A stretch of 32,082 bases of DNA, taken from IMG/VR virus record IMGVR_UViG_3300021963_000431, positions 1 to 32,082 of that record. One strand, written 5' to 3'. Shown here piece by piece: positions 1-32,082 of the stretch (positions within the stretch are counted from its first letter, which is position 1; every line of letters starts with the position of its first letter). The DNA comes from a virus. The position numbers were made by a program, and so were the translations under genes. The notes beneath the pieces are model-generated. The model was not told the DNA's origin. It did not search any database and saw only the letters and a list, made by a program, of their open reading frames with translations.

Positions 1-87
1 GCAGGTGTTGTAGGTAGTGTGTTTCCAAAAAGTTCAAACAATACAGGCACCACTACAGCCACTCAAAGAAATCTAACAGGAAATTAA
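1..87 (+). CDS. C-terminal end of an upstream gene (partial)
   Basis: An open frame runs from the first base to a TAA at 85-87, giving the last 28 residues of a protein that starts outside the window. The tail is rich in Gly, Thr, Ser and Asn, which fits a structural protein but does not identify it. The next gene begins one base after the stop, so the two are probably co-transcribed in a virion-assembly block. A neck or tail-completion protein is possible from the position beside gp4 and terminase, but this is inference only. Confidence 0.55.
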   Translation, partial: AGVVGSVFPKSSNNTGTTTATQRNLTGN

Positions 88-88
88 C

Positions 89-460
89 ATGGCTGCTACT
101 ACAAATCTTCCAGAGAATATTAAACAAGATAGTGCTGCTGGAACAAAATTATTTTTTGATTCTTACGGTCAAGAACCTCTAGAGTTTCATGCTAACGAAG
201 TTGACGGAGCCATTGGATTCTTTACAAAAAGAGGTTTTGATCAAGACACTGCAATAGTAATTGCTACATTGGTTTTAAAACAGGCAAAGATAGACGGGAT
301 TCCTGTTTTTCAATTTTTAGATTCTCTAAATAAATTTGACGTCACTGATCTTAGTATACTTGTTGGTGAAATTTTAAATAACAATAGACCTGCAACTTCT
401 ACTCTAGGATTTAGAACCGAACGAGTGATTCCAAATCAAATTAGAAATATCGCAGTATAA
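89..460 (+). CDS. conserved marine T4-like phage protein, probable virion assembly factor
   Basis: Encodes 123 residues. An AGGAAA ribosome site lies just upstream of the ATG. The protein has no signal peptide or membrane segment. Its central part (about residues 28-65) contains FFTKRGFD followed by a helical stretch; the end is basic. The pattern resembles, from memory, a small protein of unknown role found beside gp4 in marine T4-like phages. The stop codon overlaps the next start (TAATG at 458-462), which implies translational coupling to the head-completion gene. Function is unknown; a part in head or neck assembly is inferred from position. Confidence 0.75.
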   Translation: MAATTNLPENIKQDSAAGTKLFFDSYGQEPLEFHANEVDGAIGFFTKRGFDQDTAIVIATLVLKQAKIDGIPVFQFLDSLNKFDVTDLSILVGEILNNNRPATSTLGFRTERVIPNQIRNIAV

Positions 461-900
461 TGGCTAAATTTGCTCAGGGTAGATTTGAAATGAAAAACCC
501 TACAAAGTATGTAGGTAAAAAAACTCCATTGGCGAGATCAAGTTGGGAGTTTGTATTCATGAGAATGCTCGACGAACACCCCGGAGTAGAAAATTGGGCT
601 AGCGAAAGTGTTCAGATACCTTACAAAGATCCGTTGTCGGGAAAATATACGATCTATGTTCCGGATTTTTTTATTGTATATAAAGATAAGAATGGTAAAA
701 AACACGCCGAAGTAGTTGAAGTAAAACCTCAAAGTCAGACCCTAAGAGAATATGTAGGAAAAAGCGCCTACAACCAAGAACAATATATTAAAAATCTAGC
801 CAAATGGGAAGCTGCTACTGCATGGTGCAAACAGCAAGGTATTCGTTTTAGGGTCGTTAACGAAGGCGATATTTTCCATCAAGGATCAAAACGTAGATAA
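460..900 (+). CDS. 4: gp4-like head completion protein (PD-(D/E)XK nuclease fold)
   Basis: Encodes 146 residues, close to the 150 of T4 gp4 (also called gp50/65), which acts at the end of head filling before tails attach. The nuclease signature is visible: E30 in SSWE, D69 in VPDFF, and E87-x-K89 in VEVKP, as in TnsA-type PD-(D/E)XK enzymes. Such enzymes cut or trim DNA, and in T4 the protein is thought to finish the packaged end. The gene overlaps its upstream neighbour by one base and is followed after 7 bases by the small terminase gene. The position next to terminase supports the call. Family assignment is from motif and length, not alignment. Confidence 0.82.
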   Translation: MAKFAQGRFEMKNPTKYVGKKTPLARSSWEFVFMRMLDEHPGVENWASESVQIPYKDPLSGKYTIYVPDFFIVYKDKNGKKHAEVVEVKPQSQTLREYVGKSAYNQEQYIKNLAKWEAATAWCKQQGIRFRVVNEGDIFHQGSKRR

Positions 901-907
901 GTATAGT

Positions 908-1405
908 ATGACTAAAAAACTTGAAGAACTATTCAATTTAGAAGATTCTAAAGAAATAGAAATAGAAAAAGAAGAAGTTAAGACTCCAGTGCAAGTTCCC
1001 ACGCACGAGGAAGTAAAATCATTAGACGAAAGCTATAAAGCAGTCGCTGAAATAACCAAAAGTTTACCACAGATCAAAGAGCTCGATACTCTTGATGAAA
1101 AAGAATTAGACGATTTAGCTAAAAAAGCAGAACAAGCATACGATGATCTAATGGATTTAGGTATGAATGTTGAAGTTCGCTACAGCGGTAGAATTTTTGA
1201 AGTAGCTGCTAGTATGATGGGCAACGCTATCACAGCAAAAACTAACAAAATCGAAAAGAAACTTAAAGCGGTAGATCTTCAACTGAAAAAATATAAAATT
1301 GACAAAGATGCAGGCGGTGACGATCCTAACGATGTTATTAACGGCCAGGGCTATATTATAACCGACAGGAACGAGCTGCTTAAGAAATTGGGTCAAAAGG
1401 ACTAA
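908..1405 (+). CDS. 16: terminase small subunit (gp16-like)
   Basis: Encodes 165 residues against 164 for T4 gp16, the DNA-recognition and ATPase-stimulating subunit of the packaging motor. The first third is acidic and probably disordered. A central helical part runs from the GRIFEVAASMMGNAIT stretch into a Lys-rich helix (about residues 95-125). This corresponds to the EVFATLMGQM region of T4 gp16 that forms the oligomer core. The C-terminal NELLKKLG matches the TELMDEIGD segment near the end of T4 gp16. The large subunit is not adjacent as in T4 but lies three genes downstream. No clear ribosome site is seen before the ATG. Confidence 0.78.
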   Translation: MTKKLEELFNLEDSKEIEIEKEEVKTPVQVPTHEEVKSLDESYKAVAEITKSLPQIKELDTLDEKELDDLAKKAEQAYDDLMDLGMNVEVRYSGRIFEVAASMMGNAITAKTNKIEKKLKAVDLQLKKYKIDKDAGGDDPNDVINGQGYIITDRNELLKKLGQKD

Positions 1406-1408
1406 ATA
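1401..1408 (+). promoter_or_regulatory. putative T4-type late promoter (ACTAAATA)
   Basis: ACTAAATA matches 7 of 8 positions near the T4 late element TATAAATA and sits exactly 5 bases before the ATG at 1414. It overlaps the stop codon of gene 16. No ribosome site is present before the ATG. By T4 geometry the transcript would begin at the A of the ATG. Confidence 0.55.
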
Positions 1409-1413
1409 TTACT

Positions 1414-1977
1414 ATGAAAACTTTTAAAGAATACCTTGCCGAAAGCAAAAAGGCCTACAGTTTCAAAGTAAAAGTTGCCGGCGAACTTCCAGAGGGCTTT
1501 CAAGAAAAGCTCAAAAATGATCTAGATCGCTGCAAAGTTTTAACATTTGAAAAAGTAGCTACTACCCCTATACAAAAACTTCCTTTAGATTTTCCTAATA
1601 AATCTAACATGGAAGTAACTGTGTTTGAAGTTATTTGCGAGTATCCGATTAACAGTCAAGAAATCGCTGCTAGTGTAAAAGCTACAGGATTAGATGAAGA
1701 TTGTTTCCGTGTTCGCGGTAGCAGTGAACCTACTGAAATTGATCAAGCTCTTATGGATCAAGAACCTAGTGGTAAAGCACTGTTAGATGATGCTCAATAC
1801 AAAGAGTCTACTAATGCAAAACACAAAGATTACTTTGGGGATGATTTCAACAAGGGTTTCTTAAAAGATTTAGACAAGGCTGCAAAAGCCCGTAAGAAAG
1901 AAAACGGTCAAGGAGAATTTAAACTGCCTAAGGCCAAAACAGATAAAGCAGGTGTTAAGAGCACCTTAGGGAGTTAA
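1414..1977 (+). CDS. probable virion or prohead protein, unknown function
   Basis: Encodes 187 residues. It begins MKTFKEYLAES, an N-terminal pattern that recurs in structural proteins of marine T4-like phages. The LAE within it fits the (I/L)-x-E cleavage rule of the T4 prohead protease, so the leader could be trimmed during head maturation (inference). Residues 15-105 look like an alpha/beta domain; the last 60 are Lys/Asp-rich and probably flexible. The gene sits between the two terminase subunits under a late-promoter motif. No enzyme signature is seen. Confidence 0.7.
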   Translation: MKTFKEYLAESKKAYSFKVKVAGELPEGFQEKLKNDLDRCKVLTFEKVATTPIQKLPLDFPNKSNMEVTVFEVICEYPINSQEIAASVKATGLDEDCFRVRGSSEPTEIDQALMDQEPSGKALLDDAQYKESTNAKHKDYFGDDFNKGFLKDLDKAAKARKKENGQGEFKLPKAKTDKAGVKSTLGS

Positions 1978-1978
1978 A

Positions 1979-2644
1979 ATGAACTTTAATGATTTAATGG
2001 CAAAGATGCGTGAGCTAGATCAACCAGCGGTAGAATCTACTCCTGTTCTAGATGACACACCAGTTGCTGAATGTCCACCAGATATGCCACCAAGCCCGAT
2101 GAGTCCTACAATGAGCAAGCCAGATACTCCGCCTCCAAGCATGAGTCTAAATCTAAATGCTCAAGGATTAGATAACATCGAAGAATTAATGAAATTAATC
2201 AAGGCAGTTAATCCAGATGCAGATAAGCCAACGGGAGGAATGCCTCCTTCTATCAGCATCGAACCAATGGATAAGCCAATGGGCGGTTTACCTCCGTTAA
2301 AAATGCTACCTGATCTAAGCGATGAGCCAGAAGGCGATCATCCAGAACCAGATGCAGATAATATGGGCGGTCCTAGCGACAACGATGCAGATAATATGCC
2401 AGACGGTGCTCCTAAAAAAGATAAAGAGGAAGCATTTGGAAATTCTTTAGGCGATTCTGAACCAGAAACAATGGGAATTAACGCTGCTATTCCAGATGGC
2501 GACGATTTAAACAAGCCCAAGAAGAGTTTCAGCGACAAGCCTTTCCGCGGAGACAATCCTATGGCTGCTGAATCAACTGATCTTCGTTCACAAATCCGTG
2601 CAGAATTACTGCGCAGATTAGAAGAAGCTAAAGGAGTCAAATAA
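1979..2644 (+). CDS. Pro/Met/Asp-rich low-complexity protein
   Basis: Encodes 221 residues. TAGGGAG at 1967-1973 gives a good ribosome site. Most of the protein is low complexity: runs of Pro, Met, Ser and Asp with repeated PMGGLPPLKM-like and DADNM blocks (about residues 20-160). A short amphipathic helix at the C-terminus (DLRSQIRAELLRRLEEAK) may be the binding part. No known domain is recognised. Its position between terminase genes suggests a head or scaffold-associated protein. The gene ends in TAATG shared with the next start, so the two are coupled. Confidence 0.68.
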   Translation: MNFNDLMAKMRELDQPAVESTPVLDDTPVAECPPDMPPSPMSPTMSKPDTPPPSMSLNLNAQGLDNIEELMKLIKAVNPDADKPTGGMPPSISIEPMDKPMGGLPPLKMLPDLSDEPEGDHPEPDADNMGGPSDNDADNMPDGAPKKDKEEAFGNSLGDSEPETMGINAAIPDGDDLNKPKKSFSDKPFRGDNPMAAESTDLRSQIRAELLRRLEEAKGVK

Positions 2645-3021
2645 TGGCATCAGTAACAAGAGTAAATGGACTTGCGGTTACAGTAGGCACACTATATAGT
2701 TTAAATGCAAATGCATTTCTTATCACTGTAAAAAATGCATCAGCATCAGCAATAGATCTACGTGCAGAAGACGATGCAATAGATGAGGCAGTTGAACAAA
2801 TCATCAAAGAAATAAATCCGTTGATGTTTTTTGTAACCGATTCTAGTGCTGGAACTATTCATGTTGTGGTAGATAAATCTATTAACAGTGCATCTGAATT
2901 ACAAACACGTATTAGAAGAATTGGTATAGATAGTGGAGCTACAACAACAAGTATTGGACCCAACGATATTGATATCAGTGGAACCACAGTGGCCGCTGCT
3001 TCCAGCATCACTGTAGCATAA
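2644..3021 (+). CDS. small beta-rich protein, possible virion component
   Basis: Encodes 125 residues. The composition is rich in Ala, Ser, Thr, Ile and Val with alternating hydrophobic positions, typical of a beta-rich structural protein. A helix at about residues 45-60 (DEAVEQIIKEIN) separates two strands-rich parts. There are no Cys residues, no signal peptide and no catalytic motif. It is the last gene before a strong terminator, so it closes the transcription unit holding gp4 and gp16. A decoration or fibre role is possible; the sequence does not decide it. Confidence 0.68.
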   Translation: MASVTRVNGLAVTVGTLYSLNANAFLITVKNASASAIDLRAEDDAIDEAVEQIIKEINPLMFFVTDSSAGTIHVVVDKSINSASELQTRIRRIGIDSGATTTSIGPNDIDISGTTVAAASSITVA

Positions 3022-3037
3022 AGAAAATACAAATCCA

Positions 3038-3064
3038 AATAGGGCCGCAAGGCCCTATTTTTTT
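3038..3064 (+). terminator. rho-independent terminator
   Basis: A 9-bp perfect stem (AATAGGGCC / GGCCCTATT) closes a GCAA tetraloop and is followed by a run of five T. It lies 17 bases past the previous stop and ends one base before the late-promoter motif of the large terminase gene. Confidence 0.93.
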
Positions 3065-3065
3065 C

Positions 3066-3073
3066 ATTAAATA
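3066..3073 (+). promoter_or_regulatory. putative T4-type late promoter (ATTAAATA)
   Basis: ATTAAATA lies 5 bases before the ATG of the large terminase gene and directly after a terminator, so the gene needs its own promoter here. No ribosome site precedes the ATG. Confidence 0.65.
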
Positions 3074-3078
3074 GTAGT

Positions 3079-4665
3079 ATGGCAAAATCATTAGACGGCG
3101 TATTAATTAAAAAAGCTCATGCTCCTCAGAGATACACTCTTGAGGAAGTAAAGCATTTAGAAGCCTGTATGGATCCTATAAACGGGCCTTTATATTTCTG
3201 TGAAAACTTTTTAAAGATACAACATCCAACTAGGGGTGCTATTAAGTTTGACCCTTACGATTATCAAAGAAGATTAATCCAATCTTATCACGAAAATAAA
3301 CAGTGTATCGCTATGTTACCTCGCCAGATGGGTAAGACAACCTGCGCTACGGGTTATCTGTTGTGGTATACTATGTTTGTTCCAGAAGCTCAAGTTCTTA
3401 TTGCTGCTCACAAATATGAAGGTGCGCAAGATATTATGAACCGTTATCGTTACGGGTATGAGAACTTGCCAGACTTTATACGTGCCGGTGTTTATTCATA
3501 TAATAGAAACACGATCGAATACGATAACGGATCACGTATACAAGCGACCACCACAACAGAAAACACTGGTCGCGGTAAGTCTCTTTCTTTAATTTACTGT
3601 GACGAGTTTGCGTTTGTGCAGCCACCAGAAAAAGCCAAAGAATTCTGGACTGCGCTGTCACCAACACTATCGACAGGCGGTAAGTGTATTATTACATCAA
3701 CGCCTAACTCGGACGAAGATCAGTTTGCTATGATTTGGACTGAAGCTAATAAAAAGTTTGATGATCATGGAAACGAACAGAAAGTGGGTATTAACGGATT
3801 CGCATCATATTACGCACATTGGTCTGAGCATCCTGATAGAGACGAAGACTGGGCTAGAGTAGAACGTGCCAAGATCGGAGAAGAACGCTTTCGTAGAGAA
3901 TTTGATTGCGAATTCTTAATTTATGACGAAACTCTAATTAATTCTGTTAAGTTAGCTGAATTGCAGGGTGTGGAACCTACAATGGTAATGGGTCAAACAA
4001 GATGGTATAAAGATATTGATCCTCGAATGACATATCTTGTAGCATTAGATCCTAGTATGGGAACTGGTGGAGACTATGCTGCTATACAAGTATTTGAAAT
4101 GCCAACAATGATACAGGTAGCAGAATGGCGTCATAATCTTACACCTATTCAGGCTCAAGTTAAACACATGAGAGAAATACTTAGATATATCAACGACAGA
4201 GGCCAAGAAAGAGGAGGTAATCCTCAGTTGTATTACTCTGTAGAAAACAATCAATTAGGTGAAGCAGCTTTGATTGTTATCAGCGATATTGGAGAAGAAA
4301 ACTTTCACGGACTGTTTTTAAGTGAGCCGATACGCAAAGGGCATATACGTAAATTCCGAAAAGGTTTTAATACTACGCATAGAACAAAAATTTCAGCTTG
4401 TAGCCAATTAAAAAACTTAATCGAAACTAAAAAAATGGAGATAAAATCCAAACCTTTAGTTTCGGAGTTAAAAACATTCGTAGCACACGGGGTAGGATTT
4501 GGAGCGAAAAGCGGCGAACATGACGATCTTATAGCCGCATCATTATTGATTATTAGGATGGCTGATGTATTAGCTGACTGGGATCCGCACATTTATGAAA
4601 AAATGACGGAAAAAGTCACTGAAGATCAGATGCCTATGCCTATATTCGTTAGCACAGGATTTTAA
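3079..4665 (+). CDS. 17: terminase large subunit (gp17-like ATPase/nuclease)
   Basis: Encodes 528 residues; T4 gp17 has 610. It is the motor that drives DNA into the prohead and cuts the concatemer. The N-terminal ATPase has Walker A PRQMGKTT (81-88) and Walker B LIYCDE with catalytic D175-E176, followed by the coupling motif TSTPN (about 207). The C-terminal RNase H-like nuclease shows D324 in ALDPSMGTGGDY, E389 in SVENN and D482-D483 in EHDDL, the three acidic positions expected. The gene begins 5 bases after a late-promoter motif and has no ribosome site. It is separated from gp16 by three genes and a terminator, unlike T4. Confidence 0.97.
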   Translation: MAKSLDGVLIKKAHAPQRYTLEEVKHLEACMDPINGPLYFCENFLKIQHPTRGAIKFDPYDYQRRLIQSYHENKQCIAMLPRQMGKTTCATGYLLWYTMFVPEAQVLIAAHKYEGAQDIMNRYRYGYENLPDFIRAGVYSYNRNTIEYDNGSRIQATTTTENTGRGKSLSLIYCDEFAFVQPPEKAKEFWTALSPTLSTGGKCIITSTPNSDEDQFAMIWTEANKKFDDHGNEQKVGINGFASYYAHWSEHPDRDEDWARVERAKIGEERFRREFDCEFLIYDETLINSVKLAELQGVEPTMVMGQTRWYKDIDPRMTYLVALDPSMGTGGDYAAIQVFEMPTMIQVAEWRHNLTPIQAQVKHMREILRYINDRGQERGGNPQLYYSVENNQLGEAALIVISDIGEENFHGLFLSEPIRKGHIRKFRKGFNTTHRTKISACSQLKNLIETKKMEIKSKPLVSELKTFVAHGVGFGAKSGEHDDLIAASLLIIRMADVLADWDPHIYEKMTEKVTEDQMPMPIFVSTGF

Positions 4666-4671
4666 TAAATA
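4664..4671 (+). promoter_or_regulatory. putative T4-type late promoter (AATAAATA)
   Basis: AATAAATA overlaps the gp17 stop codon and lies exactly 5 bases before the next ATG at 4677. No ribosome site is visible in the gap. This is the same geometry as upstream of 1414, 3079 and 11130. Confidence 0.62.
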
Positions 4672-4676
4672 TACTT

Positions 4677-6797
4677 ATGGACGCAAGAAATAACATAGCT
4701 ACTGATCTGTTTTACAAAATTCGCAGCAGATTTAAGGGCCTAAAATTAGGAGCAGAAACTGGGCAAATTACCATTAACCCGGAAGAAGCTCGTTTCTTTG
4801 ACTTTGACTATATGGAGGGAAATACTCCTATAGGACATGTCAGTATCAGTTTGGCAGAACCCAACTCAATGAAAATATACTTTAGTCATGGTATTACTGA
4901 GGGTATGGATGATGGACAAAAAGCCAACTGGTATAAATTTCTTAGAGAACTACGAGAGTTTTCTAAAAGAAGATTATTAAGTTTTGACACAAGAGATATT
5001 GCTAAAGATAATTTAGATAAAAGAGATTATGAATTTCTTAGCCAGAACTCTAAACCAAAACCAGAAAATAAAAATACTATTCAAGCACCAGTTGGAGAAA
5101 GCGTTATGAACGTAAGCGAAAGCACACTATATGGTTCTAAAACCGTAAGCTATCAGAAATTATTAGACACACGATTGATTATAAAGCATAGTCAAGCATT
5201 GACAGACGATACACAGCCTGGTGCTAGAACTAGAAACATTTCTGCATTGTTTGTAGAAAATCAAGACGGTGAAAGATTTAAATATCCTTTCATTCATCTA
5301 GCAGGTGCTCGCGCTATGCAGCGTCACGTGGCCAACGGTGGCTTACCGTATGATGATGTAGGCAAAAGTATTATTAGAATGAGCGAAGAAATCGCACAGT
5401 TGAAGAGTTTTTCCAACTATGTAGTTCGTAATGATCTTATGAACAGTGATACAAACGGAATAGTAGAACGTTCATCAGAAGCATTGAATAGATTACGTGA
5501 ACAAATTAAGGCAATCTCAAAACAAAGTCATTACGAATCGTTTATTGAAAACTTCCAAGCACAGCAAGACTATGAAATTCCTCAAGATGTAGTAGAAGAT
5601 TTCAAAGAAAAATTTACAGTAAAATCATTTAAAGAAGATATAGCAAGTGTATTTCCGGTCTTATATAGACTAATGAAAGAAGGAAACACAATAGGCTACG
5701 ACGACATAGTCGCAATGACACAAGAAGAATTAAACAACGAAGATATCGAATTAGAACAAGAAGAACATGATCCTTTTGCTAAATTTGAAAATTGGGTCAT
5801 GGCACTAGGCGAAGAAAGTGCTATAACATCTGAAGATCCAGAAGAGCAACAAACTGCTATTAAAGATTTGCAAGAACTTGTAGGTCAACATTTTCCAGCA
5901 GGCGTGGATGGACAAAATGCCATCGAAAGTTTAAAAGGCATTATCGAAGATCCTGAATTATACAAAAGAATTAAAGCACAGGCAGCAGAAGATCCAGATA
6001 GTTGCTGCAGAGGTCTTGTAAAAGATTGGTTATCTCTAAATGCTCCAGAAGTATTAGAGCAGTTAGATTTCGGCGATTACGTCGAAGAGCCAGAAGCAGG
6101 TGCAGAGGTGGCCGCAGAGCCAGAAGCAGGTGCAGAGGTGGCTGCAGAGCCAGCAGCAGCGGCAGCTCCGGCCGAAGAACCTGTAACACAAAGCGACGAC
6201 AACGAAGAAGGACGCGAATCTCAAGGAAGAATGAATGTAAAAGAACTTGCAGAGTTTATTACATCGTTCTATGACAAAGAGTCAGGCACATTCCCCAAAG
6301 GCCCAGAAGGCGTTTGCACAATGGTAGGCAAGAAGTTTGGTGAGCAGGCAGAACACGTAGCTCGTAAATTTGTAGAAAGAATGGCTCCACAACAGTCAAC
6401 AGAACAAAATCCGGAATTAGCAGAATTGGCAAGAGTCAAAGAACTAGCCGGAGTGAAAGAAGCTAGTATTAGTCAAAGCACATATTCGGCAGTAGGACCA
6501 GAAGGCTATGATTACATAATGAACAAATTGGTTGACCTACCAGGCACAGAGGTTGAGCCCGACGAGGAAAATCAAATGGCTACTGTTACCATTTTAGGCA
6601 ATGCTGATAAAATGACTGTTAGTGCTATCAAGCAAGGTCTAGAGATGAAACTAATTAAGCCAATTGCAGATTTTAGTCATCGCAAAGTAGGCGCATTAGC
6701 AGTTGGAACTCCTAACATTCCTGATAAAGAATCGTTCAATCCCGAATTAGAAAGTATTAGAAAATTATCCGGTATTGCTCAAGGCATATCAATGTAA
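4677..6797 (+). CDS. large virion-associated protein of unknown function
   Basis: Encodes 706 residues. Residues 1-125 form a globular-looking domain with aromatic and charged content. Residues 150-330 contain regular helices. An acidic, Ala/Pro/Glu-rich linker (about 470-505) contains a 10-residue tandem repeat, and the C-terminal 140 residues form a second compact part. Two similar short motifs, ELARVKELAGV and ELESIRKLSGI, occur near the end; such motifs recur in marine T4-like structural proteins. No catalytic signature is recognised. It has its own late promoter and ends before a strong terminator, so it is a single-gene late unit. Confidence 0.75.
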   Translation: MDARNNIATDLFYKIRSRFKGLKLGAETGQITINPEEARFFDFDYMEGNTPIGHVSISLAEPNSMKIYFSHGITEGMDDGQKANWYKFLRELREFSKRRLLSFDTRDIAKDNLDKRDYEFLSQNSKPKPENKNTIQAPVGESVMNVSESTLYGSKTVSYQKLLDTRLIIKHSQALTDDTQPGARTRNISALFVENQDGERFKYPFIHLAGARAMQRHVANGGLPYDDVGKSIIRMSEEIAQLKSFSNYVVRNDLMNSDTNGIVERSSEALNRLREQIKAISKQSHYESFIENFQAQQDYEIPQDVVEDFKEKFTVKSFKEDIASVFPVLYRLMKEGNTIGYDDIVAMTQEELNNEDIELEQEEHDPFAKFENWVMALGEESAITSEDPEEQQTAIKDLQELVGQHFPAGVDGQNAIESLKGIIEDPELYKRIKAQAAEDPDSCCRGLVKDWLSLNAPEVLEQLDFGDYVEEPEAGAEVAAEPEAGAEVAAEPAAAAAPAEEPVTQSDDNEEGRESQGRMNVKELAEFITSFYDKESGTFPKGPEGVCTMVGKKFGEQAEHVARKFVERMAPQQSTEQNPELAELARVKELAGVKEASISQSTYSAVGPEGYDYIMNKLVDLPGTEVEPDEENQMATVTILGNADKMTVSAIKQGLEMKLIKPIADFSHRKVGALAVGTPNIPDKESFNPELESIRKLSGIAQGISM
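6087..6146 (+). repeat. 30-bp tandem repeat, two copies, in frame
   Basis: Two adjacent 30-base units starting GAGCCAGAAGCAGG differ at one base and encode EPEAGAEVAA twice. A third partial unit follows. The repeat keeps the reading frame and lengthens an Ala/Glu linker. Confidence 0.9.
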
Positions 6798-6820
6798 AGA
6801 TTGTTCGTAGCAGTGAAATT

Positions 6821-6842
6821 GGGCACTTCGGTGCCCTTTTTC
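6821..6842 (+). terminator. rho-independent terminator with UUCG loop
   Basis: GGGCAC and GTGCCC form a 6-bp stem closed by the very stable TTCG tetraloop, followed by TTTTTC. It lies 24 bases after the stop of the 706-residue gene. Confidence 0.93.
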
Positions 6843-6930
6843 TTGGCCAAGATGTCAACTTTCTTTTGAGCAAAGGCGTTATATATATACGCAGACAATT
6901 TTGTCAGCGACATTTAAAAGGAGATTTCAA

Positions 6931-7134
6931 ATGAAATCAATCGTAACTCTAGTAGCAACATTGTTCGCAGTATCAGCTTTCGCACAAGCACCAGCCAAGA
7001 AAGAAGAAAAGAAGGTAGAAGCCAAGCCAGCAGCAGCCGCTCCAGCAGCGCCAGCTAAAGACGCTAAGGCCCCTGCCGCTAAAAGCGAACCAGCTAAGAA
7101 AGACGACAAAAAAGCAGAACCTGCTAAGAAGTAA
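6931..7134 (+). CDS. small secreted Lys/Ala/Pro-rich protein
   Basis: Encodes 67 residues from the ATG at 6931, chosen because AAAGGAG lies 7-13 bases upstream; a TTG at 6901 is in frame but has no such site. Residues 1-18 form a signal peptide: K2, a hydrophobic core and AFA before the likely cleavage site. The mature part is almost wholly Lys, Ala, Pro, Glu and Asp in PAKK/APAAK-like repeats with no predicted fold. The composition recalls bacterial acid-shock (Asr-like) and histone-H1-like tails, without evidence of homology. It stands alone between two terminators. Export to the periplasm is unusual for a gene among phage replication genes. Confidence 0.72.
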   Translation: MKSIVTLVATLFAVSAFAQAPAKKEEKKVEAKPAAAAPAAPAKDAKAPAAKSEPAKKDDKKAEPAKK

Positions 7135-7141
7135 TCCACAC

Positions 7142-7333
7142 GTAGTAGCGTTAATCTCCGTCGACGGAGAGGACTTTGAACTCGAACTCGATGATAGTAT
7201 ATACGTAGGCTACCGTAGACCGGAATTAATCAAAAGCCAAGATGCTGATGACGATCTTCCAGAATACGTTAAATTTAGATTATGGTTAGCTAGGCAATTG
7301 GCTTTAGCGAAATATGAAGAAAAGTGGGGTTAA
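7142..7333 (+). CDS. small ORF without a standard start codon
   Basis: This frame is open to a TAA at 7331-7333 and gives a sensible acidic-then-amphipathic product: about 20 residues ending in ELELDD, then YVGYRRPE, and a C-terminal helix EYVKFRLWLARQLALAKYEEKWG in part. No ATG, GTG or TTG exists in frame before residue 50, and no ribosome site is seen. The frame is +1 relative to the preceding secreted-protein gene, which stops at 7134. A terminator stem is built over its 3' end, as expected for a real gene. It may be a small transcription coactivator such as gp33, which often lies near gene 32; that is a guess. Frameshift, sequencing error or unusual initiation are open. Confidence 0.4.
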   Translation, partial: VVALISVDGEDFELELDDSIYVGYRRPELIKSQDADDDLPEYVKFRLWLARQLALAKYEEKWG

Positions 7334-7347
7334 CCCACTTTTCTTTT
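7319..7347 (+). terminator. rho-independent terminator
   Basis: A 10-bp stem (GAAAAGTGGG / CCCACTTTTC) with a GTTAA loop is followed by TTTT. The loop contains the TAA of the small startless ORF. It separates that ORF from the gene 32 promoter. Confidence 0.85.
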
Positions 7348-7372
7348 GGTAAAAATAAATTTAGAAAGAGTA

Positions 7373-7401
7373 TTGATCTTGCTAAATAAAAAGCGCATAA
7401 T
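7373..7401 (+). promoter_or_regulatory. putative sigma70-type promoter of gene 32
   Basis: TTGATC (7373-7378) and CATAAT (7396-7401) are 17 bases apart, each differing from consensus at one or two positions. A GCTAAATA late-like element (7381-7388) lies in the spacer. Transcription would begin near 7408, giving a leader of about 52 bases before gene 32, in keeping with early plus late expression. Confidence 0.6.
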
Positions 7402-7407
7402 TAGTGT

Positions 7408-7422
7408 TATGCGAAAGGCATA
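7408..7422 (+). promoter_or_regulatory. 5' leader hairpin of gene 32 mRNA
   Basis: TATGC and GCATA pair around a GAAAG loop at the predicted 5' end of the mRNA. A second GCATAA (7442-7447), directly before the AGGAGG ribosome site, could pair with the same TATGC. T4 gp32 represses its own mRNA from a folded leader upstream of the ribosome site; a similar role here is inferred. Confidence 0.4.
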
Positions 7423-7459
7423 CAAAGTCATTTACATTAAGGCATAAGGAGGCTATAAA

Positions 7460-8434
7460 ATGGCAACATTAGCAGAAATTCGTGCGAAACTTCAAGAAGC
7501 ACAAAGCAAATCTTCAGGTCAGTCCACCGGCGGTGGCGACAACGCAATTTACCCACATTGGAACATGCAAGAAGGCAAGGAAGCCGTAGTGCGCTTCTTA
7601 CCCGATGGCAATCCTAACAACACATTCTTCTGGGTAGAACGTGCAATGATCAAATTGCCGTTTGCAGGTATCAAAGGCGAAACAGATTCACGTCCAGTTC
7701 AAGTGCAGGTCCCCTGCGTTGAAATGTATAACGATGGAACTGCATGTCCGATTCTGTCAGAGGTTCGTGGTTGGTTCAAGGACAAGAGCCTTGAAGAAAT
7801 GGGTCGTAAATATTGGAAGAAACGTTCATACATCTTCCAAGGTTTCGTTGTTGAAGATCCACTAAAAGAAGATACAACACCTGATAATCCTATCCGTAGA
7901 TTTATCATCGGTCCTCAAATCTATCAAATTATTCGTTCAGCATTGATGGATCCAGAGTTGGAAGAATTGCCAACTGATTACCTCCGCGGTGTAGATTTCC
8001 GTATCGCTAAAACTAGCAAAGGTGGTTTTGCAGATTACTCTACTTCAAAATGGAGTCGTCGTGAACGTGCCTTAACAGACATCGAAACTGCCGCTATTGA
8101 TGCTCACGGGTTGTTTAACCTAAGTGACTTCCTACCTAAGAAACCAACTGATGTTGAACTTAAGGTTATGAAGGAAATGTTCGAAGCATCAGTTGATGGT
8201 GAGGCATATGACATGGATCGTTGGGGTCAGTATTTCAAACCAGCAGGTATGAGTGCTGCCACAGGAGATCCTAACAAAGCCACTGCTAGACCCACTGTAG
8301 CAGATGATCAAGTAGACGACGAACCAGCACCAGTAGCTAAGGCTGCTCCGGCTGCTGCTCCGGCTGCATCTACTGAAAGCGCATCAAGGGCTCAAGATAT
8401 TCTTGCCAAGATTCGCGCTCGTCAAAACGGCTAA
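7460..8434 (+). CDS. 32: single-stranded DNA-binding protein gp32
   Basis: Encodes 324 residues; T4 gp32 has 301. It coats ssDNA and coordinates replication and recombination. The N-terminal helix with basic residues (MATLAEIRAKLQEAQSK) matches the cooperativity region. The aromatic-rich OB-fold core runs over about residues 30-250, including FFWVERAMIKL and YWKKRSY. The C-terminus (about 265-324) has an acidic patch (DDQVDDE), an Ala/Pro linker and a terminal helix. The usual zinc site appears reduced: C86 and C96 remain in CVEMYNDGTACPI but the last Cys of CPxC is Leu. A strong AAGGAGG ribosome site precedes the ATG. It leads the recombination module. Confidence 0.9.
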   Translation: MATLAEIRAKLQEAQSKSSGQSTGGGDNAIYPHWNMQEGKEAVVRFLPDGNPNNTFFWVERAMIKLPFAGIKGETDSRPVQVQVPCVEMYNDGTACPILSEVRGWFKDKSLEEMGRKYWKKRSYIFQGFVVEDPLKEDTTPDNPIRRFIIGPQIYQIIRSALMDPELEELPTDYLRGVDFRIAKTSKGGFADYSTSKWSRRERALTDIETAAIDAHGLFNLSDFLPKKPTDVELKVMKEMFEASVDGEAYDMDRWGQYFKPAGMSAATGDPNKATARPTVADDQVDDEPAPVAKAAPAAAPAASTESASRAQDILAKIRARQNG

Positions 8435-8443
8435 TACTAAACA

Positions 8444-8468
8444 AGAGTGCGAGCAAGTCTCGCACTCT
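8444..8468 (+). promoter_or_regulatory. intergenic hairpin after gene 32
   Basis: AGAGTGCGAG and CTCGCACTCT form a perfect 10-bp stem with a CAAGT loop, starting 10 bases after the gene 32 stop. There is no T run, so it is not a classical terminator. It may protect the gene 32 mRNA 3' end or lower read-through into the next genes. Confidence 0.7.
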
Positions 8469-8491
8469 CTCATCACTACAGGAGATTAAAA

Positions 8492-8698
8492 ATGGCAAGA
8501 GCAGTAAAAATCAACGAGAACTTTTCTCTAAGTTATAACAGTCGCGAAGATCAATCCGGCGACACAGTAGCGGATATTGATATTAGATTTGACAATCCTA
8601 AAGACAGCGATGTTATTATTACTAGATTGAATACATGGTTGCAGGCAATCGGCAGACAGGATATCGAAGTCATTCCAAGAATGCCAAAGGTGAAATAA
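8492..8698 (+). CDS. small conserved protein between gp32 and UvsX
   Basis: Encodes 68 residues from the ATG at 8492, which has GGAGA 7-11 bases upstream; a GTG at 8447 in frame falls inside the hairpin and is rejected. The protein is soluble with a strand-rich first half (FSLSYNSRED, DIDIRFDN) and a helix (IITRLNTWLQAIG). I recognise the general pattern from small marine T4-like proteins beside gene 32, but no function is known. Its place in a recombination operon suggests a DNA-metabolism partner. Confidence 0.72.
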   Translation: MARAVKINENFSLSYNSREDQSGDTVADIDIRFDNPKDSDVIITRLNTWLQAIGRQDIEVIPRMPKVK

Positions 8699-8699
8699 T

Positions 8700-9779
8700 A
8701 TGGCCAAAGCATTTGATATTTCAAAATTTAGAAAGTCAATTACTAAGAATATTGAAGGTCTTAGTATTGGTTTTAATGACCCGACAGATTGGGTTTCGAC
8801 AGGTAATTACGCACTCAATTATCTAATCAGCGGCGACTTTCACAAAGGTGTTCCGCTAGGTAAAGTAACTGTGTTTGCCGGTGAATCTGGTGCTGGTAAA
8901 TCATATATCTGCTCAGGTAACCTTATTAAGGCAGCACAAGCACAGGGCATTTATCCTATCTTAATTGATACAGAAAATGCGCTCGACGAAGATTGGTTAA
9001 AAGCACTAGGTGTTGATACAGACGAAGATAAGTTGCTAAAACTTAACATGGCAATGATCGACGATGTGGCAAAGACTATTACAGAATTTGTTGCTGAATA
9101 CAAAGCAATGCCGGAAGAAACTCGCCCTAAGGTCTTGTTTATCCTTGATTCATTAGGTATGTTGTTAACTCCTACAGACGTTAATCAGTTTGAAGCAGGT
9201 GATTTGAAAGGTGACATGGGTCGTAAGCCTAAAGCACTAACAGCATTGGTTCGTAACTGTGTTAACATGTTTGGTTCTTTAAATATTGGCTTAGTCGCTA
9301 CTAATCACACATATGCATCGCAGGACATGTTTGATCCCGATGACAAGATCAGCGGCGGCCAGGGTTTTATCTATGCGTCTAGTATTGTAGTTGCTATGAA
9401 AAAACTCAAACTCAAAGAGGACGAGGATGGCAACAAGATTTCAGAAGTCAAAGGTATTCGTGCCGCATGTAAAATCATGAAAACACGTTATGCTAAACCT
9501 TTTGAAAGTGTTCAGGTTAAGATTCCATACGAAACAGGAATGAATCCTTACAGCGGATTGGTTGATCTTGCCGAAGGTAAAGGTATGCTTAAGAAAGATG
9601 GCAACCGACTTTCTTATGTTACCAGCGATGGTGAAATTCTTAAATTCTATCGTAAAGAGTGGGAACGCAATGAAGGCGGATGTCTAGATCAAGTAATGAC
9701 AGACATTTCAAATCATGGCGAAAAATCCGTTTCTGAGATAACTACTACAGTTGAACCTGAAACGGAGACCCAAGGATGA
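8700..9779 (+). CDS. uvsX: UvsX recombinase (RecA family)
   Basis: Encodes 359 residues; T4 UvsX has 391. It forms the presynaptic filament for strand invasion and recombination-dependent replication. Walker A is GESGAGKS (61-68). Walker B ends KVLFILD with D150. The segment VATNHTYASQ and GGQGFIYASSIVV carry the L1/L2 region of RecA-like folds. The C-terminus is acidic (TETQG preceded by Glu-rich residues), as in T4. The gene follows the 68-residue gene by one base and overlaps the next by ATGA, so expression with gp32 is coordinated. UvsY is two genes downstream. Confidence 0.96.
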   Translation: MAKAFDISKFRKSITKNIEGLSIGFNDPTDWVSTGNYALNYLISGDFHKGVPLGKVTVFAGESGAGKSYICSGNLIKAAQAQGIYPILIDTENALDEDWLKALGVDTDEDKLLKLNMAMIDDVAKTITEFVAEYKAMPEETRPKVLFILDSLGMLLTPTDVNQFEAGDLKGDMGRKPKALTALVRNCVNMFGSLNIGLVATNHTYASQDMFDPDDKISGGQGFIYASSIVVAMKKLKLKEDEDGNKISEVKGIRAACKIMKTRYAKPFESVQVKIPYETGMNPYSGLVDLAEGKGMLKKDGNRLSYVTSDGEILKFYRKEWERNEGGCLDQVMTDISNHGEKSVSEITTTVEPETETQG

Positions 9780-10015
9780 AAGACGATTTAATAGCCGATC
9801 TATGGAATTCAGTTGTAGAACACATTCCAGAAAAAGCAAGAAAAGATGTAGCTTACGATTTTATCAATACGCTACTTGATTATGGTATTAAAGATACAAT
9901 ATTAGAAAATCTACTTGGAGTAGATCCGTATCTCGACGATGCTATAAACTATGCCATCGACGGCGAAGAAATTGAGGAAGAAGAAGACTACGACAGATAT
10001 GAAGATGAGGATTAA
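9776..10015 (+). CDS. small acidic protein of unknown function
   Basis: Encodes 79 residues. It starts within the uvsX stop (ATGA overlap), and CAAGGATG supplies a close ribosome site, so translation is coupled. The first 55 residues are helical, and the last 20 are nearly all Glu, Asp and Tyr (EEIEEEEDYDRYEDED). Such a tail could mimic DNA or bind a basic partner. No family is recognised. Its place between UvsX and UvsY suggests a recombination accessory role. Confidence 0.7.
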   Translation: MKDDLIADLWNSVVEHIPEKARKDVAYDFINTLLDYGIKDTILENLLGVDPYLDDAINYAIDGEEIEEEEDYDRYEDED

Positions 10016-10471
10016 ATGAATTGGTATGATCGAGTTTCGAAGGATATTTCAAATATTCCTGATGCCGTAGCGTATTATGAGGCTGAATTACTAGCAGCAA
10101 AAACAGATGCTCGCATAGCGGGAAACCTTGAAAAAGCCGCTGCAAATATGCCAGGTATTGTAGAAAATCGATTTAATCAACTTCAAGAGATCGAAGCAAT
10201 ATTAGAGTATCTTAATATTGAACTTCGTAGACTTCGTAGTCAACACTTTCGTAAGTATCTTGAAAACTATCAACGTCAGTTAAGCTCTAGAGATTGTGAA
10301 AAATTTGTAGAAGGCGAAGCTGACGTTGTAGATTTTGAAAAAATTATCAACGATTTCGCTCTGCTAAGAAATAAATGGCTAGGCATTATTAAAGCCTTAG
10401 ACATTAAACAATGGCAAATTTCTAATATTGTTAAACTTAGAACATCAGGATTAGAGGACGCTACTCTTTAA
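10016..10471 (+). CDS. uvsY: UvsY-like recombination mediator
   Basis: Encodes 151 residues; T4 UvsY has 137. UvsY helps UvsX displace gp32 from ssDNA. The protein is all-helical. Its middle (LNIELRRLRSQHFRKYLENY) corresponds to the basic KARLDYY part of T4 UvsY, and its end (LLRNKWLGIIKALDIKQWQISNIVKLR in part) follows the same spacing as the WGILLDFCSGALDAIKSRG helix. It starts one base after the acidic protein's stop with GAGGAT as ribosome site. The operon gp32-UvsX-UvsY supports the call. Sequence match is weak, so it rests partly on context. Confidence 0.7.
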   Translation: MNWYDRVSKDISNIPDAVAYYEAELLAAKTDARIAGNLEKAAANMPGIVENRFNQLQEIEAILEYLNIELRRLRSQHFRKYLENYQRQLSSRDCEKFVEGEADVVDFEKIINDFALLRNKWLGIIKALDIKQWQISNIVKLRTSGLEDATL

Positions 10472-11078
10472 TCCAATGCCATGTTGCCCACGACCATTGC
10501 GGTAGTGGGCTTTTGTTTGGAAATGCAGACATCATTCTATTCCAGCACTGTGTTTCTAATCTTCCGTATTTTCTTTTCAATTCAACAGCAAGATTGCTCT
10601 TAATTAGAAGTTGTCCGTTTGGATTTAAATTGTCCATGCAACATTGATATAATTCTTTCCAATCGTCAGACGACCATTCTTCATTAAGTTCGAATGTTGT
10701 TCGGATCATTATAATGCAATCCCAAGGACCCTTGGGAATATTCTTATCATAGTTAGGAAATAAACCGAATTCGGTCATATTCAATCCTGCATCTCTATGA
10801 AACGGTTCCAATGACTTGGATGTTCTTCCAAAATACGTTCCTAGATATTCGTGATTATGATATTTAGAGATTGATCCAAAATGTCCTAGTCCTGCACCGA
10901 TGTCTAAAATCTTTTGATTAGTTTTTTCTTTTAAGTTTAATAGGTCAAATAATTCTAATTTTTCTATAAGAAATTGATCTTCGTCGAGATATTTGATCCA
11001 TTCGGTCATGCCGAGAGTCTCAGCTAATTTTTTTTGCTGATCAATTCTACAGACAGTTTTTGCTAGATCTAATTCCAC
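10461..11078 (-). CDS. class I SAM-dependent methyltransferase
   Basis: Encodes about 205 residues. The SAM-binding motif is ILDIGAGLGHFG, with an acidic residue at the end of the next strand replaced by a Tyr-rich segment. A later strand reads DCIIMIRTTFE, and NPNGQLLIKS is the typical post-motif III turn. Two starts are possible. The GTG at 11078 is preceded by GGAG 5 bases upstream; the TTG at 11096 has no ribosome site and would lie upstream of the mRNA start predicted from the GGTAAATA motif, so the GTG is chosen. The gene converges with uvsY, overlapping it by 11 bases. Its substrate is unknown; neighbours point to sugars. Confidence 0.78.
   Translation of the reverse strand: MELDLAKTVCRIDQQKKLAETLGMTEWIKYLDEDQFLIEKLELFDLLNLKEKTNQKILDIGAGLGHFGSISKYHNHEYLGTYFGRTSKSLEPFHRDAGLNMTEFGLFPNYDKNIPKGPWDCIIMIRTTFELNEEWSSDDWKELYQCCMDNLNPNGQLLIKSNLAVELKRKYGRLETQCWNRMMSAFPNKSPLPQWSWATWHWIKE
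10486..10514 (+). terminator. terminator of the recombination operon
   Basis: GCCCAC-G-ACC and GGT-A-GTGGGC form a stem with one mismatch and an ATTGC loop, followed by TTTTG. It lies 15 bases past the uvsY stop and inside the 3' coding end of the convergent methyltransferase gene. Confidence 0.8.
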
Positions 11079-11096
11079 ACAGTCTCCAAGTTTCAA

Positions 11097-11104
11097 TATT
11101 TACC
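11097..11104 (-). promoter_or_regulatory. putative late promoter of the methyltransferase gene
   Basis: On the minus strand GGTAAATA lies so that T4 geometry puts the mRNA start near 11091, 13 bases before the GTG start and just before its GGAG site. Only six of eight bases fit the consensus. Confidence 0.4.
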
Positions 11105-11116
11105 ATTATCTGGGTA

Positions 11117-11124
11117 GATAAATA
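11117..11124 (+). promoter_or_regulatory. putative T4-type late promoter (GATAAATA)
   Basis: GATAAATA differs from TATAAATA at one base and lies exactly 5 bases before the ATG at 11130. No ribosome site is present. It drives the rightward glycan genes. Confidence 0.65.
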
Positions 11125-11129
11125 TTCAC

Positions 11130-11891
11130 ATGAACAAAATCGTATTAGTTACAGGTGGATTCGACCCACTACACTCAGGGCACATTGCCTATTTCAAAGC
11201 AGCTAAAGCACTAGGCGATATTTTAATTGTTGGAGTAAATTCAGATGCATGGTTAACTCGCAAGAAAGGTGCACCATTTATGCCTTACAAAGAACGTGCA
11301 AGTATTGTAAGGAATATCGTTGGCGTTGATTTTGTTATAGATTTTAACGACAACGACGGTAGTGCTAAAAATGCTATCCAGATGGTTCGACAAAGTTATC
11401 CTAGCGATAAAATTATTTTTGCGAATGGTGGCGATCGAACTGATAAAAATATTCCAGAAATGGATATCGACGATGACAATTTAGAATTTGTTTTTGGCGT
11501 TGGCGGCTTCGATAAAGCAAATTCTAGCTCGTGGATACTACAAGAATGGAAAGCACCAAAGACTGAACGTCCGTGGGGATATTATCGTATACTGCATGAA
11601 GTTCCAGGAATGAAAGTTAAAGAACTTACAGTCAATCCGGGTAAGAGTCTAAGTATGCAGCGTCACTATCATCGTGCAGAGTATTGGATTGTCAGCGAAG
11701 GACGAGCAGTGGTTAACAGCATGATGCCAGGCGGCTATTCGTTACCTTCAACTGAGTTAGCATTACACGAAGAATATAAAGTTCCAGTAAACGAATGGCA
11801 TCAGCTGACTAATCCGCATACTGAACCTGTAAAGATTGTAGAAATACAATACGGAGAACGATGCGAAGAAGAGGATATAGAAAGAAAATGA
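11130..11891 (+). CDS. cytidylyltransferase-like / type II PMI-like cupin fusion
   Basis: Encodes 253 residues in two domains. Residues 1-140 are a nucleotidyltransferase of the TagD/RfaE2 type: GGFDPLHSGH with the HxGH signature (H15, H18) and the NSSSW segment for the later substrate motif. These enzymes join CMP or AMP to a phosphorylated polyol or sugar. Residues 147-253 are a cupin like the C-terminal half of type II mannose-6-phosphate isomerase: ERPWGYYRIL, metal ligands in QRHYHRAEYW and WHQLTNP. One protein would therefore isomerise or bind a sugar and activate it. The next gene overlaps by ATGA. Confidence 0.88.
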   Translation: MNKIVLVTGGFDPLHSGHIAYFKAAKALGDILIVGVNSDAWLTRKKGAPFMPYKERASIVRNIVGVDFVIDFNDNDGSAKNAIQMVRQSYPSDKIIFANGGDRTDKNIPEMDIDDDNLEFVFGVGGFDKANSSSWILQEWKAPKTERPWGYYRILHEVPGMKVKELTVNPGKSLSMQRHYHRAEYWIVSEGRAVVNSMMPGGYSLPSTELALHEEYKVPVNEWHQLTNPHTEPVKIVEIQYGERCEEEDIERK

Positions 11892-12559
11892 AAGTATTTG
11901 TTGGTTACGATATCAGAGAAGATGTTGCGTTTCAAGTATGCGAATACAGCATAACAAAACATCAACCAGATGCAGATGTTATTCCTCTCAAGCAAAAAGA
12001 ATTAAGAGAAAGCGGTCTGTATACTAGAGCCGTTGACCCGTTAAGCTCTACTGAATTTACTTTTACTAGATTCCTAGTTCCTTACCTTTCTGACTATAAA
12101 GGATGGGCAGTATTTGTCGACTGCGATTTTGTATTTGTAGACGATGTTGCAAAATTATTTGAACAGGCCGATGATCGATATGCAGTAATGGTAGTGCAAC
12201 ATGATTACACTCCTAAAGAAAGCATTAAGATGGATGGCTGCAAACAGTTGCCTTATCCTAGAAAAAATTGGAGCTCTACCATATTGTGGAACTGCGGGCA
12301 TCCGTCAAATAAACAAATTACCCCGGACGTAGTTAATACTCAAACAGGACAATATCTACACAGATTCCAATGGCTTAAGGATGAGGAAATCGGAAACTTA
12401 AAACCTGAATGGAATTGGTTAGTAGGATGGTATCAAGAACCGCAAGACGGTTCTCCTAAAGCATTGCACTATACCGAAGGCGGTCCATGGTTTAAAGATT
12501 ATCGCAGATGCGACTATCATAAAGTGTGGAAAAAATATCTTAAAGAAATGTTAAAATGA
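11888..12559 (+). CDS. GT8-like glycosyltransferase
   Basis: Encodes 223 residues from the ATG at 11888, which overlaps the previous stop as ATGA; an upstream ATG at 11861 lies inside the cupin gene and is less likely. The fold is GT-A: start MKVFVGYDIRED, nucleotide-sugar DxD at D78-C79-D80 in VFVDCDFVF, and a late HYTEGGPWF that matches the HxxGxxKPW end-motif of GT8 enzymes. It transfers a hexose from a nucleotide donor to an unknown acceptor. It lies between the activating fusion enzyme and a paralogue series, so a shared glycan is likely. Confidence 0.82.
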   Translation: MKVFVGYDIREDVAFQVCEYSITKHQPDADVIPLKQKELRESGLYTRAVDPLSSTEFTFTRFLVPYLSDYKGWAVFVDCDFVFVDDVAKLFEQADDRYAVMVVQHDYTPKESIKMDGCKQLPYPRKNWSSTILWNCGHPSNKQITPDVVNTQTGQYLHRFQWLKDEEIGNLKPEWNWLVGWYQEPQDGSPKALHYTEGGPWFKDYRRCDYHKVWKKYLKEMLK

Positions 12560-13359
12560 GCAAATGGATATTCCTTAGTAAGGGAAAAGAAGACGATTAC
12601 ATAAATTTGTTCGCATCAGGCTGCGGCGAAAAACCAGTTGATCCTGCAACATTCGATCCAGAAGAAGGTAATGATCCTGTTGTATTAAGAGGAATTCTTA
12701 AAAAAAGAATAATTAAAAAATGTCTTAATATCGGCAGAACATTTTATTATGTAGATACAGGTTATTTTGGAAACGAAAGAACCTTAACTAATCCCAATGG
12801 ATGGAAGTATTGGCACAGGATAGTGAAAAACGATTTACAACATCACAATATCATTCAAAGACCCGACGATCGGTTTAAACATTTTAATAAAAAATTTAAT
12901 CCTTGGAAAAAGAGCGGAAGAAAAATATTAATAGCTAAACCAGACGAAAAGCCTATGAAATACTATGGGCTTGAATTAGATCAATGGGTTGAAGATACTA
13001 TAAATGAAATTAAAAAATATACTGATAGACCGATTGAAGTAAGAGACCGAGCTAAACAAAGAATTGATCGAGTGGTTCATAATACTTTACAAGAAGCATT
13101 AGATGATGATGTATTTGCTTTGGTTACATTCAATAGTGTAGCTGCGATTGAAAGTGTATTTCATGGTATACCTGCATTTACGCTTTCGCCAACACATGCC
13201 GCTAGTCCTGTAACATTGCAAGATCTGAGTAAAATAGAAACTCCTTATTATCCAGACAAAGACAAATTATATGCATGGGGGTGTCACCTTGCATACGGCC
13301 AATTTCATGTTAGCGAACTAAGAAATGGAAAAGCAAAAGAGATGTTAGAAAATGAATGA
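12556..13359 (+). CDS. KpsC/GT-B-like glycan enzyme, paralogue A
   Basis: Encodes 267 residues. It shares with four other genes here an order of motifs: RTFYYVDTGYFGN, WHRIVKNDLQHHN, a strand KILIAKP, then FALVTFNSVAAIESVFHGIPAF and LAYGQF. The NSVAAIESVFHGIP block is like the C-terminal donor-binding half of Kdo-transferases of the KpsC type. The usual R-x-HP signature is replaced by EVRDRAKQ, so activity may differ. It overlaps the GT8-like gene by ATGA and the next paralogue by 8 bases. Capsule or LPS sugar transfer is inferred. Confidence 0.65.
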   Translation: MSKWIFLSKGKEDDYINLFASGCGEKPVDPATFDPEEGNDPVVLRGILKKRIIKKCLNIGRTFYYVDTGYFGNERTLTNPNGWKYWHRIVKNDLQHHNIIQRPDDRFKHFNKKFNPWKKSGRKILIAKPDEKPMKYYGLELDQWVEDTINEIKKYTDRPIEVRDRAKQRIDRVVHNTLQEALDDDVFALVTFNSVAAIESVFHGIPAFTLSPTHAASPVTLQDLSKIETPYYPDKDKLYAWGCHLAYGQFHVSELRNGKAKEMLENE

Positions 13360-14149
13360 TGAATCAATAGAAAATTTTTTATCTATAGGATCTGGTAATG
13401 TTGTAACAGCAGACAGCGAAGATACATCTAAACCTTTAGTTTTAAGAGGTGTCATTAAAAAAGATCACATATATAAATGCATCGAAACTAATAGAGACTA
13501 TTACTATGTAGATACTGGATATCTTGGAAATTTTCCTAGCCCAGGAAATACTTCGGGTAAAAAGAAATGGCATAGAATTGTTAAGAATGGCTTACAGCAT
13601 GATCAAACCTTTGATGTCCCAGACGACCGCTGGAAAGATCTAGTTAAACAAGATCCGAGATTAAAGTGGACTGGTTGGAAAAATCATAATAAAAAAATAT
13701 TATTAGTAATGCCTAATCCTAAGGCCTGTAAATTTTACGATGTCGATTATGACAAGTGGGTTGAGGAAACTACTAATCAAATTAAAGAAAATATCGATCT
13801 TCCTATAGAAGTAAGAGTCAAAGGCAGCAGAAGCTATAGAAATAATGAATATTCTATATACGATGCATTTGATAGCGGAGTATATGCTACTGTGGCGTTT
13901 AATAGTATTGCAGCTCTTGAATCTGTTCTTTACGGAATTCCGGCCTTTGTATCTGTTCCATGCGCAGCAACACCGTTAGCTAGTTACGATTTAACACAGT
14001 TAAAAAATCCTTTTAGGCCTAGCGAAGAACAAATTTTAAAACATTGTCGATCTATAGCATACGGACAATTTACATTAGAGGAAATCTCCAGCGGAGTTGC
14101 TTGGAGAATTATTAACAGGTATACTTATGAAACTTCTATTAAACGATAA
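13352..14149 (+). CDS. KpsC/GT-B-like glycan enzyme, paralogue B
   Basis: Encodes 265 residues and is the nearest relative of paralogue A. It has DYYYVDTGYLGN, WHRIVKNGLQHD, KILLVMP, ATVAFNSIAALESVLYGIPAF and IAYGQF in the same order and spacing. As in A, the R-x-HP site is lost (EVRVKGSR). The first 40 residues are variable. The two genes probably arose by tandem duplication followed by long divergence. It overlaps both neighbours, so the series is translated as one unit. Confidence 0.65.
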   Translation: MNDESIENFLSIGSGNVVTADSEDTSKPLVLRGVIKKDHIYKCIETNRDYYYVDTGYLGNFPSPGNTSGKKKWHRIVKNGLQHDQTFDVPDDRWKDLVKQDPRLKWTGWKNHNKKILLVMPNPKACKFYDVDYDKWVEETTNQIKENIDLPIEVRVKGSRSYRNNEYSIYDAFDSGVYATVAFNSIAALESVLYGIPAFVSVPCAATPLASYDLTQLKNPFRPSEEQILKHCRSIAYGQFTLEEISSGVAWRIINRYTYETSIKR

Positions 14150-15215
14150 AGAGATATCCCATTTTCTAGTCAGTCAAATCGACCACCTTGGTGCTCTTAA
14201 ATTGTTATGGAAAAATGAAGAACACGCCGGTGAGGTTATCTCTTACGTTATCTTTGAAAAACAAAAACCTAAATATAATCTCGAGAAGATGCGTAAAAAA
14301 TTCAAAGATAAAATCAAAGGAGCGGTCGAAAGAGATCTTAAAAATTGGTGGGGCAATGCCAAGAATACGCTCGCCGAACGAAAACAAGTTTATTTCAAAT
14401 ACATCAATTCTAATCTAGATTACTTTATGAATAACCTTGGAGAAGATCGTGTATTCGAAATGTATAAGAACAGCTGGAAACAAAACTTTGTAAAAAGTGT
14501 TGGGTATCAGATCGATACAGATGCTGTGATGATCAGAAGAACGAAATTTAATAATCCTAAAGAAAATTGCTTAATTAGAAATACAGTAGGCAACGAGGGA
14601 TTATTGATTGAAAAAATCGACAACAGTTATCCATTCTGGTTCATAGATAGCGGTTATACTAATTTTGTCGAGCCTAACAAAAAATGGCATAGGGTAGTTC
14701 AAAATCATCTGCACTACGGAAAATATTTTGATGCTCCTCCCGATAGACTCGGTAACTTTAAAATATTTCCGAGACCGTGGAGAGAGGGTGGAGACAAAAT
14801 CTTAGTCATTGAGCCAGGACAATTTGCTGCCGGAATATTTCATGTAAACATAAAAGAATGGAAATATCAGGTCGAAGAGGAATTAAGAAAGTATACCGAT
14901 AAAAAAATCGTATTCAGAGAAAAGGCTCCTAAAAAACAAAGAGCACCGTTGTATAAACATCTGCTCGACGAAGATTATCATTGTGTTATAAGCATTAACT
15001 CTAATGCTGCTACAGAGGCAGTGTGGGCCGGAATTCCTATAATTACATTAGATCGACATATCACGAATCCAATCGCTAAGAATAGTCTGTCAGACATTAA
15101 TGATTTAGCAAGACCAAATATAGCTAACTGGTTATGTATGTTAAGTTATAGTCAATTTTCTTACGACGAGCTGATAGACGGAACTGCTATAAAACTTATA
15201 CAGAAATATGCATAA
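14127..15215 (+). CDS. KpsC/GT-B-like glycan enzyme with N-terminal extension, paralogue C
   Basis: Encodes 362 residues from the ATG at 14127 with AGGT upstream; a TTG at 14097 is in frame but lies deep in paralogue B. Residues 1-150 form a separate Lys-rich helical extension not seen in the others. The rest repeats the family order: PFWFIDSGY, WHRVVQNHLHYG, KILVIEP, CVISINSNAATEAVWAGIPIIT and LSYSQF. R-x-HP is replaced by VFREKAPK. The extension may bind a partner or membrane surface. Function is inferred from the family. Confidence 0.63.
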   Translation: MKLLLNDKEISHFLVSQIDHLGALKLLWKNEEHAGEVISYVIFEKQKPKYNLEKMRKKFKDKIKGAVERDLKNWWGNAKNTLAERKQVYFKYINSNLDYFMNNLGEDRVFEMYKNSWKQNFVKSVGYQIDTDAVMIRRTKFNNPKENCLIRNTVGNEGLLIEKIDNSYPFWFIDSGYTNFVEPNKKWHRVVQNHLHYGKYFDAPPDRLGNFKIFPRPWREGGDKILVIEPGQFAAGIFHVNIKEWKYQVEEELRKYTDKKIVFREKAPKKQRAPLYKHLLDEDYHCVISINSNAATEAVWAGIPIITLDRHITNPIAKNSLSDINDLARPNIANWLCMLSYSQFSYDELIDGTAIKLIQKYA

Positions 15216-16134
15216 ATTTACCGCTGTCGCATATTATGGCGGCATTCCTCCGAATAACAGTAATCCTGAAAAACCTCGAATCCTTGATAATTTTTGTCAA
15301 GGTGTAATTGCTTCAGGTGATACAGCTATTCAGCATAAAGCTATGACTGTTTTACCTTGTGATGTAGCACTTATACAAGGATTTGTTCACGAGCATGGAA
15401 AAAATGCACCTCATCTATTGTTAAGAAGACAAGCGATTGATTTACAAAAAAGAAATAACAAACGTAGTTTAATTGTTGATAGTAATTTATTTTTATATGC
15501 TGATCCAGGCAATACAAAAACTTATTTGAGGTATAGTTTTGACGGTGTTTTTCCAACTACTGGTTTTTATTTCGACAAAGATATAGATCCTGCTCGTTGG
15601 CAAAAAATTAGTCAAAGATTAAACTTAAATTTAAAACCTTGGAGAACACAAGGTGAAAATATTCTTATCTGTTTACAAAGAAACGGTGGTTGGTCAATGC
15701 AAGGTGTAAGCACTATTGAATGGCTCAATAAAACTATAGAACAAATTAGAACATATTCTAAAAAACGTCATATAGTTGTTAGAGGTCACCCAGGAGATAA
15801 AAAAACTCTCCAATCTTTAATGATTAATCATAAAAATGTATCAGTTAGTAGAAATGACAGACTAGTTGACGACCTAAGGAACTCATGGGCCACCGTAGTC
15901 TACAACAGCAGCCCTAGTGTAGCCAGTATCATCGAAGGAGTTCCGGCATTTTTAACAGATCCCCATCCAGAAAACAGTCAATCTTATGCAGTATCGAATA
16001 TTGGACTGGATCGTCTTGAAGATCCATTGCTACCTGATAGACAATCGTGGATAGAAAAACTATCTATGTGTCATTGGTCGTTCGATGAATTAAAATCTGG
16101 TGAAGCTTGGAGATTTTTTAGGCAATATATTTAA
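15208..16134 (+). CDS. KpsC/GT-B-like glycan enzyme, paralogue D
   Basis: Encodes 308 residues with an additional N-terminal half (VALIQGFVHEHG, LIVDSNLF) that resembles the start of paralogue E. The C-terminal part keeps HIVVRGHPGD, the R-x-HP type site of GT-B and Kdo-transferase-like proteins, then ATVVYNSSPSVASIIEGVPAF and a DRQSWIEKLSMCHWS end. It is thus closer to an active-enzyme pattern than A to C. It overlaps paralogue C by 8 bases and meets the leftward transferase at a shared TTTAAA holding both stops. Confidence 0.66.
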   Translation: MHKFTAVAYYGGIPPNNSNPEKPRILDNFCQGVIASGDTAIQHKAMTVLPCDVALIQGFVHEHGKNAPHLLLRRQAIDLQKRNNKRSLIVDSNLFLYADPGNTKTYLRYSFDGVFPTTGFYFDKDIDPARWQKISQRLNLNLKPWRTQGENILICLQRNGGWSMQGVSTIEWLNKTIEQIRTYSKKRHIVVRGHPGDKKTLQSLMINHKNVSVSRNDRLVDDLRNSWATVVYNSSPSVASIIEGVPAFLTDPHPENSQSYAVSNIGLDRLEDPLLPDRQSWIEKLSMCHWSFDELKSGEAWRFFRQYI

Positions 16135-16943
16135 ATTTGTTGCCAGTATGCTTCTTTTCTTTTAACTAAAAGATCAGTTCTTTTACTTTTTCCTAAATCT
16201 TTTCGACCGCCCTTAAGGTGATCAAGATACGCTCCCCAAAAACTGTTGATTAAGGGGTGACCTTCTCCTGTAACTAGACCTTCACTCCAATTCCATTGCT
16301 TGAGATGAGGAAATTTATGTCTAACAGCATCAAATACAAAACTATCATGCCATTCGTCTAGTAAAAATATGCCCGATTCGGCTTCATCATACATTCTTTG
16401 AAATTCTTTTAAGAAATTTTTAATTTCCGGTGAGTGTAACTTCATAGAATACAAGCCGCATTCTGAAAATTTGTTTTTTCTACCAAGAAAACACAAATCT
16501 TTGTCTAAAGGAACGTAAGATTTTAGTGTTTCTAAATTTATAGGACTATGACAGATAGTATCAGCGTCCATCCAGATTAAAATATCTGCATCAGTGGTTC
16601 TTGCACAGTCAAAGATGGCATAAACTTTATGTGCGAATCGTATGGCGTGCCATTTAAAACCTTTTCCGGCATCTTTTCTTTTAGATCTTACAGGATCTGA
16701 CGAAACATCGCCGTTGGCCTTTGGAACATTTCTCCACTTATCTTTAAATGCCATCAACTCTTTTACCTCTTCTAACCTTTTGAGGGTGATTTGATTATGA
16801 TCTGGCACTTGTGGATTGCATTCTTCTGGATAAAGATGTAACGTAACATCCTTTGGCCAATTTTTACAAAATGTATTGATCATCTGTTGACCGTATTTTT
16901 TAAGACCCGGCTCATTAAAGGTCGTTACCACTGCTATTTTCAT
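16131..16943 (-). CDS. GT-A glycosyltransferase (DxD)
   Basis: Encodes 270 residues from the ATG at 16943, which overlaps the stop of the upstream leftward gene (ATGA) and has GGAAG 8 bases before it; an earlier in-frame ATG at 17006 adds 21 residues inside that gene. It starts MKIAVVTTFN and has DILIWMDADT with D126-A127-D128 as metal and nucleotide site. FLLDEWHDSFVFDAV and GHPLINSFWG follow. The acceptor is unknown. It forms a two-gene leftward unit with a small Rossmann-like protein, inserted between paralogues D and E. Confidence 0.78.
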   Translation of the reverse strand: MKIAVVTTFNEPGLKKYGQQMINTFCKNWPKDVTLHLYPEECNPQVPDHNQITLKRLEEVKELMAFKDKWRNVPKANGDVSSDPVRSKRKDAGKGFKWHAIRFAHKVYAIFDCARTTDADILIWMDADTICHSPINLETLKSYVPLDKDLCFLGRKNKFSECGLYSMKLHSPEIKNFLKEFQRMYDEAESGIFLLDEWHDSFVFDAVRHKFPHLKQWNWSEGLVTGEGHPLINSFWGAYLDHLKGGRKDLGKSKRTDLLVKRKEAYWQQI

Positions 16944-17347
16944 TGCATCATCTTCCAACCGTGAAAAAATCCCATCTGTTCTACTGGCCTGTAATGAAAA
17001 TTCCATAAAAGTTTGGTTTTTTCTCTATCAACTAACTCGTTACCTTCAATTAGAATGAAAGGACGTGATCTCGACCATAAAGAAACACATTGATTTAAAT
17101 TATGTAACTGTAAAAGGTCTACCAATATTGCAGATGGATTACCTATCTGACCAATTTCTTGAAAATCTTGCCTATAGATTAAATTTCTTGTTCTAATTTC
17201 AGGCGGAACAGAGTTAACAACAAAAACTGTATCAAATATTTCTGTAAGTTCTTTAATCATGCCAAAGCCAGTCCCCAGGACCAACGCCGATTCTGGTTCT
17301 TTGATAAATTTGGTAATTCTTTTTGCAAATTTACTCATCGTAGACAT
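16940..17347 (-). CDS. small Rossmann-like protein, possible methyltransferase relative
   Basis: Encodes 135 residues; the second Met (17338) is an alternative start. A GxGxG-like turn ALVLGTGFGMIKEL is followed by a strand DTVFVVN, as in SAM-binding folds, but the later methyltransferase motifs are missing or too altered to recognise. A late-promoter TATAAATA sits 12 bases upstream on this strand. It is coupled to the DxD glycosyltransferase by ATGA. It may be a reduced methyltransferase or a binding subunit. Confidence 0.6.
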   Translation of the reverse strand: MSTMSKFAKRITKFIKEPESALVLGTGFGMIKELTEIFDTVFVVNSVPPEIRTRNLIYRQDFQEIGQIGNPSAILVDLLQLHNLNQCVSLWSRSRPFILIEGNELVDREKTKLLWNFHYRPVEQMGFFHGWKMMQ

Positions 17348-17353
17348 TAAATA
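17346..17353 (+). promoter_or_regulatory. putative late promoter (ATTAAATA), rightward
   Basis: ATTAAATA lies 21 bases before the ATG of paralogue E. The predicted leader contains AAGG 4 bases before the ATG. It overlaps the start of the leftward gene and faces its promoter. Confidence 0.5.
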
Positions 17354-17359
17354 CTCAGT

Positions 17360-17367
17360 TATTTATA
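17360..17367 (-). promoter_or_regulatory. T4-type late promoter (TATAAATA), leftward
   Basis: A perfect TATAAATA on the minus strand, 12 bases before the ATG at 17347. Predicted start near 17354 leaves a leader of about 7 bases. Confidence 0.75.
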
Positions 17368-17374
17368 AGGTCTT

Positions 17375-18211
17375 ATGAGATTCAAATTATATCGAGAATA
17401 CGGTGCTTTAAATAGTCCGTCAGTGTTCAATGCCGTTGAATTAGGTTTGAGAAATGCTGGTCATGAAATCGTCACTTCTGGTGAAGATATTGCAGTCATA
17501 TGGTCAGTTTTATGGCAGGGTCGCATGGCAAACAATCAAAAAATTTATCAAGAAGCACGACGTCAAGCAAAGCCGATACTAATAATAGAAGTAGGTAACT
17601 TGAAAAGAAATCATACCTGGAGAATAAGTTTAGACCATATCAATGGTCTAGGCAAATTTGCTAATTCTGGCGAGTTAGACCCAGATAGACCAAAAAAACT
17701 AGGGGTTAAATTAGAACCGATCAAAGAAATAAGAAGACCAGAAATCCTAATAGCCACACAACATCAGGCTAGTCTTCAGTGGCAGGGGATGCCTAATATG
17801 GCGACATGGACTAAAGACATTGTTTATAAATTACAAGAGTATACTAGGCGAAAAATCATAATAAGACCACATCCAAGATCCCCATTTAGAATAGATTTGC
17901 CTGGGACTGTTATGGAAAGTCCTCAAAAAATTCTTGGGTCATACGATGACTTCAATATCAATTACAACTATCATTGTGTAGTAAACTATAACAGCGGACC
18001 AGCTGTTCAAGCTGCTATTCACGGTGTTCCTATCATCTGTGACAAATCCAGTTTGGCCGGTGATTTAGGCGAAAAAATAGAAAATATTGAAAACGCCAAA
18101 CTCCCAGACAGAAGCGATTGGTTTCTTAAATTGTGCCACACCGAATGGACGGTAGACGAAATTCAACAAGGCATTCCGTTTTCTCGCCTAATACCTAAAA
18201 TCTCTGGTTGA
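17375..18211 (+). CDS. KpsC/GT-B-like glycan enzyme, paralogue E
   Basis: Encodes 278 residues. The first half (IAVIWSVLWQGRM, PILIIEVGN) aligns with the start of paralogue D, and the second half has KIIIRPHPRS, the canonical R-x-HP site, then HCVVNYNSGPAVQAAIHGVPII and a DRSDWFLKLCHTEWT end. A middle DLPGTVMESP segment is unlike its relatives. Of the five it looks most like an ordinary GT-B or Kdo-transferase-type enzyme. It has its own late promoter and ends just before the sigma70 promoter of the UvsW module. Confidence 0.68.
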   Translation: MRFKLYREYGALNSPSVFNAVELGLRNAGHEIVTSGEDIAVIWSVLWQGRMANNQKIYQEARRQAKPILIIEVGNLKRNHTWRISLDHINGLGKFANSGELDPDRPKKLGVKLEPIKEIRRPEILIATQHQASLQWQGMPNMATWTKDIVYKLQEYTRRKIIIRPHPRSPFRIDLPGTVMESPQKILGSYDDFNINYNYHCVVNYNSGPAVQAAIHGVPIICDKSSLAGDLGEKIENIENAKLPDRSDWFLKLCHTEWTVDEIQQGIPFSRLIPKISG

Positions 18212-18236
18212 CTTTGTATCTAACAAAGTTTATAAT
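18208..18236 (+). promoter_or_regulatory. sigma70 promoter of the UvsW module
   Basis: TTGACT (18208-18213), 17 bases, then TATAAT (18231-18236): near-perfect host vegetative consensus. The ATG at 18243 is 6 bases past the -10 box, so the mRNA should begin at or beside the start codon. No ribosome site is present. Confidence 0.85.
18211..18229 (+). promoter_or_regulatory. inverted repeat in the promoter spacer, possible operator
   Basis: ACTTTGT and ACAAAGT flank ATCTA as a perfect 7-bp inverted repeat between the -35 and -10 boxes, the classic place for a repressor site. An mRNA role is unlikely because the site lies upstream of the predicted start. Confidence 0.5.
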
Positions 18237-18242
18237 ACAAAT

Positions 18243-19418
18243 ATGACATCATCTGGATTCATTGAAGACATTTTTTCGGAGTTTGCTCGATTCGTCGATC
18301 TTCGAGCAATCGCTGTCCAACGACAGGACTTATCGGTAATAGAAAGTTTTTCTATTACGATTTCTCATGGAAATCAACTCACAGAAAATCAAGCTAAATT
18401 CATTCTAAAATTACTGCACAAATACCGAAATATTTGTCAGCTATCAGGTTTTGACTATTTTGATGCTTTAGAAAATCCATCGTGGAAAACTAATTTTAGA
18501 ACTCTCGATTACTCTAAAAAGATTTTTGTCGAGAAAGATGAAAATGAAAAACTATTTGTCTGTGCGAAGTTTCCATACCAGCTAAAAAAGCAAGTAGATG
18601 AGGAAATTTCCGTCAATTCTTATAGCACATGGGATAGTGAAAGAAAGATTAGAAAGTTTACAGTTGATGATCATAATATCATTCAGCTATACGAATTTGC
18701 CAAAAATAATGAATTTGAAATCGAAGAAAGTTTTTTAAACTTAGTTTCTCAAGTTGAAGAAATTTGGCAAAATTATGAAAAAATTTCGCCGTATTCTTCT
18801 ATCGTCAACGGCAAGGTGGAATTGCATAATGCGCCGGCAGATGCTGTAGATTACTGGAACAAAAACAAAACTGATCAACTGTTTAATGATCTGCTGCTGG
18901 CTAAAGACATGGGATATATCTTGTCAAAAAATCCAGAAAATTCCATCGAAAAAATCGCCAGTTCTGATTCTAATTCTTTCTGGGTTAAAACTAATAAAGA
19001 ATTTTTAGAAATTTGTAAACAAGTTGACGGAAGAGTTTGTGTAGTATTAGATCGCGTTGGTAGAACTTTAGAGTGGTTGGAAAAATTCACGTCGGATATC
19101 GAAGAAGTTGGGATTCCAAGAGCTGAAATTAAGGTTTGTTTCCGTGCAGACAAAACAGAAAATCCAGAATTGAATTCGTGGATTAAAGAAAACGGTTTCG
19201 GCGGAAAAGTCGATAACGGAAAAATTTTAATCTTTAATCACAAACCTGCCAAGTGGTTGTTTAAAGAATCAGATTCTGTTAAAATATTAGCAAGTAACAA
19301 TTTATATCCATCGACTAACCAAATTTCTAGAGATTGGTTTAATAGTCATCCTTGTGTTATCTATATAGGAGATATAAAGCCATCTCAGGATAAGGAACAA
19401 AAAATTGTCAACCTGTAA
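18243..19418 (+). CDS. HARP-like domain protein coupled to UvsW
   Basis: Encodes 391 residues with no signal peptide. Residues 90-160 (FVCAKFPYQLKKQ, TWDSERKIRKF, NIIQLYEFAKNNEFEIE) follow the pattern of HARP-like domains in SNF2-type annealing helicases: aromatic-Pro-Tyr, Trp-Asp-x-x-x-Lys, then a helix. The remaining 200 residues include a Rossmann-like segment near RVCVVLDRVGRTLEWLEKF and end near LYPSTNQIS; no helicase motifs are seen. The gene overlaps uvsW by 14 bases, so the products may act together at branched DNA. The HARP resemblance is by eye and moderate. Confidence 0.68.
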   Translation: MTSSGFIEDIFSEFARFVDLRAIAVQRQDLSVIESFSITISHGNQLTENQAKFILKLLHKYRNICQLSGFDYFDALENPSWKTNFRTLDYSKKIFVEKDENEKLFVCAKFPYQLKKQVDEEISVNSYSTWDSERKIRKFTVDDHNIIQLYEFAKNNEFEIEESFLNLVSQVEEIWQNYEKISPYSSIVNGKVELHNAPADAVDYWNKNKTDQLFNDLLLAKDMGYILSKNPENSIEKIASSDSNSFWVKTNKEFLEICKQVDGRVCVVLDRVGRTLEWLEKFTSDIEEVGIPRAEIKVCFRADKTENPELNSWIKENGFGGKVDNGKILIFNHKPAKWLFKESDSVKILASNNLYPSTNQISRDWFNSHPCVIYIGDIKPSQDKEQKIVNL

Positions 19419-20859
19419 ATTAATTATAAAAGACGAAGTCAATATTAAGGTAGACGGACTTAGCGTTGAAACAAGACGTAAGATAGTTAACGCACTCAAA
19501 TACGATCTTCCTTACGCTCGCCATATGCCTGCTTACAAATTAGGTCGGTGGGACGGAACTAAGACATTCTTTGGCATCGGTGGCACAGGATATCTAGCAC
19601 ACCTAGATGTTATACTTCCTATTATCGAAGACTCTGGTTACGACATTGATGTTGACGATTTAAGGCAGCATCAGTCATTTAAATTTTCCCCTATAGGAGA
19701 AAATTATTGGGCCGATCAAGGTAAGACTTGGCCTAAGGGTCATCCGGAAGCCGGTAAGCCTATCGTGTTGCGAGACTATCAATATGATGTTGTTAATAAG
19801 TTTTTAGAGAATCCACAATCGTTACAGGAGGTAGCTACTGGTGCAGGTAAAACTATTACTACGGCGACGTTATCGCATCTTTGTGAACCGTATGGTCGCA
19901 CGATGGTTATTGTTCCGAATAAATCGCTTGTTGTTCAAACTGAAGAAGACTACAAAAATTTAGGATTAGATGTAGGTGTATATTTCGGTGATCGAAAAGA
20001 ATTAAACAAAACCCATACAATCTGCACTTGGCAAAGTCTTAACGTATTAGAAAAGAAAAGCTATGATTCTGATACACTAACACTAGCAGAGTTTTGTGAA
20101 GGAGTTTGTGCAATCATTATTGACGAAGTCCATCAAGCTAAAGCAGATGTATTGATGAGACTGGCTACTTTAAATTTTCGTAACTGTGCTATTCGATGGG
20201 GATTAACTGGAACTATACCTAAAGAAAAATGGGAGTTTCAAAGTTTGCTTGCCAGCATTGGACCAGTGATCAATCAAGTTTCGGCACATGATTTACAGCA
20301 GAAGGATGTGTTGGCAAGATTAGATATACAAATTCTACAAACCAACGACATTCAAGTATTTAGAACGTATGCTGAAGAATACACCTGGTTAGTTACAGAT
20401 GATACTCGCTTAGATTGGATATCTAATAAAATACAAACGATAGGTAGCACAGGAAATACATTGGTATTAGTTAATAGAATTGATACAGGTAATAAACTGA
20501 TTAAAAGGATTCCAGATGCAGTTTTTATCAGTGGTGCTGTTAAATTAGATGACAGGAAAGAAGAGTATGACGAAATTAAAACTAGTGATAACAAGATTAT
20601 TGTGGCGACTTACGGTGTGGCCGCTGTGGGTATTAATATTCCAAGGATTTTTAATCTGGTTCTTCTTGAGCCCGGAAAGAGCTTTGTCCGCGTTATCCAG
20701 AGCATTGGACGAGGCATTAGAAAAGCGGAAGATAAAGACTTCGTCCAAATCTGGGATATCACATCTTCCTGCAAATACGCCAAGCGCCATCTCACTGAAC
20801 GCAAGAAGTATTACAAGGAAGCGAAATATCCATTTACACTAACTAAGGTCAATACATGA
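19405..20859 (+). CDS. uvsW: UvsW-type DNA/RNA helicase
   Basis: Encodes 484 residues; T4 UvsW has 587 in older counts and about 500 in processed form. It is an SF2 helicase that regresses forks and unwinds R-loops. An N-terminal domain (about 1-100, with ARHMPAYKLGRWDG) precedes the motor. Motif I is ATGAGKT (144-150), motif II DEVH (240-243), motif III LTGT near 268, and motif VI QSIGRGIRKA near 447. The start is a TTG with AAGGA 8 bases upstream, inside the previous gene; no ATG lies nearby. It overlaps the FkbM gene by ATGA. Confidence 0.93.
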   Translation: MSTCKLIIKDEVNIKVDGLSVETRRKIVNALKYDLPYARHMPAYKLGRWDGTKTFFGIGGTGYLAHLDVILPIIEDSGYDIDVDDLRQHQSFKFSPIGENYWADQGKTWPKGHPEAGKPIVLRDYQYDVVNKFLENPQSLQEVATGAGKTITTATLSHLCEPYGRTMVIVPNKSLVVQTEEDYKNLGLDVGVYFGDRKELNKTHTICTWQSLNVLEKKSYDSDTLTLAEFCEGVCAIIIDEVHQAKADVLMRLATLNFRNCAIRWGLTGTIPKEKWEFQSLLASIGPVINQVSAHDLQQKDVLARLDIQILQTNDIQVFRTYAEEYTWLVTDDTRLDWISNKIQTIGSTGNTLVLVNRIDTGNKLIKRIPDAVFISGAVKLDDRKEEYDEIKTSDNKIIVATYGVAAVGINIPRIFNLVLLEPGKSFVRVIQSIGRGIRKAEDKDFVQIWDITSSCKYAKRHLTERKKYYKEAKYPFTLTKVNT

Positions 20860-21428
20860 GCGAAAGAAAGATAAGAGAATGGGCATTTCCTTTTTTAAAA
20901 AGCAAAAGGACATATATTGATATCGGTGCGTATATCGGTGAAACATCTCTTCCTTTTTTAAACGATTTTGAAACAGTCATAGCATTTGAACCTAATCCGA
21001 ATAGTTTTAATATACTAAAAGAAAATAAAAAAATACAAACATATAATGTTGCATTGGGAAAAGAAGAACACAAAACTAATTTGATAGTTCCTACAGGTCA
21101 GCCAGCATCCGACGGTTCGATTGCTATTAGAAGAAACTTGAACTGGACAGGTGATATCTTCGAAGTCGAAGTTAAAAGACTAGACGATTTTAATTTTACC
21201 GATGTTGATTTTATAAAGATTGACGTAGAGGAAGGCGAGCAAGAAGTTATTATGGGCTCACTAGAAACTATTAAAAAATACGAACCTGTAATTATGTTCG
21301 AAAACAAAAGGAACGAAAACGATATTATTATACTTTGGCTTCAAAGTTTAGGTTATACTCTAATAAAGCATAAAAGTGATACAGTAGCATTCAAGGAAAA
21401 CAACAATGAAAATTTTAACACTCAATAA
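20856..21428 (+). CDS. FkbM-family methyltransferase
   Basis: Encodes 190 residues. Motif I is YIDIGAYIGETSLPF, the acidic end of the next strand is AFEPNPNSF, and the family signature is FIKIDVEEGEQEVIMG. FkbM enzymes O-methylate sugars and other hydroxyl groups. The gene begins inside the uvsW stop (ATGA) and its end overlaps the next gene by 23 bases. It opens the second glycan island, and methylating a phage or host sugar is a fair inference. Confidence 0.88.
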   Translation: MSERKIREWAFPFLKSKRTYIDIGAYIGETSLPFLNDFETVIAFEPNPNSFNILKENKKIQTYNVALGKEEHKTNLIVPTGQPASDGSIAIRRNLNWTGDIFEVEVKRLDDFNFTDVDFIKIDVEEGEQEVIMGSLETIKKYEPVIMFENKRNENDIIILWLQSLGYTLIKHKSDTVAFKENNNENFNTQ

Positions 21429-21912
21429 CACAGCATTTGATTTAAATGATTTACCAGAAGAGGTAGATGAAGATACTAGATTTTCTGTATTAGACAATTC
21501 TAATCCAGCAGAGCCGGACTTTTTCTTCATGCCGCTTATATTCCTAGAATCATTTAATAGTCCTGCTATTCTTCTTAATATCGGAGGACACGAAGTTCAA
21601 ATGCCTTTAGATTGGTGCATGGTAGTAGGAGACAAAGACTGCGGATTAGACCCAGAAGTATTGCCGTTGACCAGCATTAATGAACGAGGATTTGATGCTC
21701 TTATCTTTAATCCTATCAAAGGTTTCAAGGCTGATTATGCTCCTATTGAAATCGTAAATATCTATCAGGATGTTCGTTGGTATTTTCCAAAAATGAAAAA
21801 TGGACAATTACTAACTGTTCCGTTAGCTGAAGGAGTAAATCCTCCATGTGCATTTTTTGTGAAAGAAATTAGTCGTCAAAGTGAAGTTTTGCAATTACAT
21901 AAATTAGTATAA
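21406..21912 (+). CDS. conserved protein of unknown function
   Basis: Encodes 168 residues with an acidic first 40 and a hydrophobic, strand-rich rest. Notable segments are FFFMPLIFLESF, MPLDWCMVVGD, FDALIFNPIKGF, YQDVRWYFPKM and PPCAFFVKEISRQSEV. I recall similar sequences in marine T4-like phages, where no function is assigned. There is no membrane segment or catalytic motif. It overlaps both neighbours, so it belongs to the uvsW-FkbM-cupin unit. Confidence 0.72.
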   Translation: MKILTLNNTAFDLNDLPEEVDEDTRFSVLDNSNPAEPDFFFMPLIFLESFNSPAILLNIGGHEVQMPLDWCMVVGDKDCGLDPEVLPLTSINERGFDALIFNPIKGFKADYAPIEIVNIYQDVRWYFPKMKNGQLLTVPLAEGVNPPCAFFVKEISRQSEVLQLHKLV

Positions 21913-22145
21913 TGCCATTAGACAGTCTGATGTGGAACAATGAAGATTTCAAACGTCGGTGTATAGGATGGAAATTAAAATTTAGTATTTGGCCTCGGAG
22001 ATGTTTTTACACAGGTAAATATCTTTGGTTAAAAAGAGCGTATCTCGGAATAGGTATGATATGTGGACCAGGAGAGCCTGTATTTGAATATCGATGGTGT
22101 GAAAGACGAGAATACTTATTTTTAAAAATTAAAGGAATAATATGA
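21912..22145 (+). CDS. small aromatic- and Arg-rich protein
   Basis: Encodes 77 residues, basic, with many Trp, Tyr, Phe and Arg and five Cys (CIG, RRCF, MICG, RWCE). It starts one base into the previous gene's stop (TAATG) and ends by ATGA in the cupin gene. Cys spacing is too wide for a clear zinc finger. No family is recognised. The compact overlaps at both ends argue that it is a real coupled gene. Confidence 0.62.
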   Translation: MPLDSLMWNNEDFKRRCIGWKLKFSIWPRRCFYTGKYLWLKRAYLGIGMICGPGEPVFEYRWCERREYLFLKIKGII

Positions 22146-22486
22146 AAGCTGGAAAAGTATGGGGACAAACAGAATTGCTTGAAGCAAACGGTGTATTAGA
22201 GTTTCATAGAATTGAAGCCAAAGCCGGTGGGGTTTGTTCTAAACACAAACATAAATTTAAGTGGAACGGATTCTTCGTAGAATCTGGAAAAATGATTATT
22301 CGTGTGTGGAAAAATAATTACGATCTTGTTGACGAAACAATTTTAGAAGCAGGTCAGTATACAAAAGTCGCTCCAGGCGAATACCATCAGTTCGAAGCCA
22401 TAGAAGATACTGTAGCTTTTGAATTATATTGGGCAGAATTTGATCACGAAGATATCGAACGTGAAACTGTAGGATTTTCTAAGTAA
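22142..22486 (+). CDS. cupin-domain protein
   Basis: Encodes 114 residues, a single cupin barrel. Metal ligands appear in SKHKHKFKW and in EYHQFEA, with the glycine-rich turn LEAGQYTKVAPGE between them. The end HEDIERETVG resembles the EEDIERK end of the cupin in the fusion protein at 11130. Such cupins include type II mannose-6-phosphate isomerases and sugar epimerases. A sugar-phosphate isomerisation role is inferred. It closes the rightward unit and converges with the GDPD-like gene. Confidence 0.82.
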   Translation: MKAGKVWGQTELLEANGVLEFHRIEAKAGGVCSKHKHKFKWNGFFVESGKMIIRVWKNNYDLVDETILEAGQYTKVAPGEYHQFEAIEDTVAFELYWAEFDHEDIERETVGFSK

Positions 22487-22933
22487 TTAATCTTGTTCTA
22501 AGATTTCTTTGACTTTGTATGGGTAGTCTGTGCAAATTCCAAAGACCATCGACGAAGGAAAGTTTCCGTCGGCATTCATCCAACAAGCGACACTCTTACG
22601 CCCTAGAGAGTGTCCTTCATAGGTCCAGATAAATCCTTTACTAGTAATAGTTCGATGATCCTCTTGATGCCAAAAACAATGAATTCCTTGTTCTAACATA
22701 AATTCTAACGCAGCAAGATTTTTTGCATGACACCACAAATGTTTATTCTTTAAAAATTGCATAGTAACTTGATGCTGTCCGTAGTCGTGTCCTAACAAAA
22801 TTTTATTATCGATAACCCAGACATCGATTTCAACATCAAATCCTTGTTTTATAGCTTCTAAAATATATTCGGGATTGTTTTCAGATCCTGGATTTGGCCC
22901 GCTTATATTTCCTCTGTGACTAATTATTATCAT
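22487..22933 (-). CDS. compact glycerophosphodiester phosphodiesterase-like protein
   Basis: Encodes 148 residues; typical GDPD enzymes have about 240. Catalytic positions are kept: H6-R7 in SHRG, E18, E35 and D37 in DVEIDVW, and H49-D50 in LLGHD. The end has VFGICTDYP, matching the TDxP close of the barrel. A middle part of the TIM barrel is shortened. These enzymes cleave glycerophosphodiesters to glycerol-3-phosphate and an alcohol. It is the last gene of the leftward glycan operon (ATGA overlap), so it may trim a glycerophosphate or related diester. Confidence 0.78.
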   Translation of the reverse strand: MIIISHRGNISGPNPGSENNPEYILEAIKQGFDVEIDVWVIDNKILLGHDYGQHQVTMQFLKNKHLWCHAKNLAALEFMLEQGIHCFWHQEDHRTITSKGFIWTYEGHSLGRKSVACWMNADGNFPSSMVFGICTDYPYKVKEILEQD

Positions 22934-23709
22934 AATATAACATATCCCTTTCCTGACAAATCCTCAATATCTCCTTCGAAATACGGGTAAAAAATAAAAT
23001 TAGGAATAGCACTACAACGTGGAGGATTTTTAAACAGACTTTTCTCCCATCGTTGAGAATCGATACCGGGCCATTTAAGACTAAAAATATTTCCACTATG
23101 TTGCATATACCTAGGTGTGGATCTTTCATCTGATGCTCGTTTTACCACATCCTCTGTAGGGTTCCAAACTCTTCTATGATGGTGATCATTTATAGATACT
23201 TTATCTCTATGATATAACCATGCTCTTAATAAAAAGTCACCTTCGTAATACCCCAAGGTGCACATCCTTTCATCAAACAATCCTATTTTCTTAATAGCAT
23301 TAGGTAGCACACTTATAAAACAATCTCCCCAACTACATTGATATAAATCGTATTGTTTGTGAATTTTTCTTAAAGTTTTATACCATCCTGGCTCCCAGAT
23401 AGCATCATCTTGACACAATATTATTTGATTACACAGTGGATCGTTGAGATTTTTAAATCCAAGGACTAATGCTTGATTCCAGTCTCTTGCAGGGGTTCCG
23501 CAACCCCAGTCTGCGCGAAGTGTTTGATTATGGACAATAACTCTATTTTTAAAATCTTCCGGAACTTCAAAAATCGTTGAATGATTATTAATAATATTAA
23601 CTTCAATTTCGTCAAACGGTGCATTGCTACTAAAAAAAGAAGTTAAATTATTTTTTAAATCTTCCGGAGCCTTGTATGTTAAAATAAAAATTTTTATGTT
23701 CTTTTCCAT
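22930..23709 (-). CDS. GT2-like glycosyltransferase
   Basis: Encodes 259 residues with GT-A features: a first strand IKIFILTYKAPEDL, a second EVNIINNHS, then IILCQDDAIWEPGW with the acidic DDA metal site near residue 103, and a later YYEGDFLLRAW acidic segment that could hold the base. No membrane segment is seen. It overlaps the upstream methyltransferase gene by 16 bases and the GDPD-like gene by ATGA. Donor and acceptor are unknown. Confidence 0.82.
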   Translation of the reverse strand: MEKNIKIFILTYKAPEDLKNNLTSFFSSNAPFDEIEVNIINNHSTIFEVPEDFKNRVIVHNQTLRADWGCGTPARDWNQALVLGFKNLNDPLCNQIILCQDDAIWEPGWYKTLRKIHKQYDLYQCSWGDCFISVLPNAIKKIGLFDERMCTLGYYEGDFLLRAWLYHRDKVSINDHHHRRVWNPTEDVVKRASDERSTPRYMQHSGNIFSLKWPGIDSQRWEKSLFKNPPRCSAIPNFIFYPYFEGDIEDLSGKGYVIL

Positions 23710-24353
23710 GCAAAGCCTATACCGTAGTCATCTTTAATATCGCTGCAGGCATTAGTCATAACATTCCATTTATCTTGATTTAAATTATTAACGAAAAAAT
23801 ACGGGCCTGGATGATATGCTGTGTCGTGAAATCCGACAACTCCTGTATCACTTAATAGCTTGGTATATTCCCACTCGACTAATACTTGATTTATGCTATG
23901 CCAGCCGTCGATGAATAAGAAATCAATCCTGTCAACGCCTAGTTCATTTAACTTATTCATAACAACATCTATATGTTCGCTTCTTGTTTGAATAGTGTGT
24001 ATGTTTAAATCTATATTATTAAGATATGTTTTATCTTCTATATCAATACCTAAATAATACGTGTCGTCTCTTTTATTATTAAGAAAAATTGATGTGCTGG
24101 TATTTTTAAATCGCTTACTTCTGCTAACTCCAATTTCAACGATGCACCTACAATTTTCTTTTATGGATAAAAATCTAGGTAACAAACTCATTTGATTATG
24201 GACACTGAAATCTTCTAAATCTCTTGATCTAGGAGGAAGGATTGGCAAGCCTGTATCTTCAAAACAAAATCGTCGATCAACAAACGGCCAATCTAGATCA
24301 TCTCTATAATCATTGAATCTGATATCTTTAACTAGATCTTCTTCCCATCTCAT
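23694..24353 (-). CDS. class I methyltransferase (Methyltransf_24/CmcI-like)
   Basis: Encodes 219 residues from the ATG at 24353, which overlaps the RuBisCO-like gene stop (ATGA) and has GGGGA 8 bases upstream; an ATG 15 bases earlier is an alternative. Motif I is CIVEIGVSRSKRF, with acidic YLGIDIED after the next strand. The signature FLFIDGWHSINQVLVEWEY followed by GVVGFHDTAYHPG is typical of methyltransferases of sugars and antibiotics (CmcI, TylF-like) in which D and H bind metal. It may methylate the product of the RuBisCO-like step or the finished sugar. Confidence 0.83.
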   Translation of the reverse strand: MRWEEDLVKDIRFNDYRDDLDWPFVDRRFCFEDTGLPILPPRSRDLEDFSVHNQMSLLPRFLSIKENCRCIVEIGVSRSKRFKNTSTSIFLNNKRDDTYYLGIDIEDKTYLNNIDLNIHTIQTRSEHIDVVMNKLNELGVDRIDFLFIDGWHSINQVLVEWEYTKLLSDTGVVGFHDTAYHPGPYFFVNNLNQDKWNVMTNACSDIKDDYGIGFAWKRT

Positions 24354-25543
24354 TGAATTAGTCCCCATTTTTTAATTGCAACATCATACTCGTCACCGCC
24401 GGTGTGATCAATTGCTTGTCTCATTGCTGTAGCACCGGCTATGGTTCCACCTGGGTGTCCATGCACTGCTCCGCCGGCATTGGCCAAGTAGTCAATACCA
24501 GCTAGCTCAGTCACTTTGTTTACCAATCCCGGATGCATTCCGCAACTTAATGCAGGAACAGTATTGCCTGCCACTAGGATTTCTATACACTTCTTAATCT
24601 CTTCTGGATCGTCGTTACTGTAGCCGCCAACCATTCCTGTTTGAATTGTATCAGCTCCCATCAATGTAGCTAATTGACACATAACTGGCCAACTAATACT
24701 AAATCTATGATTTTTATCTGTTGTAACTTTTGCACCACTGCTTTGATAATGTAAGAATAATGGTAAATCTAATTTTCTAATACTGTTATATGCACCATAC
24801 CCACTAAACACGTTGATATGAACACCGTTACCACCTAACTCGTGGACTCGTTTAACTCTATCAACCAGGATATGTGGATCACAGTTAATGGTATGACAAA
24901 ATACAATCTTACGACTTTGTTTAGCAAGATAGTTAGCAATGATATCTACACGACGATCTAAAGGAGCGCAAGCCGGATTGACCATAATTTCATCTTCTTT
25001 GATAAAGTCAACACCACCATCGACCATCTGCTTGACCATTTCTAATAGAACTTCGGGAGTGATACCAATCTTAGGCTTTACAATACTTCCAAACAATGGT
25101 TTATTGTATTGACCGGTTAGTTTTCGCATACCGGTTAAACCAAACTTAGGACCTAAAAAATGTTTAGTTACAGTTTCTGGCAGTTCTAATTTTACCAGTC
25201 TACATTTAGTGACAATATCAATATCAACATGCCCGCCCATTAATTGACATAACATGTGGCTAATGCCATCACTTTCCCAATCAGTGTTAATTACAGGAAA
25301 TGCAATAGAAACTAACCCGTCGGTTTGTTTTTCTAACATTCCTTCTTCACCTACAATTATACAACTATGATTTTCAAAAAGGTCATCAGTTTCCCATTCA
25401 TTTCTAACGTTAGGATTTCCGACACTTTGACCAATTGCTAAATTCCATGCTGCATCTTTTAGGTTAGCAGAACTAGACATTTCGTAAGTGGCAATATAAT
25501 AACGGTTCAAATCTAATTCACTTCTATCCTTAAAAAACTTCAT
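24350..25543 (-). CDS. RuBisCO-like protein (form IV type)
   Basis: Encodes 397 residues of the RuBisCO large-chain fold. GSIVKPKIGI (K156, K158) matches the KPKLGL site; FIKEDE gives K182, D184, E185, the carbamate-lysine and metal ligands, with the correct spacing of 26. VHINVFSGYGAYN and HGHPGG match later barrel loops, and S333 matches S379. The carboxylase-specific residues are gone: Q267 and S268 replace H294 and R295, and Y308 replaces the loop-6 K334. So it is not a CO2 fixer. RuBisCO-like proteins enolise or isomerise sugar phosphates. The start has AAAGGAG upstream, inside the cupin gene. It sits in a glycan operon. Confidence 0.93.
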   Translation of the reverse strand: MKFFKDRSELDLNRYYIATYEMSSSANLKDAAWNLAIGQSVGNPNVRNEWETDDLFENHSCIIVGEEGMLEKQTDGLVSIAFPVINTDWESDGISHMLCQLMGGHVDIDIVTKCRLVKLELPETVTKHFLGPKFGLTGMRKLTGQYNKPLFGSIVKPKIGITPEVLLEMVKQMVDGGVDFIKEDEIMVNPACAPLDRRVDIIANYLAKQSRKIVFCHTINCDPHILVDRVKRVHELGGNGVHINVFSGYGAYNSIRKLDLPLFLHYQSSGAKVTTDKNHRFSISWPVMCQLATLMGADTIQTGMVGGYSNDDPEEIKKCIEILVAGNTVPALSCGMHPGLVNKVTELAGIDYLANAGGAVHGHPGGTIAGATAMRQAIDHTGGDEYDVAIKKWGLIQ

Positions 25544-25853
25544 ACTTGTCTCCTTTAATACTAGGCACCTTTACACATAATACCTGGCAGTCTTCATGAA
25601 AAATAGGATCTGCAACTTCATTAGGTTCTAAAACAAAAATTGTTCCTGGAACAATGCTTTGACCACAAATAGTCATAGATCCACTTATTAATAAATTATA
25701 TTCTGTCGCTACAGCATGATAATGCTTAGGCCAGACTTCACCTTTTTTATGAGTCAGTAATCCGACTTCAAAATTTTCAGTTTTGAGAACAGTAGGTTCA
25801 AAATTTCCTATAAACCATCCTCGCCACATCTCATCAATTTTTCTTGTTTTCAT
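25530..25853 (-). CDS. small cupin protein
   Basis: Encodes 107 residues, one cupin barrel. KHYHAVATEYNLL carries the first metal motif and SGSMTICGQSIVPGTIFVLEPNE the glycine turn; the later His is in DPIFHED. It is smaller than the other two cupins of the window and belongs to a different branch. It overlaps the nucleotidyltransferase gene by 20 bases and the RuBisCO-like gene by 14, the closest coupling in the operon. A direct functional link with the RuBisCO-like enzyme, such as handling the same sugar phosphate, is inferred. Confidence 0.82.
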   Translation of the reverse strand: MKTRKIDEMWRGWFIGNFEPTVLKTENFEVGLLTHKKGEVWPKHYHAVATEYNLLISGSMTICGQSIVPGTIFVLEPNEVADPIFHEDCQVLCVKVPSIKGDKYEVF

Positions 25854-26553
25854 ATTCTAAATATTTTTTTAAATCATCTGGCACACCAACTGGATGATGC
25901 TGTGAGTTTGGTATGTGATAAATTCCTACCTTTAATCCTTGCCTGATCATATGGTTGTATGTTGGGCCTATATAAAATTCGCCGTTAGGTGCTCGATCTT
26001 GTAGATCAATCATTTTCTCTGCACTGCTAACAAAAAATTTGCCTTTTTTCCAATAATGTATTCCATTAAGGCTTACATTACTTATAACTTCTTTTTCTCG
26101 TATTTCTATAACAAAACCTTTTTCATCTAATCGAGCATAACTGTTTTTATCTGTGTCTGTATGATAAGTTACTACAGCCCCATCATATAATCTTACATTA
26201 TGTAAGAAATTTTCACTGTTCCATTCCATTATTTGATCACAGTTAGCTATAACTAATTCATCATCTGTGTCTATAAACTCTTTGAATAACAATGCACTAA
26301 CCGCAGGACCTTCGGTTATATAATCAATTTCTATAAATTTACTAGTTGGCTTGAGAGCTAGAATCGTTTCTTTTACTAACTCTGTAAATTGATTCTTTGC
26401 AATTACAAACAAATAATTGCCTTCTAAATTTAAACTAGTAATCGCCCTAGATATCATGGGCCTACCATTAACTTCGATTAATGGTTTAGGAACTGGATAG
26501 GTATGACTAGGAAATCTTGAGCCCAGCCCCGCCATTGGTATAAGTATATTCAT
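25834..26553 (-). CDS. sugar-1-phosphate nucleotidylyltransferase
   Basis: Encodes 239 residues from the ATG at 26553, since AAAGGATGAG lies at the right distance; an ATG at 26562 sits in that ribosome site. The signature MAGLGSRFPSHTYPVPKPLIEV is the NTP-binding loop with the PKP lysine, and VIANCDQIMEW carries the metal Asp. The family makes NDP-sugars from NTP and sugar-1-phosphate (GlmU, RfbA, GalU relatives). No acyltransferase domain follows. It leads the leftward operon and is read from a perfect late promoter 20 bases upstream. Its product is likely the activated form of the sugar handled downstream. Confidence 0.9.
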   Translation of the reverse strand: MNILIPMAGLGSRFPSHTYPVPKPLIEVNGRPMISRAITSLNLEGNYLFVIAKNQFTELVKETILALKPTSKFIEIDYITEGPAVSALLFKEFIDTDDELVIANCDQIMEWNSENFLHNVRLYDGAVVTYHTDTDKNSYARLDEKGFVIEIREKEVISNVSLNGIHYWKKGKFFVSSAEKMIDLQDRAPNGEFYIGPTYNHMIRQGLKVGIYHIPNSQHHPVGVPDDLKKYLEYENKKN

Positions 26554-26573
26554 ATAGCTCATCCTTTATGAGA

Positions 26574-26581
26574 TATTTATA
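26574..26581 (-). promoter_or_regulatory. T4-type late promoter (TATAAATA), leftward
   Basis: A perfect TATAAATA on the minus strand gives a predicted start near 26568 and a 15-base leader holding AAAGGATGAG before the ATG at 26553. It would drive the six-gene RuBisCO-like operon. Confidence 0.82.
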
Positions 26582-26583
26582 TC

Positions 26584-26591
26584 ATTAAATA
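26584..26591 (+). promoter_or_regulatory. putative late promoter (ATTAAATA), rightward
   Basis: ATTAAATA lies 2 bases from the leftward promoter, back to back with it, and 11 bases before the ATG at 26603. The predicted leader is about 6 bases, with no ribosome site. Confidence 0.6.
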
Positions 26592-26602
26592 CTCTGTTTA
26601 AA

Positions 26603-27283
26603 ATGAAATCATTTATAATCCGTTTAAAAGACAATCAGATATCAGAAACACATGCCAATGACTGTGTGATTCGTGCAGCAGAACAGGGCGTTACTGTAAA
26701 TTATTTTGATGCTATCAACGGAAAAGAATATGAAGCGCATCTAAGGCAACTAAGAATAAAACCTAGATATAAATTTAAAAAAGGTAGAGCAGGAGTTTTC
26801 GGTTGTTTCCTTAGCCATTATTATTTGTGGAACAACTGTGTTGCTGATAATATTCCTTATTTGATTTTAGAACACGACGGATATTTCATTAGACCTCTTC
26901 CTGATAACATTTTAGATCAATTTGCTGATGTTTTAAAATTAGATAATTTAGATCCTTACTCTAAACTATATGAGCAATTAATAGAAGAAGAAAAAGAAAA
27001 CGAAATAAAAATATCCAAATATCATAACAGCCAGGCAAAATTTTTAGAAAAAAATCAAACTGGAAATTATATGAGAGGAGCCTACGGATATATTATTAAA
27101 CCACACGCTGCTAAAAAAATCGTAGACTGGATCAGTCAAAACGGATTCGTTCCAGCAGATCAACAGATTGGTGATGCATTGGTTGACATTTCTGTTACAA
27201 CCCCTACAATAGTAAGACTACACCCAGCATATCACAACAGAATAGGTGAGCTGTCGTTAACTGGGAATCCGGAGTTATTATAA
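26603..27283 (+). CDS. GT25-like glycosyltransferase
   Basis: Encodes 226 residues. The GT25 pattern is clear: first strand KSFIIRLKDN, GVFGCFLSHYYLWNNC and PYLILEHDGYF with the acidic donor site, then RGAYGYIIKPHAAKK and PADQQIGDALVD. These enzymes add hexoses to LPS cores or related acceptors. A 25-residue acidic stretch (LYEQLIEEEKENE) is inserted in the middle. It is transcribed away from the RuBisCO-like operon but from the same short promoter region, so the two arms may be expressed together. It shares its stop with the next start. Confidence 0.85.
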   Translation: MKSFIIRLKDNQISETHANDCVIRAAEQGVTVNYFDAINGKEYEAHLRQLRIKPRYKFKKGRAGVFGCFLSHYYLWNNCVADNIPYLILEHDGYFIRPLPDNILDQFADVLKLDNLDPYSKLYEQLIEEEKENEIKISKYHNSQAKFLEKNQTGNYMRGAYGYIIKPHAAKKIVDWISQNGFVPADQQIGDALVDISVTTPTIVRLHPAYHNRIGELSLTGNPELL

Positions 27284-27567
27284 TGGGACAATTAAAACCA
27301 GGAGTCACATATGTCTATGAAAGACAAGGAGGCACGGTTTATGCCAGAGAATTCGGTGCGCCACCATCTGATCGATTTGAAATTGGATATGACTGGAAAT
27401 TAGACGAGAACCCTGCAAGGGTTCGAGGTGCTACTAGAGAAGATATCTTAGAAAATCAATTATGGCACGATATTAGACGTGCTGCATTGGATAATGAAGA
27501 GTTGAAAAATACATTAGAACGTGCTAAAATACTTTATTATCTGAGTAAAAAAGATGGGCAAAAATAA
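27283..27567 (+). CDS. conserved marine T4-like phage protein of unknown function
   Basis: Encodes 94 residues. It begins MGQLKPGVTYVYERQGGTVY, then EFGAPPSDRFEIGYD, and ends in helices with LWHDIRRAALDNEELKNTLE. I recall close relatives in cyanophages annotated only as hypothetical. There is no signal peptide or catalytic motif. It is joined to its neighbours by TAATG upstream and a 14-base overlap downstream, forming the start of a compact run of replication-region genes. Confidence 0.78.
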   Translation: MGQLKPGVTYVYERQGGTVYAREFGAPPSDRFEIGYDWKLDENPARVRGATREDILENQLWHDIRRAALDNEELKNTLERAKILYYLSKKDGQK

Positions 27568-28033
27568 ACACGTAGATCTATTCAAAGACATGATCCCTGC
27601 AGTGGACATGGGATTAAAAGAACTTTGGGACGCCGCCACCGAAGACGGCCAAAAAGAAATCAAAGGTGACCTTTGGAATCTTAATCGCTACATCAGTAGT
27701 GTCAAAAGTTCAAATAAAGAATTACAAGAACACTATTTGCTAACAGTGAACGAGTTCTATAATAAGAACTGGGCGAATATTTCTAAGCATCCAAAGTTGC
27801 AATGGATGACTTTAACCATGTGCAGTCATGAAGATAAGAAGGCACAGTTTCACGAATGGATCCCATTGAAGCGTGAAAAAAATAAAAAAGAAGAGTTCCT
27901 AGCAAATTTATTTCCTAATATGAAAAGGTCAGACATTGAAACACTTGCAGCAATCTCCACAGACAAAGAAATTAAACAATATTGCGAGTCTCTTGGTTGG
28001 GATAAAAAAGAAGTCAATGGAATTAAGTTTTAA
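27554..28033 (+). CDS. conserved helical phage protein of unknown function
   Basis: Encodes 159 residues, largely helical and charged. The stretches KELWDAA, GDLWNLNRYISSVK, LTVNEFYNKN and KHPKLQWMTLTMC recur, from memory, in marine T4-like phages in this gene order. Length and helicity allow a clamp-loader small subunit (gp62), but no gp62-specific pattern could be confirmed, so no symbol is given. It overlaps the zinc-finger gene by 17 bases. Confidence 0.75.
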   Translation: MGKNKHVDLFKDMIPAVDMGLKELWDAATEDGQKEIKGDLWNLNRYISSVKSSNKELQEHYLLTVNEFYNKNWANISKHPKLQWMTLTMCSHEDKKAQFHEWIPLKREKNKKEEFLANLFPNMKRSDIETLAAISTDKEIKQYCESLGWDKKEVNGIKF

Positions 28034-28700
28034 ATGTGAACACTGCGGCAAAGCATTTGCCAAAGAAAAAACATTGTTTGTTCATATATGTGAACAGAAA
28101 CGTAGGTTCTTGGCCAAAGATGAAAAACATGTTCAGATGGGATTATTAACTTTTCAAAAGTTTTACGAGATCACACAAAAAGTAAGAACAGCTAAATCAT
28201 TTGACGAGTTTGCTAAAAGTCCTTACTATACTGCATTTGTAAAATTCGGTAGCTTCATGATTAACCAGGCACCGATATATCCAGAAAGATTTATCGAATA
28301 CGTTGTAAAAAGCGGCATCAAATTAGATCATTGGTGTAGAGATGAGTTATACGAACAATACCTCATTGAGCTGATTAAAAAAGAACCGGCAGACGGTGCT
28401 ATCCAACGAACTATACAAACTATGATGAACTGGGGAGAAAAGAACAACAGTCCCTGGGAACACTATTTTGCTTATGTAAATCTTAATCGTGCTACGCACG
28501 ATATTAAAGAAGGTTTAATTAGTCCGTGGATATTATTAAATACCAAATCAGGAAAAGAAATGCTGAGACGCATGAATGATGAGCAATTAGATATCGTATC
28601 ACCAATTATCGATCCTCAGCATTGGATTATTAGATTTAAGTCGTTACCAGCAGATGTTGAATTAGTAAAAGATGTTATCAAGGAGGCAAAAATATTATAA
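28017..28700 (+). CDS. C2HC zinc-finger protein
   Basis: Encodes 227 residues from the ATG at 28017; an upstream in-frame start at 27936 lies inside the previous gene and is rejected. Residues 6-25 form a zinc finger, FKCEHCGKAFAKEKTLFVH ending with H and C (C-x2-C...H-x3-C). The rest is helical with conserved stretches FVKFGSFMINQ, YPERFIEYVVK and LIKKEP. Similar proteins occur in marine T4-like phages without known function. DNA or protein binding in replication or transcription is inferred from the finger and neighbours. Confidence 0.8.
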   Translation: MELSFKCEHCGKAFAKEKTLFVHICEQKRRFLAKDEKHVQMGLLTFQKFYEITQKVRTAKSFDEFAKSPYYTAFVKFGSFMINQAPIYPERFIEYVVKSGIKLDHWCRDELYEQYLIELIKKEPADGAIQRTIQTMMNWGEKNNSPWEHYFAYVNLNRATHDIKEGLISPWILLNTKSGKEMLRRMNDEQLDIVSPIIDPQHWIIRFKSLPADVELVKDVIKEAKIL

Positions 28701-28924
28701 TGCCTAAGAAGAAAGAATTAGAAGTTCAGGTAGAAGAATTAGCTGAAAACGAAGAATACATATCTAGAGACGACATTGATGTTGAAGTAGTGACATCGGC
28801 AGACGATCCAGTAGTGTATGTTAAGTTCAGTGGTTTCAATGATATGGAAGATGCTGAAGATTATGCCGAATTCCTAGCAGAAACATTACCATTATTATTA
28901 TTTCAGAGCACCAGATTACAATGA
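28700..28924 (+). CDS. small acidic protein of unknown function
   Basis: Encodes 74 residues, very acidic after a Lys-rich start (MPKKKELEV). The second half (VVYVKFSGFNDMEDAEDYAEFLAE) looks like a strand-helix unit. Its start overlaps the previous stop (TAATG) and its end overlaps the next start by ATGA. No family is recognised beyond general likeness to marine T4-like small genes. Confidence 0.7.
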   Translation: MPKKKELEVQVEELAENEEYISRDDIDVEVVTSADDPVVYVKFSGFNDMEDAEDYAEFLAETLPLLLFQSTRLQ

Positions 28925-29106
28925 GAAAATTATTAGATGGCACAGAAGTTCCTGAACTTGAAGAACCAAAAACGCTGACTATCAAAACAAAATGTCCAGA
29001 AAAGTGGTTATTGATTGACTTAGAGACCGGAGAGCGTTATACTGGATATGCAACAGAAGGTTCACAAGATTGGAAAAAAGTTAAAACATGCCCGACATTG
29101 ACATAG
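28921..29106 (+). CDS. small conserved protein of unknown function
   Basis: Encodes 61 residues. The centre KCPEKWLLIDLETGERYTGY is a compact beta-hairpin pattern that I recall in related phages. It overlaps the preceding gene by ATGA and the DnaE-like gene by 19 bases. No catalytic motif is seen. The coupling suggests a partner of the DnaE-like protein, though nothing shows this directly. Confidence 0.68.
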   Translation: MRKLLDGTEVPELEEPKTLTIKTKCPEKWLLIDLETGERYTGYATEGSQDWKKVKTCPTLT

Positions 29107-29666
29107 ATTTCGTTGATAGAGATCAAGCATTATCTTTGTTTGATCACGTATGTGCCAGTAGAAACGAATCAGGTAAACTGATAAAACATAACACTGGCGT
29201 ATACTTTCACGAAGTTCCAGTCAATGCAATTTCGGGTCTGTGTGCTGTTCCTTATGATCAAGCAGAAGACGAAGGCAACTTTAAAATAGACTTTTTAAAT
29301 GTTGGAATTTATAAAGGTGTTCGTGATGAAGAACATCTTAATCAATTAATGAACACGGAGCCACTATGGGATCTTCTAGAACAAGACGATTTCGTCAACT
29401 TACTCTTTCACGTAAACGGGCATGGTTCTATATTACGACAAATGAAGCCGAAAAGCGTGGAACAACTGGCGGCCATACTAGCAATGATACGCCCAGCGAA
29501 ACGTTATCTGATTGGCAAAGACTGGACTACGGTGATGACGGAAGTATGGATGAAACCGGAGAATGACGAATACTATTTTAAGAAAAGCCATGCTACAGCA
29601 TATGCGATGGCTATCGTCGTCCAGATGAATTTAATCTGTGAAAATATAAGTTACGGATTTAGTTAA
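29088..29666 (+). CDS. miniature DnaE-like (C-family polymerase core) protein
   Basis: Encodes 192 residues; bacterial DnaE has about 1,160. The order of motifs is that of the DnaE palm and fingers: MPDIDIDF with D3 and D5 in place of the catalytic D401 and D403; IKHNTGVYF for GKHAGGVVI; FKIDFLNVG with D68 for the third Asp D555; LRQMKPKSVEQLAAILAMIRP for the RLQPDCFEDMIALVALFRP region; KKSHATAYAM for NKSHSAAYAL. The long stretches between are deleted, as are the PHP and OB domains. Whether it polymerises is unknown; a decoy or host-replisome binder is possible. I recall relatives in marine T4-like phages. Confidence 0.8.
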   Translation: MPDIDIDFVDRDQALSLFDHVCASRNESGKLIKHNTGVYFHEVPVNAISGLCAVPYDQAEDEGNFKIDFLNVGIYKGVRDEEHLNQLMNTEPLWDLLEQDDFVNLLFHVNGHGSILRQMKPKSVEQLAAILAMIRPAKRYLIGKDWTTVMTEVWMKPENDEYYFKKSHATAYAMAIVVQMNLICENISYGFS

Positions 29667-30034
29667 GTAGCTTTTCTTACTAAAGTTATTGATTTTCTTT
29701 TAATTCTTTTTACAATGATATCGTTTAGGCTAGTGCATGGGCCTAAAAGAACTTTTACATCTTTAGTAGAAAAATTACGTATAGCATAACGAAAATCTGC
29801 TATTTCTCTAAGCAAGAAAATATTAATAGGTATTTGGCGATTACTTTCCCACCACCAAGCTTCGCCTAGTTCTAAAAAACGTTGTTTTTCGATGTCAGTG
29901 CGAATGGCAGCATAGTCGTATATGCTAGTAACCTGCGCATCTTGGTTAATTATTATGCCCACGTATTCTTGATTTACGTGGTTTATTACGCTGATAAACG
30001 GAAAGTTTTCCTGCAAGTTTTCAGTTATTCTCAT
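29663..30034 (-). CDS. conserved small phage protein of unknown function
   Basis: Encodes 123 residues, with segments EYVGIIINQDAQVTSIYDY, FLELGEAWWWESNRQIPINIF and LLGPCTSLNDIIVKRIKR. The WWWE-SNR-IPIN part is characteristic of a protein I recall in cyanophages next to structural genes. No known domain or signal peptide. It converges with the DnaE-like gene (4-base overlap) and diverges from a late structural gene; no clear promoter is seen on its strand. Confidence 0.75.
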   Translation of the reverse strand: MRITENLQENFPFISVINHVNQEYVGIIINQDAQVTSIYDYAAIRTDIEKQRFLELGEAWWWESNRQIPINIFLLREIADFRYAIRNFSTKDVKVLLGPCTSLNDIIVKRIKRKSITLVRKAT

Positions 30035-30037
30035 TCT

Positions 30038-30045
30038 TATAAATA
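30038..30045 (+). promoter_or_regulatory. T4-type late promoter (TATAAATA)
   Basis: A perfect TATAAATA, 6 bases before the ATG at 30052, with no ribosome site between. It overlaps no coding frame and drives a single structural gene. Confidence 0.82.
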
Positions 30046-30051
30046 GTCATT

Positions 30052-31164
30052 ATGCAAGCAATTTCAGTTTATTTATATCCAAACAAGGTCGACGTCTTTA
30101 CTAATGCCTTGGCCGCTTGGCAAACAGAGAGGTATCGCAGAGTGTATAACCGTAATCTAAAAATATATCGTAGTGTTGATAATCGCATCGACATCCAAGT
30201 TCGTAATTCTGATCAGAAATCCGCAGACACTAGCGGATCGACTTTGGTATTTAATCTCATCAATAGAGATACCAGAGATTTAGTGGTTTCTAAGGACTGC
30301 GAAGTTGTAAGTTACAGCACCGGAAAGTGGTATGTAACTTTATCAGAAACTGAATTGCATGATATCAATAACGGATTCTATAACTATTCATTAACTCAAG
30401 AATCAAGAAACACTATCGATTCTACTAACGGTAGCCATAGTGTTTCTGCTAGGACACCGATGTATATCGACGGACAATATGAAGTTATAGGAACTTTAGA
30501 AATTGTAGGTGATGCCTATGGTGATGTTTCTAGATCTTTAGAGATAACAGAATTCCATTATATAAATCCAGCAACTACCGGATATCAAGATCCGTCATAC
30601 TACATCAGTAGTATTATAGATACCAACAGAGGTTTAGCATCTGCTCAATCATTACATACATTCCAGTTTTATCATGATACTAGTTTTAGTGGAAAGATCA
30701 CGATAGAAGGTAGCCTAGATAAAACTTCTAATCCTAAAAATTGGGTGATTATTCCAAACAGTGCAGTAAGTGGCGGAGCAAATCAGTTTATTACATCTGG
30801 GTCAACTACAACCTATAGGAACGTTGTTGGAAAATACAACTGGTTCAGAATCAAAGTAGGTGCCACATTTAACGGTTCTGCAAAATTTACCATTGCACAG
30901 ACATTTGATGGTCCTTATACTGTCAGTGTATATGATGGCGGTGCTAGTTACACTGTCGGCGATGTGTTAATCATTACCGGAGATAAATTGGGCGGTTATT
31001 CTGGTGTAAATGATTTAACGATCACAGTGGCATCGGTAAATTATAATGGTGCTATTATGTCAGTTACTCATTCTGGAACATCGGCGCCAAACGATAGAAG
31101 TTATGTATTAGGTGCAACTGGAATTCCGGCTACAGGAACCGTTGACAAGGTGTTATACAGATAG
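30052..31164 (+). CDS. late virion structural protein, beta-rich
   Basis: Encodes 370 residues, rich in Ser, Thr, Tyr, Gly and Asn, with alternating strands throughout and no Lys-rich or catalytic part. Residues 1-110 resemble N-terminal domains of baseplate-upper or fibre proteins (VDNRIDIQVRNSD, STLVFNLINR). The middle carries SGKITIEGSLDK and FNGSAKFTIAQT, immunoglobulin-like strand pairs, and the end has a YTVGDVLIITGD repeat-like turn. It is late-expressed from a perfect promoter. A baseplate or fibre part is inferred; the exact name cannot be given. Confidence 0.75.
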   Translation: MQAISVYLYPNKVDVFTNALAAWQTERYRRVYNRNLKIYRSVDNRIDIQVRNSDQKSADTSGSTLVFNLINRDTRDLVVSKDCEVVSYSTGKWYVTLSETELHDINNGFYNYSLTQESRNTIDSTNGSHSVSARTPMYIDGQYEVIGTLEIVGDAYGDVSRSLEITEFHYINPATTGYQDPSYYISSIIDTNRGLASAQSLHTFQFYHDTSFSGKITIEGSLDKTSNPKNWVIIPNSAVSGGANQFITSGSTTTYRNVVGKYNWFRIKVGATFNGSAKFTIAQTFDGPYTVSVYDGGASYTVGDVLIITGDKLGGYSGVNDLTITVASVNYNGAIMSVTHSGTSAPNDRSYVLGATGIPATGTVDKVLYR

Positions 31165-31170
31165 TATAAT
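31142..31170 (+). promoter_or_regulatory. consensus sigma70 promoter of the primase gene
   Basis: TTGACA (31142-31147), 17 bases, TATAAT (31165-31170): a full consensus vegetative promoter. The -35 box lies in the coding end of the structural gene, and the ATG is 6 bases past the -10 box, so the mRNA should start at the ATG. No ribosome site is present. Confidence 0.88.
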
Positions 31171-31176
31171 TTGTTT

Positions 31177-32082
31177 ATGACTTTGGTCGTAGACAAATTC
31201 CGTTCACTGATTCCTCCTAGAGCGAAACACAGCCCCTCGGGCTGGACTAGCTTTAATGCACCCTGTTGCGGTCATCGAGGACATAGTCCAGATACTCGTA
31301 AACGGGGAGGTATTAGGTTTGACGGTGACGGTGTAGTCTATAACTGTTTTAACTGTAAATTTTCTACAGGATGGCAACCTGGATCGCCATTTGGTGAAAA
31401 GATGAAAACACTAGCACGTTGGATGGGTGCCAGTGAAGACATAATCAAAGAATTGGTATTTGAAGCTCTTAAGACTGAGAACGACGAATACAAACCAGAA
31501 CACAGCGAACCTAAACTAGAATTTACCGATAAAGAATTACCCGAAGGTGCAATGCCTTTGGCTGAATGGGGTAATTTAATAGACGGAGAGATCGAAGAAC
31601 AAATCGGTGAAGATTACTCTAACGTATTAAAATACTTAATAAGTAGAGGATATGAGAACCCATTTGAATACGATTTTTATTGGAGTCCTACTCCTGGATA
31701 TATCGATCGTGTTATTATTCCTTTTAGATGGGAAGGAAGAATCGTAGGTAATACTGCTCGTAAAGTCAAAGACGGAAAACCCAAATATCTATCAGATCAA
31801 CACCCGCATTTTGTTTTCAACTTTGATCAACAAAAAGAAAATCAGAAGTATATATTTGTATGCGAAGGTCCGTTTGATGCATTATCGATCAACGGAGTTG
31901 CGTTGCTTACTAACGAAATCGCAGAACAACAGAGTAGAATAATCAATAGCCTAGGTGCCGAAGTGATCGTGATACCAGATCAAGATCGAGCAGGTTTAGT
32001 ATTATTCGATCGTGCAGCAGAACTCAATTGGAGCATAGCGATGCCTAATTGGGACACAGACGTTAAAGATGTCGCAGATGCA
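31177..32082 (+). CDS. 61: DNA primase (DnaG-type; gp61-like), 3' end outside the window
   Basis: The frame is open from the ATG at 31177 to the window end (302 residues so far). An N-terminal zinc-binding domain is visible: CCGHRGH (residues 30-36) paired with YNCFNC (C57, C60). A TOPRIM domain follows with FVCEGPFDAL (E230) and VIPDQDRAG (D268, D270), the metal-binding acidic residues. IDRVIIPFRW and GNTARKV are typical of the DnaG catalytic core. It makes RNA primers for the lagging strand with the gp41-type helicase. The early promoter agrees with a replication role. The end is missing, so length cannot be compared. Confidence 0.93.
   Translation, partial: MTLVVDKFRSLIPPRAKHSPSGWTSFNAPCCGHRGHSPDTRKRGGIRFDGDGVVYNCFNCKFSTGWQPGSPFGEKMKTLARWMGASEDIIKELVFEALKTENDEYKPEHSEPKLEFTDKELPEGAMPLAEWGNLIDGEIEEQIGEDYSNVLKYLISRGYENPFEYDFYWSPTPGYIDRVIIPFRWEGRIVGNTARKVKDGKPKYLSDQHPHFVFNFDQQKENQKYIFVCEGPFDALSINGVALLTNEIAEQQSRIINSLGAEVIVIPDQDRAGLVLFDRAAELNWSIAMPNWDTDVKDVADA

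Follow-up and report, generated by a model that had tools for sequence, protein, structure and literature searches.

A RuBisCO-like protein in a probably late viral gene cassette with a sugar nucleotidyltransferase

What does a homologue of the RuBisCO large chain do in a virus, in an operon that otherwise looks built for sugar chemistry? The window, the whole stretch of DNA analysed here, is a 32,082-base IMG/VR virus record; it also encodes a T4-type terminase, a single-strand binding protein (SSB) and UvsX, and is from a virus infecting bacteria. No tRNAs were found in it. An earlier note on this DNA read six overlapping leftward genes at 22487-26553 as a self-contained sugar pathway. All six open reading frames (ORFs) were confirmed on the minus strand, head to tail with overlaps of 4-20 nt. 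The right-hand limit of 26553 corresponds to the second ATG of the nucleotidyltransferase gene, which is also the start favoured by the family alignment, and the full ORF of that gene reaches 26562. The features of the locus are as follows.

26574..26581, minus strand: TATAAATA, a perfect match to the T4-type late-promoter consensus, upstream of the nucleotidyltransferase gene
25834..26562, minus strand: nucleotidyltransferase (NT) of sugar-1-phosphate type, start probably at the second ATG, 26553
25530..25853, minus strand: small cupin of 107 aa, core gene, with weak cupin matches and phrog_24762
24350..25543, minus strand: RuBisCO-like protein (RLP) of 397 aa, core gene, PF00016 at E = 1.2e-35
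23694..24368, minus strand: class-I-type methyltransferase (MT), accessory, Methyltransf_24 at E = 1.2e-4, below cut-off
22930..23709, minus strand: GT2-like transferase, accessory and lineage-specific, PF00535 at E = 0.005, below cut-off
22487..22933, minus strand: GDPD-like minimal phosphodiesterase of 148 aa, core gene, phrog_34507 at 1.7e-27

The timing of expression was evaluated from the promoter region. In marine T4-like phages, NATAAATA serves as a late promoter. The operon's copy of TATAAATA lies 12 nt upstream of the first ATG of the NT gene and 21 nt upstream of the second. The motif as such is not enriched, with four copies in the window against 4.46 expected by chance; all four, however, precede a gene start on their own strand by 7-36 nt, and the zone so defined takes up about 3% of the strand-positions in the window. 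Moreover, the operon's copy is kept in three relatives (L001-L003), and AATAAATA occupies the equivalent position in L004, L005, L008, L018 and L041. This placement and conservation suggested that late expression of the operon is likely. The perfect late promoter that had been claimed therefore stands as a match, a positional signal and a conserved element, not as an enriched motif. A scan for sigma-70 promoters and terminators gave matches at chance level only.

The RLP exceeded the PF00016 cut-off, indicating that the RuBisCO large-chain catalytic domain is present. Its AF2 model (pLDDT 91.4) superposed on RuBisCO and RLP structures generally with Z scores of about 38-44, and best on MtnW structures (2oem: Z 44.2, rmsd 2.1 over 368 residues). 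Every NCBIfam model scored far below its own cut-off for this protein. In a tree leaving out L086, L094, L096 and L268, 38 viral and cellular RLPs formed one clade (100/99) apart from 12 references, which covered form I/III RuBisCO, MtnW and OiaX, with Deep-Ykr and IV-GOS sequences absent. Members of the clade are about 22-30% identical to the sampled known RLPs.

The residues of the clade were then compared with those of RuBisCO, using spinach numbering. The metal/carbamate site (K175, K177, K201, D203 and E204) is conserved throughout, and S379, G381 and G403 are also kept (these are unreadable in the cut sequence L079). E60, N123 and K334 are replaced by G, G and Y wherever readable, position 334 being unreadable in one cut sequence, while T65-W66 has become N-P and H294 has become Q. 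The clade can be recognised by the signature N65-P66, G123, Q294, Y334 and C380. In RuBisCO, the carbamate, the metal and K175 serve enolisation, and K334, E60 and N123 serve the addition of CO2. Because the residues for enolisation are kept and those for CO2 addition are lost, the comparison argues strongly that members of the clade are not carboxylases, and predicts that the RLP is an enolase or isomerase. By its sequence, the protein belongs with form IV RLPs in the broad sense, namely RuBisCO homologues without the essential carboxylation residues.

Positions 295 and 327, which bind the C5 phosphate in RuBisCO, vary within the clade. In the window RLP, the bisphosphate ligands T65, W66, R295 and H327 are N, P, S and Q; positions 295 and 327 are K and H in many members and S and Q in the window's subclade, and R at position 295 occurs only in L075 among the aligned RLPs. 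This variation suggests substrate differences within the family. Comparison of the residue states at 295 and 327 with cassette make-up found no clean rule.

The fold, K175 and the metal-carbamate triad are common to the window RLP and to known form IV RLPs (MtnW/YkrW, Deep-Ykr, OiaX and the B. fungorum RLP), some of which catalyse the enolisation or isomerisation of sugar phosphates (PMC4958253). The Deep-Ykr RLP of R. rubrum, for example, is a sugar-phosphate (MTRu-1-P) isomerase paired with a cupin (PMC4958253). The clade described here differs from the sampled form IV RLPs in its separate branching, its own signature and its linkage to NT, cupin and GDPD-like genes. Among the sequences of the GOS survey were 65 RuBisCO homologues that clustered with none of the known forms, reported there with neither gene context nor function (PMC1821046); these may or may not include the present clade.

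The conservation of the gene neighbourhood was assessed across viruses. Relatives of the RLP were found on 55 viral contigs in a strict scan and on 297 in an alignment scan, and the retrieved loci were clustered at 90% identity into 58 viral loci, with neighbours counted within 4 kb on the same strand. NT was near the RLP in 55 of the 58 clusters, the cupin in 44, the GDPD-like gene in 41, MT in 21 and GT2 in 5; as the clusters share ancestry, these counts are not independent events. The full six-gene order was limited to near relatives, namely L001-L003 together with three cut contigs (L051, L053 and L055). From the neighbour counts and this restricted order, the unit is a four-gene core (NT, cupin, RLP and GDPD-like) with local extras, MT and GT2 being accessory. 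The gene immediately upstream of the RLP is the cupin in 39/58 clusters and NT in 12/58; since no cupin intervenes in the latter, the cupin is either dispensable or replaced in some cassettes. NT, cupin and RLP stand alone between opposite-strand genes in L004, L008 and L041. At the tblastn threshold used, the RLP was absent from the 50,697 phage records of INPHARED, and BFVD gave no full-length RLP match (best TM by query length 0.40).

These results bear on several parts of the earlier note. It would have been refuted had the genes not occurred together elsewhere, but many divergent viruses share the set NT-cupin-RLP, with or without GDPD, as do some glycan-type loci of cells. Its treatment of the six genes as one unit did not hold, given that the full order is confined to near relatives and that MT and GT2 occur in 21 and 5 of the 58 clusters. 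A self-contained route of sugar activation is likely, because the gene set recurs and NT-cupin-RLP alone can form an operon.

The viral loci lacking the RLP were also informative. Among 80 viral cupin loci, the RLP-less members mostly read NT-cupin-X-GDPD, where X is a HAD protein of the phosphomannomutase (PMM) family (PF03332, 49-68 bits against a cut-off of 22.4). It resembles solved phosphomannomutases, and its HAD DxD motif (D8/D10) is invariant. Among 57 cupin clusters, 47 carried the RLP, 7 the PMM-family protein, none both and 3 neither; the hypergeometric chance of zero overlap is 4.5e-7, assuming independent clusters. In addition, the PMM-family gene was absent from 128/128 RLP loci, many of which cover the same contigs in overlapping copies. 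Searching from the PMM side yielded 10 loci, with the RLP in none. The two genes are thus mutually exclusive in one slot of the cassette. As a PMM-family protein occupies the slot of the RLP, this finding suggests that the RLP acts before NT, not after it, and the idea that gene order gives reaction order (activate, isomerise, enolise, methylate, transfer, trim) fails at this point. A shared slot does not prove equal function, since phosphomutase and enolase chemistries differ. The RLP-less cassette, with PF03332, NT and cupin, is reminiscent of the eukaryotic-type PMM route to NDP-mannose (isomerase, PMM and guanylyltransferase), whereas the window has the RLP in place of the PMM-family protein.

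Further variants of the cassette were seen. Cyanophage Bellamy has a third version, in which a homologue of NT forms a fusion with an RpiB-type sugar-phosphate isomerase; its neighbours are a homologous cupin, a PfkB-like protein and a gene annotated as a phosphatase. In locus L043, NT carries a HAD-like N-terminal part ahead of cupin-RLP, and L167, L173 and L174, which are homologous to that locus, match the HAD domain of S-CAM9. More broadly, cyanophages S-SM2, Bellamy and S-CAM9 have homologous NT, GDPD and (in Bellamy) cupin genes in glycan gene clusters, but with RpiB, PfkB-like, HAD or phosphoheptose isomerase genes in place of the RLP, which was not found in them at the tblastn threshold used. 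The theme common to these variants is sugar-phosphate interconversion feeding one type of NT.

Cellular relatives were sought in GTDB genomes. A close-peptide scan did not find RLP relatives, while an alignment scan yielded 23 loci, in SAR11 single cells and MAGs, three Legionella species, Elusimicrobia, DPANN archaea, Bacteroidota and others. NT lies directly beside the RLP in at least 17 of the 23, from SAR11 to Legionella, Elusimicrobia and a nanoarchaeal MAG. In Legionella, the RLP-NT pair stands by itself, next to a divergently oriented LicD gene; elsewhere, the flanks of cellular RLP loci hold GT2, WavE, GT25 and epimerase genes. The RLP is sporadic, occurring in 4 of 22 genomes in a search of the genus Legionella, in 2 of 297 genomes of the SAR11 order and in 1 of 369 genomes of the class to which Legionella belongs, as would be expected for variable surface-glycan loci.

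The partner proteins were examined by profile and structure searches. NT matched PF12804 (NTP_transf_3) with 28.2 bits, passing the gathering cut-off of 27, and its profile matched 4evw (1.6e-35), followed by mannose-1-phosphate guanylyltransferases (1.9e-09). The Pfam matches of the cupin, MT and GT2 were all below cut-off. The cupin profile weakly matched a 113-aa cupin deposited as a mannose-6-phosphate isomerase. The GDPD-like ORF had no Pfam match, so the GDPD gathering score was not reached. Its family is invariant at H6-R7, E18-N19, E35/D37, H49-D50 and K71 across 27 aligned sequences, following the HRG / EN / ExD / HD / K pattern. A profile search matched the GDPD 7e0v (1.5e-4) over the first third, and the top Foldseek matches of its model (pLDDT 95) were GDPDs, matched weakly (E ~1e-3), the viral protein being much shorter. 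As the protein has only 148 residues, GDPD-like is the right strength of name.

Several readings of the RLP were weighed against these data. Published calls of viral rbcL genes have been taken as carbon fixation (PMC8506154), and the RuBisCO fold and the retained K175/K177/K201/D203/E204 would agree with a true RuBisCO or an auxiliary gene of carbon fixation. The replacement of E60, T65, W66, N123, H294, R295 and K334 in the aligned members (with the single arginine of L075 at position 295) makes this exceedingly unlikely, and it was rejected on residues and gene context. A role in methionine or sulfur salvage, with the RLP as MtnW (DK-MTP-1-P enolase) or methylthioribulose-1-phosphate isomerase and the cupin as the methylsulfurylase as in R. 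rubrum, would draw on the superposition with MtnW and on the RLP isomerase-cupin pair of R. rubrum (PMC4958253). Here the scores for the curated MtnW models are far short of their cut-offs (171.7 against 409 and 141.9 against 513.6 bits), and the catalytic lysine of MtnW at the N123 position is missing. The window RLP has G104 there by pairwise alignment, and the clade has G throughout; in the clade alignment, the MtnW rows are gapped at this column. Furthermore, no methylsulfurylase-named structure was among the matches of the cupin profile, and the partners of the RLP are NT and GDPD. Salvage is therefore very unlikely, and was likewise rejected on residues and gene context. A decarboxylase or transcarboxylase like OiaX (3-oxo-isoapionate-4-phosphate decarboxylase), yielding a branched or chain-shortened sugar phosphate, fares slightly better and is still improbable. 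OiaX was among the better NCBIfam matches, and the best plasmid matches were OiaX-type genes at 28-30% identity, but the score of 146.8 bits is far under the 700-bit cut-off, the RLPs form a separate clade, and OiaX-type rows retain H294, R295 and K334 where the present clade has Q, K or S, and Y.

A further possibility is that the RLP has nothing to do with the substrate of NT, the locus being an ordinary glycan island in which gene shuffling created the shared slot and the RLP makes an unrelated precursor. The glycan regions of these viruses are indeed highly variable, and MT, GT and HAD genes are present in some and missing from others. However, the linkage to NT in 55 of 58 viral clusters is too constant for shuffling, RLP-NT is a conserved pair in Legionella, Elusimicrobia and a nanoarchaeal MAG, and the RLP and the PMM-family gene are never found together. 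We consider such a coincidence unlikely, though the least so of the alternatives to a shared pathway.

The locus is, in our judgement, probably a late-expressed cassette for a nucleotide-activated sugar, in which the RLP would be a sugar-phosphate enolase or isomerase that feeds NT from the PMM slot. The core proteins (NT, cupin, RLP and GDPD-like) would prepare a sugar phosphate. The RLP would carry out a metal- and carbamate-dependent enolisation or isomerisation, equivalent to the first half-reaction of RuBisCO without the addition of CO2, and its product would be destined for NT. The cupin may isomerise, as its weak resemblance to the deposited mannose-6-phosphate isomerase hints, and the RLP step could come before or after that of the cupin. 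NT would then make NDP-X from the sugar phosphate, and lineage-specific transferases together with MT may attach or decorate X on a glycan belonging to either the virion or the infected cell. We infer the enolase/isomerase chemistry, the position before NT, the glycan destination and the late timing. The earlier sugar-pathway proposal thus survives in outline, with a linked NT-cupin-RLP core, and not in its stated reaction order. The branched or methylated product, the trimming step given to the GDPD-like protein and the virion or envelope target that it proposed are conjecture. It is tempting to speculate that the linkage is a phosphodiester, which would fit both LicD and the GDPD-like protein. 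More tentatively, the RLP could be a RuBisCO-fold enzyme of NDP-sugar synthesis, supplying an unusual keto-sugar phosphate, either a mono- or a bisphosphate, that passes through NDP-X to viral or host glycans, perhaps by a phosphodiester, as the GDPD-like protein and the LicD of Legionella might indicate.

RLPs are already a known kind of protein; what appears to be new is the NT-cassette context, which offers a credible path to a new function in the RuBisCO superfamily. A partial literature search found no paper on an RLP-nucleotidyltransferase cassette in phages. Viral genes have been called rbcL carbon-fixation genes (PMC8506154) or RbcL-like (PMC12607003), and those carbon-fixation genes that are of the present type are probably mislabelled; viral rbcL calls should be checked at E60/N123/K334 before they are read as carbon fixation. 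With this work, the RLP clade gains a strongly linked gene context, the exchange of RLP for PMM narrows the possible chemistry, and the function becomes testable with four small proteins. If the proposal is true, it would give the RuBisCO superfamily a new biochemical role, one enriched in viruses.

Positions 295 and 327 of RuBisCO (spinach numbering) correspond to residues 268 and 301 of the window RuBisCO-like protein (RLP), and among viral RLPs this pair switched from K/H to S/Q in the subclade of the window. No link was found in viral RLPs between the residue state at 295/327 and the content of the nucleotidyltransferase (NT)/cupin/RLP/GDPD-like phosphodiesterase (GDPD) cassette.

Outside the operon, three further copies of the T4-type late-promoter consensus TATAAATA were located in the window (17360-17367, 30038-30045, and 30070-30077), each just upstream of a same-strand gene start. 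Sugar-type genes on the plus strand border the operon at both ends:

22142-22486, plus strand, WbuC-like cupin, its stop codon directly adjoining that of the GDPD gene
26603-27283, plus strand, GT25 glycosyltransferase, whose start lies 40 nt from the NT start

Besides the operon, the window carries another glycan block at 10461-18211, which includes:

11130-11891, HldE/RfaE-type nucleotidyltransferase whose C-terminal part is cupin-like

In the same block, the proteins at 12556, 13352, 14097, 15208, and 17375, judged by eye, look like paralogous capsule-type transferases.

In Synechococcus phage Bellamy, gp206 (L081:7992-9149), annotated solely as 'phosphatase', is a fusion of a nucleotidyltransferase with an RpiB/LacAB sugar-phosphate isomerase domain (PF02502 hit at 3.9e-32). 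Across the Legionella genus search, RLP was detected in 4 of 22 genomes; a LicD phosphotransferase gene diverges from the RLP–NT pair in L. nautarum, L. drozanskii, and L. maceachernii (L076-L078), and this arrangement is syntenic across the three species.

At L048:8001-9167, the RLP is broken into two ORFs and its neighbours are shortened too, which points to decay or to errors in assembly. The 3.3 kb contig L057, labelled as a Crocinitomicaceae MAG, carries NT–cupin–RLP–GDPD and groups among the viral sequences in the tree; it is possibly a viral contig binned into a MAG.

Follow-up and report, generated by a model that had tools for sequence, protein, structure and literature searches.

We describe a RuBisCO-like protein (RLP) encoded by a phage within an operon of sugar-nucleotide and glycan-type genes. 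We consider it rather probable that this protein represents a new clade of the RuBisCO superfamily, viral for the most part, which phages have spread and which has been recruited to the making of a nucleotide-activated sugar; it would be the first member of that superfamily with a place in glycan assembly. A role in nucleotide-sugar or glycan synthesis is highly likely. As to the reaction, the reading we favor, with a probability of about 0.55, is that of an enolizing ketose-phosphate isomerase or epimerase that would feed a sugar-phosphate nucleotidyltransferase (NTase) on the way to a nucleotide-activated glycan precursor.

A RuBisCO-like gene in a phage operon

The window, by which we mean the whole stretch of DNA analyzed here, is a 32,082-base fragment of an aquatic virus carrying a gp17-type terminase, a gp32-type single-stranded DNA-binding protein and UvsX (Table 1). 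An earlier note, made from the sequence, had reported a RuBisCO-like gene; the gene is real, but its orientation had to be corrected, since the frame of 397 codons lies on the minus strand and the plus strand at the same place is rich in stops. It is the third of six genes of a minus-strand operon, in the order NTase, cupin, RLP, methyltransferase, putative glycosyltransferase and a half-size protein resembling glycerophosphodiester phosphodiesterases (GDPD-like). Gene ends in the operon overlap by 4-20 bases; the start of the cupin gene overlaps the NTase gene and its end overlaps the RLP gene. A UvsW-type helicase and conserved phage proteins (27554 onward) bound the operon.

Table 1. Positions of the features of the window discussed in the text
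Feature	Position	Strand	Basis or remark
RuBisCO-like protein (RLP), 397 aa	24350..25543	-	ORF, families and PDB, trees, model and fold search
RLP codons 182-185, K-E-D-E	24989..25000	-	Predicted carbamylated lysine and Mg ligands; spinach K201/D203/E204
RLP codons 156-158, K-P-K	25070..25078	-	Spinach K175/K177 equivalents; K156 is the predicted general base
Cupin, 107 aa	25530..25853	-	HxHx(n)E metal motif intact; phrog_24762, E 1e-31
Sugar-phosphate nucleotidyltransferase (NTase), 242 aa	25834..26562	-	First gene of the operon; PF12804, phrog_3980, PDB 4evw E 1e-14
Methyltransferase (Methyltransf_24-like), 224 aa	23694..24368	-	Weak PF13578 match, under cut-off
Putative glycosyltransferase, 259 aa	22930..23709	-	Predicted from sequence; without Pfam match
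Half-size GDPD-like protein, 148 aa	22487..22933	-	AlphaFold model and fold search
UvsW-type helicase	19405..20859	+	Phage core gene flanking the cluster on one side; phrog_16, E 1e-73
Conserved phage protein	27936..28700	+	Other side of the cluster; phrog_11058, E 3e-61
Terminase large subunit (gp17 type)	3079..4665	+	Nearest isolates PA5oct-group Pseudomonas jumbo phages, 54%
gp32-type ssDNA-binding protein	7460..8434	+	phrog_1192, E 5e-63
UvsX recombinase	8700..9779	+	phrog_97, E 1e-68

Phage core genes thus flank the operon on both sides, and among 18 longer viral contigs bearing RLP we observed a T4-type gp23 capsid gene in five (the largest contig being 326 kb) and a terminase related to that of the window in eight. 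The gene is therefore phage-encoded, as had been proposed. The label 'T4-like' holds for the core genes; the nearest isolates of the terminase, however, are the PA5oct-group jumbo phages, and Sinorhizobium phage Phosso is related at 51%. Since the terminase is closest to those of jumbo phages, the source virus is itself probably a jumbo phage. A bacterial-phage chimera is very unlikely, as an identical gene order is found in three independent assemblies (L001-L003), where RLP is 99% identical to that of L001 and 93% identical to those of L002 and L003.

Elsewhere in the window, on the plus strand, a PF01467 cytidylyltransferase-like domain fused to a PF01050 mannose-6-phosphate-isomerase-type cupin (11130-11891) constitutes a second sugar-nucleotide enzyme. 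Five related proteins of a single similarity cluster lie in near-tandem on the same strand (12556-13359, 13352-14149, 14127-15215, 15208-16134 and 17375-18211); this family, matched in just one other examined locus, has expanded locally within the glycan region. A small ORF (6901-7134, plus strand) is rich in Ala, Lys and Pro and begins like a signal peptide; unlike the adjoining phage genes, it resembles a bacterial periplasmic protein and may serve as a pointer to the host.

Fold, active site and phylogeny

That the protein is of RuBisCO type is borne out by profile, sequence and structure. It matches PF00016 (RuBisCO_large) with 124 bits (E 1.2e-35; cut-off 30.1) and PDB sequences down to E 1e-38. 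An AlphaFold model computed with 25 viral homologues in the alignment (pLDDT 88.6, pTM 0.88) has the RuBisCO fold: Foldseek retrieves form III RuBisCO (2d69, 3a12) with a TMq of 0.85-0.86 and MtnW with 0.78-0.83, and identity to the IV-photo proteins (Chlorobium 1ykw and R. palustris RLP2 2qyg) is 22% by fold search. No NCBIfam equivalog cut-off is passed. Form III gives the highest score (TIGR03326, 176.2 bits for a cut-off of 497), the others being the large-subunit model PRK04208 (164/438), the MtnW models TIGR03332 (141.9/513.6) and PRK09549 (171.7/409) and the OiaX model NF042437 (146.8/700). RLP is a RuBisCO homologue of no named family.

Using a fixed offset of 19 to spinach numbering (for example, K156 corresponds to K175), we found that RLP retains K156, K158, K182, D184 and E185, equivalent to K175, K177, K201, D203 and E204; in its C-terminal part, S333, G335 and G357/G358 stand for S379, G381 and G403/G404. 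The landmarks listed in the earlier note are thus present, and so are the losses that it listed: Q267 stands at the H294 position and S268 at that of R295, and the loop-6 lysine (Lys334) is missing. Further substitutions are N123 to G104, D202 to E183 (KEDE for KDDE) and H327 to Q301.

In RuBisCO, a K175-type base together with the carbamate and the metal permits enolization, while carboxylation and the binding of the second phosphate involve K334, H294 and R295. Given the loss of these last three, RLP is almost certainly non-carboxylating. With fold and metal site retained and carboxylation residues gone, its description as a form IV-type homologue stands, and we infer an enolizing enzyme that does not carboxylate.

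Most of these features extend to the whole clade. The lysines, KEDE, G104, Q267 and SCG at 333-335 are invariant in 56 dereplicated phage members and 23 cellular members (one cellular row being partial). Changes common to the clade are N123 to G104, D202 to E183, H294 to Q267, loss of the loop-6 lysine and 'SCG' at 333-335; the R295 position is occupied by K or S268, with a single R. KEDE, with E183 at the D202 position, is a clade signature seen in none of the references checked, and in the same alignment MtnW has K175 and lacks K177. The sub-clade of the window additionally shows H327 to Q301, Q105 to H and a tendency to S at position 268, whereas most members outside it, whether from cells or from viruses, retain K268 and H301. 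In this sub-clade positions 105, 268 and 301 change together, from Q, K and H to H, S and Q respectively, and the joint shift suggests that the substrate has changed within the viral clade. As judged from the residues, the substrate in this sub-clade is probably singly phosphorylated. Comparison with the L001 copy gives a dN of 0.003 and a dS of 0.107 (dN/dS about 0.03): the gene is under strong purifying selection.

Phylogenetic analysis was performed with IQ-TREE (LG+C20) on 103 rows, including 24 phage rows and 56 references from forms I, II and III, OiaX-type proteins, MtnW and RLPs of the 3qfw type; trees were built without IV-photo and GOS sequences. In this maximum-likelihood tree the phage and cellular RLPs stand apart from all 56 references at 100/100, and hence outside the MtnW clade with the same support. 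A single clade (100/100), lying among cellular rows, takes in 21 of the 24 phage rows. A larger tree with 56 phage rows places cellular sequences on the deepest branches, phages in several sub-clades and some SAR11 sequences among the phages. The separate phage clade that had been anticipated is therefore found as far as the references are concerned, but it is not exclusive to phages, cellular members being interleaved.

Scanning IMG/VR with the single sequence produced 55 viral loci (56-99% identical), and with a profile the number of viral contigs with an RLP relative rose to at least 297. Tblastn against a cultured phage isolate collection gave no match, and the BFVD viral structure library contained no RuBisCO-fold match (best TMq 0.38). 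A narrow form I/III scan of IMG/VR viral contigs, with just two exact patterns, gave 46 pattern matches and no relatives.

Cellular relatives occur in 23 loci, from SAR11, Legionella nautarum, L. drozanskii and L. maceachernii, Azospirillum oleiclasticum, Elusimicrobium, nanoarchaea, Verrucomicrobium, a Patescibacterium and others. PF00016 is present in one of 197 Pelagibacterales species genomes, namely the starting genome, and the gene is thus a rare accessory in SAR11. Azospirillum alone, among 14 RLP-bearing cellular genomes, has a second RuBisCO homologue. The RLP of one 3.3-kb contig binned as a Crocinitomicaceae MAG (L057, DORI01000002.1) and the RLP of viral contig L378 are identical; from this identity the MAG contig is probably viral contamination and should not be counted as a cellular host.

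Conserved partners and a proposed pathway

The earlier note had based its case for a new substrate on the glycan-type partners in the window. Such sugar-nucleotide and glycan neighbors recur across 95 viral RLP loci; the methyltransferase is frequent, not universal (32 viral loci and no cellular one), and the putative glycosyltransferase cluster is found in 10 viral loci. The constant partners are the NTase (85/95), the short GDPD-like protein (70/95) and the cupin (65/95), usually in the order NTase-cupin-RLP-GDPD. In the 10 viral loci where the NTase was not seen, this is for some because the contig ends; it also accompanies RLP in 18 of the 23 cellular loci.

The NTase bears a weak likeness to IspD/LicC. 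For the cupin, which has no Pfam match, no NCBIfam family and no significant match in a PDB sequence search, the metal motif and the sequence argue for the assignment. The GDPD-like protein is likewise without a Pfam match and without a significant hit in a PDB sequence search; its AlphaFold model (pLDDT 94.8) has GDPDs as top PDB folds (2pz0: prob 0.99, E 5e-3, TMq 0.57, at half length), and H5R6G7, E17N18, E34xD36 and G47H48D49 are invariant. In SAR11, the copies form a block between the housekeeping genes PheRS, LepA, Thy1 and HflK, and one copy adjoins GT17, GT61 and DUF4422 genes. The SAR11 loci L063-L068 have a second, more divergent NTase on the other side of RLP, that is, two NTase sub-families per cassette. 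In Legionella, the neighbors of the RLP-NTase pair are a LicD gene of divergent sequence and a weak match to O-antigen ligase.

The NTase family also occurs without RLP in cultured cyanophages, several of which have the cupin and GDPD-like families as well, and here the NTase is found in fusions. In Synechococcus phage Bellamy, gp206 (L187:6992-8146) fuses it to RpiB (PF02502, E 4e-32); gp206 is annotated as 'phosphatase', and the neighboring gp209 has two nucleotidyltransferase-type matches. Synechococcus phage S-SKS1 (L189:6001-7425) has a fusion to RibB/DHBP synthase (PF00926, E 5e-65) and S-CAM9 one to a HAD_2 phosphatase. The NTase-RpiB fusion occurs in 30 viral loci, with a PfkB-type kinase in all 30, the cupin in 27 and the GDPD-like protein in 26. 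In about 10 viral loci the NTase is fused to RibB and adjoined by a transaldolase and an SKS1-type kinase; an unrecognized use of DHBP outside riboflavin synthesis is possible in these loci. One RLP phage (L036) has RibB, the SKS1-type kinase and transaldolase beside its RLP.

We considered whether HAD_2, RpiB, RibB and RLP are mutually exclusive partners of the NTase. Among 79 NTase loci, RLP is present in 18, a HAD_2 fusion in 58 and both in two. A HAD_2-fused NTase occurs together with RLP in L043, L373, L375, L381 and L382, and in the last four it lies directly ahead of cupin-RLP, which weakens the idea: HAD_2 and RLP are not strict alternatives. The NTase tree shows several changes in the association with RLP, of which at least five are backed by supported branches, so RLP behaves as a swapped module.

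The fusions constrain the NTase and not, directly, RLP. RpiB and RibB act on ribose- or ribulose-5-phosphate. We therefore propose a ketopentose-type phosphate as the RLP substrate feeding the NTase, and the company common to RLP and RpiB (NTase, cupin and GDPD-like protein) favors an isomerase or epimerase. Since RibB and RpiB products differ, several end products may exist.

In the pathway that we propose, K182 would be carbamylated and, with D184 and E185, would bind Mg2+. K156 would take the proton beside the carbonyl of a ketose phosphate, possibly a ketopentose phosphate or a closely similar compound, and so form an enediolate. Lacking the loop-6 lysine, H294 and R295, the enzyme would not carboxylate this intermediate, which would instead be reprotonated elsewhere. 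The resulting isomerized or epimerized sugar phosphate would be joined to a nucleotide, with CDP as best guess, by the co-transcribed NTase. The cupin may perform a further isomerization or epimerization; the methyltransferase and glycosyltransferase products would modify and then transfer the activated sugar, and the half-size GDPD-like protein would act on the phosphodiester formed with it. The final glycan may decorate the envelope of the infected cell or the virion.

Other readings have to be weighed against this pathway. RLP could act as an enolase or decarboxylase on a phosphorylated sugar acid or diketo sugar, in the manner of MtnW or OiaX, on a catabolic or precursor-making side path to which the NTase is loosely related. 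MtnW and OiaX are the best characterized RLPs and share the enolate chemistry, and the cupin and HAD partners recall the MtnD and MtnX folds. Yet RLP scores far under the cut-offs of both families and falls outside both clades at 100/100; it has lost the H294/R295 equivalents that OiaX retains and has G104 where MtnW has a lysine (position 123); its cupin matches no NCBIfam model; and its near-constant partner is an NTase. No salvage or four-carbon-acid kinase neighbors were seen at RLP loci, while OiaX-type loci have such kinases. We thus regard this reading as doubtful and reject methionine salvage in particular, in agreement with the earlier note, which had seen no salvage genes in the operon; none lies beside RLP among the loci examined. 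A true, if divergent, CO2-fixing RuBisCO, which is the usual reading of viral rbcL, might be argued from the form III model being the best NCBIfam score, from the retained K175, K177, K201, D203 and E204 equivalents and from the reported carboxylation upon co-expression of viral rbcL and rbcS (PMC12615777). With the loop-6 lysine, H294 and N123 equivalents lost clade-wide and R295 lost in nearly all members, a score of 176 out of 497 bits for form III, a separate clade, and no PRK or Calvin-cycle partners noticed, this is exceedingly unlikely.

Several ligand residues are substituted and many RLPs have no known function, so that a structural or regulatory relic, scaffold or inhibitor within the glycan operon might also be envisaged; however, K156, K158, K182, D184, E185, S333 and G335 are invariant in phages and cells, and this, together with a dN/dS of about 0.03, indicates a working active site, which leaves such a role decidedly unlikely. 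The cassette might instead modify phage DNA, with hypermodified or glycosylated bases as products, rather than an envelope or virion glycan: DNA glycosylation occurs in T4-type phages, and DNA-metabolism genes of the window flank the operon. Against this, the RLP-NTase unit is chromosomal in SAR11, near PheRS, LepA, HflK and glycosyltransferase genes, and lies beside LicD in Legionella, and an unsystematic look noticed no base-modification gene near the operon; we hold DNA modification to be unlikely.

Relation to known systems

MtnW, the 2,3-diketo-5-methylthiopentyl-1-phosphate enolase (2oej, 2zvi, 4nas), is a form IV protein with the metal motif and a K175-type lysine, like RLP, and has a similar fold (TM 0.78-0.83), but identity is about 25-27% and the clades are separate. 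RLP differs further by its lack of methionine-salvage neighbors, its retained K177, a glycine for the MtnW lysine at 123, and KEDE in place of KDDE. OiaX (3-oxo-isoapionate-4-phosphate decarboxylase) and the kinase-linked RLPs act on phosphorylated sugar acids. OiaX shares with RLP the glycine at position 123, whereas H294/R295 are retained in OiaX; identity to this group is 28-32%, its loci are catabolic with four-carbon acid sugar kinases, and its clade is separate. Form III RuBisCO of Pyrococcus and Thermococcus (2d69, 3a12), the best match by fold and by profile score, is 25% identical; RLP has lost its carboxylation residues, and no AMP-pathway partners were seen. The R. rubrum RLP is a 5-methylthioribulose-1-phosphate isomerase, thus acting on a ketose phosphate, and has a cupin in the same pathway. 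That pathway, the MTA-isoprenoid shunt, is named in PMC4958253. Our comparison with the R. rubrum enzyme is by description, and no isoprenoid or methylthio genes were noticed near RLP.

RuBisCO large-chain homologues on viral contigs have been read as carbon fixation: an 'RbcL-like' gene was reported in landfill viruses, with the rbcL annotation also in random IMG/VR viruses (PMC12607003), and a viral rbcL1 was expressed with rbcS, with carboxylation claimed (PMC12615777). We liken these to RLP by description only. Sixty-five marine GOS RuBisCO homologues belong to no known group (PMC1821046). The statement that such an enzyme has no established role in a phage needs qualification, since viral 'rbcL' has been reported at the annotation level; in the open PMC literature we found neither the RLP clade nor its cassette described, and no account of a part played by any RuBisCO homologue in making glycans. 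If our reading is true, the clade could account for some of the viral 'rbcL' now counted as carbon-fixation genes. Because the RLP profile finds at least 297 IMG/VR contigs and the narrow form I/III scan none, viral 'rbcL' calls need a check of active site and context before they are read as CO2 fixation. An unassigned branch of the RuBisCO superfamily, the best studied among enzymes, would also gain a pathway open to testing, in which the partners are few and the gene fusions point to pentose phosphates as substrates.

Among phages, the LPS-type clusters of cyanophages (Bellamy, S-SM2, S-CAM9, SynMITS9220M01 and S-SKS1) differ from RLP loci in having no RLP and, in several, an NTase fused to RpiB, RibB or HAD. 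They belong to T4-type phages, encode the same NTase family and, in several cases, the cupin and GDPD-like families, as at RLP loci. The mobile cassette would link phage and SAR11 surface-glycan islands.
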